This document shows, piece after piece, positions 1-64,000 of a stretch of 64,000 nt of DNA (its first letter is position 1; every line of letters starts with the position of its first letter). Source of the DNA: Burkholderiales bacterium (GTDB taxonomy: Bacteria > Pseudomonadota > Gammaproteobacteria > Burkholderiales > Nitrosomonadaceae); contig JABTUQ010000001.1 of assembly GCA_015075225.1 (NCBI GenBank), positions 186,001-250,000 of the forward strand, written 5' to 3'. Made by a program: the position numbers and the translations under genes. The notes beneath the pieces are model-generated. The model had not been told where the DNA came from and made no database searches. It saw only the letters and a program-made list of their open reading frames with translations.

Positions 1-229
1 GGGCGAGGCTGAAGTTTTTGAAATTTTTTTCCAGTTCAATGACCAGCTCGGCATTGATAGTTTGGATATTCAGTTTTTTAAGAATGGCGGCATCATTTTC
101 CCGGGAGGGCATTTCTACGCTGGATTGGCGGGAAAGCGGGCTCATGTGCTGACCAGGCACAATAGTGCAGGCGGCAAGCTGATATAACACCAGAAGTGCA
201 AGATACGATTTCATCAGTGATGTATTCAT
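1..229 (-). CDS. Polysaccharide export lipoprotein, Wza/GumB-like (partial, runs off the left edge)
   Basis: Only the first 76 codons are inside the window. The N-terminus is a short hydrophobic signal ending in a lipobox-like LAAC at about residues 14-17, followed by a polar stretch. In the Wza family such a lipoprotein forms the outer-membrane channel for capsule or exopolysaccharide. The assignment rests mainly on position: the gene lies about 100 bp downstream of a low-molecular-weight tyrosine phosphatase on the same strand, the usual wzb-wza pairing. The ATG at 229 was chosen, but another ATG at 214 also keeps the signal peptide. The conserved export domain is not visible, so another lipoprotein cannot be excluded. 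Confidence 0.5.
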   Translation of the reverse strand, partial: MNTSLMKSYLALLVLYQLAACTIVPGQHMSPLSRQSSVEMPSRENDAAILKKLNIQTINAELVIELEKNFKNFSLA

Positions 230-332
230 GATTGAGCGTATTTGTTGGCTTTTGTTAGGGATCGCATCAACTCTTGAAATCAGGGTGGTTATGGATCAGA
301 TCGAGTGAAAATTCCTGGTTAATACCGGATGT

Positions 333-773
333 TCATAATTTTATTACCCACTGGGTAACACTTTGTTCGATAAGTGATAAAGAATGAGCAAATGCTGATA
401 ACCCCTTCTGATACGGATCAGTGATGTCGATTTTACTCCATTTACCCAGACGGAATATTTTGCCTTTTGCACTGGGTGTATTTGCTTCAATTTCTGCCTT
501 TTGCCACGCTTCCATCACCAATACAATATCAGCTTCCCGGATCATGTTTTCTGTCAACTGCCGGGCTCGATGTCCCGTAAGATCCAATCCCTTTTCAGCC
601 AATAGCTGGCAGGCGCAAGGATCGGCAGCATGGCCCGTCAAGGCGCCTAGACCGGCGGAATGAATTGAGTATCCTGTTTTACCGGATTTGGAAAGTGCAT
701 CGCGTAAGACTTCTTCTGCCATCGGACTCCGGCATATATTACCCACGCAAATGATCAGTATATTGTTGAGCAC
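333..773 (-). CDS. Low-molecular-weight protein-tyrosine phosphatase (Wzb-like)
   Basis: The 146-residue protein has the family P-loop near its N-terminus, CVGNICRSP (the C-x5-R-S signature, residues about 9-17), and the late general-acid motif DPY. This length is normal for the family. Cytoplasmic enzymes of this type dephosphorylate the tyrosine autokinase that controls capsule or exopolysaccharide polymerisation and export. The downstream lipoprotein gene fits that role. The start is a GTG at 773 without a clear ribosome-binding site, so the exact first residue is uncertain. No frame problem is visible. Confidence 0.88.
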   Translation of the reverse strand: MLNNILIICVGNICRSPMAEEVLRDALSKSGKTGYSIHSAGLGALTGHAADPCACQLLAEKGLDLTGHRARQLTENMIREADIVLVMEAWQKAEIEANTPSAKGKIFRLGKWSKIDITDPYQKGLSAFAHSLSLIEQSVTQWVIKL

Positions 774-863
774 GGAGGTTATTCAGGAATTATTACAAAT
801 TGATTAAAACAGGAGTGGATACTTTATAAGTATTGACACTATACGATTCTTTTGCGAAATGAA

Positions 864-1364
864 TTACAACACGACCGGCTTATCGGGTAGTGTATTTCCC
901 TTTTTATTTGTGCCGGCTGGAAAGTGTTCTTGCAGGATTTGTGTAAGCCGTTCAATTCCGGCAAGCACTCCCTGTTCAAATTGTTTGTGGCTGAAAGCGT
1001 TTTTCATGGTGTGGCAAATAGTTTCCCAGGTGGCTTGATCCACTTTAGTGTGAATGCCCCGGTCTGCAACAATTTCGATGTTGTGATCGGCCAGCAGCAC
1101 ATAAATTAGCATGCCATTGTTGTATTCAGTATCCCAGACCCGCAACAGGGAAAACACATCAATCGCCCGATCACGCACGGATTGATTTTTGATCAAACGG
1201 GATAAATCAAGACTGGCTTCCACTGCGAAGACGATTTCTCCTGCATGAGTAGTTTCGGATTGTGCGATGGCTTGTTCAATCACGGTCAGGGTGGCCGGTG
1301 GAAATGCCCGTTTTACAGTGGATTGGCCTGTCATTAGGTGACGGAAAATGCGCATCATATCCAT
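864..1364 (-). CDS. TPM-domain protein (YgcG/DUF477-like)
   Basis: The reading frame is open from 1577, but the first 70 or so codons do not look protein-like and overlap the promoter area of the divergent gene at 1582. I place the start at the ATG at 1364; ATGs at 1358 and 1355 are equally possible, and none has a strong ribosome-binding site. The remaining roughly 165 residues resemble the TPM fold: an N-terminal segment with GEIVFAVEAS, a central LLRVWDTEYNNGMLIYVLLA and IEIVADRGI, and a C-terminal helix ending in a polar tail. TPM proteins are membrane- or envelope-associated and poorly understood. A TPM gene is often followed by a second one; here only one is seen. Confidence 0.65.
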   Translation of the reverse strand: MDMMRIFRHLMTGQSTVKRAFPPATLTVIEQAIAQSETTHAGEIVFAVEASLDLSRLIKNQSVRDRAIDVFSLLRVWDTEYNNGMLIYVLLADHNIEIVADRGIHTKVDQATWETICHTMKNAFSHKQFEQGVLAGIERLTQILQEHFPAGTNKKGNTLPDKPVVL

Positions 1365-1581
1365 GAATGGTTGTTGAATTGATGGTGACATATAGTAAAA
1401 GCAAAACAGAATGTTCAGCCAAATCGGTGTTCCATGCCTGTTTTTGCGGAGATAGCCTGGGGGTAACTGTAAAGGAAAAACCGGATCGCTGCAGTTTTCC
1501 TGGTATGCGGATACCTGCTTGACAGCCTGGGGTATGGCACATAGCATCCGCCGGAATTGATTTACAAAGCAGGGCAACCAG

Positions 1582-1947
1582 ATGTCAAAACTGTTATTCA
1601 GGCTGCGAAACGTGCCGGATGATGAAGTAGAAGAGGTGCGGGCGTTACTGAGCGAGCATCAGATTGATTTTTATGAAACCTCGGCCGGTAACTGGGGGAT
1701 TTCGATGCCGGCACTGTGGGTGCGTGACGAGGCGCAGTACGGTCACGCAAGAGCATTGCTGGATACCTGCCAGGCACAACGAAGCGAGCGAATACGGGAA
1801 GAATATGCCCGCCTCAAACGGGAGGGTAAACATAAAACAGTGCTCGATAGTTTCCGCGAAAATCCTTTTGCTTTCATAGCCTACCTGTTTATCGTGTACG
1901 CCTTGCTGTATCTTCCCTACAAAATCATTACCGAATTGAGTCGATAA
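1582..1947 (+). CDS. Small membrane-anchored protein, DUF6164-like
   Basis: The 121-residue protein starts MSKLLFRLRNVPDDE and has a signal-transducing-like alpha/beta N-terminal part (about residues 1-60), a charged helical linker, and a single hydrophobic segment near residues 92-113 that should be a membrane anchor. I recognise it as the DUF6164 type: a short soluble domain that resembles DUF2007-like modules, plus a C-terminal transmembrane helix. The function is unknown. It is divergent from the TPM-domain gene, with only a few bases between the two open frames. A repeat element begins 9 bp after its stop codon. Confidence 0.6.
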   Translation: MSKLLFRLRNVPDDEVEEVRALLSEHQIDFYETSAGNWGISMPALWVRDEAQYGHARALLDTCQAQRSERIREEYARLKREGKHKTVLDSFRENPFAFIAYLFIVYALLYLPYKIITELSR

Positions 1948-1956
1948 CCGCTGTTA

Positions 1957-2096
1957 GGGAACCTCTGAAAAACGTCAGCGAGGCAGTCGGTTCAAGGCAA
2001 AAACCGGCAAAGAGTGGGGTTTATATGTAACAAATGAGCATTTTGAGCCGATTTTTAACGCAGAAATAACAACGCAGGTTGTTTTGCAGAGATTCC
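1957..2096 (+). repeat. MITE-like dispersed repeat, copy A
   Basis: This is about 140 bp beginning GGGAACCTCTGAAAAACGTC and ending near GCAGAGATTCCC, which is an imperfect inverted copy of the start. A TTA trinucleotide (1954-1956) precedes the left end. Related copies lie at 40.8, 45.8, 53.3 and 56.3 kb. The internal segment has no coding capacity. The open reading frame of lnt begins inside its right end. Confidence 0.8.
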
Positions 2097-3644
2097 CTGG
2101 TATCGATTTTCCGGTTTTACTTCATCCTGTTGCGAGTCAATCAATTGAATGGTTATTTAAGGCTGCTGACAGCGTTTGCTTTGGGCATGGCGACCGTTTC
2201 CGGTTTTGCCCCTTTTTATTTTTACCCTGTGCCGGTAGTTACCCTGGCAATGCTGTGCCTGCTCTGGCGCGGAAGTAAAACACCGTTTCAGGCTGGATTG
2301 ACCGGATTTGCCTTTGGCATGGGATTGTTTGGTGCGTGCGTCACCTGGCTTTATGTCAGCCTGCATGATTTTGGCCACATGACGATGCCACTAGCGGTAG
2401 TGGCACTGGTGGTGCTGTGTGCCTATCTTTCCCTGTTTCCCGCCCTGGCCGGTTGGCTGGGTTCTTTGCGCCGATTGAGTTCCACCTGGGCGTGGCCGGG
2501 TGTGGTAGCTGCGCTGTGGGCGTTGATGGAATGGGTGCGCGGTACGCTGTTTACAGGGTTTCCCTGGCTAACCGTGGGGTATTCGCAGGCACCGGATAGT
2601 CCCCTGGCCGGTTTTGCTCCAGTTATTGGTGTGTATGGTTTGTCGCTGTTACTGATGCTGAGCGCAGCCTGGCTAGCCTGCTGGCTGGAGAACAGACAGC
2701 ATCGCCGTGTCTGGTTATGGTTGGGAAGCATCTGGTTCACCGGCTTGGGCTTACAGCAAATTCACTGGACGCAGCCGGAGGGCGAGCCTGTAACCGTCAG
2801 CCTGCTGCAAGGCAATATGCCGCAGAACATGAAATGGGAGCCGGAGCATCTGGCGGCCACGATGCAGACTTATGCCCGGCTGGTACGGGAGAGTACGAGC
2901 CGGTTGATTGTTACACCGGAAATCTCCTTTCCCCTGTTCGTGGAGCAGGCGCCGCAGGATTTTCTGGAATTGCTGGCCGAACATGCCCGGGCCAGGCAGG
3001 GCGATGTGCTGATCGGCATGGTGGAGCGTGATCTGGCAAATGACAGTTACTACAACACCATGTTCAGCCTGGGTTCGTCGCCCGGACAAAGTTACCGCAA
3101 ATACCATCTGGTACCGTTTGGCGAATATATTCCACTGAAACCGGTATTTGGCTGGATCATTGATGTGCTGCATATTCCGTTGTCGGATTTTTCGCGTGGC
3201 GGACTGGATCAACAACCGATGGCGCTGGCCGGGCAACGGGTGGCGATCAATATCTGCTACGAGGATGTCTTTGGTGAGGAAATCATCCTGCAGCTGCCGC
3301 AGGCCAGTTTGCTGGTCAATGTCAGTAATGATGCCTGGTTTGGCCGTTCGATCGGGCCACGGCAGCATTTGCAGATTTCACAGATGCGCGCGCTGGAAAC
3401 CGGCCGTTATATGTTGCGGGCGACCAATACCGGTGTGACGGCCATTATTGATGAACGGGGCAGGGTGCTGCAGCAGCTGGAGATGTTCACCACTGCCGGT
3501 TTGCATGGCAGTGTGCAGGGTTTTGGCGGTGCCACGCCTTATGTCCGGTTTGGAAACAATCTGGTGTTCGCGCTCGTCGGTGTGTTATTGCTGATGGGCG
3601 GGCTGGCGGCATTTTCCGGTAAGCGCAAAAACTCTGTAAAATGA
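2079..3644 (+). CDS. lnt: Apolipoprotein N-acyltransferase
   Basis: Lnt transfers the third acyl chain onto the N-terminal cysteine of lipoproteins in the inner membrane. The N-terminal half has several hydrophobic segments (about residues 30-210). The C-terminal nitrilase-like domain carries the catalytic triad: the glutamate in TPEISFP, the lysine in [12 protein letters not shown] and the cysteine in [10 protein letters not shown] last hydrophobic helix ends the protein. The length is usual. The start is uncertain: the frame opens at a TTG at 2079 inside repeat copy A, and TTGs at 2130 and 2145 are alternatives; none has a clear ribosome-binding site. The stop overlaps the open frame of glyQ. 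Confidence 0.9.
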
Positions 3645-3670
3645 GCCCGGTTCATTTTCAAGCTGTTGTC

Positions 3671-4594
3671 ATGCCTACTCCCACTTTTCAGCAAATCATT
3701 CTTACACTTCAACAATACTGGGCGCAGCAGGGTTGTGCATTGCTGCAACCTTACGACATGGAAGTCGGTGCTGGTACCAGCCATACCGCTACCTTTCTGC
3801 GTGCGCTCGGGCCGGAACCCTGGCGCGCTGCCTATGTGCAGCCTTCCCGCCGCCCGAAGGATGGCCGTTATGGCGATAATCCCAATCGCCTGCAGCATTA
3901 CTATCAGTTTCAGGTTGTGCTGAAACCCGCTCCTCGCGATATTCTGGATTTGTATTTCCGCTCATTGCAGACGCTGGGGCTGGATTTGCAGCAAAACGAT
4001 GTACGGCTAGTCGAGGATGACTGGGAAAACCCCACACTGGGTGCCTGGGGATTGGGATGGGAAGTCTGGCTGAACGGTATGGAGGTAACGCAGTTCACTT
4101 ATTTTCAGCAGGTGGGCGGAATCAATTGCCGACCAGCCACAGGTGAAATTACCTACGGGCTGGAACGATTGGCTATGTACCTGCAAGGGGTAGAGAATGT
4201 ATACGACCTGACCTGGACGGACGGGTTGACCTATGGCGATGTCTATCACCAGAACGAAGTAGAGCAATCCACTTATAACTTCGAACATAGCGATACCGGA
4301 TTTCTGCTGTTGTCCTTTGGCAAGCTGGAAGCACAGGCCAACCAGCTGATCGACGCGCAACTGGCCTTGCCTGCTTACGAACAGGTATTGAAAGCGGCGC
4401 ATACCTTCAACCTGCTGGATGCACGCGGCGCGATCTCGGTGACTGAGCGTGCAGCATATATCGGCCGTATCCGCAATCTATCGCGCCGGGTGGCGCAAGC
4501 CTACTACGATAGCCGCTTGCGTTTGCAGCCGCCGTTTCCGCTGGCGCCACGCGAGTGGGTTGATCAGGTTCTGAATCAGACGGAGACTGCTTGA
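3671..4594 (+). CDS. glyQ: Glycyl-tRNA synthetase alpha subunit
   Basis: This subunit holds the class II catalytic core of the tetrameric glycyl-tRNA synthetase. It contains the family's very conserved start ([17 protein letters not shown]), the [11 protein letters not shown] segment and the C-terminal region ending near [15 protein letters not shown] chose the ATG at 3671, which gives 307 residues, close to the usual 300 or so. An ATG at 3641 overlapping the lnt stop would add ten residues not found in relatives. The gene is intact and its TGA overlaps the ATG of glyS (TGATG), so the two subunits are translationally coupled. Confidence 0.96.
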
Positions 4595-6739
4595 TGAATG
4601 ACAATCTGCTGATTGAACTGCTGACTGAGGAACTGCCTCCCAAATCACTTGATAAACTGGGTAATGCCTTTGCAGCTACCGTGGTTGAAAGTCTGAAAAA
4701 TCAACACCTCGCCACACCAGATACCACGCTGACGGTATTTGCCTCGCCACGCCGACTGGCTTTGCATTTGACTGCCATTGCCAGCCAGGCGCCGGATCAG
4801 GCCGTGACGCTCAAGCTGATGCCGGTTGCCATCGGGCTGGATGAACAGGGGCAGCCGACCGCTGCCTTGCGCAAGAAACTGGCGGCGCTGGGCGTAGAAA
4901 ACATCTCTGTCACGGCACTTAAGCGGGTGCAAGATGGCAAAGCGGAAATGCTGCTGCTGGAACAGAGCGTGACCGGCGTTTTGCTGGCTACAGGATTGCA
5001 AAAAGCGGTAGATGAGGCTGTCCGGCAGTTGCCGGTGCCCAAGGTCATGACATATCAGCTGGCTGATGGCTGGGAGAATGTACATTTCGTGCGGCCGGTA
5101 CATGGACTGATCGCCTTGCATGGATCGCATATCGTGCCAATCAGGGCGTTTGGATTTACTGCCGGCAACACGACCCGGGGACATCGTTTTGAAGCAAAAC
5201 GGGATGTGCTGGTGATTGATCACGCTGATCACTATGCATCGTTGCTGGAAACAGAAGGCGCCGTCATCCCAGGTTTTGATCGCCGTCGCAACCGGATCAG
5301 GGCTGGGCTGGAAGCGGCCGCCCGTGCAGCACAACTGCAATGTCTGGATGATGCCGCCTTGCTGGATGAAGTGACTGCGTTAGTGGAGCAACCCAATATC
5401 CTGATGGGTACCTTCCCGGCAGATTTTCTGGAAGTGCCTCAGGAATGCCTGATTTCGACCATGAAAATCAACCAGAAGTATTTTCCTTTGCTTGATCAGG
5501 CCGGGCGGCTGACCAACCGGTTTCTGATTGTCTCCAATAGCACGCCGTCCGATCCTTCGCAAATTATTGCGGGTAACGAGCGGGTAATCCGTTCAAGGCT
5601 GGCGGATGCAAAATTCTTCTTCGATCATGATCGCAAACGGACGCTGGCGGACCGGCTGCCCGAGCTGGATAAGGTGATTTACCACCATCAGCTTGGTTCG
5701 CAGGGATTGCGTACCCGCTATGTGCGGGCTCTGGCGCGCATGATCGCACGGTTACTGGGGGATGAAGTGTTATCGGCGCAGGCGGATCAGGCAGCGATGC
5801 TGGCCAAGGCTGATCTGCTTACCGATATGGTGGGAGAATTTCCCGAGTTGCAAGGCATCATGGGGCGCTACTACGCGCAGTTCGAGGGAATAGATGAAAC
5901 CATCGCATTTGCTATCGAGGATCACTACAAGCCGCGTTTTGCCGGAGACATCCTGCCACGCAGCCAGGCTGGAGTATGTGTGGCGCTGGCCGACAAACTG
6001 GAAACACTGGTAAGTCTGTTCAGTATCGGCCAGCTGCCGACAGGCGACAAGGATCCTTATCGCACTGCGCCGGCATGCGCTGGGCGTCATCCGTATCCTC
6101 ATCGAAAAAATCTGCCAATCGGGCTGGATGTGCTGATTTCACGCGCCGCTGATGTATTGGGAGATGATCCGTGGGCGAACCAGGATTCAGAAGCCGGGCC
6201 ACGCGCGGCCAGTCACGCCGCAACTGGTGGGACAGTTGCAGGATTTCTTTTACGATCGCCTTGCCCAGCAGTCTGCGTGATCAGGGATACACCGTTCAGG
6301 AAGTGGAGGCTGTTCTGAACCTGCGGCCTTCACTGTTGTGTGAAATTCCCCGGCGGCTGGCTGCGGTGCGTGCATTTGCCGCCTTGCCCGGGCGGCCAGT
6401 CTGGCAGCGGCCAACAAGCGGGTAGGTAATATCTCAAAAATCGGAATTTGATGCGACCGCCGGTATCGATGAAACTTGTCTGCAGGCGCCGGCCGAAATC
6501 ACTCTGTATCACGCCTTTGTCCGGGATCGAATCCGATGCCAGGCATGCGTTTGAAAAAGGGTGATTACGTGACTGCACTGCAAATTCTGGCTGCATTGAA
6601 AACGCCGGTTGACGCATTTTTTGATCAGGTGATGGTGAATGACGAAAACGAGGTATTGCGGCGCAATCGTCTGGCACTGCTGGCTGCTTTGCAGGCAACA
6701 ATGAATCGCGTTGCGGATATTTCCAGACTGGCTGCCTGA
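4594..6739 (+). CDS. glyS: Glycyl-tRNA synthetase beta subunit (interrupted by several frameshifts)
   Basis: The beta subunit binds tRNA-Gly and completes the synthetase. The first 490 residues, from [18 protein letters not shown] to TGDKDPY, read without interruption. After that the frame changes repeatedly: an inserted base near 6064-6070, a missing A in a run near 6107, then shifts near 6195, 6268, 6390, 6437 and 6540. Joining the frames restores the C-terminal anticodon-binding region ([20 protein letters not shown], then [13 protein letters not shown], then [20 protein letters not shown] and [10 protein letters not shown]) and a protein of about 715 residues, the normal size. GlyS is essential, so these breaks are more likely sequencing errors than mutations. 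Confidence 0.92.
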
Positions 6740-6751
6740 ACATATCCATAA

Positions 6752-7293
6752 ATGAAGCTGATTATTCTCGACCAGAACGGCGTCATCAATCAGGGGCGCG
6801 ACGCCTATATCAGGACACCCGATGAATGGAATCCGTTCCAGGCAGTCTGCAGGCGATTGCACGACTGGTTCATGCCGGTTACCGGGTAGTTACGGCAACC
6901 AATCAATCCGGCATCGGTCGTGGTTTGCTTGACATGACGACCTTCAATTCAATCAATGACAGGATGCTGCGTGCCGTGCAACAGGAAGGTGGACGCATCG
7001 ATGCCCTGTTTTTCTGCCCGCATACGCAGCATGACAAATGCACCTGCCGCAAGCCGGGCATCGGCATGTTCAAGGAAATTCGCCAGCGTTACGGCGTTGA
7101 ACTAAGTCAGGTACCCGCTGTGGGAGATTCACTGCGTGATCTGCAGGCAGCAGCCAAAGCGGGTGCGATACCGGTATTGGTACTGACCGGCAAGGGAAAA
7201 GACACACTGGCGGGAGGCGAACTGCCGGCAAACACGCAAATCTATCCCGATCTTTCCGCCGTGGTGGATAGTCTCGAAATTCAGGCAGTGTGA
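6752..7293 (+). CDS. gmhB: D-glycero-beta-D-manno-heptose 1,7-bisphosphate 7-phosphatase (one frameshift)
   Basis: This HAD-family phosphatase removes the 7-phosphate in the synthesis of ADP-heptose for lipopolysaccharide. The start MKLIILDQNGVIN matches the family, as do TNQSGIGRG, the zinc-loop cysteines and histidine in CPHTQHDKCTCRKP, and VGDSLRDL. One base is missing near 6835, so the first 28 codons and the rest are in different frames; adding a base restores WNPIPGSLQAIARL. The DxD catalytic motif reads D-Q-N rather than the usual D-R-D, so the second aspartate is an asparagine here; this may be a sequence error. The stop overlaps the start of plsC. Confidence 0.88.
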
Positions 7294-8012
7294 TGGCTGT
7301 ACTGCGCTCCCTGATCTACACACTGCTGCAGGCGATCATTACCCCGCCGTATGCACTGTTTACGCTAGCCTGTTTTCCCTTGCCTGTGCATCAGCGCTAC
7401 CAAATCACCTATGGCTGGACCCGGCTGATGCTGTTCATGCTGCGCACCATTTGCGGCCTGCGTTATGAAGTACTGGGGCGGGAACATATTCCGGATCGAC
7501 CGTCGGTCATCCTTTCAAAACATCAATCAGCCTGGGAGACGCTGGCCTTGCAGCAGATTTTTCCGCCACAGGTATGGGTGCTTAAAAAAGAGCTGCTGCG
7601 TATTCCGTTTTTTGGCTGGGGGCTTGCCATGACCAATCCCATCGCGATTGATCGCAGCGCGGGCAAAGCAGCGCTGGAACAAATCGTGGAACAGGGGCGT
7701 GAGCGGCTGCAGCAGAATTTCTGGATTGTTGTGTTTCCGGAAGGCACACGCATTCCACCGGGCAGCAAGGGCAAATACCGTATCGGTGGTGCCTGGCTGG
7801 CAGTGCATACAGGCGCACTGGTTGTACCGGTGGCACACAATGCAGGTGAATTCTGGGGAAAAAACTCCTTTGTCAAATACCCCGGCACTATTACCGTGAG
7901 TATTGGCCAGCCGATAAACCCCGCTGGCCTGGAAGCAGGGGAATTGATGGCGCAGGCTGAAGCCTGGATTGAAGCTGAAACTACGCGCATCAGCCAAAAG
8001 ATCCGTCCGTAA
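7293..8012 (+). CDS. plsC: 1-acyl-sn-glycerol-3-phosphate acyltransferase
   Basis: PlsC adds the second acyl chain to lysophosphatidic acid at the inner membrane. The protein has an N-terminal hydrophobic segment (about residues 5-30), the catalytic block I SKHQSAWETLAL (H-x4-E, a common variant of H-x4-D in this group), and block III FPEGTRIPPGSKGKY. The size (239 residues) is normal. The ATG at 7293 overlaps the gmhB stop in TGATG, so the pair is probably coupled. A GTG three bases earlier is also possible. No frame problem is seen. Confidence 0.93.
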   Translation: MAVLRSLIYTLLQAIITPPYALFTLACFPLPVHQRYQITYGWTRLMLFMLRTICGLRYEVLGREHIPDRPSVILSKHQSAWETLALQQIFPPQVWVLKKELLRIPFFGWGLAMTNPIAIDRSAGKAALEQIVEQGRERLQQNFWIVVFPEGTRIPPGSKGKYRIGGAWLAVHTGALVVPVAHNAGEFWGKNSFVKYPGTITVSIGQPINPAGLEAGELMAQAEAWIEAETTRISQKIRP

Positions 8013-8135
8013 TATGTAGCAAAAAATTCCCTTTCTGTGATATGCCGGGAGTATTATCTGATTAGCATAGTTTGATCGGACTCAACCCGCAGCCTCGAAA
8101 GTAATCGAGGCCATTCCAGACAAGGAGAAAATATT

Positions 8136-10561
8136 ATGGCCACAGAAAAGCGCGGTTCCCGCTCCGGTAGCAGCAAGGCGGCTGGCAGCAAATCAGCTAC
8201 TGCCAAACAGACCAACACCCGCCAAATCAATCCCTTTGCCGAAATTCTCCATTCCAAGGTATCTGTCGAATTTCCGACGCTATTGAACAAGGAAGGCAGT
8301 ACTCCCGAAGTTGGCACGGTGGTGTACATCCATGGTATCGCCAACAAACCAGTGGCTTCGGTCCTGAAATGCCAGTGGGATTCAGCTCTATTTGGCGCGT
8401 CTATGGGGGATCGTACCCGCATGGCGTACTGGGTGGATCGCAATCGTTATCCAAAGCCTGTGGAAGCCAGTTGTGCCGATAAGGATACCTTTTCCGATGA
8501 ACCCGGAATTATGGGCATCCAATCCTTACAGGAATTCGGGCTGGAACCGGAAATCAAGCTTGGTGGAGCTGAACGCAAGATCATGGCCGCACTGGAAGAA
8601 CGCCTGGCTGCCGGGGAAAAACAACCCACTGGCGTTGATGTCAAGGTGCTGCCATTTACGGAAAATGTGCGGTTGTGGATCACCCGGCGCCTTACCAAAC
8701 GGTTTCTCAAAGATGTGCAGGATTTCTTTTTTGACGAACACAAACGCGACCTGATGGAGCAATCGCTGCGTGACCGTCTGGATGTGGGCGGCGGGCCCTT
8801 TGTCGTGATTGCCCACAGCCAGGGTTCGATGATTGCCTATCACGTGTTGCGCCAGTTGCAGAAAGTAAATTGTGATGTGCGCCTGTTCATTACCATCGGT
8901 TCTCCGCTCGGGATTCAGGAAGTGCAGGATGTACTTGGCAAGATCGGCCCGGGTAAACCGCTGGCTGTACCGGAATGTGTTGATCGCTGGCTGAATGTGG
9001 CTGAACGGCTTGATCCTGTTGCTCTGGATTCGCATCTCGTTAATGATTTCCAGCCCAATAGCCGTGGCGTGAAGGTCAAGGATCATACCGGCCTGATGAT
9101 GAATCCCGACTGGCAATCCAATCCACATTCGGGGACGGGTTATCTCTCGCTTGATATTGTGCGCGAGGCTGTGCGCGAAGTTACCGGGCCTACCTTCAGC
9201 AATCCGGTTGGCCGTAATATCCTGATGAAGGATTTGGTGGATAACATCGAGGATGGACATCGCGAACAACGACACCCCACGCTGATCCAGCTGGTCTCGG
9301 ATGACAAGGAGGCAGCTTCGCTGGATGAGGTGCGTGAACATCTCCGGAAACTGATCGAGAATGTGCTGATTTTCAACAATGTCAAACCTGAAGAAGGACG
9401 TATCCAGCTCATGCGCCGGTTCATCTCAGCGGATCTGACACGGGGCGAAATTGAGGAATTGCGCTCACATTGCAGCACACTGAAAATTGATCGCGTATGG
9501 CGCAATGCTGTCAAGCGGACGTTGCTGCATCAATCAGCACACACGATTCAGGTACGTCCAGCCAACCTTGGTTATGGCGCCTGTGGGCAGGATATTGCGT
9601 GGGCCGTGCTGGATACCGGCATTGCTGCCGATCATCCTCATTTCAAAAAGCACGGTAATGTCGTTGCCCAGTGGGATTGCACCGGCAATGGCAGTCCACG
9701 GCAACTGAAACCCGGTGATAATGGCTTTGGCACGCTGGATGGTAATGGGCACGGCACACACGTTGCTGCCACCATTGCAGGCGGCTTGACCTTGCCCCGG
9801 GATGAAAAGGATGCATCCGAAATTACCTTGCAGGGAATGGCCCCCGAGGTCAGGCTTTACGGTTTCAAGGTGCTCAAGGATAACGGTAGCGGGGAAGATG
9901 CCTTCATTATCAAGGCGCTCGATACCATTGCAGAGCTGAATGAACGCGCCGGCAAGCTGGTTATTCATGGCGTGAACCTCAGTCTGGGCGGCAGTTTCGA
10001 CCCGAGTGTATTTGGTTGCGGCCATACACCACTGTGTCAGGAATTGCGGCGCCTCTGGCGTCGGGGGTGCTGGTTTGTCTGGCAGCTGGTAATGAAGGCT
10101 ACGCGCTGCTTGATTCTGCCAGCGGGGTCATATCGGCCAATATGGATCTGTCCATCGGCGATCCGGCCAATCTGGAAGAAGCCATTGCCGTGGGTTCGGT
10201 ACACAAGAACAATCCCCATACATACGGCGTTTCCTATTTTTCCTCGCGCGGCCCGACTGCAGATGGGCGCATGAAGCCGGATCTGGTGGCGCCGGGCGAG
10301 AACATTCTTTCAGCGCGCCATCAATGGCCGAAAGGAAAATTCACCGTGCGCAATGCCTACGTGGAAATGAGCGGCACCAGCATGGCTACTCCGCATGTTT
10401 CCGGGCTGCTGGCTGCTTTTCTTTCTGCTCGCCGGGAATTCATCGGCTACCCCGATCGTGTCAAGGCATTGTTGCTGCAGCATTGCACTGATTTGGCGCG
10501 TGACCCCTACATCCAGGGAAAAGGTATGCCCAATCTGGTGAGAATGATCATGAACACCTGA
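8136..10561 (+). CDS. Alpha/beta hydrolase fused to subtilisin-like serine protease (one frameshift)
   Basis: A ribosome-binding site (AAGGAG) precedes the ATG. The first 30 residues are rich in Lys, Ser and Ala, with no signal peptide. Residues about 60-350 look like an alpha/beta hydrolase: an oxyanion-type YIHGI (64-68), a nucleophile elbow AHSQG with Ser228, and a candidate catalytic histidine in KDHTG. Residues about 460 to the end are a peptidase S8 domain: LDTG (Asp493), GHGTHVA (His542), and GTSMATPHVSG with the serine. The frame breaks in a G run at 10063-10067; one extra G restores RRGVLVCLAAGNEGY. The reconstructed protein is about 809 residues. The substrate and role are unknown, and it stands alone, facing dcd convergently. 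Confidence 0.85.
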
Positions 10562-10589
10562 GCAGCGGGCAATTCAGGGTTGATACGGC

Positions 10590-11156
10590 CTATATCCTGG
10601 GTAGTGTCACACCCTGTTGAAACTGGTATTTGCCGTTACGATCCTTGTAGGATGTTTCGCAGACTTCATCCGCTTCGAAGAAGATGACTTGCGCCACGCC
10701 CTCGTTAGCGTAGATCCTGGCCGGCAGGGGAGTGGTGTTGGAAAACTCCAGCGTGACATACCCTTCCCATTCCGGCTCAAATGGTGTGACGTTGACGATA
10801 ATGCCGCAGCGGGCATAGGTGGATTTGCCCAGGCAAATCGTCAGCACATTGCGCGGAATGCGGAAATACTCCACCGTGCGCGCCAGTGCAAAGGAATTAG
10901 GCGGGATGATGCAGATATCGCTTTTGACATCGACAAACGAGTTCGAATCAAAATGTTTGGGATCAACGATGGTTGAATTCAGGTTGGTGAACAGCTTGAA
11001 TTCGTCCGAGCAGCGGATATCGTAACCGTAGCTGGAAGTGCCGTAGGACACGATGCTCTCGCCATCGCGCTGCTTGATCTGATGGGGTTCGAATGGCTCG
11101 ATCATGCCGTATTCGGCAGCCATTTTGCGTATCCATTTGTCTGACTTGATCGACAT
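10590..11156 (-). CDS. dcd: dCTP deaminase
   Basis: Dcd deaminates dCTP to dUTP, feeding dTMP synthesis. The 188-residue protein has the family's start [13 protein letters not shown], the central [10 protein letters not shown] and the catalytic glutamate region [10 protein letters not shown], and the C-terminal [17 protein letters not shown] that closes over the nucleotide. The length is exactly typical. It lies 9 bp downstream of mrp on the same strand, so the two are probably cotranscribed. It is intact. Confidence 0.96.
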
Positions 11157-11165
11157 GAGCGGGCC

Positions 11166-12251
11166 TTAATCGTCTTCCATGATGATCTGGGTGAACACAT
11201 CCGAATAGTCGCGTGCCATATCGGAGATTTTGGCAGCTGTACGGCGTGCAATGGTGCGGTAGATGGCAGCGATCTGGCCATCCGGTTCAGCCACAACACT
11301 GGGTTTGCCGGTATCGGTATGTTCGCGGATACGAATATCCAGCGGGAGTGCGCCGAGCAGTTCGACATTGTAATCCCGGCACATTTTCTCACCGCCACCA
11401 GTGCCGAAGATTGGTTCCGTGTGGCCGCATTTCGAGCAGGTATGCAGGCTCATATTTTCCACAATACCCAGAATTGGGATGCCGACTTTTTCAAACATCT
11501 TCAGACCCTTGCGCGCATCCAGCAGGGCGATATCCTGCGGGGTGGTGACAATTACTGCGCCAGTTACCGGTATTTTTTGGGCCAGCGTCAGTTGAATATC
11601 GCCGGTACCGGGAGGCAGATCAATCACGAGATAATCCAGATCTTGCCATAGGGTGTCATTCAATAACTGTTGCAACGCCTGCGTGACCATCGGGCCACGC
11701 CAGACCATTGGCGTTTCCACATCGATCAGCAAACCGATCGACATCATCTGGATACCATGCGCCCGCATCGGTTCGATGGTTTTGCCATCCGGAGAATCCG
11801 GCCGACCACTGACGCCCAGCATTTGCGGCTGGGAAGGACCATAAATATCCGCATCCAGAATTCCCACGGTCGCACCTTCTGCAGCCAGTGCCAGTGCCAG
11901 ATTGGCAGCCGTGGCGGATTTGCCGACACCACCCTTGCCGGAGGCGACAGCAATAATGTTCTTAACGCCGGGCAGCAGCTTGAGCTTGCGCTGTGCGCTG
12001 TGCGCAATAATGTTGCTGGTGATATGGATTGTTACCGATCCAATTCCCGGCAAGCTGCGCAGGGCTTGTTCGATTTGCTGATGGACGGCTTCCAGCACGC
12101 TTTTGGCCGGATAGCCCAGTTCGATATTGACCGTTACATTGTTCTGGTCGATTTGAATATGCCCGACTGCCTTGCTTGTGACGTAGTCCTTGCCGGTTGT
12201 TGGATCAATAGTCTGACCCAGCACCGTTTCGATTTGTTGTTGTGTGATCAT
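11166..12251 (-). CDS. mrp: Iron-sulfur cluster carrier ATPase Mrp/ApbC
   Basis: The 361-residue protein has an N-terminal DUF59 (MIP18-like) domain of about 90 residues and a MinD/Mrp P-loop domain. The deviant Walker A GKGGVGKS is near residue 105, the DADIYGPSQP switch follows, and a C-x2-C pair (CSKCGH) near residue 285 should bind a bridging Fe-S cluster. Family members hold and deliver Fe-S clusters in the cytoplasm. A good ribosome-binding site (AGGAGAA) precedes the ATG. It is divergent from metG, with about 100 bp between the starts, which must hold both promoters. It is intact. Confidence 0.94.
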   Translation of the reverse strand: MITQQQIETVLGQTIDPTTGKDYVTSKAVGHIQIDQNNVTVNIELGYPAKSVLEAVHQQIEQALRSLPGIGSVTIHITSNIIAHSAQRKLKLLPGVKNIIAVASGKGGVGKSATAANLALALAAEGATVGILDADIYGPSQPQMLGVSGRPDSPDGKTIEPMRAHGIQMMSIGLLIDVETPMVWRGPMVTQALQQLLNDTLWQDLDYLVIDLPPGTGDIQLTLAQKIPVTGAVIVTTPQDIALLDARKGLKMFEKVGIPILGIVENMSLHTCSKCGHTEPIFGTGGGEKMCRDYNVELLGALPLDIRIREHTDTGKPSVVAEPDGQIAAIYRTIARRTAAKISDMARDYSDVFTQIIMEDD

Positions 12252-12355
12252 CGGGATGGTTCTCCTGCCATCAAAACTGTTGATGTTAGCAAATATCGCG
12301 CCTGCTGGTTGTTATACAATCCTTTTTTTCGCATGATCCGGGTTGATTGATACTG

Positions 12356-14470
12356 ATGACTACACGCACTATTCTGGTAACTTCCGCGCTGCCTTATGCC
12401 AATGGCAGCATTCATCTGGGGCATCTGGTCGAATATATCCAGACCGATATCTGGGTACGTTTCCAGAAAATGCAGGGGCATACAGTTCATTACGTTTGTG
12501 CAGATGATACGCACGGCACACCGATCATGCTGCGCGCCGAGAAGGAAGGCATTACACCGGAAGCATTGATTGCGCGTGTGCATACCGAACATTTGCGCGA
12601 TTTCACCGGCTTCCATATTACATTTGATCAGTATTACAGCACACACTCCGATGAGACCCGCTATTACGCCGAGGATATTTACCTGAAGCTGAAAGCAGCC
12701 GGATTGATTGCCGTGCGCGCCATCGAACAACTTTACGACCCGGTCAAGAACCTGTTTCTGCCGGATCGTTTCGTCAAGGGAGAATGCCCCAAATGCGGTG
12801 CGGCCGATCAATATGGTGATTCCTGTGAAGCCTGTGGCGCGGCCTACGCGCCGACCGACCTGAAAAATCCCTATTCCGCCGTCTCCGGCGCAACACCCAT
12901 TCGCAAAGCCTCGGAACATTTCTTTTTCAAGTTATCGGATGCACGCTGTGCAGATTTTCTGCGCCGATGGACACGCGAAGGCAATCACCTGCAAGCGGAA
13001 GCAGCCAATAAAATGGCGGAATGGCTGGGTGAAGCAGGCGAAAACAAGCTCTCCGACTGGGATATTTCGCGCGATGCACCTTATTTCGGCTTCGAGATCC
13101 CCGGCGAAACCGGCAAGTATTTTTACGTCTGGCTGGATGCGCCCATCGGTTACATGGGCAGCTTTAGAAAACTCTGCGCGCAAAAGGGCATTGATTTCGA
13201 TGCATACTGGAATAAAGACTCCGCAGCCGAGCTGTATCACTTCATCGGCAAGGATATTCTTTATTTCCACGCACTGTTCTGGCCGGCCATGCTGGAAAAT
13301 GCCGGTTATCGCACACCCACGCAGATTTTTGCTCATGGCTTTCTGACCGTGAATGGTGAAAAAATGAGCAAGTCACGCGGAACGTTCATTACGGCGGAAA
13401 GCTACCTGGAACAGGGATTAAATCCGGAATGGCTGCGCTATTACTATGCCGCCAAGCTGAACGGCAGCATGGAAGACATCGACCTGAACCTGGATGATTT
13501 CGTTGCGCGCGTGAATTCCGATCTGGTGGGTAAATACATCAACATCGCCAGCCGCTGCGCCGGTTTTATCAGTAAGCGTTTTGGTGGAAAACTGGTGGAA
13601 GGCGAAGATTACCGCCTGCTGCAGCAAATGGTGGATGAGCACTTTTCCGGCTGGCAACCTGGTGTGATTGAAGCTGCCTATGAAGCGCGTGATTTTTCTG
13701 CTGCGGTGCGCCACATCATGCGGCGCGCGGATGAAGTCAACGAGCTGATTCACGCGCTTGCCCCGTGGGAGATCGCCAAGGATGAAAGCCGGTTGCGCGA
13801 GTTGCATCGTGCCTGCAGTCTGGGGATTCAAATGTTCTACCTGCTTTCCTGCTACCTGAAACCAATCCTGCCGCATACCGCCAGGCAGATCGAAGATTTT
13901 CTCGGTGCGGGTGAACTTGCCTGGCAATAACAACAGGCAGGGCAGCCTCTATACGCCACATTGCTGCCTCCCGGCCATGTGATCAACCCTTACCAGCACC
14001 TCATGACCCGTATCGATTCCAAACAAATCAGCGCACTTATTATGGCCAACCAGCAAACTATGCAACCCACTACAACCGAAGCGGCATCACATTCTCCCCA
14101 ACGGCATGCCGAAGCACAGCAACAGGCTATCGCACCTATTGCCGAAACCATTACAATTGAGGATTTCGGCAAAATCGACCTGCGCATTGCCCGTATTCTT
14201 GACGCACAGCATGTTCCCGGCGCCGACAAACTGCTGCAACTGACACTGGACATTGGTTCAGGCCAACGCACGGTTTTTGCCGGTATCAAATCCGCTTACG
14301 ACCCGGAAACCCTGAAAGGGCGGCTGACCGTGATGGTTGCCAACCTTGCACCGCGCAAAATGAAATTCGGCCTCTCGGAAGGCATGGTACTGGCAGCAAG
14401 TGGCGAAAGCGGCGGGCCTTTCCTGCTCGCTCCAGATAGCGGCGCACAACCCGGGATGCGGGTGAAGTAG
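12356..14470 (+). CDS. metG: Methionyl-tRNA synthetase (in-frame TAA stop at 13928-13930)
   Basis: The class I signatures are present: HIGH-type HLGHL near residue 23, the four-cysteine zinc knuckle CPKCG and CEACG near 145-161, and KMSKSRG near 335. The frame stops at a TAA at 13928-13930, after about 524 codons. It then continues in the same frame, without any shift, through a linker and an EMAP-II-like tRNA-binding domain (about 14155-14470, with IDLRIARI and [10 protein letters not shown]). Together they make about 704 codons, the usual size of dimeric MetG. A CAA-to-TAA change would explain the stop. MetG is essential; a core ending here might be active alone, but a substitution error is simpler. 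I chose the ATG at 12356 over the TTG at 12347. Confidence 0.93.
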
Positions 14471-14486
14471 AAATTCTGCCATTTCA

Positions 14487-14729
14487 TTGAAGCGCAATAT
14501 CGAAAAGGTGTTGGGGACTAAACAGTTAAAGTGGGTAAAACCATTTGATAGAGTTGAATCGATCCTCAAAAATATTGAGGCTCAATTGATAGACCGCCAC
14601 AAACCAGAACTAAATACACATCACGCTCAAGCTGATAATGCAAAATGGCCAGTGTTATTGCATATCCAGAATTTTTCAGGTATTTCCTTATTTCTTCACG
14701 ATGAATTATGCCGCAAGGCACTTCAGTGA
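14487..14729 (+). CDS. Short orphan ORF of unknown function, possibly a gene fragment
   Basis: About 80 codons lie between the end of metG and the restriction enzyme gene. The only start at the left is a TTG at 14487 with no ribosome-binding site. The segment QLIDRHKPELNTH is faintly reminiscent of the end of GIY-YIG nucleases, but I cannot identify the family. The base composition already resembles the AT-rich island to the right. It may be the 3' remnant of a gene cut at the island boundary, or not a gene at all. Confidence 0.3.
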   Translation: MKRNIEKVLGTKQLKWVKPFDRVESILKNIEAQLIDRHKPELNTHHAQADNAKWPVLLHIQNFSGISLFLHDELCRKALQ

Positions 14730-14789
14730 GATTTCACCTGCAAATTACCTTATAAAATGCAAGACAGAACTACCCAGGGCCATTAAATA

Positions 14790-15620
14790 ATGTCTGAGAA
14801 AATCATATTTGCAGAAAAATTGGAAGGATTTGTCAAAAGCCTCAAAGATCACGTCAGTACAGATGACGGCCAATGGACAGTCAGAGGTTTCATTGATATC
14901 TTCAAAAATGCCTACACCATATCCTCAGACACAAAAATTGTGTCGAAAATCCTCGAAATACACCTCTTTCCAAAAATTCTAAAATTTGCGCAAGACAACG
15001 GCTATAAGGTCGTACTTGCAGAACATCAGAATTACTATCCAGATATTTCATTTGTCAAAGCCACTGACGAATCTGTACGCTTTGCCGTTGATTTCAAAAC
15101 AACATACAGAACCCTCCAAAAACCTCATTTATGCAATGGATTTACACTTGGTTCACATGGCGAGTACTTTGAAAACAGAACAAGCACAAAGAATATCCAG
15201 TTCCCTTATAGCTCGTACTTGGGGCATTTTTGTCTCGGCATAATCTACGACAGAGCCGATGGCGCAACTATTGATGAGACGAAATCACACAACATTGACG
15301 AACTGCAAGCCATTACTTCAGTGGCAAAGAATTTCCAGTTCTTTGTTACGGAAAAGTGGAAGATTGCAAGCGACAAAGGCGGCAGCGGAAACACTGCGAA
15401 CATCGGCAGCATCAATAACATAACCGATATTGTGGCGGGCCGTGGCATGTTTTCCAAACTTGGCGAGCATTGGTTTGATGAATACTGGATGAATTATAAG
15501 AAAATAACGGTTCAAGATGGGAAGGGCGGCACGAAGAAAATTTCTACTCTACGAGAGTTTGTGGAATACAAGAACGGAGATGTGTCTCTAGTCGTCAAAA
15601 AAAGGAACGGTGAAGAATGA
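14790..15620 (+). CDS. Type II restriction endonuclease, EcoRV-like (predicted GATATC)
   Basis: The 276-residue protein aligns by eye with EcoRV. The metal-binding catalytic core is present as YPDISF (Asp85) and AVDFKTTY (Asp101, Lys103), matching EcoRV Asp74, Asp90 and Lys92; Glu56 in KILEIHLF matches Glu45. The minor-groove Q-loop region HQNYYPD and the sequence-reading R-loop [10 protein letters not shown] (about 197-206) are almost identical to EcoRV, so the same GATATC target is likely. EcoRV cuts it to blunt ends. The next gene is the matching methylase, overlapping by ATGA. The composition is AT-rich compared with metG, which suggests horizontal transfer. Confidence 0.9.
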
Positions 15621-16516
15621 GTTTCAAAGTCAGCGTTCCTCCCATCAAATCTCAAGGGATAAAAACCAAGCTAATCCCTTGGATAAGGAGCGTTATCCCC
15701 TCAGATTTCAAGGGAGCTTGGGTTGAGTCTTTTATGGGTACAGGCGCAGTTGCTTTCAATGTTGCACCATGCCGCGCAGTGCTTTGCGACACCAATCCAC
15801 ACCTAGTAAATTTCTACTCCGCGATTGCAAGAGGCGAGATCACGCCCGAGGTAGTCAATGCCTACCTCGTCAAGGAGGGGGCATCCCTATTGGAGAAAGG
15901 GGAAGATCACTACTACTTCATCCGTGACAGATTTAACGCCGAGCACTCACCATTAGATTTTTTGTTTGTGAACCGTAGTGGTTTCAATGGAATGATTCGC
16001 TTTAATCGCAAGGGTGGTTTTAACATCCCTTTTTGCAGAAAACCTAGTCGCTTTGCCCAAGCCTATGTAACAAAAATTACCAACCAAGTCGCTTGGGTTG
16101 CAAAGACAATCAAGGCTAAAGATTTCTCCTTCAAATGCCAGAGTTTTGAGGAAACAATATCGCAAGCCGCCAAGGATGACATTATCTACTGCGATCCTCC
16201 GTATATCGACAGACATGTTGACTACTACAACGGCTGGGATGCCGATCACGAAAAAAGCCTTTTTGAATCCCTATCCGATTTTCAAGGTAAATTCATATTG
16301 TCAACTTGGCATCACAATGACTATCGAGAAAACGAATACATAAAATCGCTATGGTCAAATTTCTCTATCCTCACTAGAGAACATTTTTATCATATCGGCG
16401 GAAAGAAAAAGAACAGAAACCCAATGGTTGAAGCTCTTGTAACAAATTTTACGGTTTCGTCCAAAGAAATAGAAGTAACTCGCCCAGTGCAATTTGCTTT
16501 ATTTGAAGAGCGCTAA
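15617..16516 (+). CDS. DNA adenine-N6 methyltransferase, Dam/M.EcoRV family
   Basis: The 299-residue enzyme has the AdoMet-binding motif I FMGTGAV (residues 39-45) and the catalytic motif IV DPPY (193-196), in the order of alpha-class N6-adenine methylases such as Dam, DpnM and M.EcoRV. A lysine-rich start ([12 protein letters not shown]) matches motif X. It should protect GATATC from the endonuclease encoded just upstream. Its ATG overlaps the endonuclease stop in ATGA, so the pair is translationally coupled. No separate controller (C) protein gene is visible. It is intact. Confidence 0.92.
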
Positions 16517-16563
16517 CTCCGTGCTTCACGTTCTCACATGTGGTTGAGCTTCGGTGTTACGCC

Positions 16564-16959
16564 TCACCAGATCGTATCAATGAGCGCAGATTGTCGCAGG
16601 TTCAAATCAGCTGTAACTAATTGCGCGTTATGAATAATGGATGTCGCTGCAATAATTCTATCTGCCGGATCACTATTAATTTCAGATCCAAAGCTGGTTG
16701 ACAGCTCTGCAATTTCTGGAGAAATCGAAACAACAGAAATGTTGCGTGACTCAAGAAATAGATTTAGGAAATTTGCTGCAGTTGTATCAATTTCGATACG
16801 GGCGCATTTGATAAGCATTGAAATTTCCCAGATTGAGATATCGGAAATTATCAAAGCATTGTGCTCATCTGCCTTGGTAATCGCAGCTTTAGCTTTATCA
16901 GTTAATTTGGTTTGATCCAGGGCGTCCCATATGATGGTGCATGTGTCTAACAGAATCAC
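16564..16959 (-). CDS. PIN-domain toxin, VapC family
   Basis: The protein of about 131 residues has the PIN fold signatures: an N-terminal LLDTCTIIW with the first catalytic Asp, a conserved Glu in SIWEIS, DPADRIIAATS with the third acidic residue, and VTADLNLR near the end. VapC toxins are endoribonucleases. I chose the GTG at 16959, which gives a GTGA overlap with the antitoxin stop and places the LLDT strand at the N-terminus; the frame also contains an ATG at 16974. It is the second gene of a VapBC-type operon. Confidence 0.88.
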   Translation of the reverse strand: MILLDTCTIIWDALDQTKLTDKAKAAITKADEHNALIISDISIWEISMLIKCARIEIDTTAANFLNLFLESRNISVVSISPEIAELSTSFGSEINSDPADRIIAATSIIHNAQLVTADLNLRQSALIDTIW

Positions 16960-17186
16960 AGCGCGGCATCCCATGGGGTATCCAGCGGGCTGGTCACATC
17001 ATTGATTTTGGCGGTAGCAGCGAGCTCTGCAAGCTGCTTTTTCGCCACAGATTTTTTGTCGGCAGGTGGAACAATGGTCGCTAGAACCCTGCCGTTTGTT
17101 GTAACGGTAATCTGTTCTCCATGGCTTGCTTTTTCCAGGTATTTCAAAAGATTAGCTCTAAGATCGCTAATATTTACAGTCAACAT
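16956..17186 (-). CDS. Antitoxin, Phd/YefM (VapB-type) family
   Basis: The short protein of about 76 residues begins MLTVNISDLRANLLKYLEKA and continues with GEQITVTTNGRVLATIVP, the classic Phd/YefM DNA-binding N-terminal domain. The flexible C-terminal tail (after about residue 45) should wrap around the toxin. It precedes and overlaps vapC. A pair of TTGTACAA palindromes lies 18-39 bp upstream of the ATG and is a good candidate for the autoregulatory operator. An alternative TTG start lies two codons upstream. Confidence 0.88.
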   Translation of the reverse strand: MLTVNISDLRANLLKYLEKASHGEQITVTTNGRVLATIVPPADKKSVAKKQLAELAATAKINDVTSPLDTPWDAAL

Positions 17187-17204
17187 GATCAATCACTTCA
17201 ATAT

Positions 17205-17225
17205 TTGTACAAAATTCTTGTACAA
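17205..17225. promoter_or_regulatory. Candidate autoregulatory operator of the antitoxin-toxin operon
   Basis: Two copies of the palindrome TTGTACAA (17205-17212 and 17218-17225) lie 13 bp apart, centre to centre, just upstream of the antitoxin start. Paired short palindromes overlapping the promoter are the usual Phd/YefM operator layout. The assignment is by position and symmetry only. Confidence 0.55.
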
Positions 17226-17497
17226 GTATGCATGTGAAGACATAACAAGGCAATGCACCCAATCTCCATTCCTGATAAGAAAACGGCATAGCACAACCGG
17301 ATTGCGCTACCGGTGAAACTTCCGTAAGACCAGCCAGAAAGCTGTGGTACTGCGGTGATCAGGGCTGCCTTGATCCTGATAAACTGGCCAGTTATTACTG
17401 GTCATTTGAATAATTATAAAAATACAACGAATGCTAAGATAAACAAGGTCGGAGCTCTTTGTCATTACAGGGCTTTATGTGTATACAGCCTTGTAAC

Positions 17498-17521
17498 GGC
17501 CGGGATATCCCGGCCTTTTTT
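17498..17521 (+). terminator. Rho-independent terminator or attenuator upstream of the DUF2490 gene
   Basis: A perfect 18-nt palindrome, GGCCGGGATATCCCGGCC, is followed by six T residues, and a second hairpin (ACTCCCTG, TTTT loop, CAGGGAGT, 17522-17543) comes just after. No plus-strand gene ends nearby (the methylase stops about 980 bp upstream), so it may be a leader attenuator for the gene at 17597. The palindrome centre is a GATATC site. Between 17226 and 17497 I see nothing else identifiable. Confidence 0.65.
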
Positions 17522-17596
17522 ACTCCCTGTTTTACAGGGAGTAGTGAAACTGGTTAACCAGGTAAATAAAAAATATCAAGAAAGAAGGGAGATAAC

Positions 17597-18358
17597 GTGT
17601 TTAAAAAAATCAGTATTTCTGGTGTACTCGTCGCACTCAGTCTGACATTGAATCAATCAGCCACGGCAGGCAGAACCGTAGAGGATTTTCAGGTTTGGGG
17701 AAATATTACGGCGCAGGGTAATTTTGGTTTCATTAACCCGGATAACCCTGATCTGAAGAAATTCAGATGGTGGATGGAAGGGCAGGGGCGTTTTGGTAAT
17801 GATGCCTCGCAGTTTACCCAGGCCATCGTCCGCCCTGGTCTGGGTTATGCGATTACCGACAAAATCGTGATCTGGGCAGGTTACGCCTGGACTCCTACAG
17901 CTGAGCCGCTGGTCTTAAAACCAAGACATCCGTTCGATGAGCACAGAATCTGGCAGCAGGTAACCTGGGCGGATGATTTTTCTTTCGGTAAGTTGTCGTT
18001 GCGCAGTCGTTTTGAGCAACGATTCTTTGATCATGATGCACCTGTTTCCGGTAGTAACGATGTCGCTTACCGTTTTCGTCAATTGGTCAAACTGGCCATC
18101 CCAGTTACCATGATTGACCCAAATCTTAGTTTTATCGTTCAGAACGAAGTTTTCGTCGCATTGAATACGGTGAGCAATCCCGGTTTTATTTCCCGTGGCT
18201 TCGATCAGAATCGCGCTTTTATAGGTCTGGGTTACAAGGCTCATCAGAACGCAACCGTTGAAATGGGTTATATGAACCAATTCATTGACAGGCGCCATAA
18301 TCCTCGCCCGGATCAAATGATGCACAATCTAGTGGTTAATCTGTTCCTGAATTTCTGA
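17597..18358 (+). CDS. DUF2490 outer-membrane beta-barrel protein
   Basis: A strong ribosome-binding site (AAGGGAG) supports the GTG at 17597. The 253-residue protein has a signal peptide (about residues 1-24, ending ATA-GR), then alternating amphipathic strands with aromatic girdle residues (VWGNITAQGNFGF, FRWWMEGQGRFG, VIWAGYAW). It ends in phenylalanine (NLFLNF), the typical outer-membrane assembly signal. These features fit the DUF2490 family of small barrels; the function is unknown. The leader carries two hairpins that may control expression. It is intact and faces the carbonic-anhydrase-like gene convergently; the 290 bp between them hold no clear gene. Confidence 0.8.
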   Translation: MFKKISISGVLVALSLTLNQSATAGRTVEDFQVWGNITAQGNFGFINPDNPDLKKFRWWMEGQGRFGNDASQFTQAIVRPGLGYAITDKIVIWAGYAWTPTAEPLVLKPRHPFDEHRIWQQVTWADDFSFGKLSLRSRFEQRFFDHDAPVSGSNDVAYRFRQLVKLAIPVTMIDPNLSFIVQNEVFVALNTVSNPGFISRGFDQNRAFIGLGYKAHQNATVEMGYMNQFIDRRHNPRPDQMMHNLVVNLFLNF

Positions 18359-18651
18359 TGTTTTCCCGGTAACGGGCAGACTGGAAATTTTATGTGGCCG
18401 GCTGATTCTTTCAGGCGAAAGGATGCCGGCTACATTTTCCAGAATTGGTTACAACAGTTTTTCAGGCGGAAAACAGTTCTGCAAATCCTGCAATATTTAA
18501 ACTCAAGGTTCCCCAATACAAAACTGGCGATTTGTTGTACGTGATAGTGCTGAAGTTGCCCGGAATGATCTTGTGGTGCCTGATGCTGGAAGAAACTGGT
18601 GTTGGCTGGCAACGGCAGTAAAGTACCGCCGCTACCAGGCTGAAACGTGTA

Positions 18652-19197
18652 TTAGCCGATGACGTCCACCGTACCATCGAGCGACATAAGCAGCATTTCT
18701 ACTTTCAATTTCGGGTATTTTTCGCTAATCATCTTTTTAAGATGATTAAGATGAGTGGCGTGAGTTTCTTTTTCAACGCCCGGATCTTTAGTATGTTCGG
18801 CGCCGAGAATAACCTTGTAGGCACCGCAATCGCGATGATCCATCACCATAACCGTATGGATATTATGGAGTTTGATTGCAATATCCAGATGCTCCCAGAA
18901 AGTCTTGTTCCACTCGGGGTATTTGTCAGTAATGGCCCCAAGAGAAGCGCCAGCCAGAATGACGTGATCGTATTTGTTGCGCATGCCGCGATCGCTCATG
19001 TAACGCTCGATGTCGTCAACAAGCCGGTAATCCATACAGCTGAGGAGCAGAGCGTCCGTTCCACCTGCTGCCCTTGCTTCGGGTAACCACGAAGTGGCGG
19101 TCAGCAAGCTGACACCTCCACCCAACGCGGCCAATTGCATGAATTTTCTGCGGCTTTCTCCCTTAATTGCTGGAGCTTGTTCTTTTTGCTGTTTCAT
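18652..19197 (-). CDS. Tat-exported beta-carbonic-anhydrase-like protein
   Basis: The N-terminus has a twin-arginine signal, ESRRKFMQLAALGGG, and a hydrophobic stretch ending near ARAA at residue 44. The mature part keeps the beta-carbonic-anhydrase metal site: CMDYR (Cys54, Asp56, Arg58) and MDHRDCGAYK (His121, Cys124). At 181 residues it is a short member. A periplasmic beta-type enzyme with a Tat signal suggests the metal is loaded before export. It lies downstream of the two multicopper oxidase genes on the same strand, with a 380-bp gap. Activity as carbonic anhydrase is inferred; some relatives of this short type are uncharacterised. Confidence 0.8.
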   Translation of the reverse strand: MKQQKEQAPAIKGESRRKFMQLAALGGGVSLLTATSWLPEARAAGGTDALLLSCMDYRLVDDIERYMSDRGMRNKYDHVILAGASLGAITDKYPEWNKTFWEHLDIAIKLHNIHTVMVMDHRDCGAYKVILGAEHTKDPGVEKETHATHLNHLKKMISEKYPKLKVEMLLMSLDGTVDVIG

Positions 19198-19266
19198 ATA
19201 TGTATTCTATTTAGCAGGTTAAAAAATAGATCAGCAGTGAGAAATTCCTGCTCACTGCTGGTCGGG

Positions 19267-19467
19267 TTAGATCTGGACGGCCAAAATGGAAGTACCCCGC
19301 CTGAATAAATGTACTCCCTGTAAAAATTTGTTCAGCTCTATTCTGATATACAAAACAGGGCTGTCAGGCTTCGTCTGATTATAAAGTTTTTTGTGGAATG
19401 CTTGATTGGGAATGCGACAATTTTTCGCATCCAGGTCGCGTACATCAGTGAGATGTGACTCCTTCAT
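19267..19467 (-). CDS. Doubtful small ORF between multicopper oxidase and carbonic-anhydrase-like genes
   Basis: A 66-codon frame starts MKESHLTDVRDLD on the strand of its neighbours. It has no recognisable domain, signal peptide or convincing ribosome-binding site, and its codon use is not distinctive. It is the only frame worth naming in the 380-bp gap (19198-19574), which otherwise shows nothing I can identify. Confidence 0.2.
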   Translation of the reverse strand: MKESHLTDVRDLDAKNCRIPNQAFHKKLYNQTKPDSPVLYIRIELNKFLQGVHLFRRGTSILAVQI

Positions 19468-19574
19468 TCATGACCTGCAAGAAGGGCAGGCAGGTAAAAA
19501 TCCAGCTGGATAAGGAACACAAGGCTGGGAGCAAATAAAACGCCCCCAGCCCTGAAACCTGATTCCTCAGACGG

Positions 19575-22323
19575 TTATTGAACCGGGTTGCGCTGCTGAT
19601 CGGTCAATCCGGCAGACCACTGGGAGTTAAGGTTCTGTGCCCAGCCGTTATAAACATTGGGTAAGGCCACTACACCCTGTCCACCATAACCTGCCATATT
19701 GCTGACAGTATCATCCTTCGGCACACTGTTATCAGCCACCAGCGTTACTGCACCTGCCACTTCTGCATCACTCAGATCTCCATCGCCATTTGGATCCGGA
19801 TCAATTACGATCAACCGGTTGGAGAATTTGTTGGTGACATAGGCATAGTATCCACCTCCTTTCTTGGCTCCAAAATTGGCTCCATGGCAACCGGGGTCGC
19901 AAGGCAGGGTTTTGACAATGGTGTCCGTTCTGGTGTCGATTACAACCAGCTGGCCGCCATAGGAGGCCGTTACCATAACCTTGCCGTCTGGTGATACCGG
20001 AGACTGGATTGGCAGTATGCCAATCGGGCCAGTGATGTCGCCGGAAATCGGGTTGTAATGCTCGATCAGATTGATGTTTTTAATAAAGTGACCATCATTT
20101 TCATCCATCACTGTGATGCTGTGATGCAGCAGATTGGCCGCATAGACCTTGCTGGAATCCGGCAGCATACCGATGGCAATCGGGTGGGCACCATGCTGCC
20201 CATCGCCAGTTGCTGTTCTGGCAACAATCTTGCCATCTTCAACATCATAAAACCCGGCATCGTGTGTATTGATATTGGGTGTGATGATGCGTTTGCCATC
20301 TGCCGAAATCCAGTGACCATGAGGATCGCCAGGTGCCTGACCATGGCTTTGGGTTAACAGCGCCCGGTTGATATTGGTGGTGCCAGCCGGAATGATGACT
20401 ACATCGTTCTCGCCATTGATGGCTACAGTGATGTCATCCGTGTTGGGGAGCGTCATCTCATGCGCGAAAGGAGAATCGCTACCACCGGACATTGCTGATC
20501 AGCTTGCCGTTTTTCTGGTTAATGGCGGTCAGCTTGTTATCAAACCACTGGGTGGTATAGACAACCGAATGATCGCGATTTGGCCACATGTTGTGCGGAT
20601 TGTTCAGATTGATCTGCGGCAGGGCAATTTTCCGTTTGAGCTTCCAGTTGCTGGTATCCACCACCGTAATAGTGCCCGGTTTGGTTTTGCCAGCTGTTTT
20701 TTCAAACTGGGTATCCACCCATACTTCGCCTACCCCTGGTACAGCCGGTTTGCCCAGTTGTTTCAAATTGATATTGTCGCCATAACGTGTGTGCAGCACA
20801 TCCTGCAGATTCACCGTGCCGATATCCACTTTGACATCCACATCCGGATAAACCGTTTTCCAGGGTTCTGGAGAAGTGAAGTTCTGCCAGTTCCCGGGTA
20901 CGGTGGTGACAAAAAATGTGTGCAGCAAGCATGTGGCCAGGTCACTGCTGGTAGGCAAATTCTTGATACCCGACACCATGTCGATGGTATTACCGAGATC
21001 CAGTCCGTCGGTTGCCGGATCGTCAACAATCACAGCAGCGAACATGAAGGGATGAATCTTGCATGTGAATACATACAGACCGGGGACATTGAGCTTCAGA
21101 ATAGCGCCACCACGGTAAGCCTTGGCTTCATCAAACGGGATCATGAAATGATCGCCGCCATGATCGTTATGCCCGGCCTCGCTTGGCCATAGCAGGCTGG
21201 TGATGGTATGCACACCTGCTGTATCCGACATGATGAAATGGACACTGCTGCCAGGCGGGATGATTTCCAGTGATTTGGTATGGGTTACCGGGCTGAGCGC
21301 ATCGCCACGGGCACTTCTGAACCAGCTGGCAGGTTCATCGCTCACGATAAAGGTAGCCAGACCGGGGTGGTCACTGTCATGACCAAAAATAGCACCGCTG
21401 GGAGAAGCTCCAGCAATACTGTCTGCAGATTTCCCGGAATCACGAGAAACAACATGAATCCGGCCATTCATGCCGGATTGCATGTGAGAAATCAGGTGGC
21501 AGTGAAATTGCCAGACGCCCGGGCCGACACCTGTGCCAGCCTTGACAGTGAAAACATGGCTGTTGTTCTGGCTATTTAGAATGTGCGTATCAATGATATG
21601 GGGCGATGCTGTCTGTGTACTGCCGGGCTGAATCCAGCGATGCGCATGCAGATGGAATGTATGGCCAGGACCGATTGCGAGCACGTGGAAGCGCAACAGA
21701 TCATCCTGGTAGGCACCCAGATCGGGGTTGGTCCACAAAGGTTTCTGGTTGCCATCGCTGGAAATTTCACTACCCCAGAACGTCGAACCCACCATGAACA
21801 ACACGAATTCCTTGTTCAATCGGGATCGATCAATGGGCACAATCTTGCCATCACCATCCACAAAACTCTGGATCTGACCGCCGGGTTCATCTACCACAAT
21901 GGCACCGAACAGTCCCAGCATGGCTGCTTTATCATCTTGATAAGCATAGGTGCCAGGCTTGTTGGCTTTCAGCTGGTAGCTTTTTGTCTGTCCTGGCGCG
22001 GCAGCTGCGGCATTGCCGGTAGAAAGACCGGGAGCAGAAAAACTGACTGGAGACTGGGTATTATTGGTCAGCTGTACCTTGATTTTGTCTCCGGTTTTGA
22101 TGAACAGAGTTGGGCCGGGAATGGTAGCTTCGGCTGCATAACCCGGCACACTACCGTTATCACTGCTGTGACTGAGTAGTTTATAGGCGGGTTGGCCATT
22201 GGGCAGGGTTTCGGCCGACATGACGATATTGTGCGTTGCCGCCATCAGCCAGGCAGGGAACAGGCAGGCTGCGATGAACGCAACCCGCAATGCCGCAGGT
22301 TGTAAAAAGGTTTGAAATCTCAT
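19575..22323 (-). CDS. Multicopper oxidase, 3 cupredoxin domains plus C-terminal beta-propeller (frameshift near 20486)
   Basis: AAGGAAAG precedes the ATG at 22323, followed by a signal peptide (about residues 1-28). Domain 1 has lost its copper ligands: SFSAPG and YAYQDD stand where HxH motifs are expected. Domain 2 has them all: HTFHLHAHRW (His221, 224, 226, 228) and WQFHCHLISHMQSGM (His274, Cys275, His276, His280, Met285). A third cupredoxin domain has its own mononuclear set (His372, Cys421, His424, Met427 in CKIHPFM). The frame breaks near 20486; beyond it is a YVTN-type propeller of about 300 residues with repeats such as GKVMVTASYGGQLVVIDT. The reconstructed protein is about 915 residues and periplasmic. 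It starts 42 bp downstream of the partner oxidase gene. Confidence 0.85.
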
Positions 22324-22364
22324 TTTCTTTCCTTGATTTGAAGAACGGATCAAAATGCACCTCA

Positions 22365-23374
22365 TCAATGGGAAACGATGAAGTCGCCCCGCATTCCCTG
22401 CACTTTGTCGGCGAATGCTGTGTCCTGATAGCGTGAGGAACGGGTTGCCTTAACGGTAAAGACGCAAGCTTTTCCAGCGGCCCGAGAATTTTCTGATTGA
22501 TAGTGAAGTGTGTGCCCGGATCAATCCATTGATAACCTGGCAGCTCAAACCGGTGAAAATTGGTGCCCAATGCAATCAGATGAAAATTGACGTTGGTATT
22601 CTGCTGTGCGATCAAATTAGGATTGGCGCCCAGTGCAGTCTGCTTGCCGGTGGCACCATCGATTTCCATGCCCCAGAAAGCATCATCCCCAAGATAGAGC
22701 ACGTATTCCCTGGAAACACCATTGGAAAATTTACCGCCCTGAGCCCAGTTGGTGCTCGAAGCAGGCCGGACGATGAGCGCACCGAATAATCCCCTGTCCT
22801 CGGCGCCATTATGGCTTTCCATGTTGTGATCATGGTAAGCCCAGGTTCCGGCTGTGCCGCGCGCCGCATCCCAGCGGTAGGTATAGGAAAGATGTGGAAT
22901 GGCGCTTTCATCCTTATACAGATTGATGTATTTCAGCGTGCCATCGCTTTCCCGGTCGTAGTGCACGCCGTGGACATGCAAGCTGACATGCTCCTGTACG
23001 GGAGTATGTGCATCAAATTGATGCAGAAGCTCGATTTCGGCAACATCACCCTCATCCATAATAATGATTGGACCGGGAATGGTGGCTGTGCTGGTGACAT
23101 AACGGCTGGTGATGTCGGTTTGTACGCCATCCGGCTGCTTGACCACATAACCGGCCATACGGTATCCATACAGGCCATCAGGCAATCGTTCTGCGTACAT
23201 GACAATGCTGTGCAAATTTCCCGCTATTGCTGCCATGCCGGGAAACAGCAGCCCCAGTACCAGGGCGGATGTTGACCAGAAAGCCCTGGCGGATAGTGGT
23301 TTGCACCATCTTTTCAGGCTATGCCATGGACGAGATTCATGTGTGGAAAATCCACAACCGAATTCGAAATCCAT
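22365..23374 (-). CDS. Two-domain multicopper oxidase-like protein with only domain-1 ligands (frameshift at 22470-22473)
   Basis: An AGGAGGAG site precedes the ATG at 23374, followed by a signal peptide ending near residue 52. Domain 1 keeps both histidine pairs of the trinuclear site: SLHVHGVH (His133, His135) and WAYHDH (His181, His183). Domain 2 is degenerate: NFHRFELPG replaces the HxH, and SRYQDTAFADKVQGM replaces HCHxxxH, so no type 1 copper can bind. One A is missing from a run at 22470-22473; restoring it continues through FTVKATRSSRYQD to a stop at 22365. The reconstructed length is about 336 residues. It is the first gene of a pair; the downstream oxidase carries exactly the missing ligands. 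Confidence 0.85.
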
Positions 23375-23699
23375 TTTGCTCCTCCTCTTTTGAGTAATAT
23401 GAACCGGGCGTTTTCCGCCCTTATAGGTAGATATATTTTTGTCTCCTGCAACATGCCAGAATCGCCAGTGGCATTTCCCGAAAATGCTGGACAGGGGAGC
23501 TGTGATCGTAACAAGCGGGGTGTTACACATCCGTTACCGATCGGAAATTGATCGGGAGGTGGAGAAGTGGAAGGAAGCTGGTCTCAGGGGAGCACTGATT
23601 TGATCGTCAATAAGCAATCCGGTTTTTATGTTTATCCATGCGTTACAGATCGCCACGCCACGTCGCTTCTCACGATAACAGAATAAATCAGTGTAGTGG

Positions 23700-24928
<1,229 letters not shown>

Positions 24929-24951
24929 TTAGACCACAGCACAGAGGTTCC

Positions 24952-27900
24952 TTAGTGCCCGGACGGAGTATCGGTTTGGGGAGGTGGGGGCATATCCGGA
25001 TTGGCTGGCCGCAGGTCGGTGGCCAGTGATTGAAACAGAAGCTCGGTTTCCCGGCTGGGGCGCATACCAAGATGGGAGAAGAGAGTAAGCTGACAACACT
25101 GGTAGGTGGAGAGCGCCTTGTAGTGCTGTTCGAGCTGCATGCAACAGATCATGTGTCGGCGATAGAACATTTCGGCCAAAGGATCAATGCCGATTGCCCT
25201 GAGATAGTGCCGGGATGCCAGTACCCAATCGTTATTGCATTCAAGCAAAAGGCCCAGCTGTTCGCTCATGTTCAGATAATGAAGATGCAGACGCTCGCGG
25301 AAAGAAATGATCCAGGATTCCGGTTCTTCTGCCAAGAATCGTCCCTGATAGCGATTGATTGCCACTTGCAGGGAAACCTGAGTGGCATTGGGTTGGTGGG
25401 CAACGCGTAGGAATGTGAGGTAATCAATCCAGACATAATTCATATCAAGCGATAACTGGCGATTTTCCAGCCGCACGGCCTTTTCATGCTGCAACATCTT
25501 CCGCAGACGATGCAGCGTGGTTCTCAATGCCTGTCCAGCAACATCTCCGGAAGATTCCGGCCACAAGGCATCCATAATCTGATTCTGGCTGATCGCTCTG
25601 CCACCAAATGAACACAGATATTTCAGTAATTCCATAGGCTTGCGCTGGGATTTGCCGTCGAAGCGCAAAGGCTGGTCATTGCACAAAATGGAAAACCGGC
25701 CAAATGTATAAATCCGAATTGGCCAGGGCCAGTTTTCATTATCTGGCGAAGAAGGCAGGAGACCACGGTGGCGAATTAGATGTTGCACATAGCAGGTTTC
25801 TATTCCGTTGCGGAGCGCGCACGACAACAAAAGCGACATGACCCTGGGTCGCCACCAGAAATCGGGAGCAAGGTAATTATGTCTGGCGGCAATTGCCAGC
25901 GCTTCCTGCAGCATGTTTGTCGCTGCGAACTCGTTTTCAATGCGGAGTTGAGCATAGGCAGCCACCAACAAGGCCCGGCATTTGAGCAGACAGGCTTTGG
26001 TGCTATCGGCATAGTAAATGGCGTGAGTGAGCTGATTGCCGGCTTCTTCTGTGGCACCAGTTTCAATCAGAATTTGTGCCAATCCGATACGGACAGACGC
26101 TGCAAGAAAGCAGGCTCCTGTTTCTTCAGCCTGAGTGAGACCTTCCCGTGCTGCCTGAAGTGCACTGGATACATTGCCTTCCAGCAGTTTGACTCCAGCG
26201 CGCAAGCCGTTCAGTTCTGCCTGGATCAGCTTGTTCTGTGGATCATGCAAACTTCGCCTGGCGTGTTCCAGATGCATGCGGGCATCATTCGGATTGCCTT
26301 CTGCCAAGGCACAGCTTATTCCCAGCATCCATAATCTGCAGTCATGCATGGATGTTCCGGCATGCCTGGACTGATTCAATCCCTCGCTGAATTTATCCAT
26401 AGCAAGTGGGAAATTTGCGGTGAGCCAGGCCAGATTTCCTTCCGCAATATGCCAGAGAATGCGGGTTGTAGCCTGTAGATGGGCAGTGTGGATCAGCGGG
26501 GTGAGTTGCCGGGTAATGGCGCGGGTACGGGAGAAGTCACCCTGTCGCAAGGAGAGCCACGAAAGCGACAGCCCCATTTTCATTTTCAGCTCCGCTGTAA
26601 TATCGCTGCTCAATAGCTGATCTCTCCGTGCCTCAAACGCGATCACCAGAGGGTGGTGGGGCAGGATGTGAACAAATGCATGAAGACTGGCGAGAACGGT
26701 TGCCTCGACTGTAACCGAAGGAAATTCCCCGCATCCAACAACCAGCTGCTGCAATTTTTCTACCCACGGCAACCCGAGATGTACGGGGTTTGCCTGTGAA
26801 AAACCGGCTTCGATCAGCGCGCCCAGCGTAAGGAAACAGCCGGTTTTGTTGCCGGTTTTGTCAAAACCAGCATAAGCCTGTTCCAGATTAAGGGTGGCGG
26901 TTTGTGGATCGGCAGGCATGCTGGCCATTCCCCGCCAGTAGAACAGCCATGGCAGGGAGTCGGATATTTGCAATGGAAACAGACCGGTTATCTGCGACAA
27001 GAGCGAATGTTTCCCCTGATCAAGCCATGATGAGGCGTGGCGGTTGATCTTCTTCCCATGCCTGTGCCCGCGCAAGCAGTTCAGCCGCCGTTTCCACATC
27101 ACCGTGCTGTTCCATCAGGGTTGCGCCGGTTTGCAGAATGCAGCGGGATTCATCCGGAGAAAAATAACGGTTGAACTGATCAATGAGGAAATGGCGAAAC
27201 AGCGGGTGATACCGGTAGAGGAGTGCTTTTCCGTTCTGCCGGTTGATGAATGACCGGTGATGGCAGAGCTGTTCCAGCATTTTTCTGGAATGTTCGCAAC
27301 CATCCATCTGATCAGCCATTTCCGCTGTCATGTACGGCAACAAGGCAGTGCGTATCATGAATTCGCGCATCGCCTGCGGAGCCGGATCAAACACCTCGCT
27401 GGAAAAATAGCCGGAAACAAGATGATTATCGATGGAGGCAGATGGATTCGAAGCACCGGATTGTTTGATCTGCTCCAGCATCAGCATAAGACCGGTAACC
27501 CACCCTTCAGACTGGTTTTGCAGTAATTGTAGAGTCACTTCATCAAGGGCCAACCCCGATTTGTGTGCAATCAGGCAGATTTCTTCTGCTGTCAGATAAA
27601 GATCCGTTTCATCAATCTGCCCAAGCAAATTGCTAGCGACCAAGCGGGCAAACCGGGGTGGAGGGGCGGTACGACTAATCACCTGCAAATGGATGTCATG
27701 CGGCAATTCCTGCATTGCTTGCTGTATGACCTCGTGAAATACCGATGCCGGGTCTATTGTGTGGTAATTGTCCAGCACAACGACCGTGTTGGCGGGAAGC
27801 CGGGCAAAAAGGGAGCGAAAGAAACGGCGGGAAAAATCGGCCAGATCCTGCAGATCTTCCGGTATCAGGGTCGGCAATGCCAGATGGGCATCTTCGGCTG

Positions 27901-28165
27901 CTTCCCCGCTGGCCTGCGCCAGATAACCGAAGAAGGCGGCGATATCGTTGTCGCCACTATCCAGCAGATACCATAAAACCGGCAGATTGCGCTCCAGAGT
28001 GTAACTTGATACCAGCGCTGTTTTTCCAGAGCCTGGCGAACCGGTAATCCAGATAACAGGGTGATTGGTTTGTTTCTCATCCAGCAGCGCAAATACAACG
28101 TTCCGGTTTGTGATGTTGAACAGTCTTGGCCGGCTGAGTTTGGCTGGTACGCAAGGCCTGATCAT
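24952..28165 (-). CDS. MalT-like STAND ATPase with C-terminal winged helix and BTAD domain (one frameshift)
   Basis: The N-terminal 380 residues are MalT-like: PAKLSRPRLF at the start, Walker A GSPGSGKTALV near residue 42 and Walker B VVVLDNYH near 125. The frame breaks near 27050; the other frame continues with INRHASSWLDQGKHSLL and a long TPR-like helical region. Instead of a LuxR helix-turn-helix, the C-terminus (about 230 residues) has an OmpR-type winged helix (IRIYTFGRFSILCNDQPLRF, then LLKYLCSFGGRAISQNQIMD) followed by a bacterial transcriptional activator domain. The reconstructed protein is about 1070 residues. It is divergent from the aromatic-oxidation operon at 28.6 kb and is its likely activator. 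Its stop codon is the TTA at the end of a repeat fragment. Confidence 0.85.
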
Positions 28166-28506
28166 GATATTTCTCTGTCGGAATAGATTTTTAACGGTAA
28201 AAAGCTAAATACATGGGACGAGCCGGGTTTATTGAGAAACTTGCCAGCAACACACTGGCAGTCCTTTCTGGTTTGAAATTTTTTATATATTACTGTAGGC
28301 CATCAGGCAAGCATATTTTTTGCAAAATTGATCAGGATATTTGCAGCCGTGTTTTTGGACAATGTAGCCAGAGGCTCTGGAATGGATATTGATATATCTC
28401 ATTCGGATTCCGGGTATTGATCCATGCTGAAATACTTGCGCGCGCTGATGAGCCGCACCTGGCACGACATCGAGCGCAATTCCGGTTGTGTAATTTCAAC
28501 CCGGTT

Positions 28507-28544
28507 CATGGCCGGTACGTGAACATTCCGGCCATGTTTTTTTT
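28507..28544 (+). terminator. Hairpin with T tract in the regulator-operon intergenic region
   Basis: CATGGCCGG (28507-28515) and CCGGCCATG (28528-28536) form a 9-bp stem with a 12-nt loop, followed by eight T residues. It lies about 100 bp upstream of the dioxygenase gene. A 32-codon frame (28424-28522, starting MLKYLRALMSRTWHD) ends inside the stem, so this may be a leader peptide with an attenuator, or the relic of a gene. The rest of the 28166-28643 gap holds only AT-rich promoter-like sequence. Confidence 0.6.
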
Positions 28545-28643
28545 CCTGATTTGATCGGATGGGTTTGAGGTGCTTGCTTTTTCTGATTGATGGAGTAGGC
28601 TGGGCCTGGAGCTCTCGTGTTTTCTGTCAACTGGTGGTTTTTA

Positions 28644-29466
28644 ATGATAAGACGAGTATCACAAGCACTTGCACCTGTTTTATTTTTACCGCACGGTGGC
28701 GGACCGTTACCTGTTCTGGGTGACAAAGGGCATGAGGAGATGGTTTCCTTTCTGAAGGAAATCGCGATTGAGCTGGGTGAGCCGTCGGCAATTCTGGTTA
28801 TCAGTGCCCACTGGGAAGAGAAACAGGCAACAATAACAAGCAATAGTCAACCTGGGATAGTCCATGATTATTATGGATTTCCTGCTGCAGCTTACGAAAT
28901 TCAATATGCAGCGCCGGGTAATCCTGCACTGGCGAATGAAATTTACACTCTGTTAACAGCACACGGTATTCCGGCGAGACTCGATGAACAACGCGGTTTC
29001 GATCACGGGATGTTTGTACCGCTCAAGCTGATGTTTCCACACGCCCGGATTCCTTGTGTCCAGTTGTCGTTGTTGAATAACCTGAATCCCCGGATACATA
29101 TTGCGCTTGGCAAAGCCATTGCCGCTTTGCGAAACAGAAATATTCTGATCGTCGGTTCAGGCATGTCATTTCACAATTTGAAAGCATTTTTCTCGGAGCA
29201 CGGTTGATGGCCGCGGAGAAAATGAGGCATTTGACAACTGGCTGATTGAAACATGCACCCATCCGGCAATTGCACCCGAAGCACGTGAACAGCGATTGAT
29301 CGAATGGGAAAAAGCGCCTTTTGCCCGGTTTTGTCATCCAAGGGAAGAGCACTTGTTGCCCCTGCATGTCTGTTACGGTATTGCTTGTGCTGATACCCCG
29401 ACAGCGCAAACCGTATTCAACGGAGAAATCATGGGCAGGAAAGTAACGAGCTTTCTCTGGCAGTAG
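28644..29466 (+). CDS. Extradiol dioxygenase, LigB/DODA family (frameshift near 29204)
   Basis: The protein starts near APVLFLPHGGGPLPVLGD, the metal-binding opening of the DODA/LigB class III extradiol dioxygenases, and continues with ISAHWEE, FDHGMFVPLKLMFP and GSGMSFHNL, which hold the remaining histidines and acid. An extra base near 29204 ends the first frame; the next frame gives DGRGENEAFDNWL and a C-terminus at 29466. The reconstructed length is about 274 residues. I prefer the ATG at 28644 over the GTG at 28617. Relatives open aromatic rings next to two hydroxyls. As the first gene of an operon with a p-cresol-methylhydroxylase-like enzyme, it suggests breakdown of a phenolic compound. 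Confidence 0.85.
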
Positions 29467-29548
29467 GCTGCTGACGGTGGAATATGCGAATGCAGTATCA
29501 TCGGCCTGGAACATTTGGAATCGTGATGAAACTCAGTGGAGAATCCGT

Positions 29549-29876
29549 ATGAAAAAACCGAAATTAAAAGCCGCGGTATCTGGTTTCCTGCTTGCTGCCA
29601 TGTTAATGAACAGTGCATGGTCGGCCCAGGAAGAGAAACCTGGGACGGGTTTCGCGTGGAAGGAGGGTGCACAAATTTATGAAAAAATCTGTGCTTATTG
29701 CCATGAGGCCAATGTCGGGCCGCAAATTCGTAACCGTGAACTTCCTGCAATCTATATCCGTGCGAATTGTTCGTAATGGAAGCCGGGCCATGCCCGCTTT
29801 TCGCTCTTCTGAAATCGACGATGAATCGTTGGCAAAATTAGCAGATTTCATTTCTCAGAAAGTATCTCAGTATTGA
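29549..29876 (+). CDS. Cytochrome c subunit, p-cresol methylhydroxylase type (frameshift near 29765)
   Basis: The start MKKPKLKAAVSGFLL is a signal peptide, and a GGAGA site precedes the ATG. A single heme-binding motif CAYCH lies near residue 48, and the axial methionine is in RAMPAF. The frame breaks near 29765, between IYIR and IVRNGSRAMPAF; joining them gives about 109 residues, the size of the small cytochrome subunit (PchC) of p-cresol methylhydroxylase. In that enzyme the cytochrome takes electrons from the flavoprotein in the periplasm. The flavoprotein gene is two genes downstream. Confidence 0.83.
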
Positions 29877-29891
29877 AGGAGATCCTGTTCC

Positions 29892-30845
29892 ATGGATGAA
29901 ACCCGACGTGATTTCATTAAAGGTATGCTTGCCAGTGGAACCTTCCTGGCTCTTGGTATTCCTGGATTTACTCAAGCATCGTCATCGGTTGGGTCGCTTT
30001 CCGACGATACGCGAAAATGTCGGTTATTGCTGGGAGATACTCCTGCTGCCGGATCATTTGTAAAAGGTGCACAGTCTGCCTACTTCAGTTGTGGTGGTTC
30101 CCACCATGGTGCTTTGCCGGTATTTCAGCTTGAGAGTGGTCGATCAACCGGCTTTTTGCATCTGACTGATTTATTGATGCAATCGCGGAATTCGCGTTGG
30201 CTTGCCGTCATGGATCATGCCGATGCAGCCATATTTACCGAATCGCTACGAAACTCGGCCGCACACCTGCTGGCTTCAGGCTCACATATTTTTGCGGCTG
30301 GCGATCATGCTGCCCTGCCGTTACGCCATGTATGGACTGCGGCATCACCGGCATACAGTGCAGGAGGGTTGCTGGCATCAATGCTCGCCCGCGAACAATA
30401 CAATTTCTCGATTGTCGAGCGCTTTCTCACGCAAACAGCCGAGGAAAGCACAAGGAATAGTGCGCCCTCATTGCCGGGGTTCTTGTCCTATCACCGGACT
30501 GATCAGCTTGCAACCCGTTTGTATTGTGCTGGTGTATCGCTTCCGGAAGCAGGCCGGTTACTCGGTTGGGAAACATCAAGGAATCAGAACCCCCTGTTTT
30601 CTCAAACGCTTGCTTCTGCTACTGCCAGCCGGAATAAAACAGTGGATAGTACAACAATTGAATATCCACAATTTGGTAACTGGGCTGAAGCTACTGGCTA
30701 TGCAATTGCAGCAGCTGCACTGGGAGTAGGAGTAAGTCAGGAATCATGTTCCGAACATGCATTCGTACATCAATCGGATCGGGATCATTCAGATCATAGA
30801 GAATTGCCGGGAGTGGGTTTCACCTCGTTTGTCATCGACGTGTAG
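29892..30845 (+). CDS. Tat-exported protein of unknown function in the aromatic-oxidation operon
   Basis: A twin-arginine signal (TRRDFIKGMLASGTFLALG) opens the 317-residue protein, so it is probably exported folded. The remainder has a histidine- and cysteine-containing stretch (SCGGSHHGALP) and a conserved-looking middle (LAVMDHADAAIFTESLRNSAAHL), but I recognise no family. It lies 15 bp after the cytochrome gene and 12 bp before the flavoprotein gene, so it is an integral operon member. It may help assemble or anchor the periplasmic oxidoreductase; this is inference from position. The frame looks intact. Confidence 0.7.
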   Translation: MDETRRDFIKGMLASGTFLALGIPGFTQASSSVGSLSDDTRKCRLLLGDTPAAGSFVKGAQSAYFSCGGSHHGALPVFQLESGRSTGFLHLTDLLMQSRNSRWLAVMDHADAAIFTESLRNSAAHLLASGSHIFAAGDHAALPLRHVWTAASPAYSAGGLLASMLAREQYNFSIVERFLTQTAEESTRNSAPSLPGFLSYHRTDQLATRLYCAGVSLPEAGRLLGWETSRNQNPLFSQTLASATASRNKTVDSTTIEYPQFGNWAEATGYAIAAAALGVGVSQESCSEHAFVHQSDRDHSDHRELPGVGFTSFVIDV

Positions 30846-30857
30846 GGAGAACACAGC

Positions 30858-32401
30858 ATGGCCAGTAAATATATTGCATTGCCAAAAGATGTATCAGAAA
30901 AAGATTTCGATGCGGCTATCATCAAATTCCGCGAGATACTGGGCGACAGCTCTGTGCTTACCAGTGCAGAACAGCTTGCTCCCTACATCAAGACCATGAT
31001 GCCTGTTCCTGATGGTGACCATACGCCATCCGCAGCGTTACTTGCGACCACCGTCGAGCAGATCCAGAAAATCGTGGCAGTTTGTAATCAGTACAAAGTG
31101 CCAATCTGGATGATTTCCACCGGAAAAAATCTCGGCTATGGCTCGGCTGCACCCGCAGAACGCGGTCAGGTGGTGCTCGATCTCAAACGCATGAACCGCA
31201 TCATCGAAGTGGACAAGGATCTGGCCTTTGCCTTGGTTGAACCGGGTGTCACCTATCAGCAACTCTACGATTACATCAAAGAACACAAATTGGGTTTATG
31301 GCTATCCATGCCCGCGCCTTCAGCCATCGCAGGACCGGTTGGTAACACGCTGGATCGCGGCGTGGGTTACACGCCGTATGGCGAGCACTTTTTGTTCGCT
31401 TGCGGCATGGAAGTCGTGCTGGCGAATGGAGAAGTGTTGCGTACCGGCATGGGCTCAATGCCCAATTCCAACACCTGGCAGGTATTCAAATGGGGCTATG
31501 GTCCCTATCTGGATGGCATTTTTACGCAATCCAACTATGGCATCGTCACCAAATTCGGTTTTTGGCTGATGCCTGAACCACCGGCATTCAAGCCGTTTGT
31601 GATTCAATATCAGCATGAAGAAGATATCGTAGAAATTGTCGAAACGATTCGTCCGCTACGTATCAGCGGTGTGATTCCCAACGCTGTGGTCATTGCCCAT
31701 GCGCTCTATGAAGCGCCGGTAAAAGCCAAGCGGAGTGATTATGTATCCGGGCCGGGTTCAATCCCGGACGAAGCCGTCTACCGGATCATGAAAGACCATA
31801 AACTGGGGATCTGGAACGTGTATGCGGCACTCTATGGCACACAGGAACAGATTGACGTGAACTGGAAGATCGTGACACAGGCATTCGGTCAATCCGGCAA
31901 GGCAAAAATTCTGACGGAGCAGGAAGCGGCGGATGATCCTGCCTTTGCTTATCGCGCCAAGCTCATGCGCGGAGAAATGACGTTGACGGAGTTTTCGCTG
32001 TATAACTGGCGCGGAGGTGGCGGGTCGATGTGGTTTGCGCCGGTTTCGCAAGCACGTGGCAGTGAAACCCTGAAACAAATGGCGCTGACCAAGCAAATAT
32101 TGGCCAAGTATGGACTGGATTATTCCGGCGAATTCATCGTCGGCATGCGGGATATGCATCACATCGTCGACGTGCTGTACGACAAGACCGATCCTGAGCA
32201 AACGAAAGCGGCCTATCAGTGTTTCGACGAACTGCTGACGGAATTTTCCGCGCGGGGGTATGGCACTTATCGCGTCAATACCGCCTTCATGGATAAAGTC
32301 GCTGAAACCTATGGTCGGTACAGAGAAATATTCACAGAACACTTAAAAAGGCGCTGGATCCTAACGGGATCCGCGCACCGGGAAAATCAGGCATTCGTTG
32401 A
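30858..32401 (+). CDS. Flavoprotein of the vanillyl-alcohol oxidase/p-cresol methylhydroxylase family (frameshift near 32348)
   Basis: The protein has an N-terminal FAD_binding_4 (PCMH-type) domain (PIWMISTGKNLGYGSAAP, then VLDLKRMNRIIEVD, and GNTLDRGVGYTPYGEH) and a C-terminal FAD-linked oxidase domain. A good ribosome-binding site (AGGGAG) precedes the ATG. One A is missing from a run near 32348; with six As the frame ends in KALDPNGIRAPGKSGIR at 32401, the family's usual C-terminus. The reconstructed length is about 515 residues. Relatives oxidise 4-alkylphenols or 4-hydroxybenzyl alcohols. The neighbouring small cytochrome c favours the p-cresol methylhydroxylase type (electrons to cytochrome) over an oxygen-using oxidase. 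Whether FAD is covalently bound cannot be told. Confidence 0.88.
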
Positions 32402-32453
32402 CTGTATTTGTTCTTTGTACAAGAAATGACCATCTCAAAGCGGAGGAGTACAG

Positions 32454-33564
32454 ATGAGACGAATCAGGGCTGCAGTGGTTTACCAGAAAGGTGGGCCTTT
32501 TCAGATCGAAGATCTGAGGCTGGAAGCGCCGCGTACCGATGAGGTGCGCGTACGCATCGTAGCGACCGGGATGTGTCATACCGATATGGTGGCTCGCGAC
32601 CAACTTTATGATGTACCGCTACCCATAGTCCTCGGGCATGAAGGTTCAGGTATCGTTGAACAGATCGGCGATGGTGTAAGAAAAGTGGCAGTTGGTAACC
32701 ATGTTGTACTTACCTATATGTGGTGCGGTCATTGCAAACCCTGCCTGCGTGGCGATCGACCTACTGCGAGCATTTTTATGCGCTGAATTTCGGGGGAGCG
32801 CGCGAAGACGGCAGCACTTCGACCTTCTGGCAAACGACACACTGCGGAGACCGATTCACGATCATTTCTTTGGACAATCGTCATTTGGTACCTTTGCGCT
32901 GGTGCATGCACGCAATGTGATCAAAGTACCCCCCAACGCACCACTGGAACTACTTGGGCCATTGGGTTGCGGCATTCAGACGGGTGCCGGGGCGGTCATT
33001 AATTACACTCAAAGTCAGCCCGGGCAGCAGTTTTGCGGCTTTGGCGGTGGTGCAGTGGGACTCAGCGCCGTGATGGCAGCACGGGCTGCCGGTGCTACCA
33101 CCATCATTTCGGCGGACGTGGTTCCTGCGCGCTTGGCTCTGGCAATGGAACTCGGCGCCACGCACGCCATCAACAGCCGGGAAACCGATCCGGTCGAAGC
33201 AGTCCGTCAAATTACAAGCGGTGGCGTTGATTTTGCACTGGAATCCAGCGGACGCCCAGCCGTGCTGCGCCAGGCCATTGATGCACTGGCTATTCGGGGA
33301 ACATGCGGTATCGTCGGTGCACCCGCCTTGGGTACGGAAGCAAGTTTCGATGTGAACGGCGTGATGACGACGGGGAAACGCATTATCGGCATTGTCGAAG
33401 GCGATAGCAAACCCGATCTTTTCATTCCGGCACTGGTTAAGCTTTATCAGCAAGGAAGATTCCCTTTTGACAAGTTGGTGAAGTTTTACTCTCTCGACCA
33501 AATCAATCAGGCCGCTGAAGACAGCGAGAAAGGTGTCACGATCAAACCTGTTATCCGGTTATGA
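32454..33564 (+). CDS. Zinc-dependent alcohol dehydrogenase, aryl-alcohol type (two or more frameshifts)
   Basis: This MDR-family enzyme has the catalytic zinc residues in [11 protein letters not shown] and GHEGSG near residues 40-65, and the structural zinc start CGHCKPC. Between about 32755 and 32860 the frame shifts at least twice (through [13 protein letters not shown] and then [20 protein letters not shown]). The C-terminal half has the Rossmann motif [19 protein letters not shown] and ends at 33564. The reconstructed length is about 370 residues. An aryl-alcohol dehydrogenase would oxidise the 4-hydroxybenzyl or vanillyl alcohol made by the upstream flavoprotein to the aldehyde. It lies 52 bp after that gene. 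Confidence 0.85.
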
Positions 33565-33651
33565 CAGTAGTTTTTATACGTTAGCCTGCCAGGAATTTTC
33601 TGGGAAACCAGCGTGGGATGACTGCTGTCATGCCATACCCCAAACCGGATT

Positions 33652-33984
33652 CTACGGTTTCTCCTCCGGCACGTAGATCATTGAGCCATCCTTGAGGCGG
33701 AAGGCCGTTCCGGCTTTGGTGCCTTCTCCTTCCCCGATTTGCCCTGTGGATTTGTAATGCTTCAATTCTTCGCCTTTTTTAATCACCATTTCCATGGTTG
33801 GTTTGCCAGGATCCTTGATGATGACTGCATCCTGCAGCGTAAAGGGGTTGAGCGGATTTTCCATGATCGCGATCAATAGCACGGCAATGATGACGAGAAA
33901 AACATCGATGATATTGACGACACTGAGGATGGGGTCATCACCATCTTCATCTTCCAGAATGGAGAGGGGTCTGCGTTCAGCCAT
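33652..33984 (-). CDS. DUF2149 membrane protein
   Basis: The protein of about 110 residues has a short cytoplasmic N-terminus (MAERRPLSILEDEDGDDP), one transmembrane helix (about residues 20-40, IIDVFLVIIAVLLIAIM), and a periplasmic domain with KPTMEMVIKKGEELKHY. It resembles ExbD/TolR in layout and fits DUF2149, a family that occurs beside MotA/TolQ/ExbB-type channels and CobN-like chelatases. I chose the ATG at 33984, which has GGAG upstream and overlaps the channel gene by 8 nt. It is the last gene of the cobN-channel-DUF2149 operon. Confidence 0.82.
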   Translation of the reverse strand: MAERRPLSILEDEDGDDPILSVVNIIDVFLVIIAVLLIAIMENPLNPFTLQDAVIIKDPGKPTMEMVIKKGEELKHYKSTGQIGEGEGTKAGTAFRLKDGSMIYVPEEKP

Positions 33985-34486
33985 GGGCAACTCCGCCGGG
34001 ATGCGCAGGAATTGCGTGGGTGCCGGAGATATTTTTTAGTTCTTCAAGCAGCCAGCGTCGCCGGATAGTGAGCACAAAGTAGGATAAGGATGCCGTAAGC
34101 AGGGCGATGATTACCGCAGAAAAGGCCACCACCAGACTTTCGGCCATTCCTTGCGCATTTCCCTCGGCAACAGCAATCAGTGCGGGCCCCATCGGGATCA
34201 TGGTGGCCACCAGCCCGAGCATCGGTGCAACCCGGCTGGTTATGCGCAAGGGCTCGATCAGGCGAAGCAGCTGCAGTTCCAGCATCTCCTGTGTAACTGC
34301 CGGATGCGCGCGCATAAAGAGAACGAGAGGCTGTCTTTGTCTGTTTCCGGCAGAACGCAGCACCATATCCATAAACAAGGCTCCGGCAGTAAACAAGGCA
34401 TAAATGAACATCAGGCCCAGCAAAATTAAAACAGGGGTCAGAAATAATCTGGAAATTTCGTAAAACAGAGATTCAATTGCATTCAT
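33977..34486 (-). CDS. MotA/TolQ/ExbB-family proton channel protein
   Basis: The 169-residue protein has three hydrophobic segments (near residues 15-40, 88-112 and 118-140) in the TolQ/ExbB arrangement, with the conserved RVAPMLGLVATMIPMGPAL motif around the second helix. Such proteins use the proton gradient to drive a partner (ExbD/TolR type). Here the partner is probably the overlapping DUF2149 protein. It lies 15 bp downstream of the cobN-like gene. The combination suggests an energised uptake or chelation system at the envelope. It is intact. Confidence 0.87.
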   Translation of the reverse strand: MNAIESLFYEISRLFLTPVLILLGLMFIYALFTAGALFMDMVLRSAGNRQRQPLVLFMRAHPAVTQEMLELQLLRLIEPLRITSRVAPMLGLVATMIPMGPALIAVAEGNAQGMAESLVVAFSAVIIALLTASLSYFVLTIRRRWLLEELKNISGTHAIPAHPGGVAHG

Positions 34487-34501
34487 GGTATTGGATGTGG
34501 A

Positions 34502-37500
34502 TTAGTGAAGAATTTTCCGATTGCGTGGGATGAACAGGGCGGGTAGAACCTGCCATTCCCGATAAGTGCGGCCAAACTGGTAGATTGCCCCGGCAGCGAT
34601 AATGCCTGCCAGTAACCAGGCATAATTCCACAGAGTTTCTTCCGTTACCGGCGTGGCAGGTGTTTCAACCATCTGTTGCCCGCGTACAACTTCAGCCGCC
34701 TGTGTTTCTGGTGGTGCTGGCTGATCCGGAGTTGTGCTGTCAGCAGCATTGTCCGTGCTGCCTGGTTCACTCAGGCCGTAGCCAGCGGCCAGTTCGGCCA
34801 CATAAGCCTTGAAAATGGCATTATCGGTATGAACATCATGGCGCCGGGCTATGTCGGTATACACCTCGACCAGTTCCCGTTTGGTTTGCTCGCTCGCCTG
34901 CCAGTAATCCTTGCGGATGGCTTCCAGCATGCGCTCGGCAATCTGGGCGAGGGCAGTGGGGTTCGATTGCTCGAACCAGTCACGCATGCCAAGGTTGTAA
35001 CGGTCGGCCACATAACTCTGATGGAATTCTTCCCACTGGTCATCCCGGACGATATTGCGATCCATGACCTGCCATCCCCAGAAGTTGTTGATCGTATCCA
35101 GCATTTTCAGCGTGCCGGAGTAACCTTCCTTTTGCATTTCCCTGATCCAGTTCGGGTGCTGGTAGATTGCACGCAGCTCCTTCGCCATGAATCCTTCGGC
35201 TGCTTCCAGTTTGGTGCGTGCCGGATCGCGCATATTGGAAATATAGAGTTGCGGATTGGCTCCATCCAGATGTTGTACTGCCATTCGATCCCTCCCGATA
35301 TTCAAACGGATGATCGATCATGTCAAGATGCGCGCAAATTGGAGGAACGGGAAAATACGACGGCGCTGGTGCCGCGCAAATGTTCTGCATACGTGTTGAT
35401 CCCGTTCCCTTTGCCATCGGTGAGTTTCTGGCTCCAGTGCGCCGTATTGGGTCCATAGGCCCATGACATACGCGACAAATAGAGATTTTCCAGCGTGCCA
35501 TCCTTTTCATCCCATTGGCCGGAAGCTAGCGTTGCTTTCGTCAGGCGGGTGCTGTAATCACCGCTTTCATTGCCGAAGATGCGGGTCAGGGCAAATTCTT
35601 CCGCTGCTTCCAGCGCGATTCCCCGATCCACCAACTGTGACCGAATACGCCGTGTATTAGCACGTATGAAGTTTTCGCTATCCGGCTCGTCAAGTTCGGC
35701 CAGCAGGGAGATTGCCTGATTAAATCGCTCCATTACGATTGGAAATTGGTCACGGTACAGCCCGGTCAGTGAAATCACTGCATCGATGCGCGGCCGCCCC
35801 AGTTCATTCAGCGGGATGACTTCCATGCCGATGACACGGCCGCCTTCATCCCATTGCGGGCGCGCACCCATGGCATAAAGAATTTGCGATTCGAGCATGC
35901 CGAGGTGGCGCATGGTTTCCGTGCTCCACATCGAAAAGGCCAGTTTCTCCGGAAATTTGCCATGCGTGAACTTGTAATCGGCAATCAACTGTTCAACGGC
36001 CTGCTTGCCAGCCTCATAGGCAGCACGCGTTGGTACTCTGCCGGGGTCGAATCCATACATGTTGCAGCCGGTTGGCAGTGCATCCGGGTTGCGGATCGGA
36101 TCGCCTCCGTAGGAGGGATCAATCCAGTGCGATGACAGACCTTTTACAACAGCACCGATTTCCTGCGTAGCGCGCAAATTCATGCGGAACTGGCGGCCGC
36201 GTTCAGCAAGCGCCCGTAACTCCGGGTTGCTGATCTGGCTCAGTGGCAGATCGGAGAAAACATGCGTTTCAACGAAACGATAAGGTTCGGATTGCTGAAT
36301 TTTGCGGTAATCGTCGCGCAGCAGCGCACGGGCATTCCCGATGCCGAGCTGGTCATAAAGTGGCTGTCCCAGCATTTGCATAACATTGCTGATCTGATGT
36401 GCCAGTTCCGTTTCACGCCCAAAGGTGTGTAATCCAAGCGGTTGCTGGGCGGCGCCGAGATCTTCAAGATAATCTTCAATGTCACGCAGAAACTGGTCGA
36501 AATCGCGTTCCAGATCGGCCACCTTCCATTTCAGATCCTGATGGATATTCATTTTGACCGCCTGCCCGATAATCAGCTTGCGGTTGTTGTCGCGTACCAG
36601 TCCCTGATCTAGCGATTGATATTCGCGGATCAGGTCGTTGATCTGCACAAAATCATCCGAAAGACCGGCTGGGGAAAAAGCAGGTGTCTGATGGCTGACG
36701 ATGACACCACGCCCCCGGCGTTTGACGTGAATGGCCTCGCCGATGTTGTCTACGATGTAGGGATAGATTACCGGCACATTGCCTGCCAGCAGGTTGGGGT
36801 AGTCATACGCCCACAGGCCGCGCTCCTTGCCAGGTGTCCATTCCTGCGTGCCGTGGGTGCCAAAATGCACGATGGCATCGGCAGCGAATTGTTCGCGTAT
36901 CCACAAGTAACTGGCCAGATAGGCGTGACCGGGAGGTTGCCTGGTATCGTGGAACAGTTTTTTCTCTTCTTCGGTGCTGGCCATTTCGCCGCGCGAGGGT
37001 TGCGGCATGACCACCAGATTGCCGAGTTTCATGCACGGGATGACGAATCCGATAATACCTTCCCTGCTGGTAATCCATGCACTTGTTTCCGGATCTCCCC
37101 AGCGTGCTTCGATATCGTTGCGCACCGATTCCGGCAGTGTTGCATACCATGTGCGATAGCGTTCGAGCGGAAGGAAATCCCAGTGCGGGGTACGCATCAA
37201 TTCGGGAATGCTGCCAGCACGATACGCCGGGCGCAGCATCTGGCCGACAGCCTCGATCATCTGCTCTTCGGTGGTGCTTTCAAATGCGTAACCTTCCGAT
37301 TGCAGCTGGTTGATCAGGTATTCAAGTGACCGGGGAACATTTAGATTGGAAGCGCCCTGATTCTTTTCGCCGGGAGGATGATTCCAGAACAACAGGGCTA
37401 CATGCTTGTCCGCATTAGCTTTGAGGTTGAGGCGCGCCAGATTGATGGCCTTGCCAACCAGCAGATCCAGTTGTTCTTTCATGGGAACGAACACACCTCC

Positions 37501-38687
37501 CTCGTTGGTGGTGAGCAGGACAGGATCCTGCAGACCGATGTATTCAGCGGTGGTGAGGGTAAAAGGAATAAAGAAACTGCTGACACCGGCGTTGTCTTTC
37601 AGATATTCCTCGCGCGTGCCGGAACGATAGGAGAGCACGTTGATGGCCGGAATACCGAGTGCCTGGTGCCAGGCCTTGCGGCTTTCCGGATTGCTGCCGA
37701 GAAAAGTGTTGACGAGGATAACCTGGGGCAGAATCTTGCCCTGATAAGTGATGAGTGGTTCATCGACTTCAACCGGATCGCTCTGGACAGGATTCGGAAA
37801 TCCTGGATCACCCGCAGGTTGCATGGTGTTATTACCCCTTTCTTCTATCGATCCACCCAGTCGACCCCGGTTTGACCATCCACTGCTAGTATTGCCGTTG
37901 CCTGAAGGGGCCGCTGCATTATCAGCCCTGTCTGCTGCCGACATTTGCACGACTGGCCCGCGTGAAATACGGGTGCTGCGATAAAACACCAATGGCAGGG
38001 CGCCTGCTTGTTCAAATGCCGATACGATTTCATCCAGCATGCGTGTTTGCCCATCGGCAATGTATGTCGATGAGATTTCCAGGGCGATCACCGGCCTTGC
38101 CAGCGCGGAATTTCCCTTTTGTGCTTCCCACCAGGCCAGATAGTCAGGCAAAGCCGGAAAAATGCTGTCCGTGTATTCCGGGTGATAGATGCCGCCATTG
38201 GGAAGATCTTCTGGCGGCTCGACTGTGCCAGGATCTCCGCCATCCAGCCAGATGCGCAGATAGTGAAACATCCTTTCACGATTTACTTTCCGGCCTGCCA
38301 CGTAATAGGCATAGTGGCTGTTTTGAAGACATCCCGTGGCAGGCGTTGCGGCCTGATTTGCCCGCCCATGGTCTGGAAGGCGACGATCGGGATGGCGAGT
38401 TCGCGTAATTGCTTGCCGGCAATGCGTTCGATGACAGCCTGATCATCGCTGCGCGGTGCATCGATAATCACCAGTTGCGCATTTTCGAGCACCTTGCGAA
38501 CGCCGTCCTCACCATCCCGGTCAGCCTGTACCCAGTGCAACTCGATGCCAGTACCCGCCGAAGCGGCCTGCATCAGATTGAATTTGTGTTCCAGCACAAA
38601 CCGGGTGGATAACAAGGCAACCTTGTGTGCAAAAGCGCAAGGCATGAGTAATAGCAGCAAGATCAGCAGGGTCAGATGTTTTTTCAT
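34502..38687 (-). CDS. Exported CobN-like chelatase with C-terminal membrane anchor (three frameshifts)
   Basis: The family is CobN/BchH, large chelatase subunits that insert Co or Mg into tetrapyrroles. The core segments are clear: HFGTHGTQEWTPGK, RGRGVIVSHQTPAFSP and GGDPIRNPDALPTGCNMYGF. The N-terminus is a signal peptide (MKKHLTLLILLLLLMPCAFA), and near the C-terminus there is one transmembrane helix (NYAWLLAGIIAAGAIYQFG), so the protein should sit in the periplasm anchored to the membrane. Breaks are near 38290 (joining ATMPI and YYVAGRKVNRERM), 35323 and 35290. The reconstructed length is about 1395 residues. No ChlI/ChlD or CobS/CobT ATPase gene is nearby. A TonB-receptor remnant lies just upstream and a channel pair downstream. 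The substrate is unknown. Confidence 0.85.
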
Positions 38688-38733
38688 GTCTTTTCAGGAG
38701 AAATAACGGTGTTATCGCGTTCAGGACAATGCT

Positions 38734-38840
38734 TCAGAAACGCAGATTGACCTGCGCGGTATGGTAACTGCCAGAACTGGAAGTATTTTTCATTAAGGAA
38801 ATTGCTGGCAGCAAGGCTGAATCCGGTTTTTTTGTCATCG
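38734..38840 (-). pseudogene. Remnant of a TonB-dependent receptor (last 30-35 codons)
   Basis: Read on the minus strand with one shift, this segment gives FSLAASNFLNEKYFQF, a few residues, then HTAQVNLRF and a stop. It closely matches the end of the receptor at 43113 (ANNLLNEEYFQS to AQVNLRF). It is the very C-terminus of an outer-membrane barrel with no body upstream. It lies about 50 bp upstream of the cobN-like gene and suggests that a receptor once headed that operon. Confidence 0.75.
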
Positions 38841-38892
38841 GTACAGGATTACTGAAAGATCTGCTATTCCCGTAGCTCCTTCGACAGCATGA

Positions 38893-38927
38893 AAAGAGCA
38901 CCCGCCTGACTGCGACGGGTGCTCTTT
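38893..38927. terminator. Bidirectional stem-loop terminator
   Basis: AAAGAGCACCCG (38893-38904) and CGGGTGCTCTTT (38916-38927) form a 12-bp stem. A run of A on one side and T on the other would serve both strands. It probably ended the receptor operon whose remnant lies to the left. The stretch 38928-39269 holds only AT-rich promoter-like sequence. Confidence 0.7.
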
Positions 38928-39269
38928 GGGGGGAGCGGTTTTGGGTTGTATAGATTTGCCGGAACGGACGAAAGAGGAAAAGAAAATGCGGATGGTTGTT
39001 TCATGCTCAATTACGTTCACGTGGAATACTTTTTCTAATTGTTGTTTTTATAGAAGGTATGGTCAATGTGACAAATTGCCGCAGACATGGCTGAATGGAC
39101 ATTATCCGGCTCGGATATGGATGGTTAATCTGTTGATATCAAATATCAATTTCATAAACTCCCGGATCGTGACCCAAGCCTGGGTGGACTGAATTCAACG
39201 GAAGAATGGCGGCGGCAACCTAAAAACAGTGGTATAAAACCGGTTTTATTTTTGGGGTGAAGGAATAAA

Positions 39270-40478
39270 ATGAGCTGGCATGACTTCAAACAGCAATATC
39301 TGGTACGTTTCTGGTCGCCTGTGCCTGCAGTCATTGCGGCCGGCATCCTTTCCGCGTATTACTTTGGCCTGACCGGTACCTTCTGGGCAGTAACAGGTGA
39401 ATTTACCCGTTGGGGTGGTCATGTGCTGCAATGGCTGGGAGTGGATGTATCGCACTGGGGTTATTTCCAGATTATCGGTTTGCAGGGATCACCACTGACC
39501 CGCGTCGATGGTGTAATGATCCTCGGCATGTTTACCGGCTGTTTTTCAGCAGCGTTATGGGCCAATAACGTCAAGTTACGTCTTCCCCAGTATCGTATAC
39601 GGGTGTTTCAGGCCATTGTCGGCGGGATCATCGCCGGTTTTGGCGCTCGTCTGGCGATGGGTTGCAATCTTGCGGCCTTTTTTACCGGCATTCCGCAGTT
39701 TTCATTGCATGCGTGGTTCTTTGCGATTGCGACTGCGATTGGCTCGCTGGCGGGTGCCAAGGTCAGCTTGCTACCAGTTTTCCGTATTCCGGTGCAACTG
39801 CAGAAAGTTTCAACTGCCCAGCCGCTCGCACAACATGCAACACTGGCCCAATGGCGTTTTCGTATGGGTATGGCATTGTTCTTTGCTTTTGCGCTATGGG
39901 CTATCACCAAGGCGCAGGATGTGCCAAAGCTGGGTTTTGCCGCGCTTTTCGGACTGGCATTCGGACTCGTCATTGAGCGCGCCCAGGTATGTTTTACTTC
40001 GGCATTCCGCGATTTATGGATTACCGGCCGTACGCAAATGGCCAAGGCAATCATTGCCGGCATGGCGGTGGGGACGATCGGAGTTTACAGCTATGTGCAA
40101 CTGGGCATGGATCCCAAGACTTTCTGGGCCGGACCGAATGCCGTCATCGGCGGGTTGCTGTTTGGATTCGGCATTGTACTGGCGGGTGGATGCGAGACCG
40201 GCTGGATGTACCGTGCCGTGGAAGGGCAGGTTCACTTCTGGCTGGTAGGACTGGGCAACGTAATCGGCGCTACACTGCTGGCTGTAGTGTGGGATGACAT
40301 TGCACCCATTGTTGCCGTGAATTACGACAAGATTAACCTGCTCAAGGCGCTGGGGCCACAGAGCGGCTTGCTTGTTACCTATATCATGCTGGCCGTGGCG
40401 CTGGGGCTGGTGATCTGGTGGGAAAAGTATTTCTTTACTCGCAAGGCACGCCAGCCACAAACCGTGGCAACTTCCTGA
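39270..40478 (+). CDS. YeeE/YedE-family sulfur-compound transporter
   Basis: The 402-residue protein has about nine to ten hydrophobic helices and the two conserved family motifs GFGARLAMGCNLAAFFTG (about residues 125-142) and IVLAGGCETGWMYR (about 300-313), each with a functional cysteine. Family members import thiosulfate or handle other sulfur or selenium compounds. It is followed after 13 bp by a TusA/YedF-like gene, the standard yedE-yedF pairing. The ATG at 39270 follows GTGAAGGAA. It is intact. Confidence 0.9.
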   Translation: MSWHDFKQQYLVRFWSPVPAVIAAGILSAYYFGLTGTFWAVTGEFTRWGGHVLQWLGVDVSHWGYFQIIGLQGSPLTRVDGVMILGMFTGCFSAALWANNVKLRLPQYRIRVFQAIVGGIIAGFGARLAMGCNLAAFFTGIPQFSLHAWFFAIATAIGSLAGAKVSLLPVFRIPVQLQKVSTAQPLAQHATLAQWRFRMGMALFFAFALWAITKAQDVPKLGFAALFGLAFGLVIERAQVCFTSAFRDLWITGRTQMAKAIIAGMAVGTIGVYSYVQLGMDPKTFWAGPNAVIGGLLFGFGIVLAGGCETGWMYRAVEGQVHFWLVGLGNVIGATLLAVVWDDIAPIVAVNYDKINLLKALGPQSGLLVTYIMLAVALGLVIWWEKYFFTRKARQPQTVATS

Positions 40479-40491
40479 GTCGATTCCAGAT

Positions 40492-40732
40492 ATGAGTTCA
40501 ACCCGTATTGTTCCCGATTTCCGCCTTGATATGGTGGGCGAGCCTTGTCCCTATCCGGCCGTGGCAACACTGGAGGCCATGCCCAGGCTGCAGCCGGGAC
40601 AAATTCTGGAGGTGGTGTCGGATTGTCCGCAATCGATCAACAATATTCCGATCGACGCCAGAAATCATGGCTAGGAGGTTCTCGAAATCCAGCAGGATGG
40701 GCCCACCATCCGCTATCTGATCCGCCGCTGAT
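40492..40732 (+). CDS. TusA/YedF-like sulfur carrier protein (in-frame TAG at 40672-40674)
   Basis: The frame begins SSTRIVPDFRLDMVGEPCPYP, with the CPxP cysteine used by TusA-family proteins to carry sulfur. It meets a TAG after 60 codons and continues in the same frame to TGA at 40730-40732 with the family's last strand (EVLEIQQDGPTIRYLIRR). Without the stop it is an 79-residue protein of normal size. The TAG probably replaces a tyrosine or similar codon (NHGYEV). It partners the transporter just upstream. Confidence 0.85.
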
Positions 40733-40807
40733 TATCAGGTTGTAATGCTGGACAAAGTGTCATTTGTCCAGCAGAAATATGTGTCAGAATCGCAAATTGA
40801 ACTTGCG

Positions 40808-40933
40808 CGACATACCGGCGTTGTCATTTTAAAAATCAGCTCAAAATGCTCATTTATTACGTATAAACTCCGCTTTTTTGCCGATTTTTGCCTTGATCTG
40901 ACTACCTCGCTGACGTTTTTCAGAGGTTCCTTA
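40808..40933 (-). repeat. MITE-like dispersed repeat, copy B (truncated at its left end)
   Basis: In inverted orientation relative to copy A, it reads from GTTGTCATTTTAAAAATCAG through CTCATTTATTACGTATAAAC to GACGTTTTTCAGAGGTTCC, followed by TTA (40931-40933). The left terminal inverted repeat is missing. It fills most of the gap between the yedF-like gene and the receptor at 41049; the 115 bp after it hold nothing identifiable. Confidence 0.8.
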
Positions 40934-41048
40934 GCCGCAGGATATTTTGTTTCCCCGGTGCCCATGAGTATCTGGCCCTGAATTTCTCACAAGGAGCCGG
41001 TATTCTTCCTGTCCCTGCGCTGCATCTCCCCGCGTTCTGGTGCATTGC

Positions 41049-43052
41049 CTAAAATCTGTAACCCACTCCTCCGTAATAAAAACGGGCTCCCGGATCCAGT
41101 GCCGAGCCAAAGTTGTAATAACCATCGGCGAGCTTGCGATCAACGAGGTTGTCAACTCCGGCAAACAGGTTAATTTGCTTGCTCAGGAAATAATCAAGCT
41201 TGAGATCAATGTTTGCGTGATTAACCAGTACATTCTGGCGAAGGCTGTTTTGCGCGTAAAAATCATATTGCGCAAATGCATTGACGCTGAAGGTCAGATT
41301 GTTTTTCCAGAAAAATATGTTCTGGATACGGAAAGTATGATCTGCCGCACGGCCTGGTATGCGCAAACCGGTTTGCCTATCTTTCGTCTTGAGGTATTCA
41401 TACGAGGTAAACAGCCGCCACCAGTCAAACAACTGATGATTGAACACCACCTCGACTCCTTCGATCAGGGCTTTGCCAACATTGAGAAATTCGAGACAGC
41501 TGAGTACGCGCCTCTGGCCGCCTGCGATGGTAGTGCCTGACTGGCAGATGTTGGCGCCATTTCGTACAATATTGCTGGTCTGGATGGAAGTGATCAGGTT
41601 GATGTAATCGGTCTGGTGATAAGTGACTTCAAATTTGCCACGTTCAAAATTGTAGGCACCGGATACTTCAAAGGTATGCCCTTTTTCCGGTCTGAGTCCC
41701 GGGTTGCCATGGATTAACGAAGTGGAAATGAATCCCGGCCTGCTTGCGGAACGCTCAATAGTAATGAATTGATTGGTAAAGGAAGGTGCGACAAAACCGT
41801 GGCCATAGCCGACACGCAGGCTGAAAGGGCCTTGCATATAGGATGCACTGACGCGGGGATTCAGGCTACCTCCAAAATCGCTGAAATTGTCGTAGCGCAG
41901 CCCGCCCAGCAGGGAAAAACCACCCCAGGATAATTCTGCCTGGGTCATGCCGTGGAAAACAGTGCGATTGACCCTGCCTTCCCTGAACACACTGACATCA
42001 ATGGATTGGTCGCGCCCGCCTGCTCCCAGTGTCCAGACCAGATGTTCGAGTGGAAAGAATGTTACGAAGGCATTGCCCTCAACCTGGCGATAGTTGGTGG
42101 TTTCCGAAGTGCCACCTCCGGAGCGCAATACATCAGTATCCGAAACACCATAACCCGCAGAGAGATCAATGACCCGGCTTTCATTGGCATCGTTATAGTG
42201 TATCCGCCCCTGAGCACGATCTTCTTTCTCAAACCCGCGGCTGCCATTGAAAAAAATCTTGGTATCGTCCTGGTTGGTGTATTCCATCCCCCAGGATAGA
42301 CGTTTCCCGGTCTGGATGCGCCAGTCTCCGTTATACGCCAGAAATTTCTGCGATGTGTTGTTGAGATCGGTTTGCAATCCCTTACGATTGAAGCGGAAGG
42401 CATCACGTTCGCGCGCTTCAAACGAGAGGCGGTGACGTGTTCCGGCCAGATCGCCGCTTTCGATGTGCCCACGTCCGATGATCGTGTCACGCTGGTCGTG
42501 ATCGGTCGTGCCTCCCATGAAGTAAGCGCCTCCCCGGAAATGGCTGTCTGGCTTCCGTGTAATGATGTTGATCACACCACCGAGCGAATCCGCACCGTAT
42601 AGCGCAGACATGGGCCCACGTATGATTTCGATGCGTTCGATGTTCTCCACCATCAGTCCGATCATGTCGGAATTTCCGTATTCTCCCGTGCGGCGCAGGC
42701 CATCCACGAGTAGAAGAACATGACCGCTTGCTGATCCCCGGATGGTTGCTGACGATGTGGAGCCACTGTCACGCACGTCCAGCCCAACCGCGTATTGCAG
42801 TATTTGTGGAACAGAGCGTAACGAAAGTGCCTGCATGCGCTGCTGGTCTATCACTTCAATGCTTGCCTGAACATCCCGGATATTTTGATCAATTCCCGGT
42901 ATCGCGGAAGAAATGGTAATTTCGCCGAATTCCACAGCATTCTGTGTGGTGGGGGAGGCCGATGGAGCGGCTATATCACCCTGGGCAGTGGCTGTCAGTG
43001 GATGGCATAAAACCGCCAGACATAGCGATCCTCTGGTAAGTTGATGCGACAT
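41049..43052 (-). CDS. TonB-dependent outer-membrane receptor
   Basis: The 667-residue protein has a signal peptide (about residues 1-24), a TonB-box candidate FGEITISS, a plug domain (QALSLRSVPQILQYAVGLDV to IERIEIIRGPMSALYGADSL, then GGVINIITRKP), and a 22-strand-type barrel ending in phenylalanine (YYGGVGYRF). The plug sequence is like that of siderophore and BtuB-type receptors, but the ligand cannot be told. It follows another receptor gene by 60 bp on the same strand. It is intact. Confidence 0.92.
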   Translation of the reverse strand: MSHQLTRGSLCLAVLCHPLTATAQGDIAAPSASPTTQNAVEFGEITISSAIPGIDQNIRDVQASIEVIDQQRMQALSLRSVPQILQYAVGLDVRDSGSTSSATIRGSASGHVLLLVDGLRRTGEYGNSDMIGLMVENIERIEIIRGPMSALYGADSLGGVINIITRKPDSHFRGGAYFMGGTTDHDQRDTIIGRGHIESGDLAGTRHRLSFEARERDAFRFNRKGLQTDLNNTSQKFLAYNGDWRIQTGKRLSWGMEYTNQDDTKIFFNGSRGFEKEDRAQGRIHYNDANESRVIDLSAGYGVSDTDVLRSGGGTSETTNYRQVEGNAFVTFFPLEHLVWTLGAGGRDQSIDVSVFREGRVNRTVFHGMTQAELSWGGFSLLGGLRYDNFSDFGGSLNPRVSASYMQGPFSLRVGYGHGFVAPSFTNQFITIERSASRPGFISTSLIHGNPGLRPEKGHTFEVSGAYNFERGKFEVTYHQTDYINLITSIQTSNIVRNGANICQSGTTIAGGQRRVLSCLEFLNVGKALIEGVEVVFNHQLFDWWRLFTSYEYLKTKDRQTGLRIPGRAADHTFRIQNIFFWKNNLTFSVNAFAQYDFYAQNSLRQNVLVNHANIDLKLDYFLSKQINLFAGVDNLVDRKLADGYYNFGSALDPGARFYYGGVGYRF

Positions 43053-43112
43053 GATCTGCCTTCCTTTTATCTGTTAATAAAGCGGTTTGTATCCTGGATG
43101 ATTCCGGATGTG

Positions 43113-45260
43113 TCAGAAACGCAGATTGACTTGTGCAACGTAGTTGCGGCCGGGATTGGGGATGGACTGGAAATATTCTTCGTTGAGCAAGTTATTGGCA
43201 GCGAAGCTGAATTCGGCCATTTTGTTGTAGGTATAGATCAGTTTGGAATCCAGTAGCCAGAAAGACTGGAAGCCACCATAAACATGGTGGATGACATCCG
43301 TATTTTCGGCACTGTCGAATATCTTTGAAACATGACGCCCGGTCAGGCTGCCCGCCCATTCGTGCCAGTTGGCTTCCAGTCCGGCAGTGAACAGGTGTTT
43401 GGGGCTGCTTGGTATACGTTTTCCCTCGGCAGCCAGATTGGCATTGTTCTTCAGGATTTTTGCAGTGGGCGTCCAGGTATAGCTGGCGTGGAATCTGAGC
43501 CAGCTGGCCAGCGGCTGACCGAGTGAAAGCTCGATTCCGCGTGTGATGCCGGAGGCAGCATTGACAGCGATGGATTCGCTGCTGGTACTGGTCCGGACGA
43601 GATTTTTCGTGGTAATGAGATCAAACAGGCGATTTTCAAAAAAAGTGGCCTTGAGCCGGGTATCGGTTGCAGCCAGATGCTGTTCCATGCCCATTTCCCA
43701 GGAGAGCGCTGTTTCAGGCTTCAGATTGGCATTGGCATAGCTCAGATTGATTCCCCGTCTTGAATCAATAAACATATCCTGCAGTGTCGGTGGACGGAAT
43801 GCGCGCCCAGCAGAAGCGCGCAACACTCCCCCTTGCCAGGGTGCCTGATAAACCAGTGCCAGTTTCGGGCTGATTTCGACGGCGGATTGTTTTGTGTTGG
43901 GTTTTATTGTGTTTGACTGAAAATCACGGCTTTTTCCTTCGGCTGTCCACCAGTCCAGACGTGTTCCGAAGTAGGCGGTCAGGCGATCACCGAGGTTGAT
44001 CTCATCCTGCAGAAAAAATGATGTGGTGATGGCTTCCGCATCTGCCTGCAGATTGAGTGTGGTGCGGGAGTGCTGATCCTGCCAGTTGCTGAGCGAATAA
44101 TCACGCCGTTTCAGTGTGCCCTGTTCAACCTGGAAACCGGTGGTGAGGAAGTGATTTTCCCCAATATGGAATGAATACGTGCCCTGGCCGTTGACCAGTT
44201 GCTGGGGAGCGTGTGCCAAGGTGCCCGGCCCGCCATCAAACCTTGAAGCAGGACCTACCGAGGTAAACCAGAAATTGCGCAGCAGATGGCTGAAACTGAG
44301 TGATAACGTGGAACGATTGGAAAATTTGTGTTCAACATCGAGAAAGCTACGCAGATCATCTTCATGCGAGTTGGCGTTCAGGAACAGCGAAGGGGTGATG
44401 CGATCAAGAATGGTTCCTGCGACGTTGACAGTGCCACTGATCACCGGATTTCCATTGACATCGCGCAAGTATGAAGTTGGATTGGCTGATTCAACATCGG
44501 AAAAGAGGTAGCGCAATCCGCCCGAGATTTTGGTATCTGGATTGAAATCATAGTAGGCCTTGATTTGCCCAACATGATAGTTCCAGGGGGCATTGCCACG
44601 ATCACCCACCAGGAAGGTTGGCGTACCACGCGAAGTGCTCGTGGAAGTGGCCCCGGTCACGGCCGTACCCTTTGGACCAGCCTGATTGCGGGCTGGATCG
44701 CTGAAAGACCAGATATCCCTGTAGCCACTGCTTGTTTCGTAGCGATAACCGGCACTGATGGCAAATCCATTATCAAAAACATCCCGGTAAACTGCGCTGC
44801 CATATCCGCTTTCCGGTGTGTTGAACTGATAACCACCAGTCAGAGAAATTTCTCTTTCGACGGGTTTCTTTGAAACGATCTGGATGACACCGGCAAAAGC
44901 ATTGCCGCCGTAGAGTGCGGAAGCCGCACCGGGAATAACCTCGATCCGTTCGATATCTTCCGGAAACAGCGTTGCCCAGTTAAATGAACCGAATGCCGGA
45001 TCGTTCATTTTCTGGTTATCCAGCAAAACCAGCGTTCTTGAACCCCCTGAAATACCACGGATGGAGATGCGGCTGGCCCGGTTAGCCGACAAGGTATGGC
45101 TACCCAGACTTGCCCCCCAGATATATACACCCGGCGCTTCCTGGAGTATGTCACCGGCCCGGCGTACATTGCGCAGGCGGATTTTTTCCTTGTCCAGCAG
45201 ATGGAGAGTGCCGGGAACTTCTTCAATGGATTTCTCGGAAAGCGTGGCGGAAATCACCAT
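43113..45260 (-). pseudogene. TonB-dependent receptor lacking its N-terminal signal region
   Basis: The frame reads a plug domain (EEVPGTLHLLDKEKIRLRNV to IERIEVIPGAASALYGGNAF, then AGVIQIVSKKP) and a complete barrel ending AQVNLRF. It starts abruptly at VVISATLSEKSIEEVP near 45260, where a receptor would normally have a signal peptide and the TonB-box leader. Upstream sequence belongs to a PepSY-type gene on the other strand. So the 5' end has been cut off by a rearrangement, and the promoter is gone. It lies 60 bp upstream of the second receptor, whose expression may depend on it. Confidence 0.78.
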
Positions 45261-45264
45261 CGGT

Positions 45265-45788
45265 TTGCCGTGGCCTTGTCGGGTGTGTATTTCAATCTTC
45301 CTCAGATTTTCAAGCCGGTCATCAATTATTTTTCCACCGTTACAGAGATTCCACGGGATATGAAATCATCCGGGAATGCGGGAGTGGCTTTGTCCCCGGA
45401 GAATGTGATCGGAATAATGCAGGCGCAATTTCCTGGCGGCATTGATGTCCAGCGGATTTTTCTGCCTGCCGGGAAGGATGGTGCTTATATGGTTAGCGGG
45501 CATCAGCCTGCCGAATTCACAGAAAACGGCCGGACTTTGGTCTGGGTGGATCAATATAGCGGGAAGGTGATCGATATTCGTGATCCACATAAACTGAACG
45601 CAGGAGATGCGTTTATCAATCTGCAACTGGCACTGCATAATGGCGAGATACTGGGACAGACAGGCCAGATTCTGGTGCTGATTGCCGGGTTTACTCCACT
45701 TGGGCTGATGATAACGGGTGTGGTGATCTGGCTGAGAAAGCGCAAATCGGGAAAAATCGAGGCCAGAAGAGTTATACCCTCAGCCTAG
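45265..45788 (+). pseudogene. 5'-truncated PepSY-associated transmembrane protein
   Basis: From RFAVALSGVYFNLPQIFKPV onward the frame is the C-terminal part of a PepSY-TM protein: a helix, a periplasmic domain with PENVIGIMQAQFPGG and WVDQYSGKVIDIRDP, HNGEILGQTGQILVLIAGFT and the last helix ending WLRKRKSG. Such proteins accompany siderophore receptors as inner-membrane reductases. The first part of the gene, with the initial helix, is missing; the sequence to the left is the receptor on the opposite strand. A frame extends to 45096 but its left part is only the shadow of the receptor. Confidence 0.78.
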
Positions 45789-45930
45789 AAATCTCTGAAA
45801 AATGTCAGCGGGACAGTCAGTTCAAGGCAAAAATCGGCAGAAAGGTGGAGTTTATGCGTAATAAATGAGCACTTTGAGCTGATTTTTAACGCAAAAATGA
45901 CAACGTAGGTTGCTCTTCACAGGCTTCCCC
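45786..45930 (+). repeat. MITE-like dispersed repeat, copy C
   Basis: It reads from GAAATCTCTGAAAAATGTCA through GGTGGAGTTTATGCGTAATA to CACAGGCTTCCC. It is the most divergent copy and its ends are only weakly inverted. It begins at the stop codon of the truncated PepSY gene. Confidence 0.7.
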
Positions 45931-45962
45931 GGCACACAGGTAATCCTGCCATTCCGCATCAT

Positions 45963-46005
45963 CCGGGAGTGGTATGGGGCCACCTGCCCATGCCACCGCT
46001 CCCGG
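45963..46005 (-). terminator. Strong stem-loop directly after glcF
   Basis: CCGGGAG (45963-45969) pairs with CTCCCGG (45999-46005), and the inner part GGTATGGG pairs partly with CCCATGCC. It begins at the base next to the glcF stop codon. There is no T run on the minus strand, so it may stabilise the mRNA end instead of terminating by itself. Confidence 0.5.
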
Positions 46006-47271
46006 TCACCCTGTTACATACAGGGTTTCATCCAGCAGTTCGATCCAGTGACGTACCGGTAATGAAGTACATCCTTGCAGGTGCATCTGGCAGCCGATAT
46101 TGGCAGTGACCACCAGTTCCGGATTTTCCTTGGTCAGGGCGGTGATTTTATTATCGCGCAACTGACGGGAAAGTTCCGGTTGCAAGATGGAATAAGTACC
46201 TGCCGAGCCACAGCAGAGGTGGGGGTCGGCTACCTGAACCAGATTGAAACCTGCTGCTTGCAGGATCGGTTCGATTTTTCCCCTCAGTTTCATGCCGTGC
46301 TGCAAGGTGCAGGGGGCATGAAAAGCCAGATTGCGCGGTGACGAGGATGTGGCAGAAATATCTGCCGCCTGTAGTAACGGGACAAGAGCAGCTGTTTCCG
46401 CTGCAATGATTTCGCTGATGTCCCGGGTCAGACTGGATATGCGTGCTGCTTTTTCAGCATAAACCGGATCGTGTTGCAGCAGATGGCCATAATCCTTGAC
46501 AGTAACCCCACAGCCGCTTGCCGTGACAATGATAGCTTCCGCCGGATTTTCATGCCGTGTGACAAAAGGCCACCATGCGTCGATATTGCGGCGCATGGCA
46601 TTCAATCCTTCTTCCTGTGCGTTGAGATGATAGGCGAGCGCGCCGCAGCAGCCAGCCTGTTCTGCAGTAATCACCGCAATACCGAGCCTGTCCAGTACAC
46701 GTGTAGTTGCGTGATTGGTATTCGGCGTCAGCGCGGGTTGTACACAGCCATCCAGTATCAGCATGGCGCGGGTATGAACTTTGCCGGAAGGGGTGCGGTT
46801 GGTGGAAGGTTTGAGTTGAATCGATCTTTTCAGATGGGCAGGGAGAAACGGACGCCCAAGGCGGGCGGCACCCATGAAAAAACTGGAAAGCGCGCGGTTG
46901 GGCAGCAGTTTGCGCAGGGCATAACGCTTGAAGGTGGCATAGGTCGTGCGCGGGATCTGCTGTTCGACCATGCCACGGCCGATGTCGAGCAAATGCCCGT
47001 AACGCACTCCGGATGGGCAGGTGGTTTCACATGCGCGGCAGGTCAGGCAACGGTCGAGATGCAGCTGCGTTTTCTCGGTGACTTCCTGGCCTTCCAGCAG
47101 TTGCTTGATCAAGTAAATCCGTCCGCGCGGGCTGTCCAGCTCGTTTCCCAGCAGCTGATAAGTGGGGCAGGTGGCCAGGCAAAAGCCGCAATGGACGCAA
47201 CTGCGCAGAATGGCATCGGCTTCTTCACCTTCCGGTGTGTCTTTGATGAGATCGGTCAAACGGGTTTGCAT
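46006..47271 (-). CDS. glcF: Glycolate oxidase iron-sulfur subunit
   Basis: The 421-residue protein has two 4Fe-4S ferredoxin motifs, CVHCGFCLATCP and CLTCRACETTCP, in the first 90 residues, followed by the two CCG domains (AGCCGALAYHL and LCCGSAGTYSI). GlcF passes electrons from the flavin subunits of glycolate oxidase to the quinone pool. The size is usual and the frame is intact. It follows glcE by 3 bp in the order glxR-glcD-glcE-glcF. Confidence 0.93.
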   Translation of the reverse strand: MQTRLTDLIKDTPEGEEADAILRSCVHCGFCLATCPTYQLLGNELDSPRGRIYLIKQLLEGQEVTEKTQLHLDRCLTCRACETTCPSGVRYGHLLDIGRGMVEQQIPRTTYATFKRYALRKLLPNRALSSFFMGAARLGRPFLPAHLKRSIQLKPSTNRTPSGKVHTRAMLILDGCVQPALTPNTNHATTRVLDRLGIAVITAEQAGCCGALAYHLNAQEEGLNAMRRNIDAWWPFVTRHENPAEAIIVTASGCGVTVKDYGHLLQHDPVYAEKAARISSLTRDISEIIAAETAALVPLLQAADISATSSSPRNLAFHAPCTLQHGMKLRGKIEPILQAAGFNLVQVADPHLCCGSAGTYSILQPELSRQLRDNKITALTKENPELVVTANIGCQMHLQGCTSLPVRHWIELLDETLYVTG

Positions 47272-47274
47272 GGC

Positions 47275-48160
47275 TCAAAACTCGGTATACATACGTTGCG
47301 GATTCAGGATGCCTGCCGGATCGAACTGCTGTTTCAGGCGTTGGTGGATTTTCAGCAGGGCGGGTGAAAGCGGGTGAAATGGCTGTTTTATTACGTGAAA
47401 CAGATGGCTGTTTATTGCCGTGCGCAAACTTCAACATGGCATTTTCATCGGTGACGAGCCAGGCATCCATTCAATCGTTGCTTGCGCGGCACAGGAGCGG
47501 CGGGGTAGCGATTTCATCGACAGGCGCCACCAGCGCAGCCGCTTTACCTTCTTGAAAAATCGGAGAGTGTGCCCGGATTGATTCCCATAAAAAGCGGTCA
47601 ATTTCATCGCCACGCAATCCCACAACAGCCACAGCGATCTTGCACCGGCCGGATATACCTGGCCATCATTAACGGCCGAAACCGGTGTGGTTCAGTCGGA
47701 CACGCCACAGGATTTTTTTCGCCTCGGGCAAGAGATTGTAATCGGTCGATATCATTCCATAATCATCCACAATGACATCTGGCAGTCTGGTACCCAGAAC
47801 ATAGTCACGCACCGCTCCGGTATAGGCGCGTCTGGGGCCGGATAATCCGGCAGCGACACATCCGCCCAGCGTGGCAGCACCACTGAAACAAGGTGGCTCG
47901 AAAGCCAGCATCTGGCCATGATCGTGCAACAATTTTTCCAGTTCGGTCAGTGGAGTGCCTGCGCGGGCAGTGACAACCAGCTCGCTGGGTTCATAATCAA
48001 CAATTCCCTGCCAGGCGGAAGTATCAAGCAGGGAAGAATTCTGTACAGCATGTGGCTGGCCGTAAAAATCCTTGCTGCCACCACCACGGATGCGCAGTGG
48101 CTGTTTGTGCTCGGTTGCAGTGTTGATAATGTCGATGAAATGATCAGGAAAGGTCTGCAT
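47275..48160 (-). pseudogene. glcE: Glycolate oxidase FAD-binding subunit, degenerate (internal deletion and frameshifts)
   Basis: The N-terminus is a good GlcE start: PLRIRGGGSKDFYGQ, LVVTARAGTPLTELE and RAYTGAVRDYVLGTRL (about residues 1-126). Then the family's MKNVAGYDLSRL segment and surroundings, about 45-55 codons, are missing, and the frame stops at 47669. Other frames carry the rest: GDEIDRFLWESIRAHSP, then FHPLSPALLKIHQRLKQQ and the end DPAGILNPQRMYTEF at 47275. The total span of 295 codons compares with about 350 in E. coli GlcE. Indels alone could be errors, but the loss of a motif suggests real decay. The start at 48160 lies 12 bp after glcD. Confidence 0.75.
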
Positions 48161-48171
48161 GACGGAAAAAA

Positions 48172-49626
48172 TTAAAACCTTGGTATTTCTGGAAATTTTT
48201 CGGTTCCCCGGTGTACGTGCATCGCGCCGAACTCGGCGCAACGGTGCAACTCAGGAATGGCCTTGCCTGGATTGAGCAGCGATAGCGGGTCGAATGCTGA
48301 CTTGATGGCGTGAAACCGGCTGCGCTCGGCATCGTTGAACTGCAGGCACATCTGGTTGAGTTTTTCGATGCCCACACCATGTTCGCCTGTCAGCGATCCG
48401 CCTGCCTCGATGCAGATTTCCAGAATACGTGCACCGAAGGCTTCCGCTTTTTCCAGTTCGCCCGGCTGATTGGCATCGTACAGAATCAGCGGGTGCAAAT
48501 TGCCATCTCCCGCATGAAAAACATTCATGCAACGCTGGCCGTATTCCATCGAGAGCTGTTCGATTTGTTCCAGCACTTGTGCCAGATGCTTGCGCGGAAT
48601 GGTGCCATCCATGCAGTAGTAATCTGGTGAAACCCGGCCTGCTGCAGGGAAAGCAGCCTTGCGTCCGGCCCAGAAACGCTGCCGCTCGGCTTCATTCTGC
48701 GCCAGGCTGAGCCGGGTGGCACCGTTTGCCTGCAGAATCGAGCAGATCCGCTCGATCTCGTCATCCACTTCTGCTGCCATACCATCGGATTCGCACAGCA
48801 AAATGGCGGCACCCTCAAGATCATAGCCCGCATGTACAAAATCCTCGACAGCGTGGATAGTGATCCTGTCCATCATCTCCATCCCGGCAGGAATGATACC
48901 GGCCTGAATGACGCTGGCGACAGCATCACCGGCTTTTTTGATGTCATTGAACACGGCCATGACCAGCTTCACGGTTTCGGGTTTTGGGAGAAGTTTGACT
49001 GTAATTTCAGTGACGATGCCCAGCATGCCTTCACTGCCTGTCATCAGTGCGAGAAAATCAAAACCGGGACTATCAAGTGCGTCTGCACCAATTTCCAGTA
49101 AATTCCCCTCGATCGTCAGGACACGCAAGCGCAGGATATTGTGGACAGTCAGCCCATATTTGAGGCAGTGCACTCCGCCCGAATTTTCCGCCACATTTCC
49201 ACCGATGCTGCAGGCAATCTGGGAAGAGGGATCGGGAGCGTAGTACATGCCGTACTGTGCGGCTGCTTCGCTGATCGCCAGATTACGGACACCGGGTTGA
49301 ACACGTGCAGTACAGGCTGCCGGATCAATTTCAAGAATGCGGTTCAATCGCGCCAGCGACAGCAGCACACCTTCGGCATGAGGAAGCGCGCCACCGGACA
49401 GGCCTGTGCCGGAACCACGGGCTACGACCGGGATTTGTCCGGCATGGCAGATGTGCAGGATGGTGGCAATTTCCGCTTCTGTTCGCGGCAACACGACGAC
49501 CATCGGCAGTTGCCGGTAGGCGGACAGTGCGTCGCATTCATAGGGTCTCAAATCTTCTGCTTCGTGAAGCACGGCTTCTGCGGGCATAAATTTGCGGAAA
49601 GCCTCGATCAGCTGGTTAGTGTTCAT
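48172..49626 (-). CDS. glcD: Glycolate oxidase FAD-linked subunit
   Basis: The 484-residue protein has an FAD_binding_4 domain (PVVARGSGTGLSGGALP, SIGGNVAENSGGVHCLKYG, TGSEGMLGIVTEI) and a C-terminal FAD-oxidase domain with VFHAGDGNLHPLI and GEHGVGIEKL. GlcD oxidises glycolate to glyoxylate at the membrane side in complex with GlcE and GlcF. The ATG at 49626 overlaps the end of glxR by 11 nt. The frame is open to 49851, but that extension is the shadow of glxR. It is intact. Confidence 0.94.
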   Translation of the reverse strand: MNTNQLIEAFRKFMPAEAVLHEAEDLRPYECDALSAYRQLPMVVVLPRTEAEIATILHICHAGQIPVVARGSGTGLSGGALPHAEGVLLSLARLNRILEIDPAACTARVQPGVRNLAISEAAAQYGMYYAPDPSSQIACSIGGNVAENSGGVHCLKYGLTVHNILRLRVLTIEGNLLEIGADALDSPGFDFLALMTGSEGMLGIVTEITVKLLPKPETVKLVMAVFNDIKKAGDAVASVIQAGIIPAGMEMMDRITIHAVEDFVHAGYDLEGAAILLCESDGMAAEVDDEIERICSILQANGATRLSLAQNEAERQRFWAGRKAAFPAAGRVSPDYYCMDGTIPRKHLAQVLEQIEQLSMEYGQRCMNVFHAGDGNLHPLILYDANQPGELEKAEAFGARILEICIEAGGSLTGEHGVGIEKLNQMCLQFNDAERSRFHAIKSAFDPLSLLNPGKAIPELHRCAEFGAMHVHRGTEKFPEIPRF

Positions 49627-50536
49627 GGGAAGATTTTGCAGGAGTATTGAATGTATGGCCGGCCAGTTGTTCGAGTATGCATACAATGGCAGCGCTGTCC
49701 TGCTGCGCATCTCCGCGAGCCACGCTGGCGTTGTAGAGCGATTGAACCAGTGCCGTGCCTGGCAGGCTGACACCCAGCTCGGTGGCGTAATCCAGCGCGA
49801 TACCAAGATCCTTTCTGTGCAGATCAACCCGGAAACCGGGAGTAAACGCATGTTTGATCATGCGCTCTCCGTGCACTTCCAGAATGCGCGAAGCGGCAAA
49901 CCCACCCAGCAAGGCCTGTCTGACCTTGTCCGGATCGGCTCCGGCTTTCGAGGCCAGTACCAGTGCCTCGGATACTGCTTCCAGTGTCAGGGCGGCAATG
50001 ATCTGATTAGCCGCCTTGCAAACCTGGCCGGTGCCCGGATCGCCGATGCGCGTGATGGTTTTACCCATGAGCGCCAGAATTGGTTCAATTTTTGCAAAAA
50101 CCGCTTCGGTTGCCCCCACCATAATTGTGAGTGCGGCATTGCGGGCGCCGATATCGCCACCCGAAACCGGTGCATCTGCATATTCATGACCGGATTGCCG
50201 GATGCGCGCGGCGAAATCCCGAGTTCTGGCCGGAGAAATCGTACTCATGTCGATGATGATTTTCGGTTGAGCCGGGTTTACAGGCAGGCCCTGTACCACG
50301 CCATTTTCGCCAAACAGCACTTTTTCGACATCAGGCGTATCCGGTAACATCAGAATGATTATGTCTGCCTGTTCGGCGATTGCCTGGGGTGTAGGGCAGG
50401 TAATGCCTCCCGGGGCCGTCAGTTCACCCGGAACGCCACTACGCGAATGCAGATAAACCGGGTGGCCTCCCCGGATGAGGTGACCGGCCATGGGTTTTCC
50501 CATGATGCCCAGCCCGATGAAACCGATTGTTGTCAT
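49616..50536 (-). CDS. glxR: 2-hydroxy-3-oxopropionate (tartronate semialdehyde) reductase
   Basis: This 3-hydroxyisobutyrate-dehydrogenase-family enzyme has the NAD(P)-binding start IGFIGLGIMGKPMA, the substrate motif DAPVSGGDIGARN, the catalytic lysine in GQVCKAANQII, and HRKDLGIALDYA near the end. It converts tartronate semialdehyde to glycerate, the last step of the glyoxylate carboligase route. As the first gene of the glycolate oxidase operon it completes salvage of 2-phosphoglycolate-derived glycolate. The ATG at 50536 was preferred to the one at 50542. It is intact. Confidence 0.9.
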   Translation of the reverse strand: MTTIGFIGLGIMGKPMAGHLIRGGHPVYLHSRSGVPGELTAPGGITCPTPQAIAEQADIIILMLPDTPDVEKVLFGENGVVQGLPVNPAQPKIIIDMSTISPARTRDFAARIRQSGHEYADAPVSGGDIGARNAALTIMVGATEAVFAKIEPILALMGKTITRIGDPGTGQVCKAANQIIAALTLEAVSEALVLASKAGADPDKVRQALLGGFAASRILEVHGERMIKHAFTPGFRVDLHRKDLGIALDYATELGVSLPGTALVQSLYNASVARGDAQQDSAAIVCILEQLAGHTFNTPAKSSHEH

Positions 50537-50759
50537 GTGCATCGAATTATCAGGAAAATAAGGCTTAATCAGCCATTAAGCGATGCTTCCAAAACAGTTA
50601 AACTGTTCGTCAGCTGGTTATATTCAATATGAATAACCGGAAGAAGTAGTATAACAGTCAGTGTTTTATGGATTTGCCCTATCTGCAATTTTGGGGAAAT
50701 TATTTGGTTTATTGATTTATCAGGTTGGCAGAGGCCCAAACATAGCAGGGAAACAGTAT

Positions 50760-51641
50760 ATGACTCGTAAAGGTATCATTCTTGCCGGGGGTTCCGGCAC
50801 ACGGTTGCATCCGACAACACTGGCAATGAGCAAGCAATTGCTGCCCGTTTTTGATAAACCAATGATTTATTATCCACTCAGCACCCTGATGCTGGCGGGT
50901 ATACGCGATATTCTTATTATCAGCACACCGCAGGATACTCCCCGTTTTCAGCAATTGCTGGGAGATGGCAGCCAGTGGGGGCTGAATCTGCAATACGCCG
51001 TTCAGCCATCACCCGATGGCCTCGCGCAGGCTTTTCTGATTGGAGAGGATTTTATCGGCAATCATCCTTCCGCGCTGGTACTGGGAGATAACATTTTTTA
51101 TGGCCATGATCTTCAGCGTTTGTTGTCCCAGGCTATGGCACGCACTGAAAGCGCCTCCGTATTTGCCTATCATGTGCAAGATCCTGAGCGCTATGGTGTG
51201 GTCGAATTTGATGCACAAGGTAAGGCATTATCACTGGAAGAAAAACCCGCACGACCCAAATCCGGTTATGCAGTGACCGGGTTGTATTTTTACGATACCC
51301 GGGTTGTTGATTATGCCAAAGCACTCAAACCTTCCGCGCGTGGTGAGCTGGAAATTACCGATCTGAATCGTGTTTATCTGGAACAGGGCAACCTCAGTGT
51401 GGAAATCATGGGGCGCGGTTATGCCTGGCTGGATACGGGAACCCACGCAACCCTGCTCGATGCCAGCCAGTTTATCGCCACACTGGAAAACCGGCAGGGA
51501 TTGAAAGTTGCCTGCCCGGAAGAAATTGCCTACCGGCAAGAATGGATTGATGCAATGCAGCTGGAAAACCTGGCTCAGTCCATGGTCAAAAATGGCTATG
51601 GCCAATACCTGCTGAAAATACTCAAGGAAAATGTATTCTGA
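50760..51641 (+). CDS. rfbA: Glucose-1-phosphate thymidylyltransferase
   Basis: RfbA makes dTDP-glucose for rhamnose synthesis. The nucleotidyltransferase signature [20 protein letters not shown] opens the protein, followed by [30 protein letters not shown] and the C-terminal [11 protein letters not shown]. The size (293 residues) is normal. An AGGGA site precedes the ATG at 50760. The stop overlaps the rfbC start by one base. rfbB and rfbD are not in the window. Confidence 0.95.
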
Positions 51642-52186
51642 TGAAAGCAACTCCTCTTGCCATCCCGGAAGTTGTGCTTATCGAACCCAGAGTATTCGGT
51701 GATGAGCGCGGTTTCTTCTTCGAAAGCTTCAACCAGATAAAATTTGAGGAAGCCATCGGTCGGTCTGTGCAATTCGTGCAGGATAATCACAGCCGCAGCG
51801 TGAAGCACGTCCTGCGCGGCTTGCATTACCAGATACAGCAACCGCAAGGAAAACTGGTGCGTGTGGTGCAGGGTGAAGTGTTCGATGTGGCGGTTGATTT
51901 GCGCAAAAGCAGCCCGACCTTCGGCCAATGGGCAAGCCGGATTCTTTCTGCGGAAAATAAATGCCAGCTCTGGATCCCGGAAGGGTTTGCCCATGGTTTT
52001 GTTGTGCTGAGTGACACAGCAGAGTTTCTTTACAAGACCACGGATTACTATGCACCCGCGCATGAACGTTGTCTGCTCTGGAATGATCCAGCGCTCGATA
52101 TCCAGTGGCCAGCCGGAATCAACCCAATCCTGTCGGCCAAGGATGCACAAGGAAAATCATTCAACGAGGCTGAAACATTTGACTGA
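51641..52186 (+). CDS. rfbC: dTDP-4-dehydrorhamnose 3,5-epimerase
   Basis: The 181-residue cupin-fold enzyme has the characteristic start IPEVVLIEPRVFGDERGFFF, the catalytic histidine in HVLRGLHYQ, and the block LWIPEGFAHGFVVLSDTAEF with the tyrosine region YYAPAHER. It epimerises the sugar in the dTDP-rhamnose pathway. The ATG overlaps the rfbA stop, so the pair is coupled. It is intact. Confidence 0.95.
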   Translation: MKATPLAIPEVVLIEPRVFGDERGFFFESFNQIKFEEAIGRSVQFVQDNHSRSVKHVLRGLHYQIQQPQGKLVRVVQGEVFDVAVDLRKSSPTFGQWASRILSAENKCQLWIPEGFAHGFVVLSDTAEFLYKTTDYYAPAHERCLLWNDPALDIQWPAGINPILSAKDAQGKSFNEAETFD

Positions 52187-52256
52187 TTTGTTTATGTTTT
52201 CCTGGTACAGCAACGATTATGACCTATCCAATTTGATGTAAAAGCGAGAAATCGAG

Positions 52257-53264
52257 ATGAATGTACTGGTTACCGGTGGCGCTGGTTATATTGGTTCGCA
52301 CACCTGCGTTGAATTGCTGTCGGCTGGCTATGGCGTGGTGGTGTTCGATAATTTCTGCAATAGTCATCCCGAGGCATTGCGCCGCGTGGAACGGATTACC
52401 GGCAGGAAGATCACCGTTGTAACAGGAGATATACGCGATCAGGCCGCAATAGAGCGTACCTTGCAGGATTACGATTGCCAGGCTGTAATCCACTTTGCTG
52501 GACTCAAAGCAGTGGGAGAATCGGTCGAAAAGCCGCTTGAATACTACGACAATAATGTCATTGGCACTCACCGGCTGTTGGCAGCCATGCAAAATTGCGG
52601 TGTCTCTACGCTGGTATTCAGTTCTTCGGCTACAGTGTATGGCGAGCCGCAATATTTGCCTCTGACAGAAGATCATCCGTTATCGGCCACAAATCCCTAT
52701 GGCCGCAGCAAGCTGATTATTGAAGAGATGTTGCGGGACTTGTATCGTGCCAACTCTCTGTTTCGCATTGCCATATTGCGTTATTTCAACCCGGTCGGTG
52801 CACACGATAGCGGCCTGATTGGCGAGGACCCACAGGGCATTCCCAATAATCTGATGCCTTTCGTTGCGCAGGTCGCTGTGGGGCGACGGGAATACCTGAA
52901 TGTTTGGGGAAGCGATTATCCAACGCATGATGGTACCGGAGTGCGTGATTACATTCATGTCGTGGATCTGGCACAGGGACATCTTGGCGCATTAAAACGT
53001 CTTGATGCTCCGCAATGTGTGGCCATCAATCTGGGCACGGGCACAGGCTATAGTGTTATTGATGTGGTCAAGGCCTTCGAGGGTGCTTCTGGCTGCAAGG
53101 GGTTATCAACTGGCCCCAATGACGATCGGGCGATGTCAGCTGCCTGTTTTGCCGATCCTTATCTTGCCGAACAATGGCTGGGCTGGAAAGCGCAGCGCGA
53201 CCTCGCTGCGATGTGCAGGGATCACTGGCACTGGCAGAAAAATAATCCTGAGGGTTATGTTTAG
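52257..53264 (+). CDS. galE: UDP-glucose 4-epimerase
   Basis: The 335-residue SDR enzyme has the NAD-binding start VLVTGGAGYIGSHTCVELL, the HFAGLKAVGES segment, the catalytic serine and YxxxK (SSSATVYG and YGRSKL), and the C-terminal end SAACFADPYLAEQWLGWKA. It interconverts UDP-glucose and UDP-galactose for surface polysaccharide. It follows rfbC by 70 bp. Its TAG stop overlaps the left TTA flank of repeat copy D. It is intact. Confidence 0.94.
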   Translation: MNVLVTGGAGYIGSHTCVELLSAGYGVVVFDNFCNSHPEALRRVERITGRKITVVTGDIRDQAAIERTLQDYDCQAVIHFAGLKAVGESVEKPLEYYDNNVIGTHRLLAAMQNCGVSTLVFSSSATVYGEPQYLPLTEDHPLSATNPYGRSKLIIEEMLRDLYRANSLFRIAILRYFNPVGAHDSGLIGEDPQGIPNNLMPFVAQVAVGRREYLNVWGSDYPTHDGTGVRDYIHVVDLAQGHLGALKRLDAPQCVAINLGTGTGYSVIDVVKAFEGASGCKGLSTGPNDDRAMSAACFADPYLAEQWLGWKAQRDLAAMCRDHWHWQKNNPEGYV

Positions 53265-53403
53265 GGGAACCTCTGAAAAACGTCAGCGAGGCAGACAGTT
53301 CAAGGCAAAAATCGGAGTAAAAGCGGAGTTTATACGTAATAAATGAGCATTTTTAGCCGATGTTTAACACAGAAATAACAACGCAGGTAGTTTTAGAGGT
53401 TCC
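53264..53403 (+). repeat. MITE-like dispersed repeat, copy D (best preserved)
   Basis: It reads from GGGGAACCTCTGAAAAACGT to TTTTAGAGGTTCC, so the ends are inverted copies of GGAACCTCTGAAAA. TTA flanks both sides (53261-53263 and 53404-53406), a 3-bp target duplication. The galE stop and the stop of the next minus-strand gene lie in these two flanks. The element exactly fills the space between two convergent genes. Confidence 0.88.
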
Positions 53404-54597
53404 TTAAAGCAACCGCCGCAAATCGCCTCTAATGAAGCCATAGGCAGCAGTGTCGCTGTCGATATTTTTGCTCAGAGCCATGACTTTGAACAATTCTCCC
53501 ATTTCAGCGGGGCTGACCAAGCGTTGTACCTGACTGACCAGCGGCAGATAATTGCCCATCTGATCGGCGGGTGTGCGCGCCAATAGATCGGTGATGCCGC
53601 AGTTAATCAGAAAATGGGCTTGTGTGGTGTAACCGCCCAGCTGTAATCCGGAATCCAGTGCTGCCTGGGCAACGGCACTGAAATCGGTGTGGCTGGTGAT
53701 GTCCTGCAATCCAGGCAGAAAGAACGGGTCGTCGTGGGCATGGTGCCGGTAATGGCACATCAATGTGCCCTGATGGCGTTGCGGGTGGTAATACTCGCTC
53801 TGCCCAAATCCATAATCCACCAGCAGAATGGCACCTCGCTGAAGCAGTGTGGCAAGTGAGCGGATGAAATGTCGGTTGGCAAGGCTGATCTCGCTGAGAT
53901 AGGGATGAGGGGAGGGTAGATCTGCTGGTGGTAGTTGCTGGGCAATGTTGTACAGTTCGTCGCCTTCTGTCAGAAGTCGATCTTGCCAGGCAAGCCTCTG
54001 ATCTCTCCAGGTGATTCCTCGCTCGGCAATGCTACCGTTTTGCCAGACAGCGAGGTGAACAGGCATGGCATCGAGCACTTCATTGGCAAGTATCAATCCT
54101 TCGAATTGTTCCGGCAGGGCGGTTAGCCAGCTAACCCGCGATGCCAGGTGCGGGATGCGCTGCTCGATGGTTGTCCGCTGCCGTTGCTGCAGATCGGCGC
54201 TGAGATCGAGGATGTAGTAATGCTGTGGCAGGCAATCCAGCTGCTTCAGTGAACGCAGCAGATCTACTGCCAGCTTGCCGGATCCGGCACCTAGTTCCAG
54301 AATTGAACCTTGTTTGACCGGTTTCAGAATGTGTGCCGCGTACCGCGCCAGCGTTTCTCCAAATAGGGGAGAAATTTCCGGTGCAGTGACAAAATCGCCC
54401 TCCATGCCGAATTTGGCTGTGCCACCGCTGTAATAGCCCAATCCAGGCGTGTACAAAACCGTTTCCATATAATCCGCAAATGAGATCCATCCGCCGGAAC
54501 GCATGATCTGTTCGTGGATGGTTACTTTCAGGGTATCACTGTATTTCTGTTCGGATGGATCAGGTAAGGGTAGGGCCACGGGTGTTGTCAGCTTCAA
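53404..54597 (-). CDS. Class I SAM-dependent methyltransferase, MidA/NDUFAF7-like
   Basis: The 397-residue protein has the family's opening GGWISFADYMETVLYTPGLG, the AdoMet site ILELGAGSGKLAVDLL, ILANEVLDAMPVHL, and the late LVDYGFGQSEYY. The DUF185/MidA relative in mitochondria methylates an arginine of a complex I subunit; the bacterial function is less clear. The length is normal. Its TAA is the TTA flank of repeat copy D. It is divergent from the pteridine-reductase gene, with 55 bp between. It is intact. Confidence 0.88.
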   Translation of the reverse strand: MKLTTPVALPLPDPSEQKYSDTLKVTIHEQIMRSGGWISFADYMETVLYTPGLGYYSGGTAKFGMEGDFVTAPEISPLFGETLARYAAHILKPVKQGSILELGAGSGKLAVDLLRSLKQLDCLPQHYYILDLSADLQQRQRTTIEQRIPHLASRVSWLTALPEQFEGLILANEVLDAMPVHLAVWQNGSIAERGITWRDQRLAWQDRLLTEGDELYNIAQQLPPADLPSPHPYLSEISLANRHFIRSLATLLQRGAILLVDYGFGQSEYYHPQRHQGTLMCHYRHHAHDDPFFLPGLQDITSHTDFSAVAQAALDSGLQLGGYTTQAHFLINCGITDLLARTPADQMGNYLPLVSQVQRLVSPAEMGELFKVMALSKNIDSDTAAYGFIRGDLRRLL

Positions 54598-54652
54598 AAA
54601 GGTTTATGGTAGATTGTAGCCATGAAGTGTAGCGTAAAGGGAAAGGGCCATA

Positions 54653-55393
54653 GTGAAAGATAAGGTTGTGCTGGTTACTGGTGGTGCGCGGCGAGTGGGC
54701 GCTGCCATTTGCTGCCGTTTGCACCAGCAGGGTGCCAGATTAGTGGTGCATTGCCGTGATTCATTAGCGGATGCGCAGCAGCTAAAACAAGCACTTGAAC
54801 AGGAGCGCCCGGATTCTGTCGCGCTGTTGCAGGCAGATTTACTCGATACTGGCACAATTCCGTTACTGGTTGATCAGGCAGTCCGGCAATTTGGCCGATT
54901 GGATGGGCTCGTCAATAATGCTTCCAGCTTCTTCCCGACACCGGTGGGTGAATGCACTGAACAAGCCTGGCACGATCTGGTGGGCAGCAATCTGAAAGCT
55001 CCCTTGTTTCTTTCACAGGCTGTCGCGCCTTATTTGAAAAAAAATCACGGGTGCATCGTCAATATTATTGATATACACACTGAACTGCCTTTGAAACGCT
55101 ATGTTGTTTATAACGCAGCCAAGGGTGGATTGGCAGCCCTGACGCGTTCTCTGGCTATGGAGCTTGCTCCGGAAGTCCGTGTCAACGGAATTTCGCCCGG
55201 GCCGATTCTCTGGCCGGAAACGGGTGAATGGCAGGATGAAGCTGCGCGCAGACATATTATTGACAGGACATTGCTCAAGCGGATGGGAGAGCCGGATGAT
55301 ATTGCACGAACGGTCAGCTTTCTGATTGAAGATGCACCGTTTATTACCGGGCAGATTATCGCCGTTGATGGTGGGCGCAGTATCAATCTTTAG
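54653..55393 (+). CDS. Pteridine reductase, short-chain dehydrogenase (FolM-like)
   Basis: The 246-residue SDR has the start VVLVTGGARRVGAAICCRLH; the TGGARRVG form of the cofactor motif marks pteridine reductases. LVNNASSFFPTP, the catalytic YNAAKGG and NGISPGPILWPE follow. Such enzymes reduce dihydrofolate or dihydrobiopterin derivatives with NADPH. A GTG at 54653 behind AAAGGGAAAGG is the start. The folE2 gene 2 kb away makes the pterin precursor, so a folate/biopterin link is plausible. It is intact. Confidence 0.87.
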   Translation: MKDKVVLVTGGARRVGAAICCRLHQQGARLVVHCRDSLADAQQLKQALEQERPDSVALLQADLLDTGTIPLLVDQAVRQFGRLDGLVNNASSFFPTPVGECTEQAWHDLVGSNLKAPLFLSQAVAPYLKKNHGCIVNIIDIHTELPLKRYVVYNAAKGGLAALTRSLAMELAPEVRVNGISPGPILWPETGEWQDEAARRHIIDRTLLKRMGEPDDIARTVSFLIEDAPFITGQIIAVDGGRSINL

Positions 55394-55423
55394 TATGGGC
55401 AACTGTACTTCTGGTTTTGCTTA

Positions 55424-56272
55424 GAGTCTGTTTACGATCTTCTGAGTAGCAGAGCCAGGAATGCCAGATGAATGAATTGCAAGCTGGTATTGAGTTTACG
55501 CTCGCAGTTTTTCCACAGCCGCCGATTCTTCTGCAGCCAGGCAAAGCTGCGCTCAACAATCCAGCGTTTGGGCATGACCTTGAAGGTATGCAGCTCACTC
55601 CGCTTGGCAATCTGCACTGTGACGGGCTCTCTCAGGATTTTCCGCACGCCTTCGGTAAATGGTTTTCCGGTGTAGCCGCTGTCGCACAGCAGACTTTGTA
55701 CTTTCCCCAAGCTCGACCTGCAGTGCTCCAGCGCTTGCAATGCGCCTTTGCGATCGGTTACCTCCGCCGTCGTCACCGCAATGGCATGCGGCAACCCTTG
55801 CGTATCGACCGCGATATGGCGTTTGATGCCCGATACTTTCTTGCCAGCGTCATAACCCTTCTGACCCGCCGTGTCCGTGTTCTTCACGCTCTGCGCGTCC
55901 ACGATCAAGAACGTGCTGTAAGCGTTGCGCCCCTGTTTCTCGCGGGCCGCGCCAACCTGATTTTTTTAATGCCCGCTCCAGCACGCTTACACCGTGCTGG
56001 TCGGGCTCACTCCATTTACGCCAATAGGCGTACACACTCTGCCATTTGGGAAATTCGCCAGGCAGGAACCTCCATTGGCAACCGGTGCGCAGCAGATACA
56101 GCACCGCACAGAATACCTCGTATAGATCCACCGTCGTGGGCTTGGTGCTGCGTCGAACACTGCGCAGAAGTGGCTCTATCCCGGCAAATTGTTCTCTGCT
56201 GATATCGCTGGCATATTTCGTTCTCTTCATCCCCGTATTGTCAGCGATGGAGAAAAGATTGTAAACGGGCTC
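55424..56272 (-). mobile_element. IS5-family insertion sequence (849 bp)
   Basis: Inverted ends: GAGTCTGTTTACGATCTT at the left and AAGATTGTAAACGGGCTC at the right. TTA flanks both ends (55421-55423 and 56273-56275). The right end touches repeat copy E. A second, degraded copy lies at 61.4-62.3 kb. Confidence 0.9.
55432..56230 (-). CDS. IS5-family transposase in two frames
   Basis: The N-terminal part (56230 to about 55960) starts MKRTKYASDISREQFAG and contains the DUF4096-type region LLRTGCQWRFLPGEFPKW. The C-terminal DDE part (to 55432) has FLIVDAQSVKNTDTA, LLCDSGYTGKPF and RWIVERSFAWLQKNRRL. The two join at an A7 run (55961-55967 as T7): with six As the frame runs through LKNQVGAAREKQGRNA without a break. 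So the element needs slippage at A7, or an extra A is miscalled; the second copy in this window has six. Confidence 0.88.
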
Positions 56273-56275
56273 TTA

Positions 56276-56479
56276 GGAACATCTGAAAAACTGCTTGTGT
56301 TGTCATTTCTGTGTTAAACATCGGCTCAAAATACTCATTTATTACATATAAGCTCCACTTTTTACCCGGCGCGAGCACCCGCCCTACGGTCCAGCCTTAC
56401 GGCTGTTCGCTGCGTTTTACTTGCATCGCTGATTTTTGCTTTGAACTGACTGCCTCGCTGACGTTTTTCAGAGGTTCCC
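56276..56479 (-). repeat. MITE-like dispersed repeat, copy E with a GC-rich insert
   Basis: In the orientation of copy B, with both ends present: GGAACATCTGAAAAACTGCT at the left and CAGAGGTTCCC at the right, flanked by TTA on both sides (56273-56275 and 56480-56482). The middle carries about 65 extra bases (about 56368-56432, starting CCCGGCGCGAGCACCCGCCC) not found in the other copies. Its right TTA supplies the stop codon of the yqhA-like gene. Confidence 0.82.
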
Positions 56480-57094
56480 TTACTCATGCTCACCGGAAGA
56501 GTGAGTTGTTTGGGAGATGATCCGGTCACAATAGGCGATGGCCAGTGCTGAAAACAGAAACGCCAGATGAATAACGGTTTGCGCAATCAGCGTTTTCTCA
56601 TCGTAAGCAGTGGCGTTGATAAACGTCTTCAGCAGATGAATCGACGAAATGCCGATAATGGCTGTCGCCAGCTTGACCTTCAGTACTGAGGCATTGACGT
56701 GTGACAGCCATTCCGGCTGATCGGGGTGTCCTTCCAGGTTCATGCGCGAAACGAATGTTTCATACCCACCAATGATGACCATAATCAGCAGATTGGAAAT
56801 CATGACTACATCAATCAAGCCAAGCACTACCAGCATGATGGTGGTTTCGGTCAGTTTTCCGTTACTTTCTACACCTTTCACAGCCACCATTTCAAGCGTG
56901 TGCTGTAATGCCCCGGGATTACCGATGATTGCGCCGATCAGATCGACCAGTTCAACCCAGAAGTGGTATACATAGACACACTGTGCCAATACCAGACCGA
57001 GATACAAAGGTAACTGCAACCAGCGGGAAAGAAACAGAAAGTAGGCAATTGCAGGTATTCGTGCCGAAGAAATTTTGTTGCGATCTTGTTGCAT
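56480..57094 (-). CDS. YqhA/UPF0114 inner-membrane protein
   Basis: The 204-residue protein has about four hydrophobic segments (near residues 20-45, 85-110, 140-160 and 175-195) and the family's ETTIMLVVLGLIDVVMISNL and IIGGYETFVSR segments. The family is conserved but its function is unknown. The stop codon coincides with the flank of repeat copy E. The 287 bp upstream (57095-57381) lie between two minus-strand genes and show nothing clear beyond AT-rich sequence. Confidence 0.82.
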   Translation of the reverse strand: MQQDRNKISSARIPAIAYFLFLSRWLQLPLYLGLVLAQCVYVYHFWVELVDLIGAIIGNPGALQHTLEMVAVKGVESNGKLTETTIMLVVLGLIDVVMISNLLIMVIIGGYETFVSRMNLEGHPDQPEWLSHVNASVLKVKLATAIIGISSIHLLKTFINATAYDEKTLIAQTVIHLAFLFSALAIAYCDRIISQTTHSSGEHE

Positions 57095-57381
57095 GGCTGT
57101 TTATTGTCTGAATTCTGAAAAGCGTGAAAGGTTATCACGACAATTGGTAAATACGAAGAAATCCGCAGCCTTATATGATGTGTTATGTCAGAAAAAAGAC
57201 GTAAAACGAAAAAAGAGCAGTTAGCAGAAAGCTGATTAGTAGCAAGTGCTTATGCCCGTTTTATGTGAAAGACAGATAGTTCTATGTTGATTGGTTTGTT
57301 TAAGCTGCAGGAATAATTCCGGGTAGAGTTATCGATCCTGATTCCCCGGGGTAGCTTCATTGGGTGATGGGCTTGCTGCTA

Positions 57382-58185
57382 TCACATTCTTTTATCGCAC
57401 TCAATCAACGCGTAGGCAGAGTGGTTGTGTATGGATTCAAAATTTTCGGATTCCACAACGTAGGCATCTATCCGGCCATCATGATTGAGTACTTCAGCCA
57501 CATCCCGAACAATATCTTCAACAAATTTTGGGTTGTTATAGGCTTTTTCAGTGACGTATTTTTCATCCGGACGTTTCAGCAGGCCATAAAGTTCACATGA
57601 GGCCTGCTTTTCCGCAATTCCGATGATGTCTTCAATCCAGACGAAGCTGTTGGTGCGCACAGAAATGGTGACATGTGAACGCTGATTGTGAGCACCATAG
57701 TCAGAAATCTTCTTGGAGCAAGGGCAAAGGCTGGTCACGGGGACAACAACTTTCATGGTGAAGCCATATTGATCGCCGTGCCTGATTTCACCAATAAATG
57801 TCACCTCATAGTCCAGCAGGCTTCTTACACCCGAAACAGGAGCTGATTTGTTGACAAAATAGGGGAAGGTCATTTCGATATGCCCGGAATCCGATTCCAG
57901 ACGGCTGACCATGGAACGCAGAATTTCTTCGAATGATTCGACCGATATTTCGCGTTCATGGCTGTTCAATATTTCCACAAAACGGGACATGTGCGTCCCT
58001 TTGAAATTATGGGGCAGGTTGACGTACATATTGAACTGCGCAACGGTGTGCTGAGCTCCACCTCCTTTATCCGCCACAACAACTGGGTGCCGGATTGCTT
58101 TGATGCCCACTCTGTCAATTGCGATATGCCTTGTATCAAGTGATCCCTGTACATCAGCAATGGTTAGATCAGTTTGTTTGTTCAT
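57382..58185 (-). CDS. folE2: GTP cyclohydrolase FolE2 (type IB)
   Basis: FolE2 converts GTP to dihydroneopterin triphosphate, the first step to folate, without the strict zinc need of FolE. The 267-residue protein has [16 protein letters not shown] with the catalytic cysteine, [10 protein letters not shown], and the conserved end [17 protein letters not shown] segment ([15 protein letters not shown]). The length is usual. It lies downstream of dxs on the same strand, an order common in betaproteobacteria. It is intact. Confidence 0.94.
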
Positions 58186-58330
58186 AAAAATTCCTTCCAG
58201 TATGGCGAGCCTAAACTCTGTTCCAGATTGTCGCCATTTGTACGTTCATTATGCACCGGGAGATAAGTTACCATTGAACCAGGCAGGAGGAGTTTGTTGC
58301 TAGCCTGGATATGAAGCCGTATCAATAGCA

Positions 58331-60175
58331 CTACAATGAAAATATTTTCTGTATCGATTGGATAATTCCGACTTTGTCCAGCCCACAATCAGACAGCATT
58401 TGTGCAGGATCACCCTGATCAATAAAGCTGTCTGGCAAGCCAAGCTGTAGTAATTTAATGTTTTTGTTTAATACCGAGAGGCTTTCCATTACAGCACTGC
58501 CAGCGCCCCCCATAATGGTATTTTCTTCAACGGTGACCAGTAATTCATGTCCATCCGCAAGCGTGGCGACCAGATCGTTATCCAATGGTTTTACAAAGCG
58601 CATGTTCACTACCGTGGCATCCAGTTCATTACCCGCTTCAATACAGGGTGCCAGCATGCTGCCGAATGCCAGTATTGCTATTCGCTTGCCCTGGCGGCGT
58701 ATTTCTCCCTTGCCTAACGGGAGGGTATGCATTTCCTGTTGAATTGGCACTCCTGGGCCTGTGCCGCGCGGGTATCTGACGGCTGTGGGAGCATCAAGCT
58801 GGAAAGCGGTGTACAGCATCTGACGGCACTCATTTTCATCAGCAGGCGTCATCACTATGATATTCGGAATGCAGCGCAGATAACTCAGATCAAAACTACC
58901 GGCGTGTGTGGGGCCATCGGCGCCAACCAATCCGGCACGATCAATTGCAAAAACAACTGGTAGATTCTGGATGGCAACGTCATGAATCAGTTGATCGTAA
59001 GCACGTTGCAGGAAGGTTGAGTAAATTGCCACAACCGGCTTTAATCCTTCACAAGCAGTTCCGGCGGCAAATGTGACCGCATGTTGTTCTGCAATACCCA
59101 CATCGAAGTAGCGATCGGGGTATTCCTGCGAAAAGCGAACCATCCCAGAACCTTCTCTCATGGCTGGCGTAATGCCGATCAGGCGCGAATCTTTTGCTGC
59201 CATGTCACATAACCAGTCTCCGAAAATCTGTGTATAGGCAGGCTTTGATGAGGGTTTCTGAACAATACCCTGATCCGGCTGAAACTTTCCAACACCGTGG
59301 TACAGAACCGGATCTTCTTCCGCTGGCTTGTAGCCCTTGCCTTTGCGGGTTACAACGTGCAAAAACTGCGGACCATCAAGCTGTTTGATGTTATTCAGAG
59401 TGGTCAGCAGGATATCCAGATCGTGGCCATCAATCGGGCCAATGTAATTGAAGCCCAGTTCCTCGAACAAGGTACTGGGCGTTACCATGCCTTTAACATG
59501 TTCTTCAGCCCGTTTGGCTAGCTCCAGAACGGGTGGTACTACGCCCAGCATTTTCTCGCCCGCACGCCTGGCGGTGGCATAAAAACGACCGGACATCAGT
59601 TTGGCCAGATAGTTGTTGAGCGCTCCTACTGGAGGAGAAATGGACATGTCATTGTCGTTCAGGATGACCAGCAGATCTGCATCTATCACACCAGCATTAT
59701 TCAGCGCTTCAAAAGCCATGCCGGCACTCATGGCGCCATCGCCGATTACGGCAATGGCGCGTTGTTTGGTGCCTTTGATTCGTGCTGCAACCGCCATGCC
59801 AAGTGCTGCGCTGATAGAGGTACTGGAATGCGCTGTGCCAAAAGCATCGTACTCACTTTCGTCTCTTCTTGGAAAGCCGGCAATTCCACCTTGCATGCGC
59901 AGATGTGCCATTCCGGCACGACGGCCCGTAAGGATTTTATGGGCATAGGTTTGATGGCCGACATCCCAGATCAGGCGATCAGAGGGTGTATCGAATATGT
60001 AATGTAGCGCAATCGTGAGTTCGATCGTTCCGAGATTGGATGATAAATGTCCGCCAGTATGTGCTACAGATTCAACCAGAAAATTGCGTAACTCATCCGC
60101 TAATTGTGGTAACTGGTTGCGTTTCAGTGTGCGTAGCTGTGCGGGTATCTCAATGCGATCAAGTAATGTAAACAT
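58331..60175 (-). CDS. dxs: 1-deoxy-D-xylulose-5-phosphate synthase
   Basis: Dxs starts the MEP isoprenoid pathway from pyruvate and glyceraldehyde 3-phosphate with thiamine diphosphate. Clear motifs are [35 protein letters not shown], the thiamine motif [16 protein letters not shown], the glutamate in [15 protein letters not shown], and [15 protein letters not shown]. The 614 residues are the normal length. It is intact, and follows ispA and xseB on the same strand, so the early and later isoprenoid genes are probably coexpressed. Confidence 0.96.
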
Positions 60176-60232
60176 GCAGAATTAGAAAGTTTGTAGCTAA
60201 AAATGATTGATTGGGGAGTTGGCAGTGCGAGC

Positions 60233-61132
60233 CTAAAACTCACGTTGAATGATGAAGTCTGTGACCTGCAGCAAACGCAGGGCCTCGGATCCAAACTGAT
60301 TCAAGACTCCAATGGCTTCTTGCCGAAGCTCGTGAGCAAGCTCCCGTGCCCGTTTGATGCCCAGTATACTAACATAGGTGGGTTTGTTGTTTTCTGCATC
60401 CTTTCCAGCTGTTTTACCCAGTGCTGCGGTGGTGGCTTCAGCATCGAGGATGTCATCTATCACCTGAACGCCAGCCCCATGCATTTGGCGAAATGATCCA
60501 GCTGCTTGAATTGTGTCTCATCCAGCTCTATTGCCACAGCGCGCCATCCAGTATGACTGCCCCGAATCGGCGCGCCGGTCTTGTGAATATGCATAAATTC
60601 AAGTTCAGGCAGGCTCAGTGTTTTGCCTACGCTGTCAAGATCGATTGCCTGTCCGCCCGCCATACCCCGGATCCCGCTGCAAATGCAAGATGCCGATCAT
60701 TTCGGATTGGACATGGTTTCTGGATCCCCGGTCATGGCGATTCCGCCAGCAACTGAAAAGCCAAGGCTTTGCAGGCTATCTCCCCACCAGCAGGGCGGTG
60801 GTTCATCATATTTGACATGACAGGTGGGTTGGTTACCCACGACGCAGTGTATCGTTATCCATGCAGGGCAAATCATCATGAACATCCCATAGAGGCGTGA
60901 ATCAACTCCACAGCGGCACCAGCAATGACAGAACAGGTTTTGTCCGCGCCACTCAACTCCCCGGCCGCAAACGATAAAAGTGGCGTACCGTTTACCGCCA
61001 CCGATACGGAATATCGCATCATGCCTCACGTAGACGAGCGGGCGCACAATTGGTAGCCGGAAGATGTTTCTCCAGACAAGTTTCAACAAGAGCAAGCCGC
61101 TCGGCTGCCCATGACTGGAAATCAGGATACAT
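60233..61132 (-). CDS. ispA: Farnesyl diphosphate synthase (several frameshifts)
   Basis: IspA joins isopentenyl units to farnesyl diphosphate. Joining frames gives the start YPDFQSWAAERLALVE (ATG at 61132), GGGKRY, the first aspartate motif in HDDLPCMDNDTLRRG, QPTCHVKYDE and GDSLQSL, and the C-terminal QVIDDILDAEATTAALGKTA with the second motif DDILD, ending IIQREF at 60233. Breaks lie near 61025, 60900-60960, 60835, 60775, and 60480-60700. The total span of 300 codons is right for IspA. The gene is essential in relatives, so errors are likely. The first open frame on this strand, at 61137, is not the true start. Confidence 0.87.
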
Positions 61133-61137
61133 CGCAC

Positions 61138-61383
61138 TCACTGGACGAAAAGTTTTTTAGCATATCCGCCTTCAAGTATTTTTATCTGCTGTTGTGAATC
61201 TTTCAGTACATTTTGGCAGTATTGTAACAATTCCACTCCGCGTTTGTATGCTGAAAGCGCATCTTCCAAAGAGAGCTGGCCGGTTTCCAATCGAGCTACA
61301 ATCTGTTCCAGCTCGATTGTGGCCATTTCAAAATTTTCCGGTGGTTCTGTTTGTTCTTTGATTGTTGGTGATTTTTTTCTCAT
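61138..61383 (-). CDS. xseB: Exodeoxyribonuclease VII small subunit
   Basis: The 81-residue protein has the family core: FEMATIELEQIVARLETGQL, SLEDALSAYKRGVELLQYC and the end of helix two with KILEGG. It is the small subunit of exonuclease VII, which degrades single-stranded DNA. It comes directly before ispA, the usual xseB-ispA-dxs order. It is intact. Confidence 0.93.
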   Translation of the reverse strand: MRKKSPTIKEQTEPPENFEMATIELEQIVARLETGQLSLEDALSAYKRGVELLQYCQNVLKDSQQQIKILEGGYAKKLFVQ

Positions 61384-61438
61384 GCAGAAGAAGTTTTTTT
61401 TAATGATGAAAAAGACAGTTTAGTCTGTATTGTTCTAA

Positions 61439-62308
61439 GAGTCTGTTTACGATCTTCTGAGGCAGAGCCGGAAATGCCAGATGAATGAACTGCAAGCTGG
61501 TATTGAGTTTACGCTCGCAGTTTTCCACAGCCGCCGATCTGAAGCCTGCCAGCCAGGCAAAGTTACGCAAACCATCCAGCGTTTGGGCATGACCTTGAAG
61601 GTATGCAAAGCTCACCCAACGGCAATCTTGCATTTGTGACGCAAGATCTCAGGATTTTGTACCTCTTCAGCAAACGGTTTTCCGGTGTAGCCGCTGTCGC
61701 ACAGCAGACTTTGCACGTGTTCCAGGTTTGGTTTGCAGCGCTCCAACGCTTGCAATGCGCCTTTGCGATCGGTTACCTCACCTCCGGCCGCAAAGACGTC
61801 ACTGCAATGGCATGCGGCAACCTCTTGCGTATCGACCGCGATATGGCGTTTGATGCCCGATACTTTCTTGCGCAGCGTCATCAACCCTTCTGACCCGCCG
61901 TGAACCGTGTTCTGTCACGCTTCTGCGTGCGTCCACGATCAACGACTTTCTGTAAGCGTTGCGCCCCTGTTTCTCGCGGCCGCGCCAACCTGATTTTTTA
62001 ATAATGCCCGCTCCAGCACGCTTATGCCGTGCTGGTCAGGATCACTCTGATTGACGCCAATAGGCGTACCCACCTCTGCCATTTGGGAATTCGCCAGGCA
62101 GGAACCTCCATTGGCAATGACGGTGCGCAGCAGATTGCAGCACCGCACAGAATACCTCGTATAGATCCACCGTCGTGGGCTTGGTGCTGCGTCGAACACT
62201 GCACAGAAGTGGCTCTGATCCTGGCAAATTGTTCTCTGCTGATATCGCTGGCATATTTCGTTCTCTTCATCCCGTATTGTCAGCGATGGAGAAAGATTGT
62301 AAACGGGC
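61439..62308 (-). mobile_element. Degraded second copy of the IS5-family element
   Basis: It has the same ends as the intact copy at 55424 (GAGTCTGTTTACGATCTT at the left and AAGATTGTAAACGGGC at the right) and the same internal gene on the minus strand. The coding sequence is broken by many small indels, giving scraps such as VSGIKRHIAVDTQ, LLCDSGYTGKPF and MKRTKYASDISREQFA. Where the intact copy has an A7 run, this one has six As. Flanking sequences do not form a clear target duplication. Confidence 0.85.
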
Positions 62309-62423
62309 AAAAAATGGGTTTGGCAGGGCGACAGTGTTATTATCTGCGCAATTGACTGCAAGAAATGTTGACCAGAACAATATAAAAGTCTAACATACCG
62401 CGCTTGTGGCAATTACCGCATAT

Positions 62424-62499
62424 TCCCCGATAGCTCAGTCGGTAGAGCGACGGACTGTTAATCCGCAGGTCCCTGGTTCGAGCCCAGGTCGGGGAGCCA
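62424..62499 (+). tRNA. tRNA-Asn (anticodon GTT)
   Basis: The 76-nt sequence folds as a normal cloverleaf: acceptor TCCCCGA paired with TCGGGGA, D-arm GCTC/GAGC, anticodon arm ACGGA-CTGTTAA-TCCGC with GTT at the centre, T-arm CCTGG-TTCGAGC-CCAGG. The discriminator is G and CCA is encoded (62497-62499). It lies between two IS remnants. Confidence 0.96.
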
Positions 62500-62690
62500 G
62501 TAAAATATGATGCCTAACCTAAAACAGATATTAAATTGATTGATACCAGGGTTTGTTCTCAATCATGCGAATAGCTGTATGCCATATGCAATTGACGCCG
62601 AATAAATCGTTCACGGTCAATGGACATGGCAAGGGGCTGTTCACAGTGGATGAATTATGGTCATATCCTGACTTTTGCGCAGGAGTCAGG

Positions 62691-63432
62691 ATGGACCGGA
62701 CGATGATTACGAGATGACCAGTGGGCACGCATTGAGCAGCTATTGCCGGGCAAGAAGGGCGATCCTGGCTGTACGGCGAAGGACAACCGACGCTTTCTCG
62801 AAGCCGTTCTCTGGATCATGCGTACCGGCGGTCAAATGTGGCGTGACCTGCCCGAAGAGCTTTGCATTGGCATCGGACTTTCGTCCATCTTCGCGCTGGC
62901 GCGAGAAAGGTGTCTGGAGCGTGGGCAACAGCACTGCAAGGCGATGCTGACATGGAATATTTGTTCATTGACTCGACCATCGTGCGCGCCCACCAGCACC
63001 GCTGGCGCCCAAAAAGCAGGCCAACAGGTTGGCGTTCACGGGATCGGACTGACCACCAACCTGCATGTCGCCGTGGATGCCTTGGGCAATCCGCTGCGGA
63101 TAATTCTCTCGGCCGGCCAGATTGCCGATATCGAACAAGCGACCGCACTGATCAAGGATCAGCCCGTCGAATTCGTTGTGGCCGACAAAGGGTACGCTCG
63201 GATGCCTTCGTCACCGCGATTACAAACCAAGGCAGTCAGGCATCATCCCGCCACGCTCCAACAGACTCAACCCGCGCACGTTCGACCGCCATATCTACAA
63301 GAGCCGCAATCTGATCAGCCGAGCGTTTTCTTCGCACGTATCAAGCAATTCAGACGCATCGCCACGCGCTACGACAAAGTCGCACAATCCTTCCTGTCGT
63401 TCGTCCATCTAGTGTCTAATTGCGTAAATTAG
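62691..63432 (+). pseudogene. IS5-family transposase of a second type, frameshifted and 3'-truncated
   Basis: Joined frames give RIEQLLPGKKGDPGCTAKDN, RFLEAVLWIMRTGGQMWRDL, the DDE start DADMEYLFIDSTIVRAHQH, GLTTNLHVAVDALGNPLRI, EFVVADKGY and RFRRIATRYDKVAQSFLSF. It differs from the IS5 copies at 55.4 and 61.4 kb. At least three frame changes are visible (near 62720, 62860-62960 and 63030-63200). The end after FVHLV runs into IS630-type sequence, so the 3' terminus was probably cut by that insertion. Exact ends cannot be set. Confidence 0.75.
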
Positions 63433-64000
63433 CTATTGTATTTTTGAATGACTGCCTTTAACTTCAGGACGGCGCCACTTAAATGGCTGAGCATTCTGGT
63501 TGTGACGAGTAATAAATGCTTCGATTGCTTCTTTAATTCTGTGACATTACTGAAGCTTGCTCTTTTAATGTCTTACGGATAAGATACCGAACCATATTTC
63601 AATTTGATTTAACCAGCTTGCCGAAGTGGGCGTAAAGTGAAATGTACTCGGCCTGAATATCTGTTCAGCCACTCATCACTCCTTTTATGTGTGCAGTAGT
63701 TATCTAAAATAACGTGCACCTCTTTGTTTTCAGGCAAATCCTGTATTACAAGATCCATAAAATTCTGAAAATCTTCTCGTGTTTTGGTTTGAGTGGTTTG
63801 AGCTTGATGTGACCCGTGGCCACATTTAATGCGGCAAACAGATTGAGCGTGCCATGACGCTTGTATGTGCTTTTTGCGCACAAGCTTTGGTCGCGCGTTT
63901 CGATATAGCCGGTTTCTCGTTCCAAAGCCTGGATACTGGGTTTCTCATCAATACTTAAAACTAACGCATTAAGAGGCGGATTCAAATATAGCCCGATAAT
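63433..64000 (-). pseudogene. IS630-family transposase (partial at right edge, several frameshifts)
   Basis: On the minus strand, from beyond the window edge, the frames give LSIDEKPSIQALERETGYIE with the first catalytic acid, then EVHVILDNYCTHK with the second, then HFTPTSASWLNQIEIWFGIL with the glutamate, and the end FKWRRPEVKGSHSKIQ at 63433. This is the IS630/Tc1-type DDE order. Breaks lie near 63770, 63640, 63585 and 63540. The N-terminal helix-turn-helix is outside the window. Confidence 0.82.

Follow-up and report, generated by a model that had tools for sequence, protein, structure and literature searches.

In two-domain multicopper oxidases of type B, the T1 copper is held in domain 2 and the trinuclear site forms where domain 1 of one chain meets domain 2 of another, as outlined in two accounts of the family (PMC6650940, PMC13151041). 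Known type B small laccases are homotrimers with all ligands in each chain. Ceruloplasmin, hephaestin and related six-domain proteins are described as having their trinuclear site where domains 1 and 6 meet, and are believed to have lost the sites once present at the other ancestral interfaces (PMC3600357). In ammonia-oxidizing archaea, the MCO1 and MCO4 lineages are described as copper-responsive two-domain oxidases with the T1 to T3 centres in one protein (PMC7785015). The two proteins described here, A and B, likewise belong to the two-domain oxidases and to copper-dependent nitrifiers, but their ligands are not found in one protein, as in the archaeal enzymes, nor all in each chain, as in the small laccases; they are divided between two paralogues, one of which (B) also carries an extra cupredoxin domain and a propeller. 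No multicopper oxidase split between two paralogous chains was found in the open-access full texts searched, outside which subscription journals mostly lie. The sequence comparisons support the division of a type B two-domain oxidase active site between two paralogues.

The window, that is, the whole stretch of 64,000 nucleotides analysed, to which all coordinates refer, belongs to a genome assembly of 2.48 Mb in 19 contigs whose closest named relatives are Nitrosomonas. Both genes lie on its minus strand. The gene for A (22365..23374), identified by six-frame translation, relatives and the predicted fold of its L008 orthologue, encodes a two-domain multicopper oxidase homologue with domain 1 live and domain 2 dead. 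The gene for B (19575..22323), identified by six-frame translation and an intact relative of 914 amino acids (P0001), encodes a dead domain 1, a live domain 2, a third cupredoxin domain and a YVTN-type propeller. Two-domain small laccases (SLAC, 3cg8; Ssl1, 4m3h; SgfSL, 5lhl) are the best PDB relatives of both proteins by sequence, and the predicted folds of A and B each contain two cupredoxin domains in the small-laccase arrangement. Pfam identifies Cu-oxidase_3 in A and Cu-oxidase_3 with Cu-oxidase_2 in B, and the tail of B matches YVTN propeller models. Motifs and domain matches together give two cupredoxin domains in A and three in B, not six in one chain. B falls short of the NirK equivalog, scoring 45 bits against a cut-off of 296; a NirK-like protein (L003) is encoded by a separate gene of the same genome.

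Ligand positions were located through alignments to 3tas and 3t9w, and the assignment of individual histidines to the T1 or the trinuclear site is established for this family. Six-frame translation recovered on the minus strand all the motifs quoted in the preliminary description, namely SLHVHG and WAYHDH in domain 1 and NFHRFELPG and YQDTAFAD in domain 2 of A, and SFSAPG and YAYQDD in domain 1 and HTFHLHAH and WQFHCHLISH in domain 2 of B. Domain 1 of A holds the trinuclear histidines, as the HxH of SLHVHG and the HxH of YHDH (22826..22978, minus strand, as are all features of both genes). In its domain 2, NFHRFELPG (22535..22561) keeps the first T1 histidine and has lost the trinuclear HxH, and YQDTAFADKVQGM (22392..22430, beyond a frame change) replaces HCH...H....M. 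Domain 1 of B has lost the trinuclear HxH in both PVSFSAPG (22027..22050) and YAYQDD (21931..21948). Its domain 2 has the T1 histidine and trinuclear HxH in HTFHLHAH (21640..21663), and the T1 cysteine, histidine and methionine with the trinuclear HCH in WQFHCHLISHMQSGM (21469..21513). The third cupredoxin domain, with the mononuclear blue-copper ligands H, C, H and M (21043..21210), is present as first described, and so is the beta-propeller, of YVTN/YncE type, which occupies approximately 19575..20760 by an NCBIfam beta_rpt_yvtn match and by YNCE and Lactonase matches in relatives.

The pattern was counted in the best 120 of 327 A matches and the best 120 of 673 B matches, all 240 being included; in the protein search for B only candidates sharing most words were scored. 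Histidine occupies the four positions of A domain 1 in 120, 120, 120 and 118 of these relatives, the exceptions being P0123 and P0212, and the set is complete in 118 of 120. In A domain 2, both HxH positions and all HCH...H positions have histidine in 0 of 120, and the cysteine position is Asp (104) or Asn (16) throughout. It had been claimed that this domain lost both its T1 and its trinuclear ligands: the claim is right for the trinuclear ligands and for the T1 cysteine, absent in 120 of 120, and too strong for the first T1 histidine and the methionine position, kept in 108 and 117 of 120. The eight ligands H, H, H, H, C, H, H and M of B domain 2, including those of T1 copper, are present in all 120 B relatives, as are the four of domain 3. 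In B domain 1, neither position of the first HxH has histidine in any of the 120, and of the two in YAYQDD one has it in 42 and the other in none, histidine thus being absent at three of four positions. Among the best-listed relatives, 120 for each protein, there is no case in which the missing half has been restored, and no row in either set has at least two ligands of its lost half. A full trinuclear set within one chain, which the preliminary description had named as contrary evidence, occurs in 0 of the 120 A and 120 B rows; one complete set is supplied only by A and B jointly, as was claimed. Rereading from DNA showed the pattern in all 30 A loci (the window's own and 29 from other genomes) and in all 30 B loci, every one from another genome; it is not due to chance.

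The halves of A and B that keep their ligands are also the better conserved ones. Columns at least 95% conserved number 54 of 152 in domain 1 and 23 of 131 in domain 2 of A, and 25 of 116, 52 of 148 and 55 of 143 in domains 1, 2 and 3 of B. Comparison of the window with the locus of N. europaea ATCC 25978 (L006) gave dN/dS of 0.055 for A domain 1, 0.22 for A domain 2 up to its frame change, 0.061, 0.088 and 0.029 for B domains 1-3, and 0.088 for part of the B propeller, all rough figures because dS is 1.07-1.74 and near saturation. By this rough measure B domain 1 (0.061) is not relaxed, which speaks against a split oxidase. About one histidine per blade of the B propeller is invariant or nearly so; these fit the common YVTN repeat, and for this reason no metal site is claimed there.

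The two genes had been described as adjacent, and adjacent they are, both here and in relatives; neither, however, is open in the window, since both are frameshifted. In A the frame changes near 22463, so that YQDTAFAD sits in a different frame from the remainder, and in B near 20480, the propeller forming a separate ORF (19575-20492). An upstream STAND-ATPase/TPR/BTAD (MalT/AfsR-like) gene on the same strand (24952..28165), assigned by domain matches and a candidate regulator of the pair, has a frameshift near 27050. Assembly indels are likelier than decay, because intact relatives exist: P0121 (335 amino acids) is 99% identical over 67% of the A ORF, P0001 is 100% identical over 97% of the B ORF, and both genes are intact at L006. 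Three breaks inside about 7 kb, one of them in a nearby regulator broken in like manner, also suggest assembly errors and, less probably, real mutations. Between the pair and the regulator lies an IS3-type transposase (23700-24584). Of the 28 related loci compared, 4 have a regulator of the STAND/TPR/BTAD kind in their neighbourhood and 11 have a response regulator of NarL type; the only gene families that all 28 share are those of the oxidase and the cupredoxin-propeller.

In a survey of 125 genomes of the window's family (Nitrosomonadaceae, judging by its named Nitrosomonas relatives; E<=1e-10), A-type matches were found in 77 and B-type matches in 91. Five of the 77 have weak matches only, inside proteins of about 1000 amino acids that are not A, and 72 genomes possess both A and B. 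A search for co-occurrence of the two degenerate halves had been proposed, and the halves are together in 72 of 72 carrier genomes, which give 80 match rows for A and 80 for B (two of the B rows, in G064, being pieces of one gene). Nineteen of the 91 genomes with B-type matches lack the pair. Thirteen of these contain only the cupredoxin-propeller part, mostly as stand-alone proteins of about 600 amino acids; G058 and G072 contain short or broken propeller pieces, and G015 and G016 weak matches in proteins of about 320 amino acids. In the remaining two A is absent: G059 retains a 3' fragment of B that is interrupted by a stop, and in G076 the B oxidase domains are interrupted by two stops. An open copy of a single half alone was found in 0 of the 125 genomes at this threshold. 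For 78 of the 80 A copies, B follows directly on the same strand, with 22-360 bp (median 51) between match ends; the exceptions are G038, whose A and B sit on separate contigs, and the second of the A copies in G050. Some genomes have two divergent pairs, those of G075 differing by 54% (A) and 52% (B). Distances among A and among B proteins are correlated (r 0.911 over 22 distinct pairs, a value reached in none of 2000 permutations; r 0.925 for 25 pairs with three duplicates included), a correlation that shared ancestry alone could yield. A core enzyme of ammonia oxidation, such as an NO oxidase, was considered for the pair and is not supported, as 53 of the 125 genomes, several of them 99-100% complete, lack it. 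Across the class, 4 of 369 genomes match A at 1e-40, two from the window's genus (its own genome and G074) and two with an undivided form of the oxidase, and at this threshold no split pair was found outside the window's genus in the 369 genomes. Beyond the family, the matches listed include, by their source names, Nitrosococcus wardiae and a Nitrospirales MAG, each having an A and a B match on contigs of equal length.

The undivided form is found in Methylocystis and related loci, where a single two-domain oxidase with all 12 ligands is followed by a separate cupredoxin-propeller gene. By sequence it is closely related (about 39-43% over the oxidase). Ten distinct loci were collected (L015, L018, L019, L020, L021, L085, L086, L093, L094 and L095), and the propeller gene is next to the oxidase in nine, with a frame change in L093; L094, the other copy carried by the L018 genome, has none within 1.5 kb. 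L015 and L018-L021 were fetched with B as query, which favours finding a propeller; of the other five, obtained otherwise, four have it. The methanotroph loci (Methylocystis L015 and L018-L021, its plasmid locus L095, and L085 and L086 from class genomes) share with the A/B locus the order of oxidase and then cupredoxin-propeller; they differ in having one full-set gene instead of two complementary ones, and a separate propeller where that of B is fused. A search with the undivided form gave 116 new proteins among the matches listed, of 329 matches: 91 have the full ligand set, 15 are of A type and 10 are truncated or incomplete at ligand positions. Sources include methanotrophs and a Nitrosopumilus MAG, whose protein P0333 falls in the undivided group of the tree.

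A maximum-likelihood tree of 75 rows (24 A, 24 B and 25 undivided), which carries a long-branch warning, separates A from the other rows by one well supported branch (100/100) and B by another (100/99); the 25 undivided rows form one weakly supported group (84/50). Such a tree is compatible with one duplication followed by opposite losses and does not fix the order in which A, B and the undivided form branched. A further two-domain oxidase of the window genome, L004, with a full ligand set by eye, is remote from this family, on a branch of 2.25. Methylocystis L015, L019, L020, L021 and L095 encode a COX1-family protein, SirB and NnrS no more than about 6 kb downstream of the propeller, a context absent at L018. 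Among the other loci of the 41 searched, only L109, from the window's genus, gave a weak partial NnrS match; NCBIfam gave no name to the COX1-family protein or to the L109 protein. This NO-related context of the undivided loci is a lead only.

We consider A and B to be the two halves of one multicopper oxidase, an obligate hetero-oligomer with its trinuclear site between domain 1 of A and domain 2 of B, and give this reading a probability of roughly 0.84. The surviving halves are complementary and conserved in relatives, so A and B most likely must join, and only the interface of A domain 1 with B domain 2 can hold a complete site. Comparative evidence supports the split oxidase proposed in the preliminary description; we infer, besides the complex itself, its stoichiometry, periplasmic location, copper content and direction of electron flow. 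The ancestor would have been a homotrimeric type B two-domain oxidase in which domain 1 and the next chain's domain 2 shared each trinuclear site. Its gene would have been duplicated; A would descend from the copy that lost the domain-2 site, and B from the one that lost the domain-1 site and was joined to the cupredoxin-propeller of the neighbouring gene. Electrons would enter B, possibly via domain 3 or the propeller, and move from the T1 copper of its domain 2, by way of the HCH bridge, to the trinuclear site at the interface of that domain with A domain 1, where O2 would be reduced. Both proteins would be needed together, as A assembled with itself would lack T1 and the domain-2 ligands, and B assembled with itself would have T1 with half a trinuclear site. 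Domain 3 and the propeller probably deliver electrons or serve in docking, a suggestion of the preliminary description that is somewhat strengthened by the undivided relatives, in which a gene of its own, directly after the oxidase, encodes the same cupredoxin-propeller.

A ring of three subunits would be A2B or AB2, with one complete site, since a three-membered ring cannot alternate A and B. A single full site per ring would be unusual and counts against the split oxidase. The fuller proposal, an asymmetric obligate ring whose one trinuclear site is fed by the fused cupredoxin-propeller and which arose from a symmetric three-site homotrimer by duplication and reciprocal loss, is held tentatively, at somewhat less than even odds. 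Such a ring would resemble ceruloplasmin, reached by duplication, not by fusion; ceruloplasmin is one six-domain chain where A and B are two chains, and the predicted relative placement of the chains is not comparable with it. Complex folds, made with the neighbouring genes as one read-through chain and with shallow alignments, have low to middling confidence (pTM 0.36 and 0.54) and no confident interface, and they model B domain 3 and the greater part of the propeller poorly. Foldseek comparison of this makeshift A/B fold with ceruloplasmin chains gave TMq of about 0.31 and rmsd of about 16. These results count against the split oxidase.

Since prediction did not demonstrate an A/B complex, A might be a separate copper-binding or structural periplasmic protein and B an electron-transfer protein with two blue-copper sites, no oxidase being formed; B domain 3 is indeed a complete mononuclear site alone, and stand-alone cupredoxin-propeller relatives occur in family genomes that lack the pair. 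Separate roles are nevertheless unlikely. They leave the trinuclear ligands of B domain 2, kept in 120 of 120 relatives, with no known use in the absence of a partner half, and they do not account for A retaining exactly the four ligands that B is missing, or for the linkage of the two (78 of 80 adjacent, 72 of 72 co-occurring). The same neighbourhood and co-occurrence tell against B pairing with another partner, such as the canonical two-domain oxidase L004, while A serves another enzyme. L004 is available in the same genome with its full set; it is, however, distant and self-sufficient in ligands, and this arrangement seems very improbable.

The frameshifts in both window genes, and the broken B remnants without A in G059 and G076, are what would be expected if A and B were decaying remnants of two oxidases, complementary by accident. 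Against this, relatives are intact, all 30 loci read for each protein show the ligand pattern, every domain has a dN/dS of 0.03-0.22 (with dS near saturation), and the like breakage of the nearby regulator points to assembly errors; accidental complementarity through decay is extremely improbable. The pseudogene reading is rejected for the A/B family on dN/dS and the 30 of 30 recurrence, a rejection that is not extended to the frames of the window strain.

The proposed split oxidase bears on a general question, the route by which a symmetric enzyme whose chains share their active sites becomes an obligate heteromer; for comparison, both halves, the undivided form and the gene order can all still be found. 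The asymmetric ring, if it exists, would give nitrifiers an equivalent of ceruloplasmin built from two genes, and would offer a clear example from nature of gene duplication splitting an enzyme through its active site. Because the pair is present in 72 of 125 family genomes and undivided relatives occur in methanotrophs, it is a candidate for an unknown copper oxidase of organisms dependent on copper monooxygenases. Cuprous ions, ferrous ions and nitrogen oxides are possible substrates. Multicopper oxidases on plasmid pBSC2-2 of Methylocystis SC2 are mentioned in connection with ammonium load (PMC9600857), their link to the A/B pair being a candidate one only. Likewise candidates only for the pair are two multicopper oxidase genes reported with log2 changes of 6.16 and 6.14 in phage-infected N. 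europaea (PMC13356812).

The A/B pair of adjacent multicopper oxidase paralogues is preceded by a regulator of the STAND-ATPase/TPR/BTAD (MalT/AfsR-like) type at 24952-28165, which shares 41-45% identity with the regulator near the pair in locus L010. An IS3-type transposase (rve, HTH_21) lies between this regulator and gene A, at 23700-24584. Three neighbouring genes, namely A, B and the regulator, carry frame changes at approximately 22463, 20480 and 27050, respectively, and the relatives of all three are intact. These frame changes are probably assembly indels, and other gene calls within the window may be affected by such errors. Elsewhere in the window, an EcoRV-type restriction endonuclease (14790-16516; PF09233, E 5e-119) is adjoined by a D12-class adenine methyltransferase.

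The propeller of B possesses about one histidine per blade, at residues 577, 620, 667, 669, 712 and 812 of the intact relative P0001, and these show little or no variation across the B family; the same holds for C807 and C811. Cupredoxin-propeller proteins of about 600 amino acids without a fused oxidase are found in many genomes of the family sampled, including some that lack the pair, and also in a Chloroflexi MAG (L017, 7905-9719). Broken remnants of B occur in family genomes without A, at loci L116 (G059), L118 (G076), L119, L122 and L123 (G072), as if B had decayed once A was lost.

In several Methylocystis loci, a COX1-family gene lies together with SirB and NnrS on the downstream side of the genes for the undivided oxidase and its propeller protein (L019, 12846-16004; L095, 16957-20115), with a sigma factor upstream; in M. 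rosea this set is plasmid-borne. A link of these loci to NO is possible.

The window's own genome also encodes a NirK-like protein (L003), whose gene is preceded by a cytochrome-like gene containing CxxCH, and, apart from the pair, one two-domain multicopper oxidase (L004) with a ligand set judged by eye to be full.
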